Shown here: positions 1 through 64,000 of the stretch, piece after piece
Numbering within the stretch: the first letter of the stretch is position 1
Layout: each line of letters opens with the position of its first letter
NCBI GenBank assembly: GCA_022826755.1
Contig: JAJDUG010000077.1
Location: forward strand, 1-64,000
Direction of reading: 5' to 3'
DNA length: 64,000 nucleotides
From: Acidobacteriota bacterium
GTDB taxonomy: Bacteria > Acidobacteriota > Terriglobia > Versatilivoradales > Versatilivoraceae
Translations under genes and position numbers: made by a program
The notes under the pieces: model-generated
Database searches by the model: none
The model's input: only the letters and a program-made list of their open reading frames with translations
What the model was told of the DNA's origin: nothing

Positions 1-2
1 CC

Positions 3-146
3 TATCCGGTCGAGCGCACCCTCCTGACCTCCGGCCTGGTGATCGCCGGAGTCCATTCCCTCGGCCAAGGCGGAAAGAGGCTGGAGACCCCCCACCTGGC
101 AGTCCGCTACCAGGCCCCCCGGGAATCGCACTTCATGCGGAACTGA
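3..146 (+). CDS. C-terminal end of a conserved lipoprotein-family protein (partial)
   Basis: The gene enters from the left edge and ends at a TGA. Only 47 residues are visible. They align by eye with the C-terminal part of the protein encoded at 6288-7778: both contain PVERT, then L-T-(S/T)-G, then GQGG(K/R)R, then TPHLA. It is therefore the 3' end of a paralogue of that uncharacterised family. The paralogue here stops shortly after the shared block, whereas the 6288 protein carries an extra low-complexity tail. No function can be assigned. Confidence 0.75.
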   Translation, partial: YPVERTLLTSGLVIAGVHSLGQGGKRLETPHLAVRYQAPRESHFMRN

Positions 147-589
147 GGCGGGGGTGGAGGGACGGGACGTATCTGAAACAACCCGGTTTCGCGCTGCATG
201 CGACGGGGTATAAAGAGCTATCCACGAAGGGACACGAAGGACGACGAAGGGCCACCAAGCGGGACGGCTCTGCCCCGTCGGCATGGGCCGAGGCCTGGCA
301 ACCCGGCTTCGGCTGGCTTCAGGGGCAAGAGTGAGGGAAGGAGACCCACCCGGGAGCGCGGGCGTCCCGCCCGCCCCAGTCCGGGCGCAGCCCGGCCCCA
401 CTCCCCGTCCGGCTGGCCTCCCAGGAAATGCCCGAACCTGTTTTACCCTGGAATGATCCGCCCTCCGACAACCCCCTCCTTGATGCGAATTTTCACATCA
501 ATGACGGTTCTGCTTCATTGGACAATAGTTGCTCTCTTCCCAAGCGCGGTTCATGTCTCTCTATCCGTAACTCTGCGTCCCCAATCCCG
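147..589. other. Intergenic region with dispersed-repeat fragments
   Basis: No convincing gene. Positions 220-251 hold a CACGAAGG-type near-tandem stretch, and 351-374 hold a copy of the GC-rich palindrome (core GGGCGTCCCGCCCGC) that recurs at about 3010, 11461, 61851 and 62031. A short open stretch from 428 contains PLLDANFHINDGSASLDN, faintly like the end of parallel beta-helix repeats, but it runs on antisense through the next gene and I do not call it. Confidence 0.5.
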
Positions 590-1759
590 TTATGGCACCG
601 GCCGCAGCTCGAGTTCCTGAATGCTCTTGAGCGGCAGGGCGGTGATGGTGTCGGTCAGGGGATACTCCCGGTCACCGGGGTAGATTACCCACAGGTGCTC
701 CAATTCCAGGTCGTCGATGACGATGTGCATGGATTTTGTAGTGCGGGGGGCATCGGTGCACTTGAACTCGAAGCCCCAGCGACGGCCTCGCCGCAGCAAC
801 ATCAGATCCAGCTCGGCGCCGCGTCGGGTACGGTAGAAGTAGGCTTGGCGCTCGCCGTGGGCCAGCAGCGTCTGCTCCAATGCGAATCCCTCCCAACTGG
901 CGCCGTAGCGTGGATGCAGCGGCAGTTCCCGAGGCTCCTCCAGACCCAGCAGGAAATGCAGGATCCCGCTGTCGCGCAGGTAGACCTTGGGTGATTTGAC
1001 GAGGCGCTTGCCCAGGCTTTCCCGCCAGGGAGGGAGCACCCGAATCATGAAGGTGCCCGCCAGCAGATCCCGGTAGCGGTTCACCGCAGTAGCACTCACG
1101 TCCATCGACCGCCCCAGCTCGGTCGCGTTCCAGACTTGTCCGTGAAAATGGGCCAGCATCCGCCAGAAGCGCCCCAAGGCTTCGGGAGATACTCTGGAGC
1201 CCAGTCCCGGGATGTCCCTTTCCAGAAAGGTGCGGGTAAACGACTCCATCCAACGGGTCCATTCCGCCGCCGACCGCGCCAGCCAGGCCCGAGGAAAGCC
1301 GCCGCGCATCCAGAGGCGATCCTGGTTCTCCGGTCCAACCTCGGCGAGCGAGAACCCGCTCACATCCACGAAGAGGATCCTCCCCACCAGAGTCTCCGAA
1401 ATCCCCCGGATCAAGTCCCAGGAAGCGCTGCCCAAGAGCAGGAAGACCGCTTTCCGCCTCCGGTCGTCACAGATCGGGCGCAGGATCTCGAACAGGCCTG
1501 GCATGCGCTGCACTTCGTCGAGAACGATCAGGCCCTCGCTTTGGCGGAGCAGTCTCTCGGGTGTTGCCGACAATGCTTCCCGCACGGCGGCCACCTCGAG
1601 GTCCAGGACCGTCGATGGTCTTGGCCACTCGGACGCCACCTGCGCGGCCAGAGTGGTCTTGCCGACCTGTCTGGCGCCCAGCAAGGCCACTACCGGAACT
1701 TGGGAAAGTCCACCGACAACTTCTGCGACCAGCTTGGGACGAGGAATATATTGTTGCAT
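590..1759 (-). CDS. AAA+ ATPase with DUF4143 domain
   Basis: Cytoplasmic P-loop ATPase of the widespread AAA_14/DUF4143 family, whose biological role is unknown. With the ATG start at 1759 the protein has 389 residues and begins MQQYIPR, the usual opening of this family. A TTG ten codons upstream is the alternative start. Walker A is GARQVGKTT (about residues 28-36) and Walker B is LIVLDE (about 77-82), followed by the arginine-rich half of the ATPase domain. The C-terminal half (about 180-340) has the nuclease-like DUF4143 pattern, including GASWEGFALEQ and FKCTDAP. It stands alone with no partner gene. The region just upstream is less GC-rich than the gene. Confidence 0.85.
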   Translation of the reverse strand: MQQYIPRPKLVAEVVGGLSQVPVVALLGARQVGKTTLAAQVASEWPRPSTVLDLEVAAVREALSATPERLLRQSEGLIVLDEVQRMPGLFEILRPICDDRRRKAVFLLLGSASWDLIRGISETLVGRILFVDVSGFSLAEVGPENQDRLWMRGGFPRAWLARSAAEWTRWMESFTRTFLERDIPGLGSRVSPEALGRFWRMLAHFHGQVWNATELGRSMDVSATAVNRYRDLLAGTFMIRVLPPWRESLGKRLVKSPKVYLRDSGILHFLLGLEEPRELPLHPRYGASWEGFALEQTLLAHGERQAYFYRTRRGAELDLMLLRRGRRWGFEFKCTDAPRTTKSMHIVIDDLELEHLWVIYPGDREYPLTDTITALPLKSIQELELRPVP

Positions 1760-1913
1760 ATCACACGGTATCCAAAGAATAAACAACAATAAATCTTAGT
1801 CGAACAACCCCATCGTGTCCAGTTCCATCGGGAGCGGACTTCCCATTGGACAGGGCGAGCCCTTTCCCTGATCGTGACCGGTGCATCCATTCGATTTTCT
1901 TGAAGAGACGAGG

Positions 1914-2618
1914 TCAGCGGTAAAGAACCGTACAGTCAGGCAGGGCCGCCTGGATCTTGCGGATTCCGTCCGGGGAGACGCGGGTGCCGTAGAGGCCCAC
2001 GGCCTTGAGTTGGGAGAGCTTCTCAAGCTGCTGCAGTTGCGGGTCGCCGATTTGGGTGTAGGAGAGGTCCAGCCAAGCCAGATTGCCCAGGCCCTGCAGG
2101 TGGGCCAGTCCGGAGCCGGTCACCCCGGTGTGCTGAATGCCCAGGAACTCGAGCTGCCGCAGCGGCTTGAAATGCGCCAGCCCGGCATCGGTGATCTTGG
2201 ATCCGTAGAGAAACAACTCCTCGAGATTGGGCAGGTGCCGCAGGCCGGCCAAGCCTTCATCGGTGATCTCGTTCGGCGGGTAGAGCTCAGCCAGCGAGGT
2301 CAGGCCCTTCAGGTGCCGAAGCCCTTCGGTGGTGGCCCGCACCGGCATGATCAGTGTTCGAAGCCGGTTCAGTCCTCCCAGGAGAGTGAGATCGTTGTCG
2401 GTAAGATCGGTCCAATAGAGGTTGAGCAGGGTGATGTGCCCTTCCTCGTCCGCCTGAACCTCGGCGCCCCTGGCCGTCAGCTGATCGGCAAGCCCGGACG
2501 GAGCGCCGGGAGCGGTTTCTGCCGAACGGCTGGACGTTTCGGGTTGACCGCAAGCCCAGCTCAGGATAAGGATTGAGCCAAGCAGGCAAATGCGGAGATG
2601 AGACTGGCGGGTCGACAT
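1914..2618 (-). CDS. Leucine-rich-repeat lipoprotein
   Basis: A 234-residue exported lipoprotein. The N-terminus has a positively charged start, a hydrophobic segment and a lipobox LSWAC with the cysteine near residue 23, so it is probably anchored to a membrane. After a short linker there are about six 24-residue ribonuclease-inhibitor-like leucine-rich repeats (L..L..L.L..T.I...GL..L), starting near residue 60 and running to the C-terminus. Such small LRR lipoproteins are common in Planctomycetes and Acidobacteria and are assumed to bind proteins; the target is unknown. It has its own upstream region and no obvious operon partner. Confidence 0.8.
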   Translation of the reverse strand: MSTRQSHLRICLLGSILILSWACGQPETSSRSAETAPGAPSGLADQLTARGAEVQADEEGHITLLNLYWTDLTDNDLTLLGGLNRLRTLIMPVRATTEGLRHLKGLTSLAELYPPNEITDEGLAGLRHLPNLEELFLYGSKITDAGLAHFKPLRQLEFLGIQHTGVTGSGLAHLQGLGNLAWLDLSYTQIGDPQLQQLEKLSQLKAVGLYGTRVSPDGIRKIQAALPDCTVLYR

Positions 2619-3112
2619 GGGTTCCTGGTGAGTGCCCCTCCTGGACGACTTGGAGTCCGGGGCGGCACCGGCTGGGTGAGTACAAAGGCGTCATTGTAGC
2701 AAACGGGATTGGGGGAAGGCCGGCGTTGCCCGTAACGTGCTCGAACGGCAACACCAAGGGCCACTGACCCCACCGCTGGTAGTGACTCACGGGGCGTGGG
2801 GTTTGCCCGCCCTCTGGATCGACTGCGGGCGGAGCCCTTGTCTCTCCGACTCCCTCTCAAAGGGGGAGTGATTCTTGAGGCCTGCACGGGGCTTCTTGCC
2901 CCATTGCATGGCAGGATGTAAATCCTGTTTCCCGTTTCTGGCGTCAAGGATGTATCTGGTTTGCACCCTGGCCCGGAGGAGGCGGCGGAAACGTCGGAAG
3001 GAAGAGGATGCGGGCGGGACGCCCGCGCTCCCGGGAAAGGCCAATCACTCCCCCTTGAGAGGAAGTTGCAGGAACCGAACGGTCAGACTGCTACAGCAGG
3101 GGAGGTCCAAAC
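2619..3112. other. Intergenic region containing a repeat element
   Basis: No gene supported. Most of the right half is the repeat element at 2850-3065. The Shine-Dalgarno GGGGAGG at 3099-3105 belongs to the hydrolase starting at 3113. Confidence 0.5.
2850..3065. repeat. MITE-like element bounded by inverted repeats
   Basis: About 24 bases at 2850-2873 (containing CCTCTCAAAGGGGGAGTGAT) recur inverted at about 3042-3065 (ATCACTCCCCCTTGAGAGG), differing by only a base or two. The roughly 216-base interval has no plausible gene and carries a copy of the GC palindrome at 3010-3035. The layout suggests a small non-autonomous element or a folded repeat; no target-site duplication was established. 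Confidence 0.55.
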
Positions 3113-4270
3113 ATGACGGTAACTGAAACGGCGAGTCGGGAGGCCCGCGGAATTTCGCGGCGGCGGTTCGTGGCGACCGCTCCTACGGTGCTGGCCGGTC
3201 TGGCTTGGGCGGCCAAGCCCGGGCGCGCCGGGAGCGCCGAGGTGGAGTGGCTGGAGGAGGTGCAGAAGCCACCCTCCCGGCTGCCGCCCGAGGCTCCCGA
3301 GCTGCCTCCCCTGCTGGTCGGTGAGGGCGGAGCGCCCATCCGCTCCCGGGCTCAGTGGGAATCCGAACGGAGGCGGATCAGGCGGGACTGGATGCAATTC
3401 CTGGGTCCCATGCCCGCCGACAGGCCGCCGCTCGATATGGAGGTCCTTGAAGAGGAAGCGCTGCACGGGGACCTGGTGCGGCAACTGGTTCGCTACAACG
3501 CCGAGGCCGGGGTGCGGGTGGAGGGCTACCTGCTGGCGCCGGCGGCGGCCTCGGCGCGGGACCGGCGGGCGGGGGTGGTGGTGATGCACCAGACCAGCAG
3601 TCTCACCATCGACCTGGCGGCGGGGGTCAACGGCCCCGAGGAGCAGCAGGTCGGACTGAAGCTGGCTCGCCGCGGCCTGGTGGCTTTTTGCCCGCGCTGC
3701 TTTCTGTGGCAGGATGCCGGCAACTTCCTGGAGGCCATGGCCCGCTTCAAGAAACGCCACCCGGAGGCCCTCTGCATGCACAAGATGCTGTGGGACGCCA
3801 TGCGGGGCGTGGATCTGCTGCAGAGCCTGCCCCAGGTGGACGGTTCCCGCATCGGGGCGGCAGGCCATTCGCTGGGAGCCATCGAATCGCTCTACCTGGC
3901 CGCCTTCGACGAGCGAGTGAAGGCGACGGTGGCCAGTGAAGCGGGTCTGGACTTCAGCTTCACCAACTGGCACGATCCCTGGTTCCTGGGCCCCGCCATC
4001 CGCAGCCCCGATTTCAGGCTGAACCACCACCAGTTGCTGGCTCTGACCGCCCCCCGGGCCTTCCTGCTGCTGGCCGGAGAATCGGGCCGCCACGCCGCCG
4101 ACGGCGATCGAAGCTGGCCTTTCATCGAAGCTGCCTTGAAGGTCTACCGGCTGTACGGCTCACCGGCCCGCCTGGGGATCTACAACCACGGCAAGGGACA
4201 CACCCTGCCGCCCCAGGCCTTCCGGAGAATGGCCCAGTGGCTGGAAACCTATTTGAAGGTAAAAGGCTGA
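3113..4270 (+). CDS. Tat-exported alpha/beta hydrolase (acetylxylan-esterase/dienelactone-hydrolase type)
   Basis: A 385-residue exported hydrolase. The start follows GGGGAGG with 7-base spacing. The N-terminus carries a twin-arginine signal (SRRRFV, residues 15-20) and a hydrophobic stretch ending near AWAA. The alpha/beta-hydrolase core shows a VVVMHQ strand (about 155-160), the nucleophile elbow AAGHSLGA with Ser253, and a late GKGH giving the catalytic histidine (about 362-366). This order is typical of the large planctomycete/acidobacterial family annotated as acetylxylan esterase-like or dienelactone hydrolase. Substrate unknown, but an ester of a plant or algal glycan is plausible. It converges on the symporter gene downstream. 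Confidence 0.85.
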   Translation: MTVTETASREARGISRRRFVATAPTVLAGLAWAAKPGRAGSAEVEWLEEVQKPPSRLPPEAPELPPLLVGEGGAPIRSRAQWESERRRIRRDWMQFLGPMPADRPPLDMEVLEEEALHGDLVRQLVRYNAEAGVRVEGYLLAPAAASARDRRAGVVVMHQTSSLTIDLAAGVNGPEEQQVGLKLARRGLVAFCPRCFLWQDAGNFLEAMARFKKRHPEALCMHKMLWDAMRGVDLLQSLPQVDGSRIGAAGHSLGAIESLYLAAFDERVKATVASEAGLDFSFTNWHDPWFLGPAIRSPDFRLNHHQLLALTAPRAFLLLAGESGRHAADGDRSWPFIEAALKVYRLYGSPARLGIYNHGKGHTLPPQAFRRMAQWLETYLKVKG

Positions 4271-4322
4271 ATCGGGTGGGAATCCAGGGCGGGCCGGGGC
4301 GTCCGGTCTCCATCCCCGACAC

Positions 4323-6281
4323 TCAGAAGAAGACGTACATCAGGAAAACCGCCGAGGCGCAGAGGACTCCGGCCCAGAAGCGGTCGTCCCGCAGCTTCCC
4401 GGCCAGCGCCCGCGCCCCAGCCGCGCCGTCCTTTGCTTTCCCCATGCCCACCCAGAAGAGCGCCAGGGTCCAGGCGGCTCCCAGCAGGGCCGCTGAAAAG
4501 GGTCTCAGCGTTTCCCGGTAGACCCACCAGCCGAGCAGCGCGAACCAGGCGATCGAGACCAGCAGGCCGATGGCGATCCTGGCGAGGTCCCGGGATGAAT
4601 GGCCGGTGAGGTCGGTCCAGACCAGCTTTTCCTTGTCCGGGTCGCGCCGGCTGGTCAGGCTGACCGCCACCTGGGTGGCCGCGCACAGGAGGATCACCAG
4701 CACCACCCGGTGAAAGAAGTTGAGCTCCGATCCGAAATAGCCCGAGACCCCGGGGTGGCTCAGGTGGTAGCTGTTGTAGGCAAACTCCACCAGCCAGGAA
4801 TAGAAGATCCCGCCCAGGATGGTGGCGAAGCCGGCCGCCGGAGTGCTGCGCCTCCAGAACATCCCCATCAGGAAGGCCACCAGCAGGCCGGGCATCAGGT
4901 AGCTCCCGTACTGCACGATCTGGAGGAAGAAGTTTTCTTCCGAGTTGGGATCGAGCACGAAGATGGCCAGCAGCGCCGCCAGCACCACGAAGAAGAGGAT
5001 GCAGAGCCGGCCCACCAGGATCATTCGGCGCTCGTCGGCGTTGGGGTTCAGGTGGCGCTTGTAGACGTCCACCGCCACCAGGGTGGCGGCCGAATTCATC
5101 ATGGAGTCGATGGAGGAGAGAATGGCCCCGATGACTCCGGCCATGATCACCCCGACCACTCCGGTGCCCAGCGGGATCACCAGCTTGACCAGCTCGGTGA
5201 AGGCCGTATCGGGGGCGATGGTGCGGTCCGGCAGCCGGGTCTGAAACAGGTAGAAGGCGGCCACGCCGGTTCCGATGGCGAAGAAGGGGATCAGCATCTT
5301 CAGGAACCCGGCCACGACGATCCCCCAGCGCGCCTCCAGGTCGCTGCGGGCGCTCAGGGCCCGCTGCACGATGAACTGGTTGGTCCCCCAGTAGAAGCAG
5401 TGCAGGGCCATCAGCCCGGTCAGCACGCCCGTCCAGGGAAGCTCGGGGTGGCTGGCCGGCAGGTAGAGATGCATCTTGCCGGCCCCTTGCCGGTCCAGTT
5501 CCATCATGGAGTCCCAGCCGCCGATCTGTCCGAAGGTCAGAATGGCCAGCAGTATCCCCGCCCCCAGCAGCAGGACCGACTGAATCACGTCGGTCCAGAT
5601 GACAGCCTTCAGCCCGCCCCAGATGGTGTAGCTGGCCGAGATCGCCGCCAGGGCGATCACGAAGAAGGCGTAGTAGAAGGGGTTCACATTGAGCTTGGCC
5701 CGACCGGGCTGGGCCTGTTCAAGGCCAGTTGCAGGACCTTCTCCCTCGGCGGCGAGACCTGAACCGGCAGGCCCCCGCGTCTCGGCGGCCGCTGTCACCG
5801 CCACCCGGCTGACGGCGTCGCCGCCCAGCAGCACGCAGACCGAGCGCGAGCCGATGTAGAGCGCCGGCACCATCTGGATGACGGCCATCAGGACCACCAT
5901 GATGAGCGAATAGGCCAGGCGGCTGCGCTCGTCGTAGCGGGCCCCCAGGTAGTGGGAAAGGGTGTAGACCTTCAAGCGCCGGTAGACGGGCAGGAAGCCG
6001 TAGCAGAGCAGCATCAGTCCCACGATGGCTCCGAGCTCGAAGTGGGCCTGGGCGAAACCCACGCTGAACCCGATTCCCATCATTCCCACCATGTGGTTGG
6101 CGCTGACGTTGCTGCCGAAAATCGAACCGGCCACTCCCCACCAGGGGGTGTCGCGTCCGGCCAGGAAGAAGTCCTCGGAGGTCTCCTCTCTGCGGCTGGC
6201 CCAGAGGCCGATGGCCAGCACGGCCGCCAGGGATCCAAAAAAGACGATCAGGTCGGGGGTGGTCAGGACATTCTCGGCCAA
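4323..6281 (-). CDS. Sodium:solute symporter (SSS family)
   Basis: A 652-residue inner-membrane carrier of the SSS/SGLT family. It has 13-15 hydrophobic segments, an early DFFLAGRDTPWW motif that marks the family, and the core GANVSANHMVG-like and AILSSIDSMMNSAATL segments. SSS proteins import sugars, carboxylates or amino acids with sodium. The apparent start is TTG at 6281, only six bases after the stop of the lipoprotein gene 6288-7778, so the two are almost certainly co-transcribed. A hydrophilic alanine/glycine-rich insert lies near residues 160-185. The substrate cannot be read from sequence. Confidence 0.9.
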   Translation of the reverse strand: MAENVLTTPDLIVFFGSLAAVLAIGLWASRREETSEDFFLAGRDTPWWGVAGSIFGSNVSANHMVGMMGIGFSVGFAQAHFELGAIVGLMLLCYGFLPVYRRLKVYTLSHYLGARYDERSRLAYSLIMVVLMAVIQMVPALYIGSRSVCVLLGGDAVSRVAVTAAAETRGPAGSGLAAEGEGPATGLEQAQPGRAKLNVNPFYYAFFVIALAAISASYTIWGGLKAVIWTDVIQSVLLLGAGILLAILTFGQIGGWDSMMELDRQGAGKMHLYLPASHPELPWTGVLTGLMALHCFYWGTNQFIVQRALSARSDLEARWGIVVAGFLKMLIPFFAIGTGVAAFYLFQTRLPDRTIAPDTAFTELVKLVIPLGTGVVGVIMAGVIGAILSSIDSMMNSAATLVAVDVYKRHLNPNADERRMILVGRLCILFFVVLAALLAIFVLDPNSEENFFLQIVQYGSYLMPGLLVAFLMGMFWRRSTPAAGFATILGGIFYSWLVEFAYNSYHLSHPGVSGYFGSELNFFHRVVLVILLCAATQVAVSLTSRRDPDKEKLVWTDLTGHSSRDLARIAIGLLVSIAWFALLGWWVYRETLRPFSAALLGAAWTLALFWVGMGKAKDGAAGARALAGKLRDDRFWAGVLCASAVFLMYVFF

Positions 6282-6287
6282 TGGAGG

Positions 6288-7778
6288 TCACCGTTCAGTG
6301 GAAGTGTTGGCCGGTCGAGGACCGCGAACCGTGCCGTCACGGCCGATGGGAATGGAGGCGGCGGCCGGGGTGGCGCCGGGGACCAGGGTGGTCCAGTCGC
6401 CGGAACTGGCCCCGGATGGCCGCGACCCGGCGGGCCTGCGCACCTTGCCGCCCGGCCGGTAGGCAATGCCCGCCAGGTGGGGGGTCTGGACCCTGCGCCC
6501 GCCCTGGCCGCGGGAGATCATGGCGGCCTCCAGGATGCCGGTAGTCAGGTAGGTTCGCTCCACCGGGCTGGGCGGCTGCCCCGAGAGCAGGAAATCCTCG
6601 ATATTGAGACCCAGGTAACCGAAGGCGGCATGGGTGGGGCCGCTCTGGGTGTGGTATTCCAGGGCGTCGATGGCGGCGCCCCGCTGCTGGGCGTAGGCGA
6701 ACTTGCGGACGTAGCCGTTGTCTCCCAGCATGAGCACCGCCGCCTGCAGGCCGTCCATGTATTCCACCAGGAAGACGTGGGGAGAATCCACCTTTCCGGG
6801 GTCCAACCTGGAGGGCCCGTCTTCGATGCTGCTCAAGGCGGCATTGGCCAGGGACATGGACCACTTGCCGGCATCGCCGGCCCGCCACACCTCCTCGCCC
6901 GACAGGCACTGCACCGAGCGGACGCCGGTTTCGCCTCCCTTTCGTCGCTCCACCTGGCTCTGCAGCACTTCCAGAGCGTGGAACCCGTAACGCTCCACCA
7001 TGTGGAAACCGGTGACCAGCGCCCGATCGATCTTGACGTCCAGGGGATGTTCCCGGTTGGGCCGGCGCCAGACCACCGGCAGGGCCGAGCCGGCCCAGAG
7101 GGGTATCCCCGCCTCCCGGGCCGTCTCATACATCCAGCGGGCGTCCTCCCAGCGATAGGAGAGGTGCTTGTCATTGAAAACGGGCACCGGGCGGGCGGCT
7201 TCTCCGATGACGCCCGCGATCTGCTCGAAGAAATAGCGGCGCGGCAGCATCTCCTGTCCCAGCCTGGACACCGGGTAGTCCCCGTGCTCGCCGATCAGCA
7301 GGACCCCGTCCACCGCCAGCTTGTCGCCTCCCAGGGTCAGCGCCGCCCGGATGCTCTCGTAGACGGGAACGTCGAACTCGTGGGCCAACTGGCGTCCGAC
7401 GTCCCGCTGGTGAATCTGGTCGATGTAGAGCGAGGCGATAGCGGTCCGGGGCGGAACCACACCCTCGTCGGTGGGAAATCCCCGCAGGAACTTGTCCACG
7501 ATCACGCCGGCGTGGCTGTTGGGGAAGAAGGTGGTGACGATGGCGGCGATTCTCGGGAGCGGTTCGGAGGACTGGGCCGGCCCGGCGGCTGTCTTCCCGG
7601 AGCCATCAGGTCCCGGCCCCTTCCTTGCCGGCCCCGAGCAGGCGCCACTTGCCAGCAGCAGAAGGATTGCGGCCAGGAGGAAAAGGAAACAGGGGCGACG
7701 GCAGGGAGCCGGGACGGATGGCAATAATCGGATGGAGCGAACGGAGATGGGCAAGGAGGATACCGTCAGTGGGAACAA
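6288..7778 (-). CDS. Conserved lipoprotein of unknown function, paired with a symporter
   Basis: About 496 residues. The start is uncertain: the longest reading begins with TTG and no ATG precedes the signal. A hydrophobic segment and lipobox LLASGAC (cysteine about residue 47) predict a lipoprotein. The mature part begins IAAIVTTFFPNSH and contains LLIGEHGDYP, VPVFNDKHLSY and LWAGSALPVVWR; I recognise it as a recurrent but uncharacterised acidobacterial/planctomycete family. It resembles an oxidoreductase-like fold superficially, but no cofactor motif is clear. The C-terminal 50 residues are low-complexity and absent from the paralogue ending at position 146. The symporter follows after six bases, suggesting a substrate-handling pair. 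Confidence 0.75.
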   Translation of the reverse strand: MFPLTVSSLPISVRSIRLLPSVPAPCRRPCFLFLLAAILLLLASGACSGPARKGPGPDGSGKTAAGPAQSSEPLPRIAAIVTTFFPNSHAGVIVDKFLRGFPTDEGVVPPRTAIASLYIDQIHQRDVGRQLAHEFDVPVYESIRAALTLGGDKLAVDGVLLIGEHGDYPVSRLGQEMLPRRYFFEQIAGVIGEAARPVPVFNDKHLSYRWEDARWMYETAREAGIPLWAGSALPVVWRRPNREHPLDVKIDRALVTGFHMVERYGFHALEVLQSQVERRKGGETGVRSVQCLSGEEVWRAGDAGKWSMSLANAALSSIEDGPSRLDPGKVDSPHVFLVEYMDGLQAAVLMLGDNGYVRKFAYAQQRGAAIDALEYHTQSGPTHAAFGYLGLNIEDFLLSGQPPSPVERTYLTTGILEAAMISRGQGGRRVQTPHLAGIAYRPGGKVRRPAGSRPSGASSGDWTTLVPGATPAAASIPIGRDGTVRGPRPANTSTER

Positions 7779-7886
7779 CCGGGGATCAAGGGTTGAGGTC
7801 GGAACCGGCCCCGACCCGCGAGGGCCGCAAACAGGCTCCGATTACTTCCAATCGGGGCCCCCGCCGACTTCGGCAGGGGCTCCGGA

Positions 7887-9227
7887 TCAGATCAGCTCGT
7901 GGAGGGGCTGGCCCTGCTTGTCGCCGATGGCGTTGGCGATATAGATGGGCCGGCGCCCCGGACCCAGGTAGGTCTTGGTGTAGTCGATGCCGAGGGCCTT
8001 GTAGACCGTGGCGAAGAGGTCTCCGATGGTGACCATGCGCTCGGCCACGTAGGCGCCCCGCTCGTCGCTGGCTCCCACCACCTGGCCACCCTTGATGCCG
8101 CCGCCGCCCAGCGCCAGCGACCAGCAGTGGGCCCAGTGGTCCCGGCCACGTCCGGGGTTGATCTTGGGGGTGCGGCCGAACTCGCCCATCACCAGCACGA
8201 CGGTGGATTCGAGCAGGCCCCGCTGGTCCAGGTCTTCCAGCAGCGCCGAAAGGGACCGGTCCAGGGGAGGAACCAGGACATTCCTCAGGTAGTGGTCGTT
8301 CTTGTAGTGGGTGTCCCAGTTGTGCCCGTCGGCAGGGTTCCAGCCGTCCACGGTCACGAACCGGCAGCCGGCCTCGACCAGCCGGCGCGCCAGCAGGACG
8401 CCCTGTCCGAACCGGTCGGTCCCGTAGGTTTCCTTGGTCTTGGTGGATTCGAGCGAAAGGTCGAAGGCCTGCCGGACGCGCGGAGAGGTGATCAGGTTCA
8501 GCGCCCGTTCGTCAAAGGCATCCACCAGGCCGAAATTGGCGGCGGCCTCCATGCGGCGGTAGCGCTCGTCCACCAGGCTCAGAAAGGATTGCCGGGCCTG
8601 CAGGGCCTCGACCGAAATCTCTCCCGGAAGCGTCAGGTCGGCGACCTTGAAATCCTTGCCGTCGCTGATGCGATCGGACGAAGTCAGGGTCAGCGGTTCG
8701 TACATGGGAGAGATGAACCCGGCGCTGCGACAGTTCAGGCGGCCGCGGCTGGTGGTCACGTAGGCGGGCATCTCGTTGCGCTGGCCCAACTCCCTGGCCA
8801 CGATCGACCCCACGCTGGGGAAGCGGGTGGTGGTGGTCGGGAGATGGCCGGTCATGGTGTAGTAGCTGCCTTCCGAGTGGGCGTTGGACTCGCTCTTCAT
8901 GGAGCGGACGATCGACAGCTTGTCCATGTGCTTGGCCACCTTGGGAAGGATCTCCGAGATCTGGATGCCGGGCACGTTGGTGGAGATGGGATTGAACCCG
9001 CTGTTGCCCTTGACGTCCCAGGTGTCCAGGTGGCTCTGGCCCCCAAACATCCAGATCATGATGCAGGACTGGGCCTTGGCCTTTGGGCTGGCGCTGGCCA
9101 TCAGGCTGGACAACTGGAAATAGTCGCTCAGGCTGAGCCCCATGTAGCTGAGCGCGCCGGCCTTGATAAAAGCCCGGCGGCCCGGTAGATGCGATCCTGC
9201 GCCTGACGTGTGGACCCGTCGTTTCAT
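7887..9227 (-). CDS. DUF1501 family protein, Tat-exported
   Basis: A 446-residue member of DUF1501, an alkaline-phosphatase-superfamily-like fold abundant in Planctomycetes, Verrucomicrobia and Acidobacteria and still without a proven activity. It has a twin-arginine signal GRRAFIK (about 16-22) and the family blocks MIWMFGGQSHLDTWD, SEGSYYTMTGH, VLVMGEFGRTPKIN and GRDHWAHCWS, with histidines and aspartates suitable for metal binding. The ATG at 9225-9227 is preceded by AAGGAGAG. Unlike the copy at 51.5 kb it has no DUF1549/DUF1553 partner next to it; the lipoprotein/symporter pair follows after 108 bases. Confidence 0.9.
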   Translation of the reverse strand: MKRRVHTSGAGSHLPGRRAFIKAGALSYMGLSLSDYFQLSSLMASASPKAKAQSCIMIWMFGGQSHLDTWDVKGNSGFNPISTNVPGIQISEILPKVAKHMDKLSIVRSMKSESNAHSEGSYYTMTGHLPTTTTRFPSVGSIVARELGQRNEMPAYVTTSRGRLNCRSAGFISPMYEPLTLTSSDRISDGKDFKVADLTLPGEISVEALQARQSFLSLVDERYRRMEAAANFGLVDAFDERALNLITSPRVRQAFDLSLESTKTKETYGTDRFGQGVLLARRLVEAGCRFVTVDGWNPADGHNWDTHYKNDHYLRNVLVPPLDRSLSALLEDLDQRGLLESTVVLVMGEFGRTPKINPGRGRDHWAHCWSLALGGGGIKGGQVVGASDERGAYVAERMVTIGDLFATVYKALGIDYTKTYLGPGRRPIYIANAIGDKQGQPLHELI

Positions 9228-9260
9228 GGCGAACTCTCCTTGGATTTACGGATACACGAT

Positions 9261-9289
9261 AACTTAAATCCAGCCCCGCCCGCTGTCAA
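9261..9289 (-). promoter_or_regulatory. Sigma70-type promoter of the DUF1501 gene
   Basis: On the minus strand TTGACA (9284-9289) and TAAGTT (9261-9266) are separated by exactly 17 bases. This is a near-consensus promoter placed about 35 bases before the start codon at 9227. It probably drives the DUF1501, lipoprotein and symporter genes. Confidence 0.65.
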
Positions 9290-9374
9290 GGAGAATCGGG
9301 CAGGTTGGCCGTCCTCTTTCGTTTTCCGGCGCGGGAGGCCCAATGCGAGGATGGTCGGGCGAACGGGAACAACC

Positions 9375-9395
9375 GGGCAGCCACAAGGGTTGCCC
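9375..9395. repeat. Short hairpin repeat
   Basis: GGGCAGCC, five bases, then GGTTGCCC form an imperfect stem-loop. It is followed by a GTTGGGCGCAACC second stem. It looks like a dispersed repeat unit rather than a terminator, as no T-run follows. Confidence 0.4.
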
Positions 9396-9599
9396 CTGCG
9401 TTGGGCGCAACCTGGGATGGACCCTGCCCCCTTCCCCACCCCTCTCCAGGCCCCATGCTAGAATGCAGATATCTCTCGGGAATTCCAGGCTGTTGTCGAC
9501 GGTTCCGGAGACCGGCATCGCAATTGCTCCGGTGGAATCCCTTCTTTACTGGACAGGCACGACGTCCATCTCGACCGGAGCAGCCCACAGGCAACCGGC

Positions 9600-11366
<1,767 letters not shown>

Positions 11367-11420
11367 AGCGCGCTTCTCACCCGGTCGCTGGATGGATCCC
11401 GTAAAGACTGCTTGTCTTCA

Positions 11421-11534
11421 GCATCGCAGGGAAACTGAGCGGCAGACAACGGGATAGCATGCGGGCGGGACGCCCGCACTCCCGGGTGGGCCTCCTCCCA
11501 TCACTCTTGCTCCTAGAGAAGGCAGGCGCCGGCT
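11421..11534. repeat. Dispersed repeat, copy 1 of a ~115-base unit
   Basis: About 115 bases match 61991-62105 with scattered differences: both begin GCAT(C/T)GCAGGGAAACTGAG, contain ACGGGA(T/C)AGCATGCGGGCG, then the palindromic core and CCTCCTCCCA, and end GGCAGGCGCCGGC. No open reading frame is shared convincingly. It lies between convergent genes. Confidence 0.75.
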
Positions 11535-13061
11535 TCAGGAGCCGCCGAAGCGGAAGGAGAATAGGTCGGCATCCTTCAACACCACCCGCAGCCGAACGGG
11601 CTTTCCCGCCAGCGTTCCCAGGTCGGCGCCGCCTCTCCAGGCCACCGGGCCGTCGATACGGTCGCCAAAGATCTCCGGTGATTCCGCCAGGCTGAAGCCC
11701 GGCACCGGCCGGCCGGCGGCATCCTGAATTTCCACCTGCAGGCTGCCGGCCGCCGAGGTGGCGTAGTTCATGCTCAGTTCCCTGCCCTGAAACACCAGCG
11801 GCCGGGTCACCAGCTCCCCGCCGCTCAGGCCCGCCCGAGCCGAGACGAAGCCGTCGATCCGCAGGGTGTAGCGCCGCAGCCGCGAGGCCTTCCCGTTGGC
11901 GGTCCAATAGCCTCCTTCATTGATATAGAGCGAGAGCTCGTCCGGCCGGTCGTTCGTTTCCGCCGGGGTCACCAGCAACCCGTAAGCGGGAAAGGAGGCG
12001 GGATAGATCCAGCGCTCCCTGCGGGGGCCGGGGCGGATGAAGGCTTCTCCCCAGCGCTTGAAGGAGAGGCCGTCCCGGCTGCTCATGAACAGGGTCTCCG
12101 AGATGGAGCCGTAGCGGTAGGAGGGATGCTCGGTAATCGGCAGCCCCTTTTCGATCTCGCGCCCGGCCATGAACCGTCCCGGAAACCCCACCAGCAGATG
12201 GGGAGCCCGGTAGTAGGGCCGGACCTGGTTGAGGTAGAGCTGCTCGCGGGGAGCCCCGGGGTATTGAAGCCAGCGGGCTTCGCTCCAGTTGAGAAAATCC
12301 GGCGAGGTGCAGGTCATCACGTCCCGAGACGGCCCCTTCGGGTCGAGCCCCAACTGCGGCCCCTCGGGGCGAATCTCGTCGTTGGGGCCGCGGATTTCCC
12401 GATAGTAGGCCCGGTAGCTCTGTCGCTCACCGTCCCAGAAGGCCACGTTCTGGGAGTCGAACTTGCCCCGGGTGATCACCGGAGAATCACTCATCTTCCG
12501 CCAGCGAATCCCGTCGGGGGAGGCGAAGGCATAGAGTCCGCGCGGATCGCTCAGCGCCGCCAGGGCCTTATAGCGCTCCTCGGGCCTGGCGGCGGGGTTG
12601 GTGTCCTTGAAGGGAACGAAGGTGTTGGCCACTTCCCCGGACAGGATGATGTTGTTCTTCCTGGAGCCCTGGAACTCCACCAGGCCCAACTCCGGCCTTA
12701 CCCAGTGGATTCCGTCCCGGCTCTCGGCCAGGCACACCGACAGGGTCGGTTGCTTTCCGATCCCGGGCCAGGAGGCCGCCCGGTAGACCATGCGGTAGCG
12801 GTCCCCGTCCCGAAACAGCGTGTTGTACCCGGAATATCCTCCCTCCCAGGGCCGGTCATGAGTGAAGACCACCTCCCGTTCCAGCGGGGAGTTCAGGCGC
12901 AGCTCGAACGTCCCGCCGGTTCGCTCGATCAGGCTGCCGTCCACCAGGAGCTGGCGCCGGGATCCGATATCGACAGGCGCTTCCGGTTGAGCGGCACAGC
13001 CGTTCCAGAATGCTCCAAGGCCGATGAGGCCCAACAAGGCTGCAACGAAATGAACCCGCAT
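11535..13061 (-). CDS. Lipoprotein with glycosidase-like beta-propeller
   Basis: A 508-residue lipoprotein: hydrophobic N-terminus and lipobox FWNGC (cysteine about residue 22). The rest has repeated short blades of the form (D/S)G..W and Y..LFRDGDRYRMVYR, SRDGIHWVRP, SPDGIRWRKM and SRDGLSFKRW, resembling five-bladed propellers of GH32/43/62-type glycosidases and the related uncharacterised families of Planctomycetes. The C-terminal 110 residues look like a beta-sandwich. No catalytic residues can be named with safety, so glycan hydrolysis is an inference. It follows the small secreted-protein gene by 34 bases on the same strand. Confidence 0.75.
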   Translation of the reverse strand: MRVHFVAALLGLIGLGAFWNGCAAQPEAPVDIGSRRQLLVDGSLIERTGGTFELRLNSPLEREVVFTHDRPWEGGYSGYNTLFRDGDRYRMVYRAASWPGIGKQPTLSVCLAESRDGIHWVRPELGLVEFQGSRKNNIILSGEVANTFVPFKDTNPAARPEERYKALAALSDPRGLYAFASPDGIRWRKMSDSPVITRGKFDSQNVAFWDGERQSYRAYYREIRGPNDEIRPEGPQLGLDPKGPSRDVMTCTSPDFLNWSEARWLQYPGAPREQLYLNQVRPYYRAPHLLVGFPGRFMAGREIEKGLPITEHPSYRYGSISETLFMSSRDGLSFKRWGEAFIRPGPRRERWIYPASFPAYGLLVTPAETNDRPDELSLYINEGGYWTANGKASRLRRYTLRIDGFVSARAGLSGGELVTRPLVFQGRELSMNYATSAAGSLQVEIQDAAGRPVPGFSLAESPEIFGDRIDGPVAWRGGADLGTLAGKPVRLRVVLKDADLFSFRFGGS

Positions 13062-13095
13062 TTCTCACCAGGTCGCCGGCGGCATTAGAAGTCGT

Positions 13096-13332
13096 TCACT
13101 TGTTCAAGACAACCACATTCAATGGTTGATTCACATCCACGTGTCCAGCCACATCCAGCACCTCTACGTAGCACGGGTTGAATCTTGCCCCGCACTCCGA
13201 ACCTTGTGCGCGCACCACCGGCTGCACCGTGCAGGCCCCTTGAAGCGCCAGCATCGCAAGCGATACCGCGATGACGCCGAATACCACCCGGCTGTACCAG
13301 TCCGCCAGGAATCCGTCTTGTCTGGTTGTCAT
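13096..13332 (-). CDS. Small membrane-anchored or secreted protein with conserved Cys motif
   Basis: A 78-residue protein. An excellent ribosome site AAGGAGGG precedes the ATG, which supports a real gene. One hydrophobic helix (about 13-33) follows a WYSRVV motif; the remainder has CGARFNPCYVEV with two cysteines and a short beta-rich tail. Small proteins of this design recur in uncultured marine and soil lineages, function unknown. Probably transcribed with the downstream propeller lipoprotein. Confidence 0.7.
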   Translation of the reverse strand: MTTRQDGFLADWYSRVVFGVIAVSLAMLALQGACTVQPVVRAQGSECGARFNPCYVEVLDVAGHVDVNQPLNVVVLNK

Positions 13333-13455
13333 TATTCCCTCCTTGTCAGGGGTGTCTTCATACTCTTCAACTTCGCCGGGTGATAAATACTCGGCAAGGT
13401 CCCTTCCATCTTTTCAGCCTCGGTTTGTCCCAAAGCTGTTGCGCGGCTTTCTGTA

Positions 13456-14478
13456 CTAGTCGTTGCTGGCCCCTTCCTCTTCGCCGATACCCAGCGCCGT
13501 GGCGGCATTCCGCCAGAAGAGGCCCTCGACCTGGTCCTTGGAGAGACCGGCGATCTCGGCAGCGAACTTCATGGAGAGGATCTGCTCATAGACTGCCAGG
13601 ATGGGCCGGCCGTCGCAGTGCGGGAACTGAAGGTCGCCCCGGTCGGCATCGTAGTGCTCCCAGGCACGCCCCAGGGCGGCGTAGTGGCCGTGAAAGAAGG
13701 CCGCTCCCACCCCATCCGAGCCCCAGAAAATGCGTCGGGTGTCCTCTTTGGTGAGCAGGGAGATGTAGGGCCGGGGGTCCGTCACCGCCGAAGTGTCGTA
13801 GTGGATGTTGGGCATGTCCCTGAGCCGCTCCACCGCCTCCTGCATGGGCCAGTAGGTGAAGCTGCGGGCGCAGTGGGCCAGCAGCCACTTGAGGTTGGGA
13901 TAGCGCTTGGTGGTGTACTCTTCCAGGTCCTGCAGGTTGAGGTGGTCGGCGCAGCCGTGAAATCGGGACAGGTGCATGGTCACCCACAAGCCGTGGTGGT
14001 TGGCGAATTCCATCTGCTCGTGGGGCAGAAACTCATGGATGCGGCACTGGGCGATATCCCCGGTGACCGAGTGGGTGCGGTAGGGCTTCAAGCCGACGAA
14101 CTGGGGGTGCTTGAGGTCCCGTTCGATATCCTTCAGATTGCAGGAGGGAGTCACCAGGCGGTTGTGACGGACGCCGGGCACCCCCTCGATCTCGCTACGG
14201 TTCAACTCCACGTGTTTGGCCACGTCGGTTCCCGGGAAGGGGTGTCCCAGGATGAGGTACTGCATGCGCCGGCCCGGGTAGAGGACCTCGGCCCACTGGT
14301 TCAAGGTCTCCAGGTCGTTGTCCTCCTTCTTGAGCGAATCCGGATCCACTCCGGTAACGGCGGAGCGCCAGAAGCAATGTATGTGGGCGTCCAGGATTCG
14401 GGAAGGAACGAAGTCCGCCAGTTCCTCCTCCCAGACCTGCCGATCGCAGTCGCGGTAGTCGATGTTTGCTTGAGCCAT
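13456..14478 (-). CDS. Amidohydrolase family protein (COG2159-like)
   Basis: A 340-residue metal-dependent TIM-barrel hydrolase/decarboxylase. The ATG at 14478 follows AGGAGGAAG. The metal-binding DAHIHCFW motif lies near residue 30; conserved His in VTMHLSRFHG and LLAHCARS, and the late Asp in FWGSDGVG complete the usual set for Amidohydro_2. Members hydrolyse or decarboxylate small aromatic or lactone substrates. It lies 61 bases after the symporter gene on the same strand, suggesting that the symporter brings in the substrate or a precursor. Confidence 0.85.
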   Translation of the reverse strand: MAQANIDYRDCDRQVWEEELADFVPSRILDAHIHCFWRSAVTGVDPDSLKKEDNDLETLNQWAEVLYPGRRMQYLILGHPFPGTDVAKHVELNRSEIEGVPGVRHNRLVTPSCNLKDIERDLKHPQFVGLKPYRTHSVTGDIAQCRIHEFLPHEQMEFANHHGLWVTMHLSRFHGCADHLNLQDLEEYTTKRYPNLKWLLAHCARSFTYWPMQEAVERLRDMPNIHYDTSAVTDPRPYISLLTKEDTRRIFWGSDGVGAAFFHGHYAALGRAWEHYDADRGDLQFPHCDGRPILAVYEQILSMKFAAEIAGLSKDQVEGLFWRNAATALGIGEEEGASND

Positions 14479-14539
14479 GGATCTTCCTCCTGGAACACGG
14501 TAATTTCGGACGATTCTAGAACAATCTGCTCAGTACTCT

Positions 14540-16045
14540 CTACCCCGAACCCGCCGTCCTCCGGCGCAGCACCAGGCTGGTGGCCATGGCTACCGACACC
14601 AGCACCAGGTGGCCGAGGATCCCGGTCAGCCACAAGCTGAGGGTGCAGTTGAAGCTCCCCAGATCGAGGATGGGCTCGGTGTTTCCCGGCAGCCTCACCT
14701 GGGTCAGGGTTGCCCAGGCCGTAAACAGGAGACAGGCCAGGATGCCCAGGTAGGCTCCCCGGGCCAGCGTCCAGCGGAACAGCATGCCCACCGCGAACAG
14801 TCCCAGGATGCCCCCGGTGAAGATCATGGTCATGGTGAGGGAGAACTCGACCAGGGAGGCGCTGTCGATCCGGGTCCACTGGAGCGCCAGAAAAATGGAG
14901 GCGGCGCCCAGGCCGACGACCGAGATCCTGCCCGTCAGCAGCCTCAGGCCTTCGGAGGCGCGGGGGTGCAGCTTGCCGAAGAAGTCGTTGACCACTACGG
15001 TCGCCATCGAATTGAGGTCCGAATCCAGCGAGGACATGGCAGCGGCGATGAGTGCGGCCAGCACCATGCCCTTGAGACCCACCGGGAAGTGGGTGCTGAC
15101 GAAGTAGGGAACGATGCGGTCCTTGACCGCCATGACATCCGGCGGCACCGTCTCGGCGCTGAACTGGTAGAAGGACCAGAGGAGCGCCCCCAGCAGCATG
15201 AACAGCAGCCAAACCGGCACGCAGGCGCCCGCCCCCATGACGGCGCCTCGAACGGCTTCCCGATCGGACCGGGCCAACAGGTAGCGCTGCACGTTGTGCT
15301 GGTTGCAGCAGAAAGACTGCAGCCAGGCCACTATCGAACCAGCAATCAGGAGCCACTGGTTGTTTTGGGTCGCGTCCCACTGCCAGCGGCCGATCTCGAA
15401 CTTGCCCCCCTCCCAGGCGGCGGCAAAGATCCGCGAAGGGCCGGCCTCTGAGCTGAACAGGATGAGCAGGATGCAGAGCAGCCCCCCTCCCACCAGGAAA
15501 ATGCCCTGCACGACATCGGTCCAGACCACGGCCTGGATGCCCCCGATCAGGGTGTAGAGCACGGTTACCGCACCCAGAAGGAGGATCACGGCGGTGACGT
15601 TCCACCCGGTCAGCAGGGCCGTGGCCAGCGCCAGGAAGTAGTAGGTGACGCTGACGTCGGCCACCCGGCTGACCAGAAAGGTGGCGGCGCCGTAGGCGCG
15701 CGCCGGGTAGCCGAACCGCTGCTGCAGGTATTCGTAGGCCGTCATGCGCACGCTGCGCCGGTAGAACACCACGATGCGCCGGGCCAGCAGCAGCATCACG
15801 ACCAGCGGCACCAGGTGGGAGGGAATCAGAAACATGTTGTCGTGGAAGACGTTTCCGGGGTGTCCCACGAAGGTGGCGCTCCCGCAAATGGTGCCCAGGA
15901 TGGAGAAGGCCACCACCCAGCCCGGAACGCTGCGCGCGGCCAGGAAGTAGTCCTCGGTGGTCTTTTGCCGGCGGGAAAAGTAGACCCCCAGCAGGGCCAC
16001 CCCGCTCAGGTAAACCACGACGATGCTGGTATCTATGGGCGACAC
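14540..16045 (-). CDS. Sodium:solute symporter (SSS family)
   Basis: About 501 residues from a GTG at 16045 that begins just before the first membrane helix (SPIDTSIVVVYLSG). The frame stays open for 105 codons upstream, but that part is arginine-rich and non-conserved-looking. Family hallmarks are EDYFLAARSVPGW after helix 1, AVVWTDVVQGIFL, and SSLDSDLNSMATVVV. Sodium-coupled importer in the inner membrane; the linked amidohydrolase gives the only substrate hint. The start is uncertain because no good ribosome site precedes it. Confidence 0.85.
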   Translation of the reverse strand: MSPIDTSIVVVYLSGVALLGVYFSRRQKTTEDYFLAARSVPGWVVAFSILGTICGSATFVGHPGNVFHDNMFLIPSHLVPLVVMLLLARRIVVFYRRSVRMTAYEYLQQRFGYPARAYGAATFLVSRVADVSVTYYFLALATALLTGWNVTAVILLLGAVTVLYTLIGGIQAVVWTDVVQGIFLVGGGLLCILLILFSSEAGPSRIFAAAWEGGKFEIGRWQWDATQNNQWLLIAGSIVAWLQSFCCNQHNVQRYLLARSDREAVRGAVMGAGACVPVWLLFMLLGALLWSFYQFSAETVPPDVMAVKDRIVPYFVSTHFPVGLKGMVLAALIAAAMSSLDSDLNSMATVVVNDFFGKLHPRASEGLRLLTGRISVVGLGAASIFLALQWTRIDSASLVEFSLTMTMIFTGGILGLFAVGMLFRWTLARGAYLGILACLLFTAWATLTQVRLPGNTEPILDLGSFNCTLSLWLTGILGHLVLVSVAMATSLVLRRRTAGSG

Positions 16046-16222
16046 GGTGGGCAGCCGTTTGGGCGAAGGGTTCTCGGATGCTGTTGAGAATTGCAGGCTG
16101 GCGGTCGAAGTGATCCGCAGCCGTCGACGGCGCTGGAATCCACTTGCTTCCGGATTGCCACTTAATCTATATCGGATGCTGATGGACTGTTCAACCAGGC
16201 TTTCCGGGGCAGCCCTTGGTTC

Positions 16223-16250
16223 TTGACAGAGCACATGCACCGGATAGAAT
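16223..16250 (+). promoter_or_regulatory. Sigma70-type promoter candidate
   Basis: TTGACA (16223-16228), 16 bases, TAGAAT (16245-16250). It points toward the mazF relic and, about 400 bases further, the ECF sigma gene. It may be the former toxin-antitoxin promoter. Confidence 0.45.
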
Positions 16251-16259
16251 GGCATGTAG

Positions 16260-16532
16260 ATACGTTTCAGTCGAGAGTTCAACCGCAAGACTGGCTTGCT
16301 GATTTGCTGCCCGATAAGTACCAGCATTCGCGGCGCCGCCACTGAAGTGCCGATTTCCAATCTCGGAAAACCTTCCGTAATCGTGGCGAGCTTGATTCAA
16401 ACCCTTTCCTGGAAAGATCGCAGCGTTAAGAAAGTCGTGGTGGCGGATCGAGAGAATTTCCGCGAAACCTTGTTGAGGCTCCTCCCGCTCATTGGAGCGA
16501 CGGAAATCATTGAGGAGTCGATGCAACCATAG
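16260..16532 (+). pseudogene. Remnant of a MazF/PemK-family toxin gene
   Basis: The frame ending at the TAG at 16530-16532 encodes about 90 residues that match the C-terminal two-thirds of MazF/PemK ribonucleases: FNRKTGLLICCPIS (compare the YN-KTG-CP block of MazF), then EVPI, VIVASLIQTLSWKDR (ADQVKS-W-R in MazF), and LLRLLPLIG. The N-terminal strand with the conserved GD(I/V)W and EQ-G-RP motifs is absent, a stop lies upstream in frame, and there is no ATG, so it is judged a 5'-truncated relic. A TTG at 16296 could still start a 78-residue fragment. No mazE is visible. Confidence 0.65.
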
Positions 16533-16646
16533 CGTCTCCCCATAAGATGAAGAATTCTTCAAAGGAACCGGCGCCCGGATGCGTCCCATCCATTAGCCCG
16601 CATATCTGAACGAAAACGCCATCATTGCCCCCTCACAGACTATTGG

Positions 16647-17213
16647 ATGTATGCTGCGCCCGACGGAATGACTGACGTCGACGATGAAATCCTGGCTCGC
16701 AGGGCCGCCGCGGGGGACAGGAACGCCTTTTCGGAGTTGTTGGAGCGCCACTACGGTCTGATCTACCGCGTCGGGGCCCGCATGCTCGGCAACGGAGCGG
16801 AGGCGGAGGATCTGGCCCAGGATGTCTGCCTGGGGCTGGTGACCCGGCTGGCCTCCTACGGCGGGCAGAGCCGATTCGCCACCTGGCTCTACCGGGTGGT
16901 GGTGAACGCGGCCCGGGACGCCATGCGCCGCGCCGCCACCCGGCGCCGAAACGAGCGGGAATACGGCGAGGGTGACGGCCTCGGCCATCGCTCAACCGGT
17001 ACCGGCGAGGATTCCATTTGGCTGCAACAAGTGCTGGGCGGGTTGAGCGAAGAGCTGCGAACCACGGTGATCCTGGTGCTGGCGGAAGGTCTTAGGCACG
17101 AGGAAGCCGGCAAGATCCTGGGAGTCAGTGAAGCAACCGTCTCCTGGCGGCTGCACCAGGTACGCAAGCAGTTGCGCAGCCAAAAGGGAACAACGGAGAG
17201 GATGGCGCGGTGA
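16647..17213 (+). CDS. RNA polymerase ECF sigma factor (RpoE-like)
   Basis: A 188-residue ECF sigma factor. Region 2 (about 20-85) has AFSELLERHYGLIYRVGARML and AEDLAQDV plus the FATWLYRVVVNAARD helix that contacts the -10 element. A polar linker follows, then region 4 (about 125-180) with LSEELRTTVILVLAEGLRHEEAGKIL and an HTH GVSEATVSWRLHQVRKQL. A second ATG at 16668 gives MTDVDDEIL and is a plausible start. The stop overlaps the GTG of the next gene by four bases, so the vWA protein is probably its translationally coupled partner. Confidence 0.9.
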   Translation: MYAAPDGMTDVDDEILARRAAAGDRNAFSELLERHYGLIYRVGARMLGNGAEAEDLAQDVCLGLVTRLASYGGQSRFATWLYRVVVNAARDAMRRAATRRRNEREYGEGDGLGHRSTGTGEDSIWLQQVLGGLSEELRTTVILVLAEGLRHEEAGKILGVSEATVSWRLHQVRKQLRSQKGTTERMAR

Positions 17214-19522
17214 AAGACGAATTGGAAGGGCTGGAAGCCGAACTGAAGCGGAGGGCGCCCAAGCCGAAGCCGGAGGCGAGAAAGCAAGTCCTCTCCAAGG
17301 CCATGGAGGCCTTTGACAGGCAACACCAAGGATTGTCGGCTGAGCCGCGTCAGACAGGACAGGAGGTAAACGTCATGTCCTGGCTGAAACAGAAAATCCA
17401 TCCCCTTCAACTCCGTTATCTGGCGGCTGCCTGCGCCCTGTGCCTGGCGGTTGCCGGCGGCGCCGGTGCCTATTGGCTGCTCACCTGGTCCACCGAACCG
17501 GTGGAAACCAGCCAGGTTGCCAGGCTGGAGTCCGAATCTCCGGCGACCCCGGCAGCAGGCGAGTCTCTAAAGCCCCCGCAAGAGACTTCACCGGCCGAGA
17601 CCGCCGATCCTCGACCTGCAGGAGAGTCGTTGCCGGCGACGCCGGTAACGCCGGCGAGCCGACTCGCCAAGGAGGCAATCCAATCCTCGGCTGCCGTCCC
17701 TGAACCGGCGCCGGCAACCGAGACTGTCACGGTCGAGGCTACCGGTGAGGTGACGACACCGCCGGTAACGCCGAGTGTCGCCATCGAGGTCCCCGGCGAG
17801 GCATCGGTTCCGGGGTCCGAAACCGCCACGATTACCCATGCGAATCCCAACCAGCCGCCTGCGCCTGCTGCTGCCCCGCCTCCCCCTCCTCCTCCGCCAG
17901 CACCTATTGGCCCCGGGGCAGCCACCGGCCTCACACGTGGCGTCATAGGCGCCGCCCACCCGGGAGGCGTCTCCGCCTCAAGGTCCATGAATGTGCAAAG
18001 CCAGGTCGTGGGCCGCCTTTCCGCTCTCGGTCCCAGCCGGATGAGGATGATCGCCGAGGAATCCCTAGTGGTAAGGGAAAGAGGACCCCAGCCGGGGGAC
18101 CGCTTTGCCCGCGTCGATCCCAACCGGTTGAAGGTCGTTGCCGATGAACCCGTCTCGACCTTCTCGATCGACGTCGATACCGCTTCCTACAGTTTCTTGC
18201 GCGCCTCGCTGAAGCAGGGCGTGCTGCCGCCCAAGGAGGCCGTTCGCATCGAGGAGTTGATCAATTACTTTCCCTATGACTATCCGGCGCCATCGACTCG
18301 GGAGACCCCCTTTGCGACACAGGTAACCGTGTTGCCTGCTCCCTGGAACCCCTCGACCCGTCTGATGCATATCGGCATCCGCGGGTATGAGTTGACGGGT
18401 CCGCCTCCACGGGCCAACCTGGTGTTTCTGATCGACACCTCGGGTTCCATGGGCCAGCCCAACAAACTGCCTCTACTGGTCAATTCTCTCCGCATGCTCC
18501 TTCATTCTCTGAAGGCTGCCGACCGGGTGGCCATTGTGACTTATGCGGGATCGTCGGCCACGGCATTGGAGCCCACCCCGGTGAGCGAGCGGGAGAAGAT
18601 CCTGGCCGTCCTCGGCCAACTGAGAGCCGGCGGCTCTACCGCCGGCGCCTCGGGGATTCAACGCGCCTACCGGCTGGCCCGGCAGCACTTCATCGCCGAT
18701 GGCGTCAACCGCGTGATCCTGGCCACCGATGGGGACTTCAACGTGGGGGTCACCGATGTCGACCAGCTCCAGGGCTATATCGAGCGCCAGCGGAAGAGCG
18801 GCGTGTTCCTTTCGGTCCTCGGATTCGGGACGGGAAACCTGAATGACCGGCTCATGCAGGCCCTGGCGCAGAACGGCAACGGCGTCGCCGCCTACATCGA
18901 CACCCTTTCCGAGGCCCAAAAGGTCCTGGTGGAGGAAGCCACCTCCACGCTCTTTCCCATCGCCAAGGATGTCAAGATCCAGGTCGAGTTCAACCCGGCC
19001 CGAGTGAGCGAGTATCGCTTGATCGGCTACGAGAGCCGCATGCTGGCCCGCGAGGACTTTCAAAACGACCGGGTGGACGCCGGCGAGGTCGGCTCCGGCC
19101 ACCGGGTGACTGCGATTTATGAAATCACCCCGGTCGGTTCCGGCGGGGAACGGGTGCCGCCGCTACGCTATGGACCGGAAAAGAAGCCTGCGCCGAGCGC
19201 GGGAAGCGGCGAATACGCCTTCGTGAAGATCCGCTACAAGTTGCCCGAATCGGACACCAGCACCCTGATTTCCCAAGCGGTGACCACTGCCAACCAACAT
19301 GATCGGATCGAGCAGGCTCCCCTGGACGTGCGTTTTGCGGCCGCGGTGGCGGGATTTGGTCAACTGCTGCGGGGAAGCCCTTATACGGGGAAGTTCGATT
19401 ACGACAACGCGGTCGAGCTGGCCCGGGGCGCTCGCGGGGAGGACCGTTTCGGCTATCGCTCCGAGTTTCTGCAACTGGTGCGGCTGGCCCGGTCGGCAGC
19501 CCAGCCCGCGATTGCTCCCTGA
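17210..19522 (+). CDS. Membrane-anchored vWA-domain protein (YfbK/DUF3520 type) coupled to the sigma factor
   Basis: A 770-residue protein starting at a GTG that overlaps the sigma gene (GTGA). Residues 1-68 are a basic cytoplasmic segment, 69-91 a single membrane helix, and 100-245 a Pro/Ala/Thr-rich linker with a polyproline run. From about 300 comes the YfbK-type N-terminal domain (FSIDVDTASYSFLR), then a vWA domain with an intact MIDAS motif DTSGS (409-413), and a C-terminal DUF3520-like domain. vWA domains bind proteins through a metal ion. The position after an ECF sigma gene and the short cytoplasmic tail suggest it senses the envelope and restrains the sigma factor, but no zinc-finger anti-sigma motif is present. 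Confidence 0.88.
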   Translation: MKDELEGLEAELKRRAPKPKPEARKQVLSKAMEAFDRQHQGLSAEPRQTGQEVNVMSWLKQKIHPLQLRYLAAACALCLAVAGGAGAYWLLTWSTEPVETSQVARLESESPATPAAGESLKPPQETSPAETADPRPAGESLPATPVTPASRLAKEAIQSSAAVPEPAPATETVTVEATGEVTTPPVTPSVAIEVPGEASVPGSETATITHANPNQPPAPAAAPPPPPPPPAPIGPGAATGLTRGVIGAAHPGGVSASRSMNVQSQVVGRLSALGPSRMRMIAEESLVVRERGPQPGDRFARVDPNRLKVVADEPVSTFSIDVDTASYSFLRASLKQGVLPPKEAVRIEELINYFPYDYPAPSTRETPFATQVTVLPAPWNPSTRLMHIGIRGYELTGPPPRANLVFLIDTSGSMGQPNKLPLLVNSLRMLLHSLKAADRVAIVTYAGSSATALEPTPVSEREKILAVLGQLRAGGSTAGASGIQRAYRLARQHFIADGVNRVILATDGDFNVGVTDVDQLQGYIERQRKSGVFLSVLGFGTGNLNDRLMQALAQNGNGVAAYIDTLSEAQKVLVEEATSTLFPIAKDVKIQVEFNPARVSEYRLIGYESRMLAREDFQNDRVDAGEVGSGHRVTAIYEITPVGSGGERVPPLRYGPEKKPAPSAGSGEYAFVKIRYKLPESDTSTLISQAVTTANQHDRIEQAPLDVRFAAAVAGFGQLLRGSPYTGKFDYDNAVELARGARGEDRFGYRSEFLQLVRLARSAAQPAIAP

Positions 19523-19623
19523 TTGACTGCTTTACAATTCCTACCCTAGGCGCTATGGTTGCGCCCCGAAATCGGTTGGGTCCGAAACCGATTCCAGTCC
19601 TTTCCTTTCCACCCACCACCGGG

Positions 19624-20853
19624 ATGAATACGCCCCACTCTCACACCGGCCGGCCAGGAGATCTGCGAGGCAAGCGCGGATTCATCCTGACGGGAATCGC
19701 CAGCTCCCACACGCTGTTCCACGCCTTCCAGCACAGTCTGCTGGTACTGTTTCCCAACATACGAGAGACCTTCGCCCTTTCCAATCTGCAGACCACTTCC
19801 ATTTCGGCGGTGCAGGAAGTGGTGGCCGGGGTCATCGATTTGCCCGGAGGGGTGGCCATGGACCTGTTCCAGCGGTACTGGGGCCTGGTCATGGCCCTCT
19901 GCGTGGGTGGTTTCGGAATCGGCTGGCTGGTGGTGGGAACGGCTCCCGGGTACGTAACGGTCCTTTGCGGCATGGCGATCGTGTCCGCTGCTTCCTCGCT
20001 CTGGCATCTGCCGGCCATGGCGGCTCTGTCCAACCGCTATTCCGAGCGCCGCGGCTTCGCCCTGTCGGTGTACGGGGTCGGCGGCAACGTGGGAGAGATC
20101 CTGGGGCCGGCCACCACCGGCCTGCTGTTGGGGGTTCTCGCCTGGCAGAGCATCATCGGCTCCTATGCCCTGCTTCCCCTGCTCCTGATGTTTCCCGTCC
20201 ACTGGGCTTTTCGCGACATCGGAAGCCGGCAGCCGGGCTCGCCTTCGACTCCCGAGAGCGCCAACCTTTCGGACCAGCTCGGTTACACCCGGCAGATGCT
20301 CAGGAACGGCGTCTTGTGGGGAATCATCGCTATCGCGGGACTGCGGGGCATGGCCTTTGTGGCCTTCACCGCCGTCATCGCCCTCTACGCCAAGGATGTG
20401 CTGGACTTGAGCGACCAGACCCGGGGATTCTACTTTTCGCTGTTGGGTGTGGTCGGAATGACCGCGTCGCCGGTTCTGGGCCACCTCTCGGACCGCTTCG
20501 GCCGAAAGACGGTCCTGGTGCCCAACCTGCTGGCCTTGGGAGTGCTCACCCTGCTGATGGCCTGGTACGGTCACCTGGGAATCTTTCCGGTGCTGCTGCT
20601 GCTGATGGGGGTCTTCCTCTACAGCGACCAGCCGGTGCTGACCGCCGCCGCCCTGGACGTGGCCGGGCGGCGCACCACCACCACCGCCATCGGGTTCGTC
20701 TCCTTCTCCCGGCTGGCCCTGAGCGCTCCCTCTCCGGTGATTGCGGGCTGGCTCTACCGTCCCGAGGCCGTGCATGCGGTGTTCTACTACATCGCGGGAC
20801 TTTTCTTCCTGGCCGCTTGCGGTCTCTTTCTGCTGCCCTTGCGCAAGGGATGA
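19624..20853 (+). CDS. Major facilitator superfamily transporter
   Basis: About 409 residues from the ATG at 19624; an ATG 69 bases upstream is possible, but the extra residues are unlike a signal or helix. There are 12 hydrophobic segments, with the MFS loop motif GHLSDRFGRKT between helices 8 and 9 of the second half. The first half has FALSNLQTTSISAVQEVVAG. Inner-membrane secondary transporter, substrate unknown. It follows the vWA gene on the same strand and precedes the PfpI gene by 51 bases. Confidence 0.85.
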   Translation: MNTPHSHTGRPGDLRGKRGFILTGIASSHTLFHAFQHSLLVLFPNIRETFALSNLQTTSISAVQEVVAGVIDLPGGVAMDLFQRYWGLVMALCVGGFGIGWLVVGTAPGYVTVLCGMAIVSAASSLWHLPAMAALSNRYSERRGFALSVYGVGGNVGEILGPATTGLLLGVLAWQSIIGSYALLPLLLMFPVHWAFRDIGSRQPGSPSTPESANLSDQLGYTRQMLRNGVLWGIIAIAGLRGMAFVAFTAVIALYAKDVLDLSDQTRGFYFSLLGVVGMTASPVLGHLSDRFGRKTVLVPNLLALGVLTLLMAWYGHLGIFPVLLLLMGVFLYSDQPVLTAAALDVAGRRTTTTAIGFVSFSRLALSAPSPVIAGWLYRPEAVHAVFYYIAGLFFLAACGLFLLPLRKG

Positions 20854-20904
20854 CAGACCGCGCCGGGCGGGGCACAATAACAGTTCTCTATTCGGGAGGA
20901 CCGG

Positions 20905-21474
20905 ATGAACAAGATCCTGATCGTCATCGGCGACGCCTCGGAGGCCATGGACACTCTCTATCCCTACTACCGGGTGCAGGAAGAGGGGTTCGAATCGGTG
21001 GTGGCGGCTCCGGAAAAACGCCGCTACCATCTGGTCATTCACGAGATACCGCCGGGGTGGGAGGTGACCCGGGAGTCGCCCAGCTACCACTGGAACTCCG
21101 ACGTTGCCTTTCGGGACGTCGAGCCCGAGGAGTATCTCGGCCTGTTCGTTTCAGGCGGACGGGCGCCGGAGTATCTGCGTTACGACAGGCATCTGATGGA
21201 CATCGTCCGCCATTTCTTCGAAGCGGGCAAGCCGGTGGCCTCGGTGTGCCACGGAGCCGAGATCCTGGCGGCGTCGGGCATGGTCCGGGGCAGGCGCATG
21301 GCCACCGTGCCCAAATGTAAATTCGATGTGGAGATCTGCGGCGCCACCTTCGTGGACCACGGCTGCGTGCGGGACGACAACCTGGTGAGCGCCCGCACCT
21401 GGCACGACAACGCGCTCTACATGAAGGAGTTTGTCCGCATGTTGCTGGATGCGAGGCGGCTTCGCGAGGGATAG
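20905..21474 (+). CDS. DJ-1/PfpI family protein
   Basis: A 189-residue cytoplasmic protein of the class I glutamine-amidotransferase-like superfamily. GGGAGGA precedes the ATG. The fold hallmarks are the N-terminal KILIVIGDASE, the acidic residue region LGLFVSGGRAPEYLR, and the nucleophile elbow ASVCHGAE with Cys115 and His116, followed by WHDN near the C-terminus. Relatives act as deglycases, hydratases, isonitrile hydratases or proteases, and the exact reaction cannot be told. An insertion around residues 40-65 distinguishes it from short PfpI proteins. Confidence 0.88.
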   Translation: MNKILIVIGDASEAMDTLYPYYRVQEEGFESVVAAPEKRRYHLVIHEIPPGWEVTRESPSYHWNSDVAFRDVEPEEYLGLFVSGGRAPEYLRYDRHLMDIVRHFFEAGKPVASVCHGAEILAASGMVRGRRMATVPKCKFDVEICGATFVDHGCVRDDNLVSARTWHDNALYMKEFVRMLLDARRLREG

Positions 21475-21549
21475 AATATTGAGTAGCCGTCCCCCGACCG
21501 TTTCGGCAATCGGACCCGCTTTGAGGTTTCGAAAAAAGGGGAACCTGCA

Positions 21550-21771
21550 ATGACTCTGCTTCGCCGCCTGGTCGTCACCGCCGCCCGGGTGCTGGTTCAG
21601 AATCCGGAAGCGCGAGCCAAGGCCCGTGAGGTCCTCGAGGAAGAAGTCAAGCCCCGGGCCAAGGAGGCCTGGCGGGAGGCCCGCCCCGAAATCGAGAAGG
21701 CCGGGCGTGGACTCAAGCGTCTTGCCCGCAATGTCCGGGACCAGTATCGCAAGGGCCGCCGGGGCGATTGA
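21550..21771 (+). CDS. Small basic helical protein
   Basis: A 73-residue protein rich in Arg, Lys, Glu and Ala with almost no beta or hydrophobic segments after residue 18; it probably forms one long amphipathic helix. A GGGGAA site lies before the ATG. Its TGA overlaps a TTG and lies eight bases before the ATG of the dioxygenase gene, so the two are likely translated together. I do not recognise the family; a nucleic-acid- or membrane-surface-binding role is only a guess from charge. Confidence 0.6.
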   Translation: MTLLRRLVVTAARVLVQNPEARAKAREVLEEEVKPRAKEAWREARPEIEKAGRGLKRLARNVRDQYRKGRRGD

Positions 21772-21779
21772 GGGTGGCC

Positions 21780-22661
21780 ATGGATTCTCCGAAAGCAGGT
21801 TGCACGGAATTGACCATCCTGCCGCTGGGAAAACACATCGCAGCCGAGGTGCGGGGCGTTGAGGCGGCCTTGCCCCACTCCGAGGAGACCTTTGCCGAGC
21901 TTCGCCGGGCCCTGTACAGGTATTCGGTGCTGGTCTTCCACGACCAGGACATCACCGACGAGCAGCAGGTGGCCTTCACCCGGGGCTTCGGCCCCCTGCA
22001 GATGACCCTGGCCAGCGATCCCTACGGAGGCGGCGGCCCCATCAACCGCATCGCCAACGTGGATGAGGAAGGCCACCTCATCCCTCCCCGGGACAAGCGT
22101 TCCCTCTACCAGGCCGGCAACAATCTCTGGCACTCCGACGGCTCCTTCAAGGCCGTCCCCCTGCGGGCCTCCATGCTGTCGGCCAAGGTAGTGCCGCCCC
22201 GCGGGGGCGAGACCGAGTACGCCAGCCTTCGGGCCGCCTACGCGGCTCTGCCCGGACCCGCGAAGGCCCAACTGGAAGGATTGGTCGCCGAGCACAGCAT
22301 GGCCCACTCCCGGGCCCAGATCGCCCCCGGCCTTTTGACCGAAGCCTTCCGCAAGGAGACGCCACCGGTCCGGCATGTGCTGGTCCGCACTGTCCCCGAG
22401 TTGGGAGAAAAAGCCCTCTACGTGGGGTCTTACGCCTCCCACATTATCGGATGGGAGCGCGAGAAGGGCGGCGCGCTGCTGAAGGAACTTCTGGAATGGT
22501 CGACCCAGCCGCAATTCGTCTATCGGCACTGCTGGAGCACCAACGACCTGGTGATGTGGGACAACCGCTCCTGCCTCCACCGCGGACGCCCCTGGGACAA
22601 CGGCGTCTACAAGCGCATCATGCACCGCACCACCCTGGCCGGAGACGGCCCCACCGTTTAG
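21780..22661 (+). CDS. TauD/TfdA-family Fe(II)/2-oxoglutarate dioxygenase
   Basis: About 293 residues. The iron-binding facial triad is visible: His118-x-Asp120 in NLWHSDGSF and a distal histidine in SCLHRGRPW (about 263), with the 2-oxoglutarate-binding arginine in IMHRTTL. The length and HSDGSF motif fit the TfdA branch, which oxidises aryloxyacids, taurine or related compounds. ATG at 21780 was chosen; a TTG at 21768 overlapping the previous stop is possible. Its stop overlaps by four bases the stop of the convergent TonB receptor gene. Confidence 0.88.
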   Translation: MDSPKAGCTELTILPLGKHIAAEVRGVEAALPHSEETFAELRRALYRYSVLVFHDQDITDEQQVAFTRGFGPLQMTLASDPYGGGGPINRIANVDEEGHLIPPRDKRSLYQAGNNLWHSDGSFKAVPLRASMLSAKVVPPRGGETEYASLRAAYAALPGPAKAQLEGLVAEHSMAHSRAQIAPGLLTEAFRKETPPVRHVLVRTVPELGEKALYVGSYASHIIGWEREKGGALLKELLEWSTQPQFVYRHCWSTNDLVMWDNRSCLHRGRPWDNGVYKRIMHRTTLAGDGPTV

Positions 22662-25600
22662 AACTTCAGCCGGAAGCCGATCTGTACCTGGAACGGCGGT
22701 CCGGGGATATTGCCCGCCAGGTACTGGCCGTCCCGGCCCCGGGTCCGGGCGAAGTTTGGATTGGTCGGTTGTCCGCTCAGTCCGCAGGACGGGTCGCTGG
22801 AGTCGGCGCAGTAGTTGGCGACCGTCGGGAACTCCTGGTTCAGCGTCACGTTGTCGAGGTTCATAAGGTTGAAGAACTCCAGCGAAAGGACGGCCTGCCG
22901 GGTCTCGCCAAGAGGAAAGCGCTTCTGCATCCGGAGGTTGACGTCGGCGGTCGGCTTGTTGCGGAAAGCGTTTCTGGTGAACGGCAAGCCTGGAGCGCGG
23001 TAGGGACGGTCGGCGCCGCCGCGGTCCTCGTTCGAATCGGCGCCCATGCGCGCGTCGAAGGGAGCGCTCGACAGAAGGTGCAATCCGGTCGAGAGGTCGA
23101 CCGCTCCGGGCAGCATGACGACGGCTTGGGCGTGGAACTGGTGGCGCCGGTCGAGCAGGCTGGGACCGTACTCGGGAACCAGGTCATACCCGTTCTCGTA
23201 GGACAGCCCCCCCGCGTCCCGCTCGTTGTCGTCGCTCGACTCGTTCTTCGACAGCACGTAGTGGGCGCTGAGCTGTCCCCAGGAACGACGCAACTCGGTG
23301 CTGATCGTCAGCGCTCGATAGAGCGCTTCGGCGGTGGACTCACGCACGGTGACGCTGTCGAGACCCGGGACCGGCCGCCGGGTTCCGCTGCGCAGACCGA
23401 AAAAGGGGCGTTCGGCCGGGTCGTCCGGCTGCACCGACGGCAAGGGGACGTTGAGGTCCCGGTTCCGTTCCAGGCGGGTGGTATCGACCACCAGCACGTC
23501 AGTCCCCAGCGACCAGCCGGGACGGACCTCACGCTGCAGGCCGCCGCCGAACTGGCGCGCCATCGGATTCCTGAAGCCGACGTCCACCAGGGTGACCCGT
23601 GCTCCGGCAAACGGATTGTTCTCGATTCCGAGGGCCTCGGCGATGGCCGTGATCTGATCCGGAGTCAGCGTCGGCAGATTGTCGAGAGATCGCCGGTTCA
23701 GATCGATCCCGATGAGTTTCATCTGATCGTGCAGAGTGACGTAAGGGCTTCCCTCCGGCGCCGGAAAGGGCAGAGCAACGCTCAGGTCCCCCGGCGTCAC
23801 CCGGAAGTTGTTCATGGGAGCGGCCATCAGCAACAGGGGGGTGCGCGCATAGTAAATGCCGGCGAACCCGCGCACGACGGTCTTGGCGTTTCCGGCCGGA
23901 TCCCAGGCAAGACCAGCCCTCGGTCCGAACTGGCTGCCGCTGCTCGGGATGGCGGTGGGGTCCACCTGGCGGCCGCTGGGAAAGGTCACGCCGCGCAACT
24001 GATCGATCAGGAACTGGTTTCCGGCGTCCGGGGTGGGGTTGAACTGGCCGTCCCAGCGCAGGCCGAAGTTGACCGTCAGGGTGGGAGCTACCCTCCACTG
24101 GTCCTGCAGGAACAGGCCGACCTCGTCGGTTGCGAACGACGCCTTCAGGTTGCCGATCTGTTGCAGATAGACCAATGACGGCGAGTCGAAACGGTCGGGG
24201 ATGGCCCCGCCGACCCCGATGATATCGAGCGTCGTCTCGACGTCCGACCCGAAGACCAGGTAGCCGCCGTTCTGGAAGAAGCCGAACTCCTGGTCGATGA
24301 AGACATGGTTGTAGTCGAATCCCGCCTTCAGGTTGTGGTCGTTGACGATCCAGGTCATATTGCCGGCCGCCTGACCCCGCCAGTCGAACTGGGTCGTCGG
24401 ACGGAAACTGCGGGTTCCGAACTCACCGAGGGAGAGATCGACGAGCGGTTTGAGGGCGTTTGCGGACCGCGGACGATCCTCGCGCGAGTACTGTCCGCGC
24501 AGTTCGAAGAGCAGGCTCGGGGACGTCACGCTGGTGAGCTGCCCCACCATCGTCTGGGTCGCGTCCTCTTCGGTGCCGTTGGTTTCCAGCGAGCGGTGGG
24601 TCGTGGGCGTGATGACGTTGCCCACGCCGTCGGAGTTGAGCGCCTGGTTGGTGCTGCCGTTGTAGCGAACGTTGAAGCTGTTGTCGCCAGGCAGGTTGAA
24701 GTCGAGACGGCCGAGCCAGGCCTTGGCGTCGTTGGTGACCTCGAACGGCCTCTCCAGGCTGCGGTAGTGGTCGAACCCTTCCCGGCTGGCGGCCGTCGGA
24801 GTGAAGTGGTCGAGCCGGGTGAACCGCACTTGGCGCGACGCCTTGAACTCCTGCTGCTCGTAGGCAACGAAATAGAAGATCCTGTCCCGCGCCAGCGCTC
24901 CCCCCAGGGATCCGCCGAACTGGTGCTGGGTGGGGGCCGCGTCCTGCCCGAACGCGTTCCGGGCCGCAAGGCGCTCCGGGCGCATCAGGTAGAACGCCGA
25001 ACCCCCGGGGACGTTTGTCCCCGACTTGGTGATGGCGTTGACCAGTCCGCCACTGGAGCGCCCGAACTCGGGCGAGTACCCGGCTTTGACGACCCGGAAC
25101 TCCTGGACCGCCTCCTGCGGAATGGTGAAGGTGAACTGGGAGCGCTCGCCGCCCCGGATGCCCCCGAAGAAGGGCTGGTTGTAGTCGGCTCCGTCGATGC
25201 TGACATTCCCGTTGATGCCGCGCTGCCCTGCCAGCGAGATCTGTCCGCGCTGTGGCTCGACCTGGGCCGTGGGGGTCAGGGTGACGAAATCGTGGAACCG
25301 GCGGCCGTTGATGGGCAGGTTGGAGATGGCCTGGCTGTCGAGGGCCGCGTCGGACGTATCGGTGGTGGTTTCAACCACGGAGGCTTCTGCGGTCACGGTG
25401 ACCGTCTGGGCGATGCCTGCCGGAGCCAGGGTGAAGTTGATCGTTCGGACCGCCCCCACGGTAAGCGTCACCTCGTCGAGCTCCGCCGTACCGAAGCCGG
25501 CCAGTTCGACGTCGAGGTCGTAGGAACCGGGAGGCAACAGAGGGACGCTGTAGGCCCCCGAGTCGTCGGACACGCCGGAGCGGACCAGACCGTTTTCGAG

Positions 25601-25831
25601 GTTCACGACCCTCACCGAGGCGCCCGCCAGCACACCCCCGGTGCTGTCCGTAACCAGGCCGGTGATCTTGCCCGTGGTCGCCCTGTCCTGGGCCTGCGCC
25701 GGCGCCAGCAGAAGAACGGCTGCAACCAGGCGAACCAGCGCGAGCCCGCATTTCTCCCCGAGGGTTGTACTCTTGAGGGGAACGCAGAGAGGGAGGGGCG
25801 TGTATAACGTCATTTTGGAATGCCACCCCAT
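22658..25831 (-). CDS. TonB-dependent receptor, Oar-like with CarboxypepD_reg domain
   Basis: A 1057-residue outer-membrane receptor. After an N-terminal signal segment (LVRLVAAVLLLAPAQAQ) there is a carboxypeptidase-regulatory-like beta-sandwich (about 50-130; GKITGLVTDSTGGVLAGASV), a plug domain (about 150-270, ISNLPINGRRFHDF) and a long beta-barrel ending in the typical terminal phenylalanine (GFRLKF). This architecture is expanded in Acidobacteriota and is thought to take up oligosaccharides or other large substrates. The ATG directly follows the TGA of the enolase-superfamily gene with no gap, so expression is coupled to it. A second ATG six codons later may be used. Confidence 0.93.
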   Translation of the reverse strand: MGWHSKMTLYTPLPLCVPLKSTTLGEKCGLALVRLVAAVLLLAPAQAQDRATTGKITGLVTDSTGGVLAGASVRVVNLENGLVRSGVSDDSGAYSVPLLPPGSYDLDVELAGFGTAELDEVTLTVGAVRTINFTLAPAGIAQTVTVTAEASVVETTTDTSDAALDSQAISNLPINGRRFHDFVTLTPTAQVEPQRGQISLAGQRGINGNVSIDGADYNQPFFGGIRGGERSQFTFTIPQEAVQEFRVVKAGYSPEFGRSSGGLVNAITKSGTNVPGGSAFYLMRPERLAARNAFGQDAAPTQHQFGGSLGGALARDRIFYFVAYEQQEFKASRQVRFTRLDHFTPTAASREGFDHYRSLERPFEVTNDAKAWLGRLDFNLPGDNSFNVRYNGSTNQALNSDGVGNVITPTTHRSLETNGTEEDATQTMVGQLTSVTSPSLLFELRGQYSREDRPRSANALKPLVDLSLGEFGTRSFRPTTQFDWRGQAAGNMTWIVNDHNLKAGFDYNHVFIDQEFGFFQNGGYLVFGSDVETTLDIIGVGGAIPDRFDSPSLVYLQQIGNLKASFATDEVGLFLQDQWRVAPTLTVNFGLRWDGQFNPTPDAGNQFLIDQLRGVTFPSGRQVDPTAIPSSGSQFGPRAGLAWDPAGNAKTVVRGFAGIYYARTPLLLMAAPMNNFRVTPGDLSVALPFPAPEGSPYVTLHDQMKLIGIDLNRRSLDNLPTLTPDQITAIAEALGIENNPFAGARVTLVDVGFRNPMARQFGGGLQREVRPGWSLGTDVLVVDTTRLERNRDLNVPLPSVQPDDPAERPFFGLRSGTRRPVPGLDSVTVRESTAEALYRALTISTELRRSWGQLSAHYVLSKNESSDDNERDAGGLSYENGYDLVPEYGPSLLDRRHQFHAQAVVMLPGAVDLSTGLHLLSSAPFDARMGADSNEDRGGADRPYRAPGLPFTRNAFRNKPTADVNLRMQKRFPLGETRQAVLSLEFFNLMNLDNVTLNQEFPTVANYCADSSDPSCGLSGQPTNPNFARTRGRDGQYLAGNIPGPPFQVQIGFRLKF

Positions 25832-26929
25832 TCACTGCCAGGAACTCGTCTCCAGGCAGTAGGCGCTGACCTTCTCCTCGTCGAAGGCCACGCCGTGGCC
25901 GGGACGCTCGGGAGGGACCGCGTAACCGTCTTCGATCCGCAGCGGGTGCTGCAGGAACCGTTCCAGCATCGGGACCTGCTCCACGAAGAGCGCGTTGGGA
26001 GTGGCGCATACCAGGTGGACGTGGACCTCCATCATCAAGTGTGGGGAGACCGAGGCGTTGAAGCTGTGGGCCAGGGCGGCGATTCTCAGCCACTCGGTGA
26101 TGCCCACCCGGCCGACGTCGGGTTGCAGGATGCCGGCGGCCCCCCGAGCCAGGTATTCCCTGAAGACGTGCCGGTTGAAGAGGTTCTCGCCCAGCGCGAT
26201 GGGGATGGAGGTGCGCCGGCTCAACTGCTCGTGCCCCAGCACGTCGTCGGCGCCCAGGGGCTCCTCCATCCAGAAGAGGTCGAGATCTTCCAGCAGGCGG
26301 CAGCGGGCCATGGCTTCGGCCGCGTTCCAGCGCAGGTTGGCGTCGACCATGAGCTTGACGTCCTCGCCCACCGCCTTCCTCACCGCCCGGACACGGGCCA
26401 CGTCCTCCAGGCGGCTCTCCTTGCCCACCTTGATCTTGACCCCGGGGATTCCCCGCTCCACGCAAGCGGCAGCCTCGCGGACCATCTCCTCGACGCCGTG
26501 GTTCAGCCAGCCGCAGTCGGTGTTGTAGACGGGAGTGCGGTCGCGGGCCGCCCCCAGAAAGCGGAAGAGCGGCTGGCCTGCCTGGCGGGCCTTGAGGTCC
26601 CACAGGGCGATGTCGACGGCCGAGGCGGCCAGCAGGGTCACCCCGTGCCTGCCCACCCAGTGAAGTCCCCACCACATCTTCTCCCAGAGCCGCTGGGTGT
26701 CTCTGGGGTCTTCCCCCAGGATCAGGGGCACGACTTCGGTGTCGAGCATCACCTTGGTGGCCCTTCCCCCGCGGCCGATGGTGTAGGTAAATCCGAACCC
26801 CTCGTCTCCGGTGTCGGTACGAACGGTGGCGGCGATGACCTCCAGGCACTCGACTTCCTGGATGGCGTCCACGATCTTGCGGTGGGGAGGGAACCGGTAG
26901 CAGGCCGTGTCGATGCGTCGGATCTTCAT
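25832..26929 (-). CDS. Mandelate racemase-like enolase-superfamily enzyme (sugar-acid dehydratase or racemase)
   Basis: A 365-residue enzyme. The catalytic set of the mandelate-racemase subgroup is complete: K165-x-K167 (VKIKVG), metal ligands D196 (MVDANL), E222 (MEEPLG) and E248 (LGENL), and the His-Asp dyad D271 (QPDVGR) and H297 (SPHLMM). Enzymes with this set abstract a proton next to a carboxylate and dehydrate aldonic or aldaric acids, or racemise them. The directly coupled TonB receptor downstream and the divergent glycosidase-like gene suggest sugar-acid catabolism. The exact substrate cannot be read. Confidence 0.88.
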   Translation of the reverse strand: MKIRRIDTACYRFPPHRKIVDAIQEVECLEVIAATVRTDTGDEGFGFTYTIGRGGRATKVMLDTEVVPLILGEDPRDTQRLWEKMWWGLHWVGRHGVTLLAASAVDIALWDLKARQAGQPLFRFLGAARDRTPVYNTDCGWLNHGVEEMVREAAACVERGIPGVKIKVGKESRLEDVARVRAVRKAVGEDVKLMVDANLRWNAAEAMARCRLLEDLDLFWMEEPLGADDVLGHEQLSRRTSIPIALGENLFNRHVFREYLARGAAGILQPDVGRVGITEWLRIAALAHSFNASVSPHLMMEVHVHLVCATPNALFVEQVPMLERFLQHPLRIEDGYAVPPERPGHGVAFDEEKVSAYCLETSSWQ

Positions 26930-26953
26930 GACTCCATTCCTCGTTCAACATTG

Positions 26954-26971
26954 CCGGAACCGCGGTTCCGG
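26954..26971. promoter_or_regulatory. Perfect 18-base palindrome between divergent genes
   Basis: CCGGAACCGCGGTTCCGG is its own reverse complement. It sits in the 107-base gap between the enolase-family gene and the GH32-like gene. The central CG and the AACC/GGTT half sites resemble LacI-family operators, so it may co-regulate both directions. Confidence 0.5.
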
Positions 26972-27036
26972 TTCAGCCGGCTCGGGCGGCGGGGACCGTT
27001 GCGTTCAACCGGGGGACAAAGATAGCATATTGAAGC

Positions 27037-28494
27037 ATGGCATCCGACAGGCACACCCCCAGGTACCACTTCACCGCACCCGAAGGGGAATGCCGCCCTT
27101 TCGACCCCAACGGAGCCATTTTCTGGCGGGGCCGCTACCACCTCTTCTACATCTTCCAGGATCCGAGCCTGCCGCATCAAGGGCACTGCTGGGGCCACGC
27201 CAGCAGCCCCGACCTGCTGGACTGGACCATTCACCCACCAGCCCTGAAACCGGCCGAGGAAGAACCGGAGGTGGGCATTTTCAGCGGCGGCGCCTTCCTG
27301 GACAGGGAGGGCCGGCCGGTGCTCATCTACCACGGGGTCGGCGCCGGGACCTGCCTGGCGTTCCCCGGTGACGACCACCTGATCCACTGGCGCAAGAGCC
27401 CGCACAATCCGGTGATTCCCGAGCCCGGTAAGGGAGATCCGGGCTGGGGAGTCTACAACGTGTTCGACCCCCATGCCTGGCTGGAAGGAGACCGCTACTA
27501 CGCCGTTCTGGGCGGAAAGGTGAAGCCCGATGACCGCTGGGACACGGTCTATCTGTTCACCTCCGACGACTTGGTCCACTGGGAGTACCAACGGCCCTTC
27601 TACCGTCCCGACCCCGGCTGGACCGGCGAGGAAGAAGACTGCGCCTGTCCGGACTTCTTCCCCTTGGGGAATCGGCACGCCCTGCTCTGCATCAGCCACC
27701 CCCGGGGGGCGCGCTGCTACCTGGGCCGCTACCGAAACGGAACCTTCTTCCCCGAGGAGCACCACCGCATGAACTGGCCGGGAGGCGCCTGCTTTGCTCC
27801 GGAAAGCCTTCTGGACGACAAGGGCCGGAGGATTTTCTGGACCTGGGCCCTGGACCAGCAGAGCCGGGAAAAGCCGCTGCGCGGCCTGGGAGTGATGACC
27901 CTGCCTCGGGTGTTGTCGCTGGACCGGGAGGGTTCCCTGCAGATCGAGCCGGCCGAAGAACTGGAGAGCCTGCGGAGGGACCGAGGGCAATGGCGCGACC
28001 TGGAGCTTGAACCCGGCCGGGAACTCACCTTTGACGAGCTCAGGGGCGATAGCCTGGAGTTGGAACTGGAGGCCGGCCTGGCGGAGGCGGGGGCGTTGGC
28101 GCTCAAGGTTTGCTGCAGCCCGGGCGGGGAAGAGCAGACGGTGATTCTGTGCGACCGCCGGGAGGGATCCCTGCTCATCGACACCACCCGGTCCAGCCTC
28201 GATCCTCAGGTCTGGAGGCCGTTCCCCATCATGAGACGGGATGCGGAGTCTCAGGACGTGCCGGTTCAGTCGGCCCCCTTCCAGTTGCGCTCGGGGGAGC
28301 GGCTGAAGCTGCGAGTCTTCCTGGACCGCACCATCCTGGAAGTTTTCGCCAACGGACGGCAGTGCCTGACCCAGCGGATCTACCCCACCCGCAGCGACAG
28401 CCTGGGAGTTTCGCTGTTGGCGGCCAGGGGCGAGTCGAGGGTTCATACCTGCACCGCCTGGGAAATGAAGGGAATTCGAACCTCCGAATGCTGA
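27037..28494 (+). CDS. GH32-like (beta-fructosidase superfamily) protein
   Basis: A 485-residue protein without a clear signal peptide. The N-terminal five-bladed propeller has the nucleophile block RPFDPNGAIFW (Asp23; WMNDPNG in classic enzymes) and the RDP-like block NVFDPHAW (Asp144). The third block, ECP in active enzymes, reads DCACPDFF here, so the expected acid/base glutamate is alanine 203, although acidic residues lie at 198-201. The C-terminal beta-sandwich has DRTILEVFANGRQ. It may be an enzyme with a shifted acid or an inactive sugar-binding relative. It is divergent from the enolase/TonB pair and is followed by phoD after 29 bases. Confidence 0.82.
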   Translation: MASDRHTPRYHFTAPEGECRPFDPNGAIFWRGRYHLFYIFQDPSLPHQGHCWGHASSPDLLDWTIHPPALKPAEEEPEVGIFSGGAFLDREGRPVLIYHGVGAGTCLAFPGDDHLIHWRKSPHNPVIPEPGKGDPGWGVYNVFDPHAWLEGDRYYAVLGGKVKPDDRWDTVYLFTSDDLVHWEYQRPFYRPDPGWTGEEEDCACPDFFPLGNRHALLCISHPRGARCYLGRYRNGTFFPEEHHRMNWPGGACFAPESLLDDKGRRIFWTWALDQQSREKPLRGLGVMTLPRVLSLDREGSLQIEPAEELESLRRDRGQWRDLELEPGRELTFDELRGDSLELELEAGLAEAGALALKVCCSPGGEEQTVILCDRREGSLLIDTTRSSLDPQVWRPFPIMRRDAESQDVPVQSAPFQLRSGERLKLRVFLDRTILEVFANGRQCLTQRIYPTRSDSLGVSLLAARGESRVHTCTAWEMKGIRTSEC

Positions 28495-28523
28495 GACCTG
28501 GAAAATCTTCTGGAGGAGATCCG

Positions 28524-30398
28524 ATGAAATCTCTTGCCTGGTTGATCCCCCTGGCGATGGTTCTGGTCGGATCGGGGTGTCAGCCCCAGCCTCGGCCCGG
28601 AGCCGATGAGGGCAACCGTTTCACCCACGGCCCCATGCTGGGCCGGGTGGAGGCCCACGAGATGGGGGTTTGGGCCCGCACGGCCCGCTCCGGGAAATTC
28701 GCAGTCAGATACGGAACCCGCTCCGATCAACTGGAGTCCCTTTCCCCGGCGGTGGAGACTCGGGTCGAGCGGGACAACACCGGCTGGGTTCACCTCACCG
28801 GCCTGGATTCAGACACCCGATACCACTATCGGCTGGTCCGGCTGGATGGGACGCAGGAGTTCCCGGGTCCCGGGGGAACCTTCCAAACCCTGCCCAGCCC
28901 CGACGACGTGCGCCATCCCCGGTACAACCCGGAGGGACGCTTCAACTTCCGATTCGAGTTTGCCTGCGGCAACAACCAGAATACCGGAAGTCCGGGAGCC
29001 TTCGGATCGAGCCTGCCCGCCTTCGCCACCATGCTCAAAGAGCTTCAGGGCGCCGACAGCCGGGCGCGGATCGACTTCGCCATTCTCAACGGCGACTGGC
29101 TGTACGAGGAGAAGCGCCGGTACCCTCCCCAGGACTGGCTGCGGCAAGTGGGCCTTTCCGCCGGGCAGACTCCCGAGGTGGTGGAGGTCATGCCCAACAT
29201 CGTGGGCGTCTGGGAGAACTACAAGCTCTACCTGGACCGGGGAGAGCACCTGCCCGACTGGCATCGGGTGGTCCCCTCCTACTTCACCTTCGACGACCAC
29301 GAGATCGTCAACGACGTCTACGGAGCCGGAGAGGCGGGTCTGCGCAACCGGCGTCCCGTCTTTCGCGACATCGCCCTGAAGGCCTGGTACGACTACCTGG
29401 GCTGGAGCAACCCGGTGGATCCTCCCCATGACATTCTGTTCGGACGGGCCACCTTCACCGCCGGAAGCCCCATCCTGACCGATCCTGAAGCCGACTTCAG
29501 CAACCTGGACCCCCGGGAGGCGGCCACCCTGCACGTGCACTGGGGCACCCCCGATGCCGGCGTCATGGACGGTCCCAGCGACACAGAGGGCGGCGATCCC
29601 AACGCCGGTGTCTACCGGATCGTGGAGGTGCTGGACGCCAACCGGCTGAAGATCCGGCCGGCCGCCAGGGCCGGCGGCAAGGCGGCCTACTCCATCGGGC
29701 GGGTGTCGCACTTCCGGAAGTCGGTCAGCAATGCCGACTTCTTCTTCCTGGACACCCGCAGCCACCGCATGATGCACCACATGCAACGGCCCCGAAAGAA
29801 GGGCGTTTCCATGATCGGCGCTCCTCAGAAGGCTTGGCTGAAGCGCGAGATGAAGGCCAGCCGGGCCGACCTGTTTTTCATCGTCTCCTCGGTCAACTTC
29901 ACCATCCCGCACGTGGGAGCCTACGGACCGGAGCCCGTCCCCAACAAGGACGACGCCTGGACGGTGTTTCTGGAGGAGCGGGAGGATCTGATCCGCTTCT
30001 GGGACTCGCTGGGCAAGCCGGTCTTCGTGCTGACGGGTGACCTGCACAACAGTTTCGCCATCAAGATCACCGACCGCGTCTGGGAATTCGCTTCCGGACC
30101 CCACAACTCGAGCAACCACCCGCTGAGCAGCGAGGGCGGGCGCCCCACCAACGGCGCCTACGATTCCCAGGGACGCCGGGTGGAGATACGCTGGTCCAGC
30201 TTCATGCAGCCGGACACTCCTCTCCTGATGCGAAACCGGCCGGTCTACTGCGTGGTGCAGGTCAACAACGCCTTCAACAATCCGATCGAGGAAGGCACCG
30301 ACCGCTGGGTGGCCTACCGCCATCCCCAGGTGATCTTTCAGTACTACGACGGGCTTACCGGCGAACTGCTCTACGCCGAATCGATCCTGGCGGATTGA
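28524..30398 (+). CDS. PhoD-like phosphatase/phosphodiesterase lipoprotein
   Basis: A 624-residue lipoprotein. TGGAGGAG precedes the ATG at 28524; an open frame continues upstream but overlaps the GH32-like gene and is discarded. Lipobox LVGSGC (Cys19). An N-terminal fibronectin-like PhoD_N domain (about 35-125) is followed by the metallophosphatase core: DFAILNGDWLYE, YFTFDDHEIVND and GDLHNS supply metal ligands. Alkaline phosphatase D enzymes release phosphate from monoesters or diesters outside the cell using Ca/Fe. There is an internal insert around 310-400 with repeated GG and Asp residues. It lies in a run with glycosidase-like and sialidase genes. Confidence 0.88.
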   Translation: MKSLAWLIPLAMVLVGSGCQPQPRPGADEGNRFTHGPMLGRVEAHEMGVWARTARSGKFAVRYGTRSDQLESLSPAVETRVERDNTGWVHLTGLDSDTRYHYRLVRLDGTQEFPGPGGTFQTLPSPDDVRHPRYNPEGRFNFRFEFACGNNQNTGSPGAFGSSLPAFATMLKELQGADSRARIDFAILNGDWLYEEKRRYPPQDWLRQVGLSAGQTPEVVEVMPNIVGVWENYKLYLDRGEHLPDWHRVVPSYFTFDDHEIVNDVYGAGEAGLRNRRPVFRDIALKAWYDYLGWSNPVDPPHDILFGRATFTAGSPILTDPEADFSNLDPREAATLHVHWGTPDAGVMDGPSDTEGGDPNAGVYRIVEVLDANRLKIRPAARAGGKAAYSIGRVSHFRKSVSNADFFFLDTRSHRMMHHMQRPRKKGVSMIGAPQKAWLKREMKASRADLFFIVSSVNFTIPHVGAYGPEPVPNKDDAWTVFLEEREDLIRFWDSLGKPVFVLTGDLHNSFAIKITDRVWEFASGPHNSSNHPLSSEGGRPTNGAYDSQGRRVEIRWSSFMQPDTPLLMRNRPVYCVVQVNNAFNNPIEEGTDRWVAYRHPQVIFQYYDGLTGELLYAESILAD

Positions 30399-30474
30399 GG
30401 GGGGGAGCGGGAGCCGGGCAGATTCCGTCAGAGAAGAAGCGGACCGGATCCGCACCAAGATATCGGAGTCCGAA

Positions 30475-31611
30475 ATGAGAGCCACTCGTTGGTTAGCTTT
30501 ACTTCTGGTCGCCCTGACGTTTGGGAACGCTGCCTGCACACCGTCCGAATCCCCCGGGAACGGCGTTCCCGAGCCACTGCAGAAGGTCACCGTCTTTACC
30601 AAGGGCGAGGCCGGATACCACTGCTTTCGCATTCCGGCGCTGGTGGTGACCCCCGGGGGAACGACTCTGGCATTTGCGGAGGGACGCAGGGACAGTTGCC
30701 GCGACGATGCCGACATCGACCTGGTTCTGAAGCGCAGCACCGATCAGGGCCTCTCCTGGGGCCCGCTTCAGGTTCTTTTCGATGACGGCGATCTGTCGGT
30801 GAACCAGCCCGTGCCGGTGGTGAACCGGCAAACAGGAGAGGTGGTCTTCGTCTTTTGCAAGAACAACCAACGGGTGTTCGTGACGAAAAGCGGCGACGAA
30901 GGAGCAACCTGGAGCGAACCGCGAGAGATCACCGGACAGGTCGTCGATCCCTCCTGGAGCTATCTGGGCGTGGGTCCGGGGCACGGCATCCAGCTTTCGA
31001 GCGGCCGGCTGCTGGTCTCGAGCTGGGGCGACCTGTCCCCGGGGCCCAAGAGCTGGCGGCCGGCCAACTGGGGCAAGGTGCAGTTCTCCTACGCCATGTT
31101 CAGCGACGACCACGGCCAGACCTGGCGGCGCAGCCCACCGCTGGATATCGACCTCTCGGACGAGTCGATGTCGGTGGAAACGGTGGACGGGCGTATTTAC
31201 ATGAACATGCGCAGCCGGCAGGAAAAGCACCTGCGGGCCTACGCGTGGAGCGACGACGGGGGAGAAACCTGGTCGGAGGTCGCCTTCGACCCGGGGATGC
31301 CCGAGCCCTCGGTGCAGGGCAGCCTGGTTCGATTCACCACGGCCGACAAGCACGGGAAAAATCGTGTCCTGCTTGCCCACCCCTCGAGCCAGGCCGAGCG
31401 CGCTCGACTGACGGTTCGGATGAGCTACGACGAGTGCCGAACCTGGCCGGTGGCCAAGCTTCTCCACCAGGAATACTCCGGCTACTCGGACCTGGCCATC
31501 GCCCCGGACATGACCGTGCTGTGCCTGTACGAGTCCGAATGGCATGCCAGGATGCTCCTGGCCCGCTTCACCCTGGACTGGCTCAGCGACGGCGCCGACA
31601 GCCTACGGTGA
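30475..31611 (+). CDS. Exo-alpha-sialidase-like lipoprotein (BNR repeats)
   Basis: A 378-residue lipoprotein with lipobox FGNAAC (Cys21). It shows the sialidase FRIP motif (51-54) with the first arginine of the triad, EGRRDSCRDDADIDLV, and four Asp boxes: STDQGLSW, SGDEGATW, SDDHGQTW and SDDGGETW. Near the end, SGYSDLAI matches the region of the catalytic tyrosine. This set fits GH33 exo-alpha-sialidase, which removes terminal sialic acid from glycans, better than the general BNR proteins. Its last codons overlap the stop of a carbonic-anhydrase relic on the other strand. Confidence 0.85.
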   Translation: MRATRWLALLLVALTFGNAACTPSESPGNGVPEPLQKVTVFTKGEAGYHCFRIPALVVTPGGTTLAFAEGRRDSCRDDADIDLVLKRSTDQGLSWGPLQVLFDDGDLSVNQPVPVVNRQTGEVVFVFCKNNQRVFVTKSGDEGATWSEPREITGQVVDPSWSYLGVGPGHGIQLSSGRLLVSSWGDLSPGPKSWRPANWGKVQFSYAMFSDDHGQTWRRSPPLDIDLSDESMSVETVDGRIYMNMRSRQEKHLRAYAWSDDGGETWSEVAFDPGMPEPSVQGSLVRFTTADKHGKNRVLLAHPSSQAERARLTVRMSYDECRTWPVAKLLHQEYSGYSDLAIAPDMTVLCLYESEWHARMLLARFTLDWLSDGADSLR

Positions 31612-31803
31612 CGCGATCAGCAGACGGTCGTTCAGTCCCTGCAGCGGTCTTGCGCTTGGTGAGGCAATCCCCGCAAATTTACCGATCTGTTCCGTGCTCA
31701 CTTCGATCGCCTTCGCCATGACGAACCAGTTCACGCCTTGGCTGCAGGGTGGCGTGGTCAGCGAGCCCCAGTTTTCGGCGCCCGTGGGCCCGGTGTAGCT
31801 CCA
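31603..31803 (-). pseudogene. Alpha-carbonic anhydrase remnant with internal deletion
   Basis: The minus-strand frame ending at the TAG (31603-31605) encodes 66 residues. WSYTGPTGAENWG is the N-terminal signature of alpha-carbonic anhydrases, and it runs straight into SLTTPPCSQGVNWFVM, VSTEQI and ARPLQGLNDR, the C-terminal signatures. The middle of the enzyme, with the HxH zinc ligands, is missing. No start codon or signal peptide is present upstream in frame. A deletion between the two GSL-like blocks is the simplest explanation. Confidence 0.75.
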
Positions 31804-31822
31804 GGCTATGGAGGGGACAAGG

Positions 31823-32884
31823 ATGATTCACGATCGCAGAAGGTTTGTGGGCCGGACCTTGCAGGCCGGCTTGGCATCGACGCTCCTGGGAAGGACGGGT
31901 TCGGCGGAGGCGCCTCCCCGCGCCGGTGACCGGACAGCCCCCTACCGGTTCAAGCTGGCCATGTGGATCGACGAGTTGCGGGACGCGGACGAGCTGACCC
32001 TGGACCAGGAACTGGAGGTCGCCAGGGACATCGGGATCGAGCAGGTCTGGTTCCAATCCGTCCCGGGAGTCACGTCGATTCCCGAAATGAGCGATGCCGA
32101 CGTGGACCGCGTTGGCGAGCGCCTGGCCCGCTACGGGCGCAAGCTGCTCATGCTCAGCGGCTGGATTCCCTTCCACAACCTGCCGCTGCTGGACCTGGAC
32201 GTCAAGACCATGACCCGGCATCCCGAATTTCTCAAGGAATTCAATGCCGTGGTTCGGTCCATGCAGATTGCCGCCCGGCTGGGTGCGCCGGCGGTGCTCT
32301 CCTACAGCTTCGTCTGGCCGGGGGAGCGCGGCTACGGGGGACCTACCTGGCCCATGCGCTGGGCGACCCGCGGTGGAATCATCGCTGAAATGGACATGGA
32401 GAAGCTGGTCAAGGCCTTTGCCCTGATGCTGGAACAGGCCGAGAAGTACGATGTCGACCTGGTGCTGGGCATGCGGCCCTTCAACTACGTCAGCTCGACC
32501 GGAAACTTCCGCCGGCTGGCCGAGCGCCTGGGTTCCAGTCGGCTCAAAGTCCAGTGGTCTCCCGCCGACGCCCTGCTCTCCGCCGAGTGGGACCAGGCCA
32601 CCGCCGGCTTCCTCAATCTGAAGCCCTGCCTCCACAGCCTCCACATGAAGGATGTCCAGATTCTGGACGGCCCCGGGGCCGACTTCGGCTGGCGCGCCCT
32701 GGGAGACGGCCAGGTGGACTATCTCACCATCCTGCGCAACCTGCGCGACCACCGTTCGGATGCGGTTCTGGCCCTGGCCACCCACTTCAGGCCGCCCAGC
32801 GGATCGTTGATCGAGGCCATGCACATCAACTACGCCAAGCTGAAGGCGCTGATCGCGAGGGTGGAGGAAGGCACCGGCGCGTGA
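31823..32884 (+). CDS. Tat-exported sugar phosphate isomerase/epimerase-like TIM barrel
   Basis: About 353 residues from the ATG at 31823, which follows GGAGGGG; an ATG 15 bases earlier is less well placed. A twin-arginine signal DRRRFVGR starts the protein. The rest is an AP-endonuclease-2/xylose-isomerase-like barrel: FKLAMWIDELRD at strand 1, GAPAVLSYSFVW, LKVQWSPADAL, CLHSLHMKDVQ with metal-type His and Asp, and GWRALGDGQVDY near the end. Exported epimerase-like proteins are typical of this type of genome; the reaction is not known. Confidence 0.8.
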   Translation: MIHDRRRFVGRTLQAGLASTLLGRTGSAEAPPRAGDRTAPYRFKLAMWIDELRDADELTLDQELEVARDIGIEQVWFQSVPGVTSIPEMSDADVDRVGERLARYGRKLLMLSGWIPFHNLPLLDLDVKTMTRHPEFLKEFNAVVRSMQIAARLGAPAVLSYSFVWPGERGYGGPTWPMRWATRGGIIAEMDMEKLVKAFALMLEQAEKYDVDLVLGMRPFNYVSSTGNFRRLAERLGSSRLKVQWSPADALLSAEWDQATAGFLNLKPCLHSLHMKDVQILDGPGADFGWRALGDGQVDYLTILRNLRDHRSDAVLALATHFRPPSGSLIEAMHINYAKLKALIARVEEGTGA

Positions 32885-32968
32885 TCGCCGACGGGTGGGG
32901 CTTCCTCCCCCCAACCGCAACCTGGGGACGACACCCCCGGGGGCGCCGTCGCGGCCCGTCGCCCGGTT

Positions 32969-33844
32969 TTAACCGAGCAGGCGCCGCACGTAGGCGATGT
33001 CCCGGCACAGGACCTGGCGGGGGTCGGCTTCGCCCTGGTACTCGATGGACAGGCAGCCGTCGTAATCCAGGCGTTGGAGCTCGGCCAGCAGGGGCTCGAG
33101 GTCCACGACGCCCTCCCGCAGGGAGGTGCCCTGGAAACGGCGGCCCCGGGTGGAGTCCAGATAGCGGTCGGCCGGCTCGCCGGGTTCCAGCGGGCGGGCG
33201 TTCTTCAGATGGACGTGGGCCAGGTAGGGAGCCATTGCGGCCAGAGCCCGCTGGGGCGCTTCGTGGACGAACAGTGGCGCGGCAGTGTCGAAGATCAGGC
33301 GAAAGGCGGGGGAATCGATCTGCCTGGCGATGGCGGCGCAGTCCGCCCCCCGCCCCATGAGAGGCCTCACCGGCGGATAGTCGATGTTTTCGGCCACCAG
33401 GGTGATCCCGATGGATTGCGCATGGGCCGCACAGGCCGCCAGACCCTCCACCAGCCAGGATCGCTGCTCGGCCAGCGGGACCTGCGGCTTGACGGTTCCC
33501 GGCACGATCATGGCCAGCCGGGCGCCCATCTCGGCCGTCCGGTCCAGCAGCCTGAAGGTGCGTTCGGCGGCCTCCCGACCAGAGCCCGGGGGGACGATCA
33601 GGTCCGAATGGAAGATATGGCAGACCAGCGGCAGGCCGGCCTCGGCGGCCAACCGCTTGAGCTGCCGGGCCGGGCGGTCCTCCCAGTAGGGGTGCATGAG
33701 TTCCAGCCCGTCGGCGCCGAGTTCGGCGCAGACCGAGACCACCTCCTCCAAGGTGAGAAAGCCGGCCCGGGTCCGGGGATTGAGAAAGCGGTCCCGCAGG
33801 ACCCAGTCGAAGTTGTAGTCGATCAGCAGAATGGGGGAGGGCAT
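32969..33844 (-). CDS. Sugar phosphate isomerase/epimerase family protein
   Basis: A 291-residue cytoplasmic TIM barrel of the AP_endonuc_2 family. Metal-ligand candidates are in LVAENIDYP (Glu), FRLIFDTAAP (Asp), AHVHLKNARP (His) and LSIEYQGEADP (Glu), the arrangement seen in inosose isomerases, hydroxypyruvate isomerase and D-tagatose 3-epimerase-like enzymes. It is the last gene of a five-gene minus-strand operon, 48 bases after the SDR. Likely role: isomerising a sugar or inositol-like intermediate. Confidence 0.85.
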   Translation of the reverse strand: MPSPILLIDYNFDWVLRDRFLNPRTRAGFLTLEEVVSVCAELGADGLELMHPYWEDRPARQLKRLAAEAGLPLVCHIFHSDLIVPPGSGREAAERTFRLLDRTAEMGARLAMIVPGTVKPQVPLAEQRSWLVEGLAACAAHAQSIGITLVAENIDYPPVRPLMGRGADCAAIARQIDSPAFRLIFDTAAPLFVHEAPQRALAAMAPYLAHVHLKNARPLEPGEPADRYLDSTRGRRFQGTSLREGVVDLEPLLAELQRLDYDGCLSIEYQGEADPRQVLCRDIAYVRRLLG

Positions 33845-33892
33845 GGTGGTGGATCCCGGTTCCCCTGCGGACGAGCTGCGGGTTCGTGCGGC

Positions 33893-34696
33893 TCAGCCCC
33901 TGCGCCGGTCTTCGGAGAAGTCGAAGTCCGACATGTCGGGAGTGCAGCCCCGTAGCGTCCAGCCGCCGTCCACCGTCAGGATCTGGCCGGTGACATAGGC
34001 GGCCTCGTCGCTGGCCAGAAAGACGCAGGGCCCCACGTAGTCCTCCGCCTGCCCCACTCTTCCGGCGGGGGTGACAGCGGCCCACTTGGGGTCGAAGTCG
34101 GGGTCGTAGGCGCGATTGCGGTCGTTGCTGGTGGCTGCCGGAGCCACGCAGTTGACCCGGACGTTTGGGGCCAGTTCCAGGGCCAGTTGCCGGGTCAGGG
34201 CTTCCAGCCCGGCCTTGGCCATGGTGTAGCTGGAGTGGAAGGGGATGATCTGCCTGACGGCAATGGAGCTGATGTTGATGATGGACCCGCCTCCGGCTTC
34301 CATCATCCTGCGGGCCGCGGCCATGGAGCCGAAGAAGGGGCCTCTCAGGATGGTCGAGATCACGTCCTCGAAGTCCTCCTCGGTCACTTCGAAGAAAGGG
34401 CCGAAGCGGGTGCGGGCGGCGTTGTTGACGAGGACGTCCAGGCGGCCGAACCGCCGGCAGACGGCCTCCACCATGCCTTCGAAGTCCGACCGGGAGCCGA
34501 TATCGGCCTGGAAGAGGTCGGCCTCGCCGCCGGCCTCCGACACCTGGCGGACGGTCTGTTCCGCCCCCTCGGGATCGGTCTTGAAGTTGACCGCCACCCG
34601 GGTGCCCTCGGCGCCCAGCCCAATGGCCAGGCCCCGACCGATGCCCTTGCTGGCCCCGGTGATCAGGGCCACTTTACCGGCAAGTCTGCTTCCCAT
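33893..34696 (-). CDS. SDR-family oxidoreductase (FabG-like)
   Basis: A 267-residue classical short-chain dehydrogenase. The nucleotide-binding TGASKGIG motif is at 13-20, NNAA near 91-94, catalytic serine at about 143-144, and Y157-xxx-K161 (YTMAK). An NFK-type segment after strand 2 favours NADP. It probably oxidises or reduces a sugar, polyol or hydroxyacid carbonyl in the pathway of its operon. The C-terminal tail after the VDGGW motif is longer than usual and acidic. Confidence 0.9.
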   Translation of the reverse strand: MGSRLAGKVALITGASKGIGRGLAIGLGAEGTRVAVNFKTDPEGAEQTVRQVSEAGGEADLFQADIGSRSDFEGMVEAVCRRFGRLDVLVNNAARTRFGPFFEVTEEDFEDVISTILRGPFFGSMAAARRMMEAGGGSIINISSIAVRQIIPFHSSYTMAKAGLEALTRQLALELAPNVRVNCVAPAATSNDRNRAYDPDFDPKWAAVTPAGRVGQAEDYVGPCVFLASDEAAYVTGQILTVDGGWTLRGCTPDMSDFDFSEDRRRG

Positions 34697-34750
34697 GGGT
34701 CCTCCTTGGGCGGTTGCATCCGGAGACGGCCGTGTGACCGTCCGGGCGGT

Positions 34751-35608
34751 TTAGAGGCCGACGCCGGCCTGTTCAGCCACCCGGCGGATGAATCCGGCGG
34801 CCTCGGCATACTCCGGCTCGGTAGCCAGGTGCTCGATGATCAGGGGCGTCTCGGGAGAGAGCCTTTCGATGCGGCGCAGGTAGGCGTCGTAGTCCAGCAC
34901 CCCCCGCCCCGGAAGAACCTCCTGGATGGCCACCGTCCTGGAATCCAGGGCGTGGTGGATGTCCTTGGCGTGGCAGGACCGGATCCAGGGTCCCAGCAGG
35001 TCGAAACAGCGGTGGATCACCTGCCCGCTGGAATAGAAGTCGTGGGGACCCCGGATGGCGTTGGCCGGGTCCAGGTGCACGGCCAGTCCCGGCCGGTCCA
35101 CCGCCTTCAGAATCCTCAGGTACACTTCCGGTCCGTCCAACAGGGTCCAGGGAGACATCTCCAGCGTCAAGCGCGTGTGTCGCGGCTTGACTTCGTCCAG
35201 CACCCGCCTCACCCACTCGACCACCGCCTGGAAAGCCTTCTCTCCGAAATTGTCGGGATGGTGGCCCACGTGGGAGAAGGGCGAGCCGCTGGGGTCGAAG
35301 GATCCGACCACGGTGGCGCAGCAGACCGCTTCCAGCTCGTCGGCGACGGCCAGGGTCTCGGCAATTTTCCGCAGGTTCGCCTGCCGTTTCCCATCGTCGG
35401 GATCCAGCGGGTTGACCCAGGCGGCCACCTCGGCCACCACGATGTCGGCGGTGGCAAAGGTCCGCTTGATCTCGGCAAGCTCGCCCCGGACGCCTGCGAA
35501 GGCCTCAGGCCAACTGACGGCCCGGTACCCCTGCTTGCGGCACTCCTCCACGTAGTTCCGGGGATCCTTGGACCGGAGGTAGTCCTCGATCGTGGCCCCG
35601 AGCCTCAT
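34751..35608 (-). CDS. Sugar phosphate isomerase/epimerase family protein
   Basis: A 285-residue TIM barrel of the AP_endonuc_2 type. Ligand candidates include LTLEMSPWTLLD (Glu), LAVHLDPANAI (His, Asp), IRSCHAKDIHH (His) and PLIIEHLATEPEY (Glu). It begins 31 bases after the stop of the E1 fusion gene, so it belongs to the same operon. It shares the superfamily, not close sequence, with the gene at 32969. Sugar or cyclitol isomerisation is likely. Confidence 0.85.
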   Translation of the reverse strand: MRLGATIEDYLRSKDPRNYVEECRKQGYRAVSWPEAFAGVRGELAEIKRTFATADIVVAEVAAWVNPLDPDDGKRQANLRKIAETLAVADELEAVCCATVVGSFDPSGSPFSHVGHHPDNFGEKAFQAVVEWVRRVLDEVKPRHTRLTLEMSPWTLLDGPEVYLRILKAVDRPGLAVHLDPANAIRGPHDFYSSGQVIHRCFDLLGPWIRSCHAKDIHHALDSRTVAIQEVLPGRGVLDYDAYLRRIERLSPETPLIIEHLATEPEYAEAAGFIRRVAEQAGVGL

Positions 35609-35639
35609 TCCACTCTCCTTTGCCGAGCGTCTTCAGGGG

Positions 35640-38075
35640 TCAGGCTTGCGGTTTGAGGATGCCGAGCGGGTCCCCCAGGTTCACCACCGTGCCCTCGGGG
35701 GCGATCACTTGGGCCAGAACGCCGTCGGCCGGCGACTCGATCTCGGTGAGAGCCTTGTCGGTCTCCACCTCGACCACGGCCTGTCCGCTCGTCACCGCAT
35801 CTCCCGTCTCGACCAGCCAGCGCATGACGGTGGCCTTGGTGATGGTGAGGTCCTGGTGGGGCATGATGATGGGGATGCCGCCTTCCACCGGCGGCGGTTG
35901 CAGCGCTTCCCGGGTTTCCTGCAGGGTGTCTTCAGGCTCATCAGAGGCCGGCGAGGCGGACGCAGGCGGGGGTGCCGGGCCGGGAGCAGGCGAGATCGGC
36001 GGGGCGAGAACCGGCGAGGCTTCCGAACTGCCTGCCAGACGCCTGGGCGGCGGTGCGACCCCGGCCAGGACGGACTCGGCGGCGGCGCGGATACGGTCTA
36101 CAGTGAGGGAGATGGCGGCTTCCAGGGGAGGACTGAAGGGATGGGCCACCGGCTCGGTATGCAGGCGGCCCACCGGGGCATCCAGCAGGTCGAAGCCGTG
36201 CTCCATCACCGCGGCCGCGATCTCTCCTCCCAGCCCGCACATGGAGAACGCCTCGTCCACCACCAGCAGGTGGTGGGTCTTGGCCAGGCTGCGGATGACG
36301 GTGTCCACGTCCAGGGGAACGATGGTGCGCAGGTCGATCACCTCGCAACCGATCCCCTCGGTTTCCAGTTGGCCGGCCGCCTCCAGGCAGCGATGCACCA
36401 GCGTCCCGCAGGTGGCCAGCGTCAGATCGCTCCCCGGTCGCACCACGGCCGCCTGGCCGAGGGGGACCACCCATTCTCCGGCCGGCACCTCGTCTTCGCT
36501 GGACAGCAGCACCTTGGGCTCCATGAGGATGACCGGATCGTCGGTGCGCAGCGCGGCGGTGAACAGGCCCTTGGCGTCGGCCGCGTTGGAGGGAACCGCC
36601 ACCATCAGGCCGGGACAGTGGGCCCAGATGGGGTAGTAGGCGCCACTGTGGTGGGGGCCGGCGCTCTTGATGACCCCCATGGGGGCCCGAATCAGGAGCG
36701 GCACACTGAACTGGCCGTTGCTCATGTAGCGCAACTTGGCCGCCTGTTGAATGATCTGGGAAGCGGCCTCGAACATGAAATCGCTGAACATGAGGTCGCT
36801 GACGGCGCGGCAGCCCCGGGCGGCTGCCCCGAAGGCGGCCCCGGTAAAGCCCAGCTCGCAGATGGGGGTATCGATCATGCGATCGCCGCCGAACTCCTCC
36901 CACATCCCCTTGGTGTGGGCGAAGCTGCCGCCGCGCTGGCCGATGCCCTCGCCGAAGTAGATCAGGTTGGGGCTGCGCCTCATCTCGGAGGCAATGGCGT
37001 CGCGGGTGGCCTCCAGCCAGCCCTGTTTGCGGGTTTCAGGTCGCGGGGATTGTCCCTCGGGCACCTCGATCACGGGACCCCAGACGGAATCGTGGACGGT
37101 GGATTCCGCCGGCATCGGAGAATCCAGCGCGAACTGTTCGGCCTCGTCGATCCTCGACTCGACCCGGGCTTCAAGGGCGTCCAGCTCGGCCTTGCCGGCT
37201 GCTCCGGTCCGCGTCAGTCTTCGGCCCAGGCGCAGGATCGGGCACTTCCGCTTCCACCGGTCGATCTCCTCCTGGGACCGATAGGTGCCCGCCAGGGGTT
37301 CGCCCTCGTGATGCCCCACCGTGCGGTAGGTGCGGGTCTCGATCAGGGTGGGTCCCAGACCTTCCCGGGCCCGTGCCGCTGCCTTCCCCATGACCCGATG
37401 GACGGCCAGCACGTCGTTACCGTCGACGCTTTCTCCGGGGATGCCGTAGGCGGCGGCGCGGCTGGCGATGCGGGTGTTGCGGGTGGAGGTGGTCAAGGGG
37501 GTGCTGGTGGCGTAGAGATTGTTCTCGCAGACGAACACCACCGGGGCCGACAGGGTGGCGGCCAGGTTGAGAGACTCGTGAAAGGCGCCGTGGCTGACGG
37601 CTCCGTCCCCGAAGAAGGCCACCGCAATGCCGCCGCTGCCGCGTGCCTTTTCCGCCAGCGCCGCACCGACCGCCGCCGGAATACCGGCTCCGACCAGGCC
37701 GTTGGTTCCCAGCAGCCCGGTCTCGGCGTCGTACAGGTGCATGCTGCCCCCGCGGCCGCCGTTGCACCCCGTCGATCGGCCGGCCAGCTCGGCCAGCGCC
37801 TTTTGGGGCGACAGGCCCTTGGCCAGCGCATGGCCGTGCCCGCGATGGGTGCTGGTGATCACGTCCTGATCATTCAGGTGAGCGCACACACCGACGGCCG
37901 TGGCTTCCTCGCCCACGTAGAGGTGAATGAAGCCGGGAACTTTCCCCTCGCGGTAGAGGCGCTGCACCCGCAACTCGAAGCGTCGGATCAACACCATCCG
38001 TTCATAGAGCCTGAGCTGGGCGGCGACATCCACCGCTGGGGCCGACCCGCGCTTGTGGTTTCCAGTCGGACTCAT
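35640..38075 (-). CDS. Fused 2-oxoacid dehydrogenase E1 alpha - E1 beta - lipoyl domain protein
   Basis: An 811-residue three-part protein. Residues 15-330 are the E1 alpha subunit with a full thiamine-diphosphate motif, GDG at 156-158 and NN at 185-186 (26 residues between). Residues 350-670 are the E1 beta subunit (GEGIGQRGGSF, ELGFTGAAFGAA, PHHSGAYYPIWAH, EAFSMCGLGGE). After a Pro/Ala/Ser-rich linker (673-730) comes a lipoyl domain (735-811) with the lipoylation site ETDKALTEIE, Lys774. It should decarboxylate a 2-oxoacid or acetoin-like substrate and pass the acyl group to its own lipoyl arm. No E2 acyltransferase core or E3 gene is in the window. The ATG overlaps the stop of the upstream SDR (ATGA). 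Confidence 0.93.
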   Translation of the reverse strand: MSPTGNHKRGSAPAVDVAAQLRLYERMVLIRRFELRVQRLYREGKVPGFIHLYVGEEATAVGVCAHLNDQDVITSTHRGHGHALAKGLSPQKALAELAGRSTGCNGGRGGSMHLYDAETGLLGTNGLVGAGIPAAVGAALAEKARGSGGIAVAFFGDGAVSHGAFHESLNLAATLSAPVVFVCENNLYATSTPLTTSTRNTRIASRAAAYGIPGESVDGNDVLAVHRVMGKAAARAREGLGPTLIETRTYRTVGHHEGEPLAGTYRSQEEIDRWKRKCPILRLGRRLTRTGAAGKAELDALEARVESRIDEAEQFALDSPMPAESTVHDSVWGPVIEVPEGQSPRPETRKQGWLEATRDAIASEMRRSPNLIYFGEGIGQRGGSFAHTKGMWEEFGGDRMIDTPICELGFTGAAFGAAARGCRAVSDLMFSDFMFEAASQIIQQAAKLRYMSNGQFSVPLLIRAPMGVIKSAGPHHSGAYYPIWAHCPGLMVAVPSNAADAKGLFTAALRTDDPVILMEPKVLLSSEDEVPAGEWVVPLGQAAVVRPGSDLTLATCGTLVHRCLEAAGQLETEGIGCEVIDLRTIVPLDVDTVIRSLAKTHHLLVVDEAFSMCGLGGEIAAAVMEHGFDLLDAPVGRLHTEPVAHPFSPPLEAAISLTVDRIRAAAESVLAGVAPPPRRLAGSSEASPVLAPPISPAPGPAPPPASASPASDEPEDTLQETREALQPPPVEGGIPIIMPHQDLTITKATVMRWLVETGDAVTSGQAVVEVETDKALTEIESPADGVLAQVIAPEGTVVNLGDPLGILKPQA

Positions 38076-38866
38076 TGGGCCATGAACCCCCCGTCCACAA
38101 AGAGCACGTGCCCCGTCACCATGAGCGAGGCCTGCGAAATCAGAAACAGGCAGGGTCCCACCAAGTCGGCGGGTTCGGCCAGGCGTCCGGCCGGAATCCT
38201 TGACAGGATCTTCTCCAGCAGGGCCCCACGGTTTTCGAGCGCGGGGTTGTCGAGCACCGAGTCCAGCATGGGGGTGCGCACCTGGCAGGGGGCGATGGCG
38301 TTGACGCGAATCCCGAAGGGTGCCCATTCCACCGCCAACTCCCGGACCAAGGCGTTGACGCCAGCCTTGGAGGCGGCGTAGGCCCCCGTGCCCCGCCCAA
38401 AGGCGGCTGAGGAGGCGATGCTGCTGAAATGCACCAGGCTGCCGCCGCGCCCCTGATCGAGCAAGACTCTCCCTACCGCCCGCGAAACCAGGAAGCTGCC
38501 GCCCAGGCTGGTGCGGATGGACTGGTCGAACTGCTGTTGGGTCATGCGCACGATGGGATTCAGTTGCTGGTTGACCGTCAGGTTGACGGCAAAGTCCAGG
38601 CTTCCCAGAAACTCCACCGCCTGCTCCACCGCCCGGTCCACCTCGTCCTCCCGATTGACATCGCATCCAACCCCGATGGCCCGTCCTCCCATGTCCTGGA
38701 TTCTCCCGGCGCCCTCCTCTGCCCCGGCTACCCGAATGTCGCAAAGAGCCAGCTCGGCGCCGCCGCGGGCGATCCGATCGCACAGCACCGCCCCGATGCC
38801 GCCGGCCGCCCCGAAGACAATGCCCTTGCGGCCATCGATCGCAAATAGCGCTGACGTATCGCTCAT
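38072..38866 (-). CDS. SDR-family oxidoreductase
   Basis: A 264-residue short-chain dehydrogenase from the ATG at 38866; the open frame extends 55 codons further, but the fold begins right after this ATG. GAAGGIG at 19-25 binds the nucleotide, LCDIR suggests NAD, and catalytic residues are Ser149 region, Tyr163 and Lys167 (YAASK). The usual NNA motif reads NLTVN here, a deviation. It is the first gene of the five-gene operon and overlaps the E1 fusion by four bases. Probably a sugar- or polyol-type dehydrogenase. Confidence 0.88.
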   Translation of the reverse strand: MSDTSALFAIDGRKGIVFGAAGGIGAVLCDRIARGGAELALCDIRVAGAEEGAGRIQDMGGRAIGVGCDVNREDEVDRAVEQAVEFLGSLDFAVNLTVNQQLNPIVRMTQQQFDQSIRTSLGGSFLVSRAVGRVLLDQGRGGSLVHFSSIASSAAFGRGTGAYAASKAGVNALVRELAVEWAPFGIRVNAIAPCQVRTPMLDSVLDNPALENRGALLEKILSRIPAGRLAEPADLVGPCLFLISQASLMVTGHVLFVDGGFMAQ

Positions 38867-38954
38867 GGAATTTACCGGGGCGTATTCTAGCAGAATGTCG
38901 CCGGGGCGGGGATCTTCAGTCGGTTTCAGTCGGATTCCGGCAGCGGCCAATGCC

Positions 38955-38983
38955 TTCAAACTCCGGCGGCCTGGTGGTATACT
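38955..38983 (+). promoter_or_regulatory. Promoter candidate for the small membrane protein
   Basis: TTCAAA (38955-38960), 17 bases, TATACT (38978-38983) in the 307-base gap before the small gene at 39174. The remainder of the gap shows no gene. Confidence 0.35.
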
Positions 38984-39173
38984 GTGGAGCATCGATTCTT
39001 CCCCTGGAATGCGGGTCAACTCCCTCCCCAAGAGTCATTTGCCGGATTCAGAGAACCGATGGCGCCTGCCCGCGGCGAGAAATACGGACTGGCGCGGCCT
39101 CTGGGACTCTCCCTCCCCGGGGTTTTTGGTCGGGCCTGTAAAAAATAATGAACCGAGAACTGTTGGAGGGAGC

Positions 39174-39401
39174 ATGAGCGCAGAGATCATTGCCATCGTG
39201 TCGGTGGGGATTGGCTTGGGCGCACTTTCGACCGGCCTGTTTGCCTGGCTGCGAACCGACATGGTGAAGTTCGAGGAGCGGCTGCGGGCTGACGTCAAGC
39301 AGTTAGCCGACCGGGTCGGGCGGCTCGAATACGGGCAGGCCAAGCTTGAGGGATTGCTGGAAGGTCTTCGCGAAGCCATCACCCGCCGGACTGCCAGTTG
39401 A
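39174..39401 (+). CDS. Small membrane-anchored coiled-coil protein
   Basis: A 75-residue protein with TTGGAGGG before its ATG. One membrane helix (about 3-25) is followed by an amphipathic coiled coil (FEERLRADVKQLADRVGRLE) and the ending KLEGLLEGLREAI, which recurs in many bacterial and cyanobacterial small proteins of unknown role. The strong ribosome site and the family-like C-terminus support a real gene. Confidence 0.72.
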   Translation: MSAEIIAIVSVGIGLGALSTGLFAWLRTDMVKFEERLRADVKQLADRVGRLEYGQAKLEGLLEGLREAITRRTAS

Positions 39402-39413
39402 GTCGCAGCCGGC

Positions 39414-41114
39414 TCAGGGCTGGCGGTAGCGCACCTCCACTTCCAGTTTCTCGATCAGGATGGATTCGGCTGCCTTCGGCCTGGGGCGGGTGAGGCGCAG
39501 ACCGACCAGGTTGGGGCCGACGGCAAACAGTTCCGGGGGCAGCCGGTCGAAGACCAGCCAGCCGCCGTCAGAGATCGGCTTGCCCAGGAGGGCGTTGTTC
39601 AACCGGGCTTCAACCAGGTTCTCGATTCCTTTGGCTGGAGGGATGTTGAGCAGGCGGCCGTCGGGATGGCCGATGGTGGCCACAATAACTTCCGGGAGGC
39701 GCTCCTCCTTGGGCAGTCCCTTGGCCGAGGCGTCCGAAAGCAGCAACCGTAGTGAAAGCCCTTCCAAGTGCTGGCGCTCGGCTCCCAGGTCGTCGGCGAC
39801 GGAGACGGTCAGCAGCGTGTCGGCCTTCCCGTCGTTGGCCAGCGGGGCCGGCAGCGGGGCCAGCATGTTGGTGTTGAAGTACATCCAGCGGGGAGTGCTC
39901 CAGTCCTGGGCGTTGGGGATGACCGTGGGACCGTGCCCGCCGCCGCGGCGCTGGGCCACGAACCGCTTGTTCTTGCGCTGAAGGGTCTTGGGGCTGCCGA
40001 TTTCCCGGTAGGCCGTCAGGTGGGTTTCCCACACCCCGCGGAAGGGAAAATCGGGGGCGTGGTTGAAGTTGAAGGTCTGGATGCCGTCCGCTCCCTGGCG
40101 CCACCAGTTGGCGGCCGCGCCGCGATAGATGTCGATCGGTGGGGTGGCATAGCCGTCGGAGGCGTGGTGGTCATCCACCGAGGGATAGAGCTTGACGTGG
40201 GTGCCGGCGACGATACGGCGAAAGGCGGCGATGTCCACGTCGAAGTTGCGAATGCCCAGCGCCAGCACGTCCACCAGCCCCTCGCCGACCCAGGTCTCGA
40301 TATCCAGCCCGTCGAAGCGGCAGCCTTCCAGGTTTTCAGGGATTCGAGCTCCGATGAGCAGGGGCCGGCCCCGTTTCCGGGCCACTTCCTGGGTGATGGA
40401 GCGAAACTCCCGCATGAAGTCGTTCATCTTGTCCCGATTGGCCCAGGCCTTGCCGGGCGGCAGGACCGGGCACACCCTGGCGAAGTCCAGCGAGATGCCG
40501 TCGTAGTCGAACCGCTCCGCGATTTCCCGCAGAATGCTCAGCTTGTAACGGCGCACTTCGGGAATGGCGTAGTTCCACAGGCCGACCGGGCCGGGCCAGG
40601 TGTGGATCAGCCATTCCGGGTGCTTCAGCTTCATGGGAAGCTTGCTGAAAGGCCCCAGGTCGTTGTCGGAGCCGTTGATGCGGTAGTTGTAGAAGGCTTC
40701 GATGCCCCGTTTTCTGGACTCCTCGGCAAAGATGGCGGCGATGTCGATGCCCTGCTCCTTCCAGCGGCGGTAACCCTCGCTGTCATAGAGCGGCATGATC
40801 GAGCTCGGCCAGGGTGACTGGTTGCCCTCCCCCCAACACCACCAGACGCTGTCGATCTGGACGCCGGCGGCGTCGATGACGTGGAATTTCCACTTCACCA
40901 GTTCGGCCGGGTCGCGCCCGCCGAAATTGCGGTCGCCGGAAATGGTGTCGAAGTTGATGATGATCCGGCGGTCCCGTCCGGCGGCGGCAAGGTGCTCGTC
41001 GGACAGTTGCACCGGTCTGGGGCCCGGGTCCCCACGGAGAGGGAGGTCCCTGGCGGGGTTCGGAAGGACCAGGATCATCAAAGCCGACAGCAGGAGCGTT
41101 CGAAGACGGGACAT
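39414..41114 (-). CDS. UPF0748/GHL10-like glycoside hydrolase family protein, exported
   Basis: About 566 residues from the ATG at 41114, preceded by AGGAGGA; a start 21 bases upstream is less likely. A signal peptide spans the first 20-25 residues. The TIM barrel shows IIINFDTISGD, DSVWWCWGEGNQ, GIEAFYNYRING, the IAERFDYDGISLDFARVCP strand typical of glycosyl-hydrolase-like family 10, and VKLYPSVDDHH. The C-terminal 150 residues form a beta-rich domain. Proteins of this group are thought to cleave glycans, but the activity is mostly unproven. It is the third gene of the Gfo/Idh, Nramp-like operon. Confidence 0.8.
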   Translation of the reverse strand: MSRLRTLLLSALMILVLPNPARDLPLRGDPGPRPVQLSDEHLAAAGRDRRIIINFDTISGDRNFGGRDPAELVKWKFHVIDAAGVQIDSVWWCWGEGNQSPWPSSIMPLYDSEGYRRWKEQGIDIAAIFAEESRKRGIEAFYNYRINGSDNDLGPFSKLPMKLKHPEWLIHTWPGPVGLWNYAIPEVRRYKLSILREIAERFDYDGISLDFARVCPVLPPGKAWANRDKMNDFMREFRSITQEVARKRGRPLLIGARIPENLEGCRFDGLDIETWVGEGLVDVLALGIRNFDVDIAAFRRIVAGTHVKLYPSVDDHHASDGYATPPIDIYRGAAANWWRQGADGIQTFNFNHAPDFPFRGVWETHLTAYREIGSPKTLQRKNKRFVAQRRGGGHGPTVIPNAQDWSTPRWMYFNTNMLAPLPAPLANDGKADTLLTVSVADDLGAERQHLEGLSLRLLLSDASAKGLPKEERLPEVIVATIGHPDGRLLNIPPAKGIENLVEARLNNALLGKPISDGGWLVFDRLPPELFAVGPNLVGLRLTRPRPKAAESILIEKLEVEVRYRQP

Positions 41115-41178
41115 GGGGACGGTTCCTCCTGCCACGGAGCGGCGCCGATTGCGGTGGCACGAAGCGCCGGCCGCAGCC

Positions 41179-43143
41179 CTACAGATAGATCCACACGATG
41201 ACCGAGATTCCCAGGAAGAAAGCGCCGCAGATCAAAAGGCCCGCCTGCATGAACCAGGGCGGCCGGATCCGGGCCGGCAGCAGGGTGCGGTTGACGTAGA
41301 GGGTGTGCAGGGCCGTGGACCCCAGCGCCACGTTGCCCAGCACGGCGCCGATGATGGCCAATGTGAGGGGCTCGAACAGGGAGAGCCAGACAACGCCCCA
41401 CACGGCGTAAATACCCAGGATGGTGTAGTAGATGTAGCGCACCTGGGGGCCGCGCAGGCGTTGAGCCCGCCGGCTGCTCGACCACACCACGTCGGTCCAG
41501 CGGCGGGCAATGGCCTCTCCCGAGAAGATCTGCCCCGGCGCCAGAATCAGGAACCCGCACAGCAGGGTGGCGGGCCAGAGAAGCCACTGCAGATCGGGAT
41601 ACCTGCGGGCCGCGCCGTCGGCGATCATGGCGGCGACCCGGTGTCCCTCCACCGGCACGTTCCGAAGGAATTCCAGGGAGACCAGGCAGGGCAGGGCCAT
41701 CCCCAGGAAGCAGCAGAATGTCCACACCACCAGTTGGTCTCGCCGGACGTAACGCATCCAGCCGCGCCAGCGCCCCAGGTTGGCCTCGTCGAGAGGAAAG
41801 GTCTTCCCGGCGTGCAGGAGCGTCACCGAACTGCCGCCCACGGCGCTGGGAATGGCCCCCACCAGCTTGCCCATTCCCCAGCCCTTGTCGCGGGCATAGT
41901 TGGAACAGAGGGCGTTGCCGGTGCCTCCAATGCCGGCGATGGCGGCGAAGGCGGCCAGAATGGCCCAGTTGAGGTCGGGCAAGCCGCCGTGTTCCCACAG
42001 GTAGCCCAGGATGCCCACTCTCTCCACCCCCTGGTAGGCGAACAGCGACCGGGCCCGCCCGGCCAGCGCGGCCGGAAGTTCTTCCAGGCGATCGTAGGCT
42101 TGCGTCTGTCCACCCTGTAAGACCTCGATCCGGTCCAGCTTCCAGGTCTGATCGGCCAGGACCTGTCCGGCCAGCCGCAGCCGGACACCGTCCTGGGCGT
42201 CCTCCACGAAGAAGCGGTCCTCTCGGGAGAGCGCGGTGGCGCGGTCGACCAGGTCTTGACGCACCTCCGCCAGATCGGACGGCACGGCGGCATGCATCCC
42301 GAATCGCTCCGGCTCGGGGCCGCGGGCGGCCGCAAACTCGGTGACCAGCGTCCCGCCGGGCTCGACGGTTCCCTTGACGGTGTAGCGGTGGCCGCCGCGG
42401 GACTCGCTCAACTCGAAATGGGGCCCCACGATGATGGTATCGGCCCGCAACGGCAAGGCTCCGAACCGGAAGAAGCCGGTCACCACTTCGTGCAGGCTGG
42501 CATAGGAGACGGTGAAGACGGACAGGATGCAGAGGAAACCGAGCACCAGGATAACCTTGAGGGACATCAGGCGTTCAATGCTGCGGTAGATGGTGCCGCC
42601 GAATATCAGGGGGAGAAAGGCCAGCAGGAAAACCGCATAGCCGAGCACCTTGACCAACCGCACCTCGGAGAGGGAGATTCCCAGCAACTGCACCGTGCCG
42701 TCACCCGGCAGATGGCCCAGAAGGGCTGCCGCCAGCGGCACCGCGGCCGTGGCCGCCATGAAGGGCCAGACATTGCTGACATCCATCAGCAGGTACCAGG
42801 CCGTCCAGACTTTCGGTCCCGGCCGGGTCCGCAGAAATCCCACGTAGACCGGCTCGCCGCAGTAGAGGGCGTAGCGCATCACCTCCAGGTTGACGACGAG
42901 CTGACAGAGGATGCTGATGGTGGCCAGCCAGAGGATGGTGCCGCCGTACTGGCTGGCGACGGCCGGACCGAAGAGCCACTCCCCGGCGCCGATTGCCACC
43001 CCGGCCATCATCATGCCGGGACCGATCAAGGCCACCCAGCTACGCATGCCCATTGCCGGCGGGGCGGGCATGTCGGCCGTGGTCCAGTCCGGAAGACTTC
43101 CCGAGGCCACGGTGGCGCTTCTTGCAGAAGGGGTTTCGTTCAT
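41179..43143 (-). CDS. Nramp-like inner-membrane transporter with large soluble insertion
   Basis: A 654-residue membrane protein. The first helix block VALIGPGMMMAGVAIGAGEWLFGP and helix 6-type block NWAILAAFAAIAGIGGTGNALCSNYARDKGWGMGK match the Nramp superfamily. The metal-binding DPGN of true manganese/iron carriers reads GPGM, so a metal substrate is doubtful. Between about 232 and 395 a hydrophilic domain (PHFELSES, DRFFVEDAQDGVRLRL) is inserted between membrane helices. Similar long Nramp-like proteins occur in Planctomycetes and Acidobacteria. It lies 34 bases after the oxidoreductase and 64 before the GHL10-like gene, so all three are probably one unit. Confidence 0.82.
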   Translation of the reverse strand: MNETPSARSATVASGSLPDWTTADMPAPPAMGMRSWVALIGPGMMMAGVAIGAGEWLFGPAVASQYGGTILWLATISILCQLVVNLEVMRYALYCGEPVYVGFLRTRPGPKVWTAWYLLMDVSNVWPFMAATAAVPLAAALLGHLPGDGTVQLLGISLSEVRLVKVLGYAVFLLAFLPLIFGGTIYRSIERLMSLKVILVLGFLCILSVFTVSYASLHEVVTGFFRFGALPLRADTIIVGPHFELSESRGGHRYTVKGTVEPGGTLVTEFAAARGPEPERFGMHAAVPSDLAEVRQDLVDRATALSREDRFFVEDAQDGVRLRLAGQVLADQTWKLDRIEVLQGGQTQAYDRLEELPAALAGRARSLFAYQGVERVGILGYLWEHGGLPDLNWAILAAFAAIAGIGGTGNALCSNYARDKGWGMGKLVGAIPSAVGGSSVTLLHAGKTFPLDEANLGRWRGWMRYVRRDQLVVWTFCCFLGMALPCLVSLEFLRNVPVEGHRVAAMIADGAARRYPDLQWLLWPATLLCGFLILAPGQIFSGEAIARRWTDVVWSSSRRAQRLRGPQVRYIYYTILGIYAVWGVVWLSLFEPLTLAIIGAVLGNVALGSTALHTLYVNRTLLPARIRPPWFMQAGLLICGAFFLGISVIVWIYL

Positions 43144-43177
43144 GAGGAAAGGGAACCTCGCGTCCCGGGTTCAGGGG

Positions 43178-44203
43178 TCAGCCCAGGGCAACCGGTCTTC
43201 CCGTGCGGGCCGACTGGTAAAGCGCCAGCACGCTGCGCAGAAAGGCGCGGCTGAGATCCAGTGAAACCACCGGGGCGGCGCCATCCAGGATACAGGCCTC
43301 CATGGCCTTGACTTCGGCCTCGTAGGAGTCCACCGCCGGAATTGGGATCACTTCCCGGCTCCGGTCGGTGGCGGTAAAGGTCAAGCGTCCTTCCTTGGGG
43401 GGATTCCCCGGCCAATCCGCTCCCGACAGGTGATCCATGACGGTCAGCATCCCCCGGGTGCCGATGATCTCGGCCCCGCGGCGAGGGGCCGACTGCATGC
43501 CGCAGGAGATCTGTGCCACCATGCTGTCTGGAAACCGCATCTGGGCAATCAAGGTGAGATCCACGCCCGTGGGCCCGACCGTTTGCTGAGCCCAGACCTC
43601 GCTGGGGGGTGTCCCGCCCGCCAGGGCGATGGCGAAGGCGTTGGGGTAGACGCCCACGTCCCACAATCCACCGCCGGCCAGTTCCGGTTGCAGACGGATG
43701 TTGCCTCGGTCTTCCGGGGGCAGACAGAAGGCGTCCCAGCAGGTCACCAGTTCTACCTGCCCCAAGCGCCCCTCGGCCATAATCCGCTTGACGGTCTGAA
43801 TCTGGGGATGATGGAGGAAGGAAAAGGCCTCGAAGATCGTGACCCCGTATCGCCGGGCGGCGGCTTCCACCGCCTGCAGGTCCTCCAGGTTGGTCACCAG
43901 GGGCTTTTCGCACATGACGTGCTTTCCGGCCCGGGCGGCGCGAATCGTCCAGTCGGCGTGCAGGGTGTTGGGCAGAGGGTTGTAGACGGCATCGATCTCG
44001 GGGTCCTCGATCAGCTCCTGGTAGCTGCCGTAGGCCCGGGGGATGTGGTTCTCCGCGGCGTAGGCCTCGGCCTTTTCCAGGCCGCGGCTGGCCACGGCCG
44101 CCAAGTGGCTGCGGGGAGAGCGCTGCATGGGGCCCACCATGGCGACGTTGATCCAGGCTGTCGACAGCAGACCCCAGCGGACTTTGTCGGTGGCGAGCGC
44201 CAT
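43178..44203 (-). CDS. Gfo/Idh/MocA family oxidoreductase
   Basis: About 341 residues from the ATG at 44203; a TTG 48 bases upstream would add 16 residues. The N-terminal Rossmann fold starts VRWGLLSTAWIN, continues DAVYNPLPNTLHADW and carries the family catalytic block CEKPLVTN. The C-terminal domain has GGGLWDVGVYPNAFA. Such enzymes use NAD(P) to oxidise or reduce sugars, inositols or their derivatives. First gene of the operon driven by the promoter at 44304-44332. Confidence 0.88.
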   Translation of the reverse strand: MALATDKVRWGLLSTAWINVAMVGPMQRSPRSHLAAVASRGLEKAEAYAAENHIPRAYGSYQELIEDPEIDAVYNPLPNTLHADWTIRAARAGKHVMCEKPLVTNLEDLQAVEAAARRYGVTIFEAFSFLHHPQIQTVKRIMAEGRLGQVELVTCWDAFCLPPEDRGNIRLQPELAGGGLWDVGVYPNAFAIALAGGTPPSEVWAQQTVGPTGVDLTLIAQMRFPDSMVAQISCGMQSAPRRGAEIIGTRGMLTVMDHLSGADWPGNPPKEGRLTFTATDRSREVIPIPAVDSYEAEVKAMEACILDGAAPVVSLDLSRAFLRSVLALYQSARTGRPVALG

Positions 44204-44303
44204 GGCGGCCTGGGCAGCCCTTTCCCTGTGGCTGTAATCGGCCCCGGCCAACCTGCCGGTAGCCAGCAGAACACATTGGTGTGTGAGACCTTGAACTCAC
44301 GGC

Positions 44304-44332
44304 ATCATAGGGGGCGCCCCCAAGGCTGTCAA
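44304..44332 (-). promoter_or_regulatory. Strong sigma70-type promoter with palindromic spacer
   Basis: On the minus strand TTGACA (44327-44332), 17 bases and TATGAT (44304-44309) nearly match the consensus. The spacer contains the perfect 12-base palindrome GGGGGCGCCCCC (44310-44321), placed where a repressor would block polymerase. It reads into the Gfo/Idh gene. Confidence 0.7.
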
Positions 44333-44444
44333 GCCGGGTCCGCCCATCTCCGGGTACGACCGAAACCGGCAAGTCCATTTGAGGTATGATCTGCAAAACG
44401 ATCAGACCCGACCCCTGTAGAGCACCTTTGGGAGGAGCGACACC

Positions 44445-45533
44445 GTGACCATCTCTCGGCAATTCCGCCTCGTCCTGGTTCTGATGAGCTGGAGCTGGCT
44501 GCAGCTTGGCTCTTACGGCTCCGGCCAGTCCCGTCCGCCGTCAGAGTGGCTGGCCCATGACCCCGAACGGCCCCGTCCTCCGGTGGTGTCTCCGGCGCCG
44601 CAGTCGCTGCCGGTGGCTCCTCCCGAGGACGCCGTGGTGCTGTTCGACGGGACCGGGATGGAGGGATGGAGAAGCGAGGACGGCGGGCCGGCGCAATGGA
44701 AAGTTCAGGACGGCGCCATGATTTCGGTTCCCGATAGCGGATACTTGTATACCTCCCGGGCCTTCGGCGACGTACAGCTTCACCTGGAATGGGCGGCTCC
44801 CCTTCCGGTGGAGGGCAGCAGTCAGGGACGCGGCAACAGCGGCGTCTACCTGATGTCCAAGTACGAAGTCCAGGTTCTCGACTCCTACCGGAACGACACC
44901 TATCCCGACGGGCAGGCCGGCGCCGTCTACGGCCAGTACCCTCCTCTGGTGAACGCCAGTCGTCCCCCTGGAGAATGGCAGGCCTACGACATCATCTTTC
45001 GCCGCCCCCGCTTTCACCGGGACGGTCGGCTGGCCTCTCCGGCCCGGATGACGGTGATTCACAATGGCATCCTGGTGCAGGACAACGTGGAGCTGTGGGG
45101 ACCCACGGGCTGGCTGCAGCATGCGCCCTACGCCTACCACCCCGACAGGCTGCCGCTTGCCCTGCAGGACCACGGCAACCCGGTTCGGTTCCGCAATATC
45201 TGGCTGAGGGAACTGCCCGAGCATGCCGAGCCCGGGCCGGTCCGAAAGCCCGCCCCGCCCGCCATCTCTCTGGCCCCGGCAGTGTTGCAGCGCTACGCCG
45301 GCCGCTACCGGACCCCGGATGGCAACGAGTACGTGGTCTCCCTGCACGGGGACCACCTGAGGGTGTTCTTTTACCGGCAGCCGGAGATCGAGCTGGTGCC
45401 CCGCTCGGAACGGGAGTTCGCCCTGCGCTGGACGGCGGCCCGCCTGCTGTTCGACCTGGATGGGGAAGGCCGTCCCACCGGGTTCATCTTCGAGATCGGG
45501 GGCGACCGGCGTCCAGTCAAGCGGGTTGACTGA
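44445..45533 (+). CDS. DUF1080 (3-keto-disaccharide hydrolase) domain protein, exported
   Basis: A 362-residue exported protein. GGGAGGAG precedes the GTG start; TATGAT at 44385-44390 may be its -10. After a signal peptide, the jelly-roll domain shows AVVLFDGTGMEGWRSEDGG, FGDVQLHLEW and GRGNSGVYLMSKYEVQVLDSY, all typical of DUF1080, which includes 3-keto-glucoside hydrolases and carbohydrate-binding proteins. A separate C-terminal domain (about 280-360, LQRYAGRYRTPDGNEYVV) resembles the small beta-rich DUF3471-like tail found after some hydrolases. It is divergent from the Gfo/Idh operon, and 3-keto sugars would link the two, as Gfo/Idh enzymes can make them. Confidence 0.87.
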   Translation: MTISRQFRLVLVLMSWSWLQLGSYGSGQSRPPSEWLAHDPERPRPPVVSPAPQSLPVAPPEDAVVLFDGTGMEGWRSEDGGPAQWKVQDGAMISVPDSGYLYTSRAFGDVQLHLEWAAPLPVEGSSQGRGNSGVYLMSKYEVQVLDSYRNDTYPDGQAGAVYGQYPPLVNASRPPGEWQAYDIIFRRPRFHRDGRLASPARMTVIHNGILVQDNVELWGPTGWLQHAPYAYHPDRLPLALQDHGNPVRFRNIWLRELPEHAEPGPVRKPAPPAISLAPAVLQRYAGRYRTPDGNEYVVSLHGDHLRVFFYRQPEIELVPRSEREFALRWTAARLLFDLDGEGRPTGFIFEIGGDRRPVKRVD

Positions 45534-45635
45534 TCTCCTTGTGCCCGCTCCCGCGCAAACCCGGGGGACGGCGGCCCCGCCTTCCTGCGCGGTTCCCTAT
45601 CAACAAGGAGACCACCCCATCAAAGGAGGCTGGTG

Positions 45636-46985
45636 ATGGACTGGGCACGTCGGCGCTTCATTCAGGGACTGGCTCCGGCCTCGGTTGCCGCGGCCCTGCC
45701 GGGCAGGTTTCGGGCCTCGGCTTTCGCCGTTGAGGAACAGAAAGGGCGCATACCCTCGTCGGGAGGACCGGAGAGGGAGCCCTTGCCGGAGAAAGGCTTC
45801 ACCATGACCCGGCAGGAGCTGGAGCGGAAGGCGCTGCGCATCCAGGCCCTCCTGGAGGAGAAGACCCTTCAGGTCCACGGGCTGGTCCCCATGTTGGTGC
45901 GGGCCTCCGACTACCGGCTGCCGACCGCTGAGGACTACGCCGGGGCCTACCGGCACCGCCACCTGCGAGGAAAGAGCGAGGCGGAGCTGGGCCTGCCGCC
46001 CATGCATGTCTGGCGGGCCTGGGAAGACACGGCCGCCGACACCGGTTTTTACCTGGCCGCGCTCTCCTGGCAGTACCGCTGCACCGGCGACTCCCTGACG
46101 CTCAGCCGCTGCCGCCGGACCCTGAGAGCTCTCAAGACCATCTACGATCTGGGCGCCCGGGCCAGGGAGCCCGGTTTTCTCTGCAAGCCCTACGGGGGCA
46201 AGGCCAGCAACCAGACCTCGCCGGACCAGCTCCAGTGCGTGTCCTCCGGACTGGACGCCTACCGCCGGATCGCCGGCTCCCACGACGAGGCGCTGATCGG
46301 AGAGATGTTCCAGGGGTTCGCCGACTTCCAGATCCGCCACGACTACTACCACCCCGGGACCTACTTCGCCGTGCCCCTGAGGCCGCGCTACCGCCTGTGG
46401 GGTGCCGACTGGCAGCCGGGGACCAAGCCCTGGAGCATCGGCATCATCTACGTCACCCTGATGATGCACGCCTGGCGCGGCGGCGGAGATCCGGAGTACC
46501 TGCGTCAGGTCGAGCGCTGGTACGCCGGTTGCGGCCTGGGCAACCTGCCCTCCGGGGGGAGCGGAAGGAGCTACCGCGAGCTCTACCTGCCCAGCCTGCT
46601 GATGGAGATCGATCCCTGGCGCCACCGCATCTGGCGGCCCATGATGCTGGGCACCTTCGGCAACGTCAGAGGCAGCATTCAGCCCGACGGCACCATTCTC
46701 CAGAGCGGGCGCTGGGGACCCGGCCCCTACCGGTCGGGACGCTCGGCCATCTACGCCCGCGGCATGGTGAGCGCCCAGCGCTGGTTTCCCGACGAGCCCC
46801 TGGCGGAGACCGCCCGCCGCATCCTGGAAGCCCTGGACCTGCCCACCTTCCGCTTCATCCTGCCGCCGGCCGAAGGGAAGACCCTGGCTCCGGAGTGGAA
46901 AGTGGAGACCGAGCTGATCGACCACGACTCCCTGACAGCCTGGTTGTGGACCTACTGGGAGGGACGCTTCCACGGGTACTGGTGA
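45636..46985 (+). CDS. Tat-exported protein of unknown function, likely alpha/alpha-barrel
   Basis: A 449-residue protein from the ATG at 45636 (AAAGGAGG in front; a GTG one codon earlier is possible). Twin-arginine signal RRRFIQGLA at the start. The body is rich in helix pairs with aromatic and acidic residues (MHVWRAWEDTAADTGFYLAALSW, YRRIAGSHDEALI, DPWRHRIWRPMMLG), a texture like (alpha/alpha)6-barrel glycan-processing enzymes such as GH88/GH105 or lyases, but I see no diagnostic catalytic motif. It follows DUF1080 by about 100 bases on the same strand. Confidence 0.7.
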   Translation: MDWARRRFIQGLAPASVAAALPGRFRASAFAVEEQKGRIPSSGGPEREPLPEKGFTMTRQELERKALRIQALLEEKTLQVHGLVPMLVRASDYRLPTAEDYAGAYRHRHLRGKSEAELGLPPMHVWRAWEDTAADTGFYLAALSWQYRCTGDSLTLSRCRRTLRALKTIYDLGARAREPGFLCKPYGGKASNQTSPDQLQCVSSGLDAYRRIAGSHDEALIGEMFQGFADFQIRHDYYHPGTYFAVPLRPRYRLWGADWQPGTKPWSIGIIYVTLMMHAWRGGGDPEYLRQVERWYAGCGLGNLPSGGSGRSYRELYLPSLLMEIDPWRHRIWRPMMLGTFGNVRGSIQPDGTILQSGRWGPGPYRSGRSAIYARGMVSAQRWFPDEPLAETARRILEALDLPTFRFILPPAEGKTLAPEWKVETELIDHDSLTAWLWTYWEGRFHGYW

Positions 46986-47007
46986 GTCGCGGTGGAGGGA
47001 TGAAGGA

Positions 47008-49887
47008 TCAACCCTCGCTGCCAGGGGTCTGCAGCCGATAGATGATTCGTGCCAGGTGCAACTCGTCGTAACCGACGCTCTTGTCGAGGGCATCGAAAAC
47101 CGGACGCAGGAAATCCGCGCCCAATTCATCGAAGGCTGCCAGGACCTGGTCTTGCGTCTCGGATGACAACCGGGACTCGGAGCGGAACCGTTCTACGGGT
47201 AGCACATTTCCCGACTGCACGTACCTTTCCAAGTAAGAGATGACCGTCTTGCGTTTCACTCCGTAGGCTTGCATCAATTGGTTCAGCGACTCACCGGTCC
47301 GGAAGCGTTCTCCGACTTCCCGGCTGCGAGATATCAAGGATTTTGAAGCGGAAGTGGAGCGAGGGGACGGTTTTGATTTCTCTGCCAGTCCTTGTTCCCG
47401 GCAATAGGCGGCGATGAGGGGTAGGAAGATGCCGGCGTAGCTTGCAACTTTCGCCCGACCGATGCCGTGCAGCCTTTCCAACGTCGTTTCAGAGTGAGGG
47501 AAATAGGTTGCCATCTCTTGCAGAGACCGGTCGGAGAAGATCACGTAGGGTGGAACGTTGGCAGCATCCGCCAGCTCCTTGCGCCTGGTGCGGAGCTGTT
47601 CGAAGAGTTGACGGTCGTAGGCGGCGGTTTCGTCGGACGGAACACCGCGGCCGGAGGACTTCCTGCCTGTTTCCACCGGTGTGCCCGACACCTTTTCCCC
47701 CCTGAGAACAGCCCGCCCTGTCTCCGTCAGTTTGACGCTGCCATGTTCCATGTCTCGCGCAATCAGCTTCTGCTGCGTCAGTTGCTGCGCCAGGAGTTTC
47801 CATTGTTCGGCCGAATACTCCTTGCCTATGCCATAAGTTGAGAGGCGGTCATGTCGTTGCCGTATCACCTTCTTGGCTCGCGAACCTCGCAACACACCGA
47901 TAATATGACTGATTCCGAAAACTTGGCCCGTTTGCACCATGCAGAAGAGAAATTGCTGTGCTGGGGTGGTCAGGTCGACTTGCTCCTCATTTTTATTGAG
48001 GCAGTTGTCGCACATCCGGCAGTTATCCGCTCTGTAATCCTCTCCGAAGTAGGCCAACAATTCACCCCGACGGCACACTGCCGAGTTCGCCCAATCCACC
48101 ATGGCTTTCAGGCGCTCTCGCCGTCCCTTGCGTTCAGACGCTGCGCCCCGCCGGATGAAGTATTGGATGGTGTCTACGTCGCCGTAGCTGAACAGCAGCA
48201 GACAATCCGCCCGAAGCCCGTCCCGACCGGCCCGCCCGATTTCCTGGTAATAGCCTTCAACGTTCTGGGGCAAATCCACGTGGAGCACAAAGCGCACGTC
48301 CGGCTTGTCGATACCCATGCCAAAGGCAATTGTCGCCACCATGCACCGTACATCGTCGCGGATGAAGGCCTGCTGGTTGCTCTTGCGAGTTTCATCGTCC
48401 AGGCCGGCATGGTAGGGCAACGCGGAGAACCCATGCTCCACCAGTGCCTCGTGCAGTGAGTCCACTTGTCGACGGGTGGCGCAGTAGACAATTCCCGACC
48501 GGTTGGGATGGGCTGCGAGGAAATCGAGCGTTTGTCGCAGCAGGTTCGTCTTCGGCTCGACGGCAATGAAAAGGTTTGAGCGGTCAAAGCTGGCAATGAA
48601 CTCGTTCTCATCACGGAAACCTAATGTTTGTCTGATATCGGTTTGGACACGGGGAGTCGCCGTCGCCGTCAGGGCAACACAGACGGCGTGAGGGAATCGT
48701 TCTCGTACAGAGGCCAGTTGGCGGTATTCCGGGCGAAAATCGTGCCCCCATTGCGAAATACAGTGGGCTTCATCAATGGCCAGGCAGTCCAGCCGACAGT
48801 CGTCCAGCAGGAGCAATGTTTCAGGACGCAGAAGCGTTTCGGGCGCAAGGTAGAGCAGCTTCACCTCGCCCGTTTTGAGCCAATTGGTGGTCGAAACATA
48901 TTCGCTGTGGCTGAGGGTACTGTTGAGAAAAACGGCGCGTACACCCAACTGCTGCAACTGCGTCACCTGGTCTTGCATGAGTGAAATGAGTGGCGACACG
49001 ACGACTGTAAGCCCCTCGAAGAACAGCGCCGGCATTTGGTAGCACAGGGACTTGCCCCCGCCGGTAGGCATGATGATCAGGGTGTCGCGCCGGTACAGAA
49101 CGTTTTGGACGATCTCTAGCTGTAACGGTCGAAATTCGTCGTAGCCGAATACGGTTTTGAGGACGTGTTGGGGAGACTGATTGGTGGATGGTGAATCTGG
49201 GGGGATTTCGTGGCCGTTGTCCGGGTCATTCCGCCTCTCCGCCTCGGTTTGTTTCGGTGGCCGGCCTGATTCCTCCGGAAACCAGCCGGAAAGCTGCACG
49301 AAGCAGCGCTCCTCCATGTCTGGTTTATCGTCCGGTCGCCACCAGTGCGCCAATGAGACGCGCAACAACATCCCAGCCGGGATGGTTTTGAGCGGTTCCT
49401 GGAATCCAACGAAAGTGAGGGTGCGGCCCCCATCCCGGGTCGGAAAGCGATAGCGAATGCGCTTGCCGGTCGTGTCGCAAGTCAGCGGCCTATCGGGGCG
49501 CCAGAACGAGGTGCTGTATGGCGGGACGCCACTCTCTTCGGCGATGTACAGCGCGCCGTTTGATGTAGACTGGACCAGACCTTCGAAGAGCACCTCCGGT
49601 CCGCCTGCCTTGGGGGGCATGAACCGTTCGACGATGGTCACGGGAGCGTCGTGGGTGCGGAGCTTCCGTTTTTTGTCGACGACGATATTTTCCAAATGTG
49701 GTGGAATCAGATCAACTGCAGGCCGGGCCTCAACTTCCCATACGTCGCATAATTCATACTCTCTGCCGGCTCCGTCCCGGGCATCCGCATGAGCGGAAAT
49801 CAGTCGAGCACTCTTGCCATCCTGGGTGATGCCACCGATACATGCCCCTTTGCCCATGCGCGTCTTGGCAACGATCAACACTCTCAT
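47008..49887 (-). CDS. RecQ-family DNA helicase with unusual N-terminal domain
   Basis: A 959-residue fusion. Residues 1-205 form an extra domain absent from ordinary RecQ; its opening [20 protein letters not shown] recalls the dual-OB (DuOB) domain I associate with DUF488 neighbours, but this is from memory. After a disordered linker come helicase lobes 1 and 2 (245-575): Walker A TGGGKS 275-280, DEAH 372-375, [10 protein letters not shown] 548-557. The RQC zinc cysteines C605, C623, C626 and C629 are intact. A winged helix, an HRDC domain (about 765-855) and a C-terminal HTH_40-like domain follow. It should unwind DNA 3' to 5'. Its ATG overlaps the DUF488 stop by four bases. Base use is less GC-rich than the flanks. 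Confidence 0.93.
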
Positions 49888-50381
49888 GGAAGGATATGCT
49901 CGACTTCCAGATCGAGTTCTTTCGCCAGCTTGTCAGCCACCAGCGCTCGGTGACAAGCTCTCGGCTCCCGTTCGACGCAGAAGAGCGCAACGACTTGGGC
50001 ATTCGGTTCAAGGTCATCCAACAAACTCTGGGACTGAAAGTGGGACAGGCATTCGTTTTCGTAGGCCTCAACAAAAGCTGCTCCCAACTGGGTGCGTCGG
50101 CGCTTGGCGGTTTTTGTGACTCTATCGGCCTCTACTTGACGACTTCGGACCGATTTCGTGGGCGCCAGGTCTTTACGGTACAGGTAAGCAATGCCCAATT
50201 GAGCCAATCGTCCCTGCAAGCGTTGACTGTTGGCAAAAGCGTAGGTTGCCCCGCGCACGCCACGCCGCTGTCGGATGTCACAGAAGGTGTCCACCCTTGC
50301 TTCCTGCAACCTCAGAAAGAAACCGGCTTCGTCAAATCCATAGACACCGATAGTTACAATTTTCGGCTTTATCGCTCTCAT
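49884..50381 (-). CDS. DUF488 family protein (second copy)
   Basis: A 165-residue DUF488 protein. [13 protein letters not shown] opens the fold, [11 protein letters not shown] replaces the usual DVR-P-S block, and the C-terminal [19 protein letters not shown] has the family C-x-E-x-x-P-x-x-CHR motif. Activity of DUF488 is not established; the fold resembles nucleotide- or nucleic-acid-handling proteins. It begins three bases after the stop of the first DUF488 gene and overlaps the RecQ gene by four bases (ATGA), so a single transcript is nearly certain. It is divergent in sequence from the first copy. Confidence 0.88.
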
Positions 50382-50384
50382 CTC

Positions 50385-50933
50385 TTATCGATACTGCTTG
50401 CGCGAGTGAAATGTACGGTCAAACAGGGACTGTTGGCCTGCAGTGAGCCGATCAAGGACTTCAGTCTGTGACCGCTGATCGTCGTTTTCGTCGATATGAA
50501 TCACAGGCACTTTCTGCTCTTCCAGAGTGACTCCGATAAGCTTGCTCCGGTGGCAGTTCTCCGGTTTCCCCTCGCTGCACATCAGCGCCACTCGTCGTTG
50601 TTGAGCAAAGGCCGTCAGGATGCGTTGGATTCCCCGACGATAGCCAGCGGTGCTTTCGACTTTCTCGTACGCCACCCTGCCATTCACGTAACAATCTTTG
50701 TCTTCGGGGCGCCCCCCTAGCGTATCGCCCATGAACACGTAGCTAATCCGGTGTCGTTGCAACTCGCCAGCGAGTGCGTCCTTGGAAAATTCCGGCTTAT
50801 AGCGGGAATAGGGTGCCGATCGCACGTCAACCAGGTAGGCGATCTCGTATTCCTGCAGAATCGCAATCAGTTGTTCGATGGAACGATTACCGTAGCCAAT
50901 GGTGTAAACGGGAATGGGTGGGTGATGAGTCAT
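50385..50933 (-). CDS. DUF488 family protein (first copy)
   Basis: A 182-residue DUF488 protein of the classic type: VYTIGYGNRSIEQLIAIL, VDVRSAPYSRYKPEF and the Cys/His block MCSEGKPENCHRSKLI, all diagnostic. The role of the family is unknown. It follows the vapB/vapC-scar region on the same strand with 27 bases between the scar stop and its ATG; no clear ribosome site is visible. Base use is clearly less GC-rich than in the flanking DUF1501 region, which suggests arrival with the island. Confidence 0.9.
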   Translation of the reverse strand: MTHHPPIPVYTIGYGNRSIEQLIAILQEYEIAYLVDVRSAPYSRYKPEFSKDALAGELQRHRISYVFMGDTLGGRPEDKDCYVNGRVAYEKVESTAGYRRGIQRILTAFAQQRRVALMCSEGKPENCHRSKLIGVTLEEQKVPVIHIDENDDQRSQTEVLDRLTAGQQSLFDRTFHSRKQYR

Positions 50934-50960
50934 TCTTGCGGAAATGTTCCAGTGCGCCGG

Positions 50961-51019
50961 TCACGCCGGCTCAATGTCGGTTGGGGCGAAATCCTTGCCC
51001 TTGAACAATCGAGGATCAC
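50961..51019 (-). pseudogene. vapC deletion scar
   Basis: Immediately overlapping the vapB stop is GTG-ATC-CTC-GAT (MILD), the standard opening of a VapC PIN-domain toxin, with the GTGA overlap usual in vapBC. In another frame the next bases read RLFKGKDFAPTDIEPA and stop, which is a typical VapC C-terminus. The roughly 110 codons between, with the catalytic acidic residues, are gone, leaving no toxin. Confidence 0.75.
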
Positions 51020-51273
51020 TTGGGCAGGCCCCGCTCATCGTAAAGCAGGTCGCCATGTTCCAGGGACGAGGCCCCCTCTCCCACCAGCTTGGCGCAACGT
51101 TGTCCGATGGCATGCAGCTCTTGAGCGCGGACATCCACATCACGCCGGTGCTTCTCTCGAGCCAGCCGTTCCCGCAGCGCAACGGTTATGGCGTCGGTCT
51201 TGGTCTCGCCGGTAAGCTCGGCGAGTTCCCCGGCGAGTCGGCAGGCCTCTTCATTCTTGATGTTGAGACTCAT
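51016..51273 (-). CDS. vapB: VapB-type antitoxin (PSK/Rv0623 family), orphan
   Basis: An 85-residue antitoxin from the ATG at 51273, which follows CTGGAGG; an upstream in-frame start inside the operator region is not used here. The N-terminal DNA-binding part (MSLNIKNEEACRLAGELAELTGETKTDAI) is the PSK-family ribbon-helix-helix-like domain, the middle is a charged helix, and the C-terminal HGDLLYDERGLPK is the conserved VapC-binding tail. In vapBC loci it neutralises the VapC RNase and represses its own operon. Here the toxin is deleted and DUF488 genes follow, so only the repressor function can remain. Confidence 0.88.
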   Translation of the reverse strand: MSLNIKNEEACRLAGELAELTGETKTDAITVALRERLAREKHRRDVDVRAQELHAIGQRCAKLVGEGASSLEHGDLLYDERGLPK

Positions 51274-51284
51274 CACTGCCTCCA

Positions 51285-51313
51285 GGGTAGAATTCTCATT
51301 TACAATTCTACCC
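51285..51313. promoter_or_regulatory. VapB operator, perfect inverted repeat
   Basis: GGGTAGAATT, nine bases, AATTCTACCC: ten-base perfect arms, ending 12 bases before the vapB ATG. The AT-rich centre on the minus strand (GTAAAT, GAATTC) may hold the -10 region. This is the position of autoregulatory operators in vapBC operons. It should govern vapB and, because no terminator or promoter is evident after it, the DUF488 and RecQ genes. Confidence 0.7.
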
Positions 51314-51526
51314 TTGGCATTCAACCGAATGCGACCCATTTGCAGCGTCAGGGAGAAGGGGTGGCCGTAGGTCCCGGATTGAATGAGCAGCCGGTGTGTT
51401 CTCCGAATGCCGCGCCGACACCCTCTCGCTAGCGGGGAACGTCGCAGCCAAGCTGTCGAAGCATTGCAGGGGACAGGGAGGGAGTGTTGTTCCTGCGGTC
51501 CGGCTCCTGATGGTCGTCAGCCTGCC

Positions 51527-53032
51527 TCAGACCAGAATTTCCTTCATCACCCGGCCGCCCAGGTCGGTGAGGCGCTTGAAGCGTCCGGCGTGGTAGTAGG
51601 TGAGTTGCATGTCATCCAGCCCCATGCAGTGCAGGATGGTGGCATGCAGGTCGTGCAGGTGGTAGACGTTTTCGGCGGCATTGATGCCCAGTTCGTCGGT
51701 GGCCCCGACCACCGTGCCGCCCTTGATGCCGGCCCCGGCGAACCACATGATCATGGCGTCCTTGTTGTGGTCGCGGCCCGGGTTGGACCGGAAGAAATCC
51801 ATGGAGTTGTCGGCGGTGCGGCCGAATTCCCCGCCCCAGACCACCAAAGTTTCGTCCAGCAGGCCCCGCTGCTTGAGGTCCTTGAGGAGACCGGCCACCG
51901 GCTGGTCGGTTTCCAGGCCCCGTTTGCGGTGCTCCAGGGCGATATTTTCGTGGGAGTCCCAGCCTTCGCAGTAGATCTGGACGAAGCGCACCCCCCTTTC
52001 CACCAGGCGGCGGGCCATCAGGCACTTGCGGGCCATGTGCTCCGACATGGCGTGGTTGAGCCCGTAGAGCTCCTTGATGTCCTCCGGCTCCTTGTCGATG
52101 TCCAGGGCCTCGGGGACGGCGAACTGCATGCGGAAGGCCAACTCGTAGTTCCGCATGCGTCCCAGCAGGTCGCTGTTGGAGGGATGGGACTGTAACAGCT
52201 TCCGGTTGAGCCGGTTGAGCAAGCCGATGCTGGCCTCCTGCCGCTGCGGGGTCACTCCTTCCGGGGGTTCCAGGTCCACGATCGGTACCCCCTCGGAGCT
52301 CAACAGGGTTCCCTGGCACACGGCCGGAAGGTAGCCGTTGGAGTAGTTGACGGCTCCTCCCTCGATCCCCCGCCGCTTGTCCGGCAAGACCACGAAGGCC
52401 GGCAGGTTCTGGTTCTCGGTGCCCAGGCCGTAGACCGCCCAGGACCCCAGGGAAGGACTGCCCGGAATGGGAAGGCCGGTGTTCATCAGGAAGCTGCCCA
52501 CCGGGTGGCTGCTGGAGTCGGTGTGGAGAGACCTGACCACGGCCATGTCGTCGACGCAGGTGGACAGATGGGGAAAGATCTCGGAAACTTCGATGCCGGA
52601 CTTGCCGTGCCTGGCGAACTTGAAGGGACTCCCGACGTAGATGCGCTTTTCCAGGCTGCCGTAAATGCGGGTCACCGGGGTGCCGTGGTAGCGGTCCAGG
52701 GCCGGCTTGGGGTCGAAGGTGTCCATCTGGCTGGGAGCGCCGAACATGAAGAGAAAGATGCAGGACTTGGCCTTGCCCGGCAGGTGGGGTGGCTTGGGGG
52801 CCAGCGGATTGCCGGCGGTCCCGGAAGCGGCCAGCAGGCCGTCCTTGTAGAGCATGGAGGAGAGCGCCACCGATCCCAACCCCTTGCCGAGGCGATAGAC
52901 GAATTCCCGCCGCCCCAGACCCGGGTCGTTTGCGGCCGGCACCGGCTCCACGTCGCTGCAGAGCTGCACCCCGTTCTTTCGCAGGAGCAGTTGGCCCTTG
53001 CCGGCTCTTGAGGCCTGCCTTTCGTGTTTCAT
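51527..53032 (-). CDS. DUF1501 family protein, Tat-exported
   Basis: A 501-residue DUF1501 protein. A twin-arginine signal GRREFVYRLG lies near residue 40, preceded by a longer N-terminal region than usual. Family blocks include CIFLFMFGAPSQMDTFDPKP, LHTDSSSHPVGSFLMNTG, LVVWGGEFGRTADN and NPGRDHNKDAMIMWFAGAG. It follows the DUF1549/DUF1553 gene by 16 bases, the conserved pairing in Planctomycetes and Acidobacteria; the pair is thought to act together at the cell surface, but the reaction is unproven. Confidence 0.92.
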   Translation of the reverse strand: MKHERQASRAGKGQLLLRKNGVQLCSDVEPVPAANDPGLGRREFVYRLGKGLGSVALSSMLYKDGLLAASGTAGNPLAPKPPHLPGKAKSCIFLFMFGAPSQMDTFDPKPALDRYHGTPVTRIYGSLEKRIYVGSPFKFARHGKSGIEVSEIFPHLSTCVDDMAVVRSLHTDSSSHPVGSFLMNTGLPIPGSPSLGSWAVYGLGTENQNLPAFVVLPDKRRGIEGGAVNYSNGYLPAVCQGTLLSSEGVPIVDLEPPEGVTPQRQEASIGLLNRLNRKLLQSHPSNSDLLGRMRNYELAFRMQFAVPEALDIDKEPEDIKELYGLNHAMSEHMARKCLMARRLVERGVRFVQIYCEGWDSHENIALEHRKRGLETDQPVAGLLKDLKQRGLLDETLVVWGGEFGRTADNSMDFFRSNPGRDHNKDAMIMWFAGAGIKGGTVVGATDELGINAAENVYHLHDLHATILHCMGLDDMQLTYYHAGRFKRLTDLGGRVMKEILV

Positions 53033-53048
53033 GGTTTCCGAACGCCTC

Positions 53049-55625
53049 TTATTCCAGGTAGATGAATTCGTTCATGTTCAGCAGCACCAGGCAGAGCTCC
53101 TGCAAGCTCCCCTGCTGTCCTTTCAGGCCCGAGGCACCCCCGGAGGAGTCGGCCAGCACCACCGGCGTCAGGGAAAGCCGGCGCGGCGCCGGCTGCAGGA
53201 AAGCCAGGCAATCCACCGCTTCCGAGGGGTCGGGATCCCGCTGCAAGGCCAACTGGAAGGCTCGCTTGACCTGCAGGGCCACGTCCTCTCCAACCTCTTT
53301 TCGAATGCGGTCCGCCATGGCCCCGGCCTGCTGGTGGGCGAAGGCTCCGTTGAACAGGGAGAAGACCTGGCTGGTGACGGTGGTGACGTTTCGGACGGCG
53401 CACCTCTCGGAGGTGTTGGGTCCGTCGAATACGGTCATCATCGGGAGCTGGAAGGACCGCATCTGCAACATGTAGAGGCTGCGCCGGTTCCTGTCTTCCT
53501 GAGGCGAGGGCTCCCACCAGGTGCGGGAGCGCTTCTGCCACTCATCCTCGGCGGCCGGAAGGAAGGGCGGTCCGCCCATTACCGGGTTCAGGTTGCCGCT
53601 TACGGCCAGCAGGCTGTCCCGGATGACCTCGGCCTCGGCCCGAATGGGGCTGCGCTTCCACAGCAACCGATTGGGTGGGTCGATCTCCTCGAACGCCGCG
53701 TTCTCCGGGTTTTCCACCGACTGGCGATAGACGCTGGAGTGCAGGATCAGGCGGTGCATCTCCTTGACGCTCCAGCCTCCCTGCACGAACTGCCAGGCGA
53801 GCCAGTCGAGCAGGTCCTGATGGAGGGTGCCGCTGCCGTTCCTGCCGAAATCGCTGGCGGTCCTCACCAGGCCCTGTCCGAAATGGTGCTGCCAGATGCG
53901 GTTGACCATGACCCGGGCCGTCAGCGGATTGTCCCCGCTGGCGATCCACTCCGCCAGCAGCTTGCGGCGGCTCTGCCCCAGCCCGTCCATGTTGGCGGGC
54001 TTGGAATGGCCGGTGATCGTGCTCAGGAACCCCGGCTTGACCTCATCGCCCCTCAGCTTGAGGTTGCCTCCCTTCAGAACATAGGTGGCCACCGTTCTTC
54101 TCAAGGGCGCGTCGGAGGTGAGGTAGGCCATCGCCTTGTAATAGTCGGGGCTGCTGGGATTGGCGAAACGGGCGGTTTGCCGTGTAATCAGAGCCAGCCG
54201 ATCCTTATCCTCCTGGGTGTAGAAGTCCCCCTTGGCGAAGGGCATCCGCTTGAGATCGGGAATCACCCAATCCTTGAGGTCCTGAGGACTCATCAGAACG
54301 TAGTGGGGAGCTTCCCGTGCCTTCAGCCCGGCCTTGAAGGCCTCGGCGGCCTTCTTGCGCTCGGAAAGCACCCCGTCCCAGGCTTCGGCTTTTTGTTTCC
54401 ACCACTTCGGTTGCTGGAGAGGAGCTTCGTACTGGGTGAACTTCAGGGGTTTGGCGCTGAATGTCAGCGGAGCGAAGAAGGCTTCCAACCGGTAGTAGTC
54501 GCGGGTGGGAATGGGATCGTACTTGTGGTCGTGGCAGCGGGCGCACCCCAGCGTGACCCCCAGAAAGGTTTCTCCGGTGGTATCCACCACGTCGATCAGG
54601 ACATCCCGCCGGCCCTCGGCGGCGCTGCGTTCCACTCTCACTCCCAGCGTCAGGAAGGAGGCCCCGATTCTCCCCTCGTCTCCATAGGCCCGGAAGGCAT
54701 CGCCCGCCAGTTGCTCCTTGATGAAGCGGTCGTAGGGGCGATCCTGGTTGAAGGCCCGGACCACGTAGTCGCGGTAGCGCCACATGTGGGGGCGCGGATA
54801 CTCCAGCCCGCCGCCGCGGGTGTCGGCGTAGCGCACCAGGTCCAGCCAATGCCGTCCCCAGCGCTCGCCGTAGCGGGAGTCGGCCAGCAGCCGCTCGACA
54901 GCCCGGGAGTAGGCCTCGGGAGACGAATCCTCCAGGAAGAGGGCCATGTCCGCCGGAGTCGGGGGCAGCCCGACCAGTCCGAAATAGAGCCGCCGCAGCA
55001 AGGCACGGCGGGAAGCGGGGGGCGCAGGGCGCAACCCCTTGCTCTCCAGCCGGGACAGGACGAAAGCATCGATGGGGTTGGCCACCCAGTCCTGCTGCCG
55101 GACTGGCGGCACCGCCGGCTCCTGCAGCCGGGTCCAGGGCCAGCCGGGTTTTTCAACCTGCTTGTTCCCGGCGCTTTCCGAGACCGCCATCCCGTCGATC
55201 CAGCGGGCAATGAGGTCGATTTCCTCCGCCGACAGAGCTTCGCCGCCCAAAGGCATGGACGGCTGCCGTTCCCCCCTCAAGCGAAGCATCAGCGGGCTGG
55301 CAGCGCTGTTGCCGGCAATGATGGCCGGTCCGTCCAGAGCGCCTCCCTTCAACAGCGAGTCTACGGTTTCAAGGACCAGGCCGCTGCGGTGGGACTGGGA
55401 ACCGTGGCAACTGCCGCAGTTGCTCTCCAGAAGGGGCCGGATATCCTGCTCGAAGCCGGGAGCGCCATCGGTCGGGTCGGAAGCGCTCAGACCGGTTCCA
55501 TTGAGAGCCAGGCTGAACAGGCCCAAGCCGATCCAGGCCAGGACAGACCCCGGCCGGCGGCGGCTCAGTGCGCCAGACCAACGCAGGCAGGTCGAGGCTC
55601 GAAGTGTTGTTGCGCTGGAAACCAC
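53049..55625 (-). CDS. PSCyt1-DUF1549-DUF1553 (PSD1) exported protein
   Basis: About 858 residues from a GTG at 55625, which has GGGGGG seven bases upstream; the frame is open 48 codons further, but that part overlaps the opposite promoter region. After a signal helix, a planctomycete-type cytochrome c domain carries CGSCH (C70, C73, H74). DUF1549 follows (about 150-370) with a second CARCHDHKYDP motif, then DUF1553 (about 540-810) with NRIWQHHFG. Heme binding at the two CxxCH sites is likely, suggesting electron transfer in the periplasm. Co-transcribed with the downstream DUF1501 gene. Confidence 0.92.
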   Translation of the reverse strand: MVSSATTLRASTCLRWSGALSRRRPGSVLAWIGLGLFSLALNGTGLSASDPTDGAPGFEQDIRPLLESNCGSCHGSQSHRSGLVLETVDSLLKGGALDGPAIIAGNSAASPLMLRLRGERQPSMPLGGEALSAEEIDLIARWIDGMAVSESAGNKQVEKPGWPWTRLQEPAVPPVRQQDWVANPIDAFVLSRLESKGLRPAPPASRRALLRRLYFGLVGLPPTPADMALFLEDSSPEAYSRAVERLLADSRYGERWGRHWLDLVRYADTRGGGLEYPRPHMWRYRDYVVRAFNQDRPYDRFIKEQLAGDAFRAYGDEGRIGASFLTLGVRVERSAAEGRRDVLIDVVDTTGETFLGVTLGCARCHDHKYDPIPTRDYYRLEAFFAPLTFSAKPLKFTQYEAPLQQPKWWKQKAEAWDGVLSERKKAAEAFKAGLKAREAPHYVLMSPQDLKDWVIPDLKRMPFAKGDFYTQEDKDRLALITRQTARFANPSSPDYYKAMAYLTSDAPLRRTVATYVLKGGNLKLRGDEVKPGFLSTITGHSKPANMDGLGQSRRKLLAEWIASGDNPLTARVMVNRIWQHHFGQGLVRTASDFGRNGSGTLHQDLLDWLAWQFVQGGWSVKEMHRLILHSSVYRQSVENPENAAFEEIDPPNRLLWKRSPIRAEAEVIRDSLLAVSGNLNPVMGGPPFLPAAEDEWQKRSRTWWEPSPQEDRNRRSLYMLQMRSFQLPMMTVFDGPNTSERCAVRNVTTVTSQVFSLFNGAFAHQQAGAMADRIRKEVGEDVALQVKRAFQLALQRDPDPSEAVDCLAFLQPAPRRLSLTPVVLADSSGGASGLKGQQGSLQELCLVLLNMNEFIYLE

Positions 55626-55928
55626 CCCGATACCCCCCTTTTTGGCTAAATTTGGGAACGTTGCAATGTGCCATACTGCCCGGCGGTTGTCAAGCGAAAC
55701 AGGGGAAGGACAGCGGTGCACCGGGAGGAGTGCCGCGGCGGTGGAGGGCATGGGCTGCCGCCAGGCCACAATGGCTTGACCTGCCTTCTCAAACGCGCCA
55801 CACTACCCTTTTTCAGTGAGCCGACGCCAGGCAGGAGACCCTTTCGGACGGCAGCCGACCCCGACTGCAAACGGGGAGCACGGCTGCCCAAGCCGGAGCA
55901 CGCCACTTCACCCATTGGAGGAAACGGC
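55626..55928. other. Divergent intergenic region
   Basis: Separates the PSD1 gene and the PhyH gene. A TTGACA lies on the minus strand near 55695-55700 but no convincing -10 follows. A TTGACC lies on the plus strand near 55776. No gene or repeat was recognised. Confidence 0.4.
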
Positions 55929-57191
55929 ATGAACCCAAAACGGGCACAGTTGCTGTCGGACGGATACGTGATCCTGCGCCAGGTCGTTCCCCCCGAGCTG
56001 CTGGATCGCATGCGAAGCGACATCGAGACGGTGGCGGCCCGGCAGCGGGCCGGCGACCCCGAATGGGACAGCACACCGCAGCCGAGGGCTTCCATCGTCG
56101 ACCAGGTGGATGCGGAGACCATTGGCGCCTTCGAGTTCCTGTTGCACCGGAACACTCATGGGGTGAGCGCCGAGGTGCTGGACTGTCCGACGGAGGCGGT
56201 GGCCTCCAACCAGGCCCTGGTCATCTGCAATCCCGAGTTTACGCCGGAAGCCCCCCCGCGACCGGGACAGCACTGGGGAACCGACCCCCGCAACTGGCAC
56301 CGCGACGTGCGGCCCGACAGGGATGGACCGCTGAGTGCGCACATCGAGGATCAACTGGCCAACGGCCCGGCCTACGTGCAGTGGAACATCGCTCTGTACC
56401 GGGACCACATCCTCTACGTGGTCCCCGGCAGCCACCGCCGACTGAGCACCGAGATCGAGTCTTCCCACCTTCAGGGGGAGCGGGGCACCACCAGTCCGGT
56501 TCCGCAGAGCATTCCCGTGGAATTGGAGCCGGGGGACGGCGTGGTCTACAACAACCTGATGCTCCACTGGGGCAGCAAGTACGGCCCCGAGAAGAAGCGC
56601 CGCACCGTCCACCTGGGCTACCGCTCCTTCGGCCGCATCTTGCCGCGCCAGCAGTGCAACCTGCCCATGGGCTTCTGGGAGCGGTTCGCGGCCGGGACCC
56701 CGCAGCGGCGGGTGGCCGAACACTGGTTCGGACTCTTTCAAGCCGAGTTTGCAACCATCGAGGAGGTCTTCCGCGCGGCCCTGTCGGAAAACAGGGAGGC
56801 CTTTCGGTCCCGACTGAGCCGCCTGCATCCGCCGGAGAAGGGACGGCGGACCTGCCTGATCCTGTTGGCCAAGCAGGCCCTGGCCCTCCACCAGCAGAGA
56901 GGATCGGCGCGCGGCGACCAGGCCGGACAGTCGGTTTACGACTGGCAGCTTCAGGAACTGGCGTCGCGTTTCAGCGACCGGGAACTCGACCGCCTGTGGC
57001 GGCGTTTCCAGCCCATCGACGAGGCCCTGCGAAGCGGCGACTCCAGGCACGTCTCCGGTTTCCTGGGACCGACCACCGACTACGAGTTCGAAAGGGTGCC
57101 GGCGGGGATGACGGCCGAAGGGATATGCGCCGAGATTCTGGGTCAGCCGCAACAGTTCTTCCATTCCGGCCCGACGCCGCTTTCCGCCTGA
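55929..57191 (+). CDS. Phytanoyl-CoA dioxygenase (PhyH) family protein
   Basis: A 420-residue Fe(II)/2-oxoglutarate oxygenase; GGAGG precedes the ATG. The iron site is HRD in NWHRDVRPD (H124, D126), with a distal histidine in LMLHWGSKYGP and an arginine in RRTVHLGYR. The double-stranded beta-helix ends near 250; the remaining 170 residues are helical and not part of the minimal PhyH fold, so this is a longer subfamily. Such enzymes hydroxylate small organic molecules. It precedes the BNR-protein gene by 65 bases. Confidence 0.88.
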   Translation: MNPKRAQLLSDGYVILRQVVPPELLDRMRSDIETVAARQRAGDPEWDSTPQPRASIVDQVDAETIGAFEFLLHRNTHGVSAEVLDCPTEAVASNQALVICNPEFTPEAPPRPGQHWGTDPRNWHRDVRPDRDGPLSAHIEDQLANGPAYVQWNIALYRDHILYVVPGSHRRLSTEIESSHLQGERGTTSPVPQSIPVELEPGDGVVYNNLMLHWGSKYGPEKKRRTVHLGYRSFGRILPRQQCNLPMGFWERFAAGTPQRRVAEHWFGLFQAEFATIEEVFRAALSENREAFRSRLSRLHPPEKGRRTCLILLAKQALALHQQRGSARGDQAGQSVYDWQLQELASRFSDRELDRLWRRFQPIDEALRSGDSRHVSGFLGPTTDYEFERVPAGMTAEGICAEILGQPQQFFHSGPTPLSA

Positions 57192-57256
57192 ACCCGGCTT
57201 CCATCGACGGAAGATACAAAACCGAAGGCAGGCCATACACCGAAGGAGGTTGTCTC

Positions 57257-58582
57257 ATGACCACTCGACGCGCGTTCCTCAAGCAACTTGGCGCCGTTTC
57301 GGCGGTCTCGCCACTGATGGCGAGTGCGTTGCCGGCCCGGCCTTCCCCCAAGGACAACGACGCCATGGCCCGGACGCTCGAGGAGTTCGAGCCTCGGGGC
57401 TGGAAGCGGCACATGCTCATTCAGGGGGACGGCAAGGGAGGCTGGGTGGTTCGGAAGGCCGAGATCACTTTCCATCACTACACCCCTCCGGGCCGCCGCC
57501 CCCATCCCCTCCAGGGACAGGGGATCTGGGCCTTCGGCGTGGTCGAGATGGACAACGGCGAGCTGGCGTTGCTGGCCAGTTGGGACACCGACAGTGACCA
57601 GACTCACGGGACCGACCCGACCTGTGAGGACTTCAAGGGACCCATCGCCTGCGAGAAGCTGATGATCGCCTTCAGCAGCGACAAGGGGCAAAGCTGGACC
57701 AATTTCCGCCGGATCGAGGGAGGCGAAGGGCGTCCGGTGCAGTTGACCTACCTGGGCAAGGGGAACCTGACGTTCCAGACCGATCGGGTGAAGCCCATCC
57801 TGCAGTACTTCAGCAGCGACTACGGGCGGACCTGGGAAACCAACGAGTTGCCGCCAAGCTCGGAGGGGAAACTCTTCTCACCCTGTGACAGCAACAACCT
57901 GGTCGACCGCGATGCCGAGGGCGTCGCCGTCCGACTCGCCCAGATCGGCTACCAGTGGCCTGCGGAGCCTTCCATTGGAATGGTGCGCTGGTCGGAGGAC
58001 GGTGGGCGGACCTGGGGCAAGGAGGTGGCTCCACCCCAGTGGCAGTGGCCGGTGGAATATCGCGGGCGAACCTACACCATGGCCACCAACGAAGGCTCCC
58101 TGGTGCGGGCGGCCAACGGCTGGCTGGTGGCGGCTCTCAGGACCGATCTCCATCCTCGGATTCGGGCCCTCAACAACGGCGGGCTGGCCGGCACCGTGGT
58201 CTCCATCTCCAAGGACGAGGGACTCACCTGGTCGCCGATCAAGGTGCTCTTCGAGGCCGGGCGCCACCACCCTCACCTGCTGCGACTGCCCAACGGCGAC
58301 ATCGTGATGACGGTCATCCTGAGACAGGACGTGGAGAACGGCAAGCTGGCCAGCTACCGCCGGGGCTGCGAGGCGGTGATCAGCCGCGACAACGGCCGGA
58401 GCTGGGACGTGGCCCACCGCTACATCCTGGACGACTTCGAGTATTCCAACGGCCTTCCCCTGAGTACGGGCACCGGCCACCTCTACTCCACCCTGCTCGA
58501 GGACGGCCACATCCTCACCTGCTACGGGCACTATCCCTCCAAGGGCGCCTGCCTGATTCGCTGGAAGCCGACCGGGGCCTGA
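57257..58582 (+). CDS. Tat-exported BNR/sialidase-like propeller protein
   Basis: A 441-residue exported protein with a full AAGGAGGT site. Tat signal TTRRAFLKQLG. Asp boxes of a sialidase-type six-bladed propeller are SSDKGQSW, SSDYGRTW, SEDGGRTW, SKDEGLTW and SRDNGRSW. The FRIP arginine motif of true sialidases is not seen, so it is more likely a BNR glycan-binding or non-sialidase enzyme. It is flanked by a PhyH gene and a sorbosone-dehydrogenase-like gene on the same strand. Confidence 0.85.
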   Translation: MTTRRAFLKQLGAVSAVSPLMASALPARPSPKDNDAMARTLEEFEPRGWKRHMLIQGDGKGGWVVRKAEITFHHYTPPGRRPHPLQGQGIWAFGVVEMDNGELALLASWDTDSDQTHGTDPTCEDFKGPIACEKLMIAFSSDKGQSWTNFRRIEGGEGRPVQLTYLGKGNLTFQTDRVKPILQYFSSDYGRTWETNELPPSSEGKLFSPCDSNNLVDRDAEGVAVRLAQIGYQWPAEPSIGMVRWSEDGGRTWGKEVAPPQWQWPVEYRGRTYTMATNEGSLVRAANGWLVAALRTDLHPRIRALNNGGLAGTVVSISKDEGLTWSPIKVLFEAGRHHPHLLRLPNGDIVMTVILRQDVENGKLASYRRGCEAVISRDNGRSWDVAHRYILDDFEYSNGLPLSTGTGHLYSTLLEDGHILTCYGHYPSKGACLIRWKPTGA

Positions 58583-58727
58583 GGCCCGCCGATCGGGAAT
58601 GCCGGTGCAGCGGGAGCCTGTGATGATGCAGAAGGTTTCGTTGAGACGGCAAAGCGACCTCCCAAGCCACAGGATGGACTCTTGGCGAAAGACGGGTTTT
58701 GGGAAAAACCCGGCCATCGCTCACCCC

Positions 58728-60179
58728 ATGCGACTCCTCTTTGCCGCTGCTTTTGTGGTCGGCGCCTGCTGTCCGGCGTTCGTCTTTGGCCAAGCCAAGG
58801 ACCCGCTGGACTCCTCCAAGGTGCTGGAACTGTCCACCTTCGCCACCCATTCTCCAGCCTCCTCGCCGGAAATCGCCATCGACCTGACCCACCCCAGGGA
58901 CGGGTCCGGAAGGATCTTCGTCAGCACCAACGAGGGCAGGATCCATGCCTTCTCGTCCAGCGGAAAGTCCCTCGGAACCTTCCTGGATTTCAACACGGCT
59001 CGAGTTGCCGACTTTGAAGCTGCTCTGGATTTCACAACCAACGGGCTCTCCTACATGGCGTTCCATCCGGATTACGCCAGAGCCGGCGCTCCGGGAGAAG
59101 GAAGGCTGTACACTCTCTACAAGAGCCGGATGCCGGGAACCCGCTCCCCCGACTACAGCGGAGCCGCACTTGCGACCAGGCCGGGAGACATTCTCAGCCA
59201 GTACGCCCTGGTCGAATGGACCGTCGACCGGAACGATCCCAGCCGCATCGATACCGATTCGCGACGCGAGGTGCTAAGGATCGAATTCAGTGGCCCTGGC
59301 CCCACCGTCCACTCGGTCGGAGAGATCAGCTTCAACCCGTTCAGCAGACCGGGCCAGGGCGACTACGGGAATCTCTACCTCACCCTGGGTGACGCCTTTG
59401 CCGGAGGGGCTTTGAAGAACTTCCAGTTCGTGCAGGACCGGGACAATCCGTTCGGCAAGGTGCTGCGCATCAACCCGCTTCAGAAGGGCGACGCCCCCTA
59501 TTCCGTCCCTCCGGACAATCCATTCCAGGATGGCGGTCCCCTGCTGGACGACGACGACAAGGCGGAAGAGATCTTCGCCTGGGGCCTGCGCTACCCCCAG
59601 AACTTCAGCTTCGCCAGGGACACTCGAAACAACCCACGCCTGATCGTATTCGACATCGGCGCCACCGACTTCGAAGAAGTCAACATCGTAGACCTGGGCG
59701 ACAACCACGGCTGGACGCGCTACCGCGGTCCGGTCGAAGGGAACCCGAAAACAGTCCTGAACCTGCCACCCCGTTCCCGTCTCGAGTTTCCCGCCGCCGT
59801 TTATGACCACACCATTCCGGCCCTTCCCGGCGAGACTCCCCAAAAGGGAAGCGCGGCCATTACCGGTGGGTTCGTGGTCTCGGATCCTGAAGATCCGGAT
59901 TTCCAGGAGCAACTGATCTTCGGCGACCTGGCTCGCTGTGCCTTCTTCCACGCCGACTTCGAGGCGTTGCTGGCAGCCGACGCGACCGATACTCAGGCGC
60001 CCGTGCACGTGATGGCGGTGAGTGTCGACGGTGGTTCCCCCGGACTCTTCTGTGACTCGATCGGCAAGGATCGCGGCGATGCCCGCTTTGGCGTGGATGA
60101 GAGGGGCCGACTCTTCCTGATCAGCAAACAGACCAACGCAATCTACCTGACCAACCTGATCGCCGACCAGGGGCCCTGA
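58728..60179 (+). CDS. Glucose/sorbosone dehydrogenase-like (PQQ-type) propeller protein, secreted
   Basis: About 483 residues from the ATG at 58728, which begins a proper signal peptide (MRLLFAAAFVVGACCPAFVFG); earlier starts at 58599 and 58674 are possible. The propeller has DLTHPRDGSGRIFVSTNEGRIH, LSYMAFHPDYA, YLTLGDAFAGG, NPFGKVLRI, EEIFAWGLRYPQNFSFA and EVNIVDLGDNHGW, matching the GSDH/soluble PQQ glucose dehydrogenase family. PQQ-dependent oxidation of a sugar or aldehyde in the periplasm is likely; some homologues have no proven cofactor. It ends 19 bases before the convergent symporter gene. Confidence 0.82.
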   Translation: MRLLFAAAFVVGACCPAFVFGQAKDPLDSSKVLELSTFATHSPASSPEIAIDLTHPRDGSGRIFVSTNEGRIHAFSSSGKSLGTFLDFNTARVADFEAALDFTTNGLSYMAFHPDYARAGAPGEGRLYTLYKSRMPGTRSPDYSGAALATRPGDILSQYALVEWTVDRNDPSRIDTDSRREVLRIEFSGPGPTVHSVGEISFNPFSRPGQGDYGNLYLTLGDAFAGGALKNFQFVQDRDNPFGKVLRINPLQKGDAPYSVPPDNPFQDGGPLLDDDDKAEEIFAWGLRYPQNFSFARDTRNNPRLIVFDIGATDFEEVNIVDLGDNHGWTRYRGPVEGNPKTVLNLPPRSRLEFPAAVYDHTIPALPGETPQKGSAAITGGFVVSDPEDPDFQEQLIFGDLARCAFFHADFEALLAADATDTQAPVHVMAVSVDGGSPGLFCDSIGKDRGDARFGVDERGRLFLISKQTNAIYLTNLIADQGP

Positions 60180-60198
60180 CCCCGGGATGAGTGCACGG

Positions 60199-61749
60199 CT
60201 ATCGATCCCCGCGGGGCCGGAGCGCGCCGGCCAGGTATGCGTAGAGGAGCGTCACCAGGCAGGAGGAGGGGATGATCCACATGAAGGACAGCGGGCGGTC
60301 CGGGGGGAAGACGCCGAAGGTGTGCCCCCAGCCGACCACCAGGCCGAAGAGCATGCCCGCGCAGGTGGCCTGAACGGCTATGGGGCCGGTGCAGCGCCTC
60401 ACCCAGATGGCCGCCAGGAACAGCCCGCCCAGCCCGCCCACCGGGAAGCTGCTCACCCGTTGGGCCAATTCCAGCAGATTCCCCCGGATATGTTCCGGGA
60501 TCAGAAACAGCGCCAGGCACATCAGGATCGACAGCAAACCCACGGCCACGGTAAGCCCGCGGGCCAGCAGGAGCTGGGCCGCGGCGCCCAGCGGCGTAGC
60601 CCTCCAGCGTTCCACGTAGTCCACGCTGATGACGGTGGCCACCGAGTTCATTCCCGAGTCCAGGCTGGACATGGCGGCGCTGAACAGGGCCGCCACCACC
60701 AGTCCGGCCAGTCCGCGCGGGAGCTGGGAGCGAATGAAGTAGGGGAACACCTGGTCGGCGTCGGCCGGGGGTTGGCCCTGGTAGTAGGCATAGAGAGCCA
60801 GGCCCACCGCCGCCAGGGCCAGCATCACCAGCAGGCCCGAAATGAGGTCGCAGGCGCTGGACCAGCGGGCCGCTCGCGCCGAAGCGGTGGACATCAGCCT
60901 CTGGACGGCCACCTGGTCGCCGGCGTAGGTGCAGACGTACCAGAAGAAGCCCAGCAGGCCCATCCCCACCAGCGTGACCCGTTCGTAGGGATCGAAGCTG
61001 AAAATGGGCTGTTCCGGCCGATCGGCCGCGGCGATGGCCTGCCACCAGGCACCTGGCCCCGTTCCGGTTTCGGCCGCCACGTAGGCCACGGTGAAGAGGG
61101 CTCCGCCGAAGAGAATGAAGAACTGGGCCACGTCGGTCCAGATCACGGCGCGCATTCCGCCCAGGGTGGTGTAGGCCACCGCGATCAGTCCGATGCCCGC
61201 CAGGATGAGCAGCCGGTCCAGCTGGGTGATCTGCGCCAGCGCCAGGGTCGAGGAAAAGAGCACCAGCCCCATCCAGTTCAGGCGAACCACCAGGAAGATG
61301 GCGGAGGCGAACATGCGGGTGCCGACATCGAACCGCTGCTCCAGGTACTCGTAGATGCTGGTGACCCGCAGGCGCAGAAAGACCGGCACCAGCCCGTAGG
61401 CGATGACCAGGTAGATGAGCGGATAGAAGACCAGACCTCCCATGGCCCCCATGACGCCGTACTTGATGACCTCGCCGGGCGTGGCCAGGTAGCTGACCGT
61501 AGAGGTCAGAGTGGCCATCAGGCTCAGCCCTACCGCGAACCAGGGCATGCGGCGTCCCCCGAGGAAATACTCTTCCGCGGAGTGCTGGCGGCGGGAGAAG
61601 ATCAGGGCCATCCACACGGTGGCCACCAAATAGGCCCCGATCATGGAGTAGTCCAGCCATTCCAGCTGATGGTAGGCGGCGGATTCGACTGCGGTGGAAG
61701 CCTCAAGCGGCACGGTGGTTTTCCAAGGGCAAGGTGACAGCCGGATCAT
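60199..61749 (-). CDS. Sodium:solute symporter (SSS family)
   Basis: A 516-residue inner-membrane carrier. Family marks: AEEYFLGGRRMPWFAVG after helix 1, AVIWTDVAQFFILFGGALF, and SSLDSGMNSVATVISVDYVERW. About 13 hydrophobic segments. It closely follows the general design of the eukaryotic-like SMCT/SGLT branch that carries monocarboxylates or sugars. No co-directional partner is adjacent; the HpcH/HpaI aldolase gene lies 400 bases upstream on the same strand, with repeats between. Confidence 0.9.
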   Translation of the reverse strand: MIRLSPCPWKTTVPLEASTAVESAAYHQLEWLDYSMIGAYLVATVWMALIFSRRQHSAEEYFLGGRRMPWFAVGLSLMATLTSTVSYLATPGEVIKYGVMGAMGGLVFYPLIYLVIAYGLVPVFLRLRVTSIYEYLEQRFDVGTRMFASAIFLVVRLNWMGLVLFSSTLALAQITQLDRLLILAGIGLIAVAYTTLGGMRAVIWTDVAQFFILFGGALFTVAYVAAETGTGPGAWWQAIAAADRPEQPIFSFDPYERVTLVGMGLLGFFWYVCTYAGDQVAVQRLMSTASARAARWSSACDLISGLLVMLALAAVGLALYAYYQGQPPADADQVFPYFIRSQLPRGLAGLVVAALFSAAMSSLDSGMNSVATVISVDYVERWRATPLGAAAQLLLARGLTVAVGLLSILMCLALFLIPEHIRGNLLELAQRVSSFPVGGLGGLFLAAIWVRRCTGPIAVQATCAGMLFGLVVGWGHTFGVFPPDRPLSFMWIIPSSCLVTLLYAYLAGALRPRGDR

Positions 61750-62147
61750 TCATGGGTGAAACCGGGGGCGTTGATAAAGACGAACCACGAATGAACACGA
61801 ATAGGCACGAAAACGAATGGATCTCTTTCAGTGCCATGGGAGGAGGCCCCCCCGGGAACGCGGGCGTCCCGCCCGCACAAGTCCCGGCACAGCCTCGGCC
61901 AACTCCTCCTCCCGGGGCGACCGGCAACGGCGCCAGGATGCTGCTTCGGCCGAGCCCGTGCCGTTCCCGCCGGCAGGGTGGCTGGGAGCCGCATTGCAGG
62001 GAAACTGAGCGGTACGCAACGGGACAGCATGCGGGCGGGACGCCCGCGTTCCCGGGGGGCGCCTCCTCCCACAACTCCTGCTCCTCCAGGGGGCAGGCGC
62101 CGGCCTGCCGGGGGCAGGGCCGGGAACAGCCTTCAACCGACGGAGCT
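61750..62147. other. Repeat-filled intergenic region
   Basis: No gene. Positions 61778-61818 hold a CACGAA-type near-tandem stretch like that at 220-251, and 61838-62070 the inverted-repeat element described separately. A ~115-base unit shared with 11421-11535 extends to about 62105. Confidence 0.6.
61838..62070. repeat. MITE-like element with ~40-base terminal inverted repeats
   Basis: The arm at 61838-61876 (starting GGGAGGAGGC, containing GGGAACGCGGGCGTCCCGCC) recurs inverted at 62031-62070 with a single small length difference. The 154 bases between do not encode a convincing protein. Each arm also contains its own GC palindrome. The right half belongs to the ~115-base dispersed unit at 61991-62105. 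No transposase is present. Confidence 0.7.
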
Positions 62148-62936
62148 TCAGGTGCTTGAGGCCGGCTGGATCTCACGAATCCGCCTGGCGACCTCGGAGG
62201 CGTGCCGGTAGAGGGTGATCCAATCGCCGTCCACCGCGATCCAGGAGAGTCCCAGGGACAGCCAGCGCCGGATGCCTTGGGGGTCGTAGCCGGTGGAGTG
62301 GCCGGCGGGGATCCCTTTGCGGATGGCTGCCCGGTAAATCTTTTCGCAAGCGGCCGTTACTTCCGGATGCCCGGCCTGGCCGCCCAGTCCCATGCTGGCG
62401 CTCAGGTCACCCGGTCCGGCCACGATGCTGTCCAGGCCGGGAAGTTCCAGGATGGCGTCGATCTCATCCACCGCCCGGATGTGCTCGATCTGGAGTACCA
62501 GCATCATGTTCCGTTCGATCTCGGCCAGGTACTGCGGCGGCGCCACCGCCCCGAACCGCACCCCCCGGGCCGGACCGAAGCCGCGCGAGCCCCGAGGCGG
62601 GTAGTGAAAGCCGGCCACGGCCCGCTCGGCATCCTGGAGACTCTCGATGCGGGGAACGATGATGGCGGCGGGGTGCAGCTCCAGGTAGGGCTTCATGACC
62701 ACCGGGTCGTTGGAGGGCACCCGCACGAAGGCAGCGGCGCCCGCACCCCGGGCCGCCCGGATGTGGTCCAGCGCCTGGGAATAGCTGATGGCCGAGTGCT
62801 CGCAGTCGATCCACACGAAGTCGTAGCCCGCCTCACCGAACAGCTCGCTCACCGCCCCATCGGTCAGGGCGACGGCCGTGCCCAGGGAGAGTTCTCCCCG
62901 CTTCCACTGGTCTCTGATCTTCTCGATCTGGTTCAT
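62148..62936 (-). CDS. HpcH/HpaI aldolase family protein
   Basis: About 262 residues from the ATG at 62936, preceded by AGGAGG; a start 24 bases upstream is less likely. A class II pyruvate-type aldolase barrel: DFVWIDCEHSA, FVRVPSNDP with the catalytic arginine, IIVPRIESLQDAE with the metal-binding glutamate, and VAGPGDLSASMG with the aspartate. These enzymes cleave 4-hydroxy-2-oxoacids into pyruvate or oxaloacetate and an aldehyde during aromatic or sugar-acid breakdown. The second PhyH gene lies 72 bases upstream on the same strand. Confidence 0.9.
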   Translation of the reverse strand: MNQIEKIRDQWKRGELSLGTAVALTDGAVSELFGEAGYDFVWIDCEHSAISYSQALDHIRAARGAGAAAFVRVPSNDPVVMKPYLELHPAAIIVPRIESLQDAERAVAGFHYPPRGSRGFGPARGVRFGAVAPPQYLAEIERNMMLVLQIEHIRAVDEIDAILELPGLDSIVAGPGDLSASMGLGGQAGHPEVTAACEKIYRAAIRKGIPAGHSTGYDPQGIRRWLSLGLSWIAVDGDWITLYRHASEVARRIREIQPASST

Positions 62937-63008
62937 GGTCAATAGGCCTCCTGGCAGCACGAAACACTCAGGTTCAGGTCCGGATGGCGATTCTCCCGGC
63001 GCACCGCT

Positions 63009-63824
63009 TCAATGCGGGGTCTCCACCCGCCGGCTCCGGCTCAGCAACTGCTTTCCCCGTTCCGACAGCTCCTGGAAGTCCCGCGCCGCCATCCGGAGTG
63101 GTCGGTTGCGGGGATCGTACCAGGAAAGGTGGTACCCGATGTCCAGCTCCATGCGAACGTGGTCGGAGCGGTTTGGGGTTCCGCGATGGATCACCCGCGC
63201 ATCGCAGATGTAGGCCGAGCCGCGCTTCAGGTCCAGCCGCATCCTGGAGGGATAACGCCCCGACTCGATCAACCGGTTCAACTCCTGTCCGCCGCCCGAC
63301 CCCGGCACATGGCTCAGCTCGGGCACACCGCAGTGATGGGTGCTGGGCAGAAGCTCGAAGCTGCCGTTCTGCTCGTTGGTGTCCACCAGGGCGATCTTCA
63401 GCGACAGGGCGGGAAAGACCGGCAGCACCAGGTTGGCGCCGAACAGCTCCCCGTCACGGTGCCAGTTCATAACGCTGCACCCCGGGCAGGGATGGTAGGA
63501 GATGTAGTCGCTCATCAGGAAATCGCTGCTGCCCCACAGCCTTTCCAGCAGCTCCAGTACTGTGGCGTTCTCGTAGAGGGCTGGATCGGAAAAGGGGAGC
63601 CTCCAGGGCGTTTCGATCTTGTAGCGTAGCGGTTCGGTGACCCGGCCCCGGCCGGTGTCCAGGTCGCCGCTCAACACCCTGGAATCGCGGGCCCGCACCT
63701 TCTCCAGCATGGGCAACAGCTCCCCATGCAGCACCTCGGCCTTGCGAGTCGGAATGAAGTCCTCGAAAACCACGTAGCCGTTGATCAGAAATTCCTGGAC
63801 CAGTTGATCGATCGGAACCGACAT
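63009..63824 (-). CDS. Phytanoyl-CoA dioxygenase (PhyH) family protein
   Basis: About 271 residues from the ATG at 63824 (MSVPIDQLVQEFLINGYVV), the usual opening of PhyH proteins; the frame is open 39 codons further without family likeness. Iron ligands are H122 and D124 (NWHRDGE) and a distal histidine in VIHRGTPNRS, followed by the 2-oxoglutarate arginine. It hydroxylates an unknown small molecule and is likely transcribed with the aldolase, hinting at a shared substrate pathway. Confidence 0.87.
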   Translation of the reverse strand: MSVPIDQLVQEFLINGYVVFEDFIPTRKAEVLHGELLPMLEKVRARDSRVLSGDLDTGRGRVTEPLRYKIETPWRLPFSDPALYENATVLELLERLWGSSDFLMSDYISYHPCPGCSVMNWHRDGELFGANLVLPVFPALSLKIALVDTNEQNGSFELLPSTHHCGVPELSHVPGSGGGQELNRLIESGRYPSRMRLDLKRGSAYICDARVIHRGTPNRSDHVRMELDIGYHLSWYDPRNRPLRMAARDFQELSERGKQLLSRSRRVETPH

Positions 63825-63899
63825 GCCGCCCTGTCTGAAATACCCTGTTTCACCCTGCATCAGTGGCCCCATCATATGGAGAAACGGCGGCCCGGCTAG

Positions 63900-63920
63900 G
63901 TGGAGAGTGGAGAGTGGAGA
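63900..63920. repeat. Tandem repeat, three copies of GTGGAGA
   Basis: Three perfect seven-base copies lie between the PhyH gene and the possible partial gene at the right edge. Confidence 0.8.
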
Positions 63921-63921
63921 G

Positions 63922-63999
63922 CTATTTGATTGACACGCCAAGCCTATAGTCGGTCTCGGCGCAGTCCACCAATGATTGCAACCAGATCATCAGCCGTTT
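63922..63999 (-). CDS. Possible C-terminal fragment of a gene entering from the right edge
   Basis: The minus-strand frame ending at TAG (63922-63924) is open to the window end and encodes 25 residues (KRLMIWLQSLVDC, then AETDYRLGVSIK). The length is too short to judge and the family is not recognised. Confidence 0.3.
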   Translation of the reverse strand, partial: KRLMIWLQSLVDCAETDYRLGVSIK

Positions 64000-64000
64000 G

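Follow-up and report, generated by a model that had tools for sequence, protein, structure and literature searches.

A RecQ-fused relative of the phage defence candidate PDC-M45 in an Acidobacteriota genome

The stretch of DNA analysed here (64,000 nucleotides from an Acidobacteriota bacterium, hereafter the window) carries at positions 47008-50933 of the minus strand a tight three-gene operon which, as read from its open reading frames, encodes two DUF488 proteins, DUF488a and DUF488b, followed by a dual-OB (DuOB) domain fused to a RecQ helicase (Table 1). The operon is a RecQ-fused relative of the known candidate PDC-M45 and not a new kind of system; PDC denotes a phage defence candidate (PMC11514479). 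We see about an even chance that it constitutes a DNA-targeting module against phages or mobile elements, related to PDC-M45, in which the DNA-binding part has become fused to RecQ. The defence role is suggested by association, namely by the PADLOC models of PDC-M45 and by exchange of the module, at one Poribacteria site, with CBASS, FokI restriction-modification (RM), type I RM, Argonaute-TIR and PDC-M19 genes.

Table 1. Features of the operon and its upstream neighbour (window positions).
Feature	Position	Strand	Description and evidence
DUF488a	50385..50933	-	first gene, 182 aa, cysteine-enzyme-like DUF488 protein; PF04343 82.7 bits, PDC-M45B 180 bits
DUF488b	49884..50381	-	second gene, 165 aa, divergent DUF488 protein; PF04343 47.4 bits, PDC-M45C 43.6 bits
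DuOB-RecQ fusion helicase	47008..49887	-	959 aa; Pfam and NCBIfam domains
DuOB (dual-OB) N-terminal domain, residues 1-202	49282..49887	-	PF22557 91.9 bits; model pLDDT 93.5
Canonical RecQ core (helicase, Zn, RQC, HRDC)	47407..49170	-	TIGR01389 2-590 of 591
HTH_40 tail, residues 862-947	47047..47304	-	PF14493 45.8 bits
Segment missing in congener G497	49182..50894		joint comparison; breakpoints differ in other congeners
Orphan vapB (PSK_trans_fac)	51016..51282	-	PF07704 90.7 bits; start picked by eye in ORF 51016-51339

The packing of the three genes is exactly as the original prediction, made from the sequence alone, had described it: DUF488a and DUF488b are separated by a 3-base gap, and DUF488b overlaps DuOB-RecQ by 4 bases. 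The operon is also less GC-rich than its surroundings, as claimed (57-58% vs 64-66%), and its GC3 amounts to 0.57-0.68 compared with a mean of 0.81 +/- 0.07 for the genes of the window. From this, transfer had been deduced, and the foreign base composition speaks for it; a recent arrival, however, does not hold, since the locus is older than the split of the genus. Recent transfer into the window genome is ruled out because all six congeners have this RecQ too, and at the corresponding locus. Because these congeners share the low GC3 as well, the low GC of the operon is the mark of an old acquisition. Within the window's own 64 kb, no recognisable defence system was found by reading. Just upstream of the operon and outside the conserved module lies the orphan antitoxin gene vapB (50958-51339, minus strand), of whose vapC partner a frame-shifted stub is left, with the deletion at about 51008. 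In congener G497 (L113) vapC is intact and encodes a 128-aa PIN protein, and congener G524 (L112) has an open 128-aa vapC homologue at the same place. G524 further contains a second vapB-like copy (L112 8102-8429 and 11265 onward), two similar vapB genes thereby flanking the retained recQ.

The third protein begins with the extra domain of about 205 residues for which a dual-OB type had been proposed, and this assignment is borne out: residues 1-202 match Pfam DuOB well above its cut-off of 27 bits. Invariant residues of the domain include R28, H64, E66, W129 and R176. Structure prediction, which had been put forward as a check, gave a tandem OB fold whose top matches in the PDB (Foldseek) are all HIN-200 domains (best E 6.8e-5, probability 1.0), followed in the ranking by the OB folds of Teb1 and BRCA2. 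The DuOB model thus shares the tandem OB fold with the HIN-200 domain of IFI16, p202, MNDA and AIM2, but TM-scores to HIN-200 are low, at 0.31-0.40 (0.37-0.40 for the top match), and the window protein is without a pyrin domain. In terms of the model, the combination of low TM-score and high probability would fit a similar tandem OB arrangement with a different domain angle. A profile search of PDB sequences detected no sequence homology of DuOB to HIN proteins, and the modelled resemblance appears remote, an analogy rather than a demonstrated homology. No relatives of DuOB were found in a viral structure library. The further proposal that the N-terminal domain recognises a modified nucleic acid finds no support in these data.

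Following DuOB, Pfam recognises DEAD, Helicase_C, RecQ_Zn_bind, RQC, HRDC and HTH_40 domains, which agrees with the RecQ with zinc site, HRDC and HTH tail read from the sequence beforehand, and the NCBIfam RecQ equivalog TIGR01389 scores 724.5 bits against a cut-off of 640.2. The fusion protein accordingly has the complete helicase, zinc, RQC and HRDC domains of a RecQ of this type, but it adds the 202-residue DuOB and the HTH_40 tail and stands in an operon with two DUF488 genes. In the window's genus the reading frame of RecQ is open, its motifs are intact and dN/dS is 0.15-0.28, by which sequence-based measure RecQ is under purifying selection. The window genome has no second full RecQ of the TIGR01389 type. 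Its second RecQ match (L110 370-5670, G000 contig 66) is a 1766-aa protein that combines DEAD/RecQ-like and UvrD-like helicases in one frame and, judged by frame length, is also encoded by congeners G524 and G497. Membership in Dpd, BREX or DISARM was considered and ruled out, as the matches correspond to general helicase similarity: For DpdF of the 7-deazaguanine DNA modification system Dpd, the NCBIfam score of 209.8 (cut-off 550) reflects general similarity to RecQ, and neither DpdA nor other Dpd genes were found in the operon or among its immediate neighbours.

DUF488 is a common family for which we know of no established function. Both DUF488 proteins of the window exceed the Pfam cut-off (PF04343, 22.2 bits), and both retain the block C-x-E-x-x-P-x-x-C-H-R, as had been noticed from the sequence; the two cysteines, the E and the R of this block are invariant in 44 aligned rows for DUF488a and 47 for DUF488b. 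Against the PADLOC models, DUF488a matches PDC-M45B with an E-value of 8.7e-54, and DUF488b matches PDC-M45C weakly and also resembles M19A. An AlphaFold2 model of DUF488b (pLDDT 96.8) had no match at E <= 0.001 to a rhodanese, PTP or RapZ-C structure and nothing convincing among the solved structures of the PDB; RapZ-C is a weak match at rank 30 (E 0.11). With the DUF488/rhodanese-phosphatase superfamily (cited in a passage of PMC12419801) the window proteins share Pfam membership and the invariant cysteine loop, but the structural link is weak here, as the position of RapZ-C indicates. Our literature search found no paper that treats DUF488 together with RecQ, or PDC-M45. In 2023 Burroughs and Aravind reportedly predicted that the DUF488 family acts in nucleic-acid-modifying conflict systems, and that paper on DUF488 enzymes may already mention parts of this module.

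The module also exists in a stand-alone form, DUF488-DUF488-DuOB, which matches PADLOC PDC-M45 A, B and C strongly. Like PDC-M45, the window operon unites three homologous components, DUF488a corresponding to M45B; it differs in that its DuOB has diverged too far for the M45A models to match (fusion residues 1-236 gave no match to PADLOC models at E <= 1), in the weak match of DUF488b to M45C and in the fusion to RecQ. Because its DuOB misses the M45A models, PADLOC would not call the window operon. To our knowledge, there is no experimental proof of defence by PDC-M45. A second candidate that contains DUF488 and a DuOB-like partner, PDC-M19, is similar insofar as a DUF488 stands beside a protein of similar style and as it occupies the same slot in a Poribacteria genome (L150, see below), but its single DUF488 is fused to another N-terminal region and it is without RecQ. 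The stand-alone form is present on two contigs of viral collections and on a Rhodothermus plasmid, where the match is to the DuOB protein; no DuOB was found among phage records. All sightings of the RecQ-fused form were on contigs from genome assemblies. One stand-alone cassette (L021 8863-11882) lies beside a Schlafen AlbA_2/RecG-C-like ATPase gene and a vapBC-like pair.

A collection scan returned 158 relatives, the best 80 of which were fetched for locus comparison. Since the scan kept the closest relatives, the counts among these best 80 of 158 describe the RecQ-fused branch and not all DuOB proteins: both DUF488 genes flank DuOB in 75/80 loci, DuOB is fused to RecQ in 72/80, and 68/80 show both features, the exceptions being mostly contig ends or stand-alone forms. 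Recurring in 68 independently retrieved loci, the DUF488-DUF488-DuOB-RecQ architecture is not a matter of chance. The complete loci in this set come mostly from Poribacteria, Chloroflexota and Verrucomicrobiota, and holders of the module further include Latescibacterota, Acidobacteriota, Planctomycetes and one genome labelled Actinomycetota. The homologue and gene-order search proposed at the outset thus found the gene set kept across several phyla: genes for DUF488 stand next to RecQ in many genomes besides this one, and the N-terminal domain, where fused to RecQ, is nearly always accompanied by them, so that neither of the two observations named beforehand as refuting the prediction was made as stated. 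Two loci (L062 and L094) hold a DuOB-RecQ that has no DUF488 gene alongside and could reveal the role of DuOB-RecQ by itself. On one Poribacteria contig (L095 1394-4011), DuOB and RecQ occupy two overlapping frames, either a natural split or an assembly frameshift. In Acidobacteriota DuOB is rare (11/396 genomes); two DUF488 genes adjoin it in nearly all of the positive genomes. Within the phylum the RecQ fusion is confined to the window genome and G377, the other carriers having a short stand-alone DuOB. The identity of G377 with a Blastocatellia record agrees with the placement of the window in Acidobacteriota.

The window's genus offers a view of what happens when parts of the module are lost. 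Each of the six congeners has one RecQ at the same locus, adjoining the same DUF1501 gene and full-length except in G518, where the contig ends; DuOB is absent from their whole genomes. The joints retain remnants: in G497, codons 1-14 of DUF488a run in frame into the start of RecQ; in G524 a DUF488a stub precedes the DUF488b start, which is fused to the RecQ linker; in G511, G536 and G518 a DUF488a stub and pieces of DUF488b are left and RecQ has a new start; in G541 the DUF488a start is fused to RecQ and vapB is lost too. On the RecQ tree, all seven members of the genus fall into a single clade (99) that lies within the DuOB-RecQ clade, the window sitting beside two scarred subclades of congeners. 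The possibility that the congeners represent an ancestral plain-RecQ state is ruled out by the retained DUF488a/DUF488b fragments and by this nesting. The remnants and the nested tree therefore indicate that DUF488a, DUF488b and DuOB were lost at least twice independently within the genus. From these joint losses with RecQ kept it follows that DUF488a, DUF488b and DuOB go together and are dispensable, and that RecQ is valuable alone; RecQ is not merely the slave of the module.

In Poribacteria, DuOB is patchy (47/85 genomes), and the DuOB-positive genomes have an RQC-type RecQ; close relatives without DuOB are mostly without it and keep a shorter RecQ. Frequent neighbours of the operon are an AAA gene, miaA and mnmA, and in many genomes its place is fixed. 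We read the surroundings of miaA in 13 DuOB-less Poribacteria genomes and recognised the same slot at nine loci, a small sample that leaves out L141, L148 and L153 (not the same slot) and L151 (too short to judge). DUF488a remains in 6 of the nine module-less slots (69-83% identity), in L144 together with a DUF488b cut at residue 57, and L149 holds a possible RecQ tail fragment. Known or candidate defence genes occupy 5/9 of these anchored miaA-side slots, again a small sample: type I RM in L145 and L152, the latter also with TIR/REase-Argonaute, CBASS SMODS with a 4TM protein in L146, FokI with two methylases in L147 and PDC-M19 in L150. As a control, ten random 18-kb regions were taken from five complete Poribacteria; their 127 proteins had, among the matches listed, at least two type I methyltransferases and at least one specificity subunit, plus general helicases and kinases. 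Outside Poribacteria, no defence enrichment was found among 126 neighbour proteins, which comprised one CRISPR-Cas locus and a few generic ATPases/helicases. Proximity to defence genes, which the original prediction had proposed to check, is hence supported by exchange with CBASS, RM and Argonaute at one Poribacteria site and is rare elsewhere; the anti-phage claim itself draws on that exchange and on the PDC-M45 models, and is weakened by neighbours that elsewhere are rarely defence genes. A pair of small genes stands beside the DUF488 locus both in L144 (3030-4324), where the module is truncated, and in L095 (5432-6734), where it is intact.

The fixed site in many Poribacteria, more like that of a resident gene, argues against defence, and the purifying selection on RecQ alone in the congeners points to a separate housekeeping use. 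The main rival is a chromosomal repair or genome-maintenance module, in which DuOB would steer RecQ to a class of ends that are damaged or blocked, for the DUF488 enzymes to clean. The RecQ core qualifies fully as a TIGR01389 equivalog, the sole one in the window genome and in most Poribacteria, and it is under purifying selection and, in many Poribacteria, in fixed synteny close to miaA/mnmA. We nevertheless hold repair to be rather unlikely, given a module that is patchy in Poribacteria, rare in Acidobacteriota, lost apart from RecQ at least twice in one genus and found in a slot shared with restriction and CBASS genes. It is quite improbable, in our estimate, that the DUF488 pair marks self DNA by DNA or nucleotide modification while DuOB-RecQ gives access to and discriminates unmarked DNA. 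The invariant cysteine block in both proteins and the conflict role said to be predicted for the family would suit such a system, but the operon has no nuclease to punish unmarked DNA, congeners without the DUF488 genes keep RecQ with no visible replacement, and DUF488 has no known modification chemistry. Least probable is a toxin-like or abortive unit in which DUF488 and DuOB hit host nucleic acid or nucleotides upon infection, with RecQ as sensor or brake: repeated loss of DUF488s and DuOB while RecQ stays is expected of costly parts and vapBC is carried at the locus within the genus, but there is no toxin fold, vapBC is outside the conserved set elsewhere, and complete loss of the module is possible.

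For the preferred reading, a DNA-targeting defence module, we propose the following course of events. DuOB, as a HIN-200-like tandem OB domain, would bind foreign or replicating DNA, and RecQ would unwind from the bound site, exposing single strands or ends. DUF488a and DUF488b, probably in one complex, could then act through their conserved cysteine site on nucleotides or DNA ends, by modification or other processing, and the processed invader DNA would fail to replicate, thereby protecting the cell from phage. The more far-reaching version, that a HIN-200-like OB domain delivers RecQ to invading DNA, that the DUF488 chemistry is new to immunity and that the helicase is re-used as an ordinary RecQ after loss of the other parts, we consider unlikely.

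The kind of system is already a named candidate; what appears new is its variant with a fused RecQ, together with the series of deletions, the exchange at the slot and the resemblance to HIN-200. The operon provides a concrete system spanning several phyla that allows DUF488 activity to be tested next to a helicase whose workings are well understood. The six congeners amount to a natural deletion series that parts the helicase from DUF488 and DuOB, and scans of the PADLOC type would miss the fused variant, as its DuOB escapes their models.
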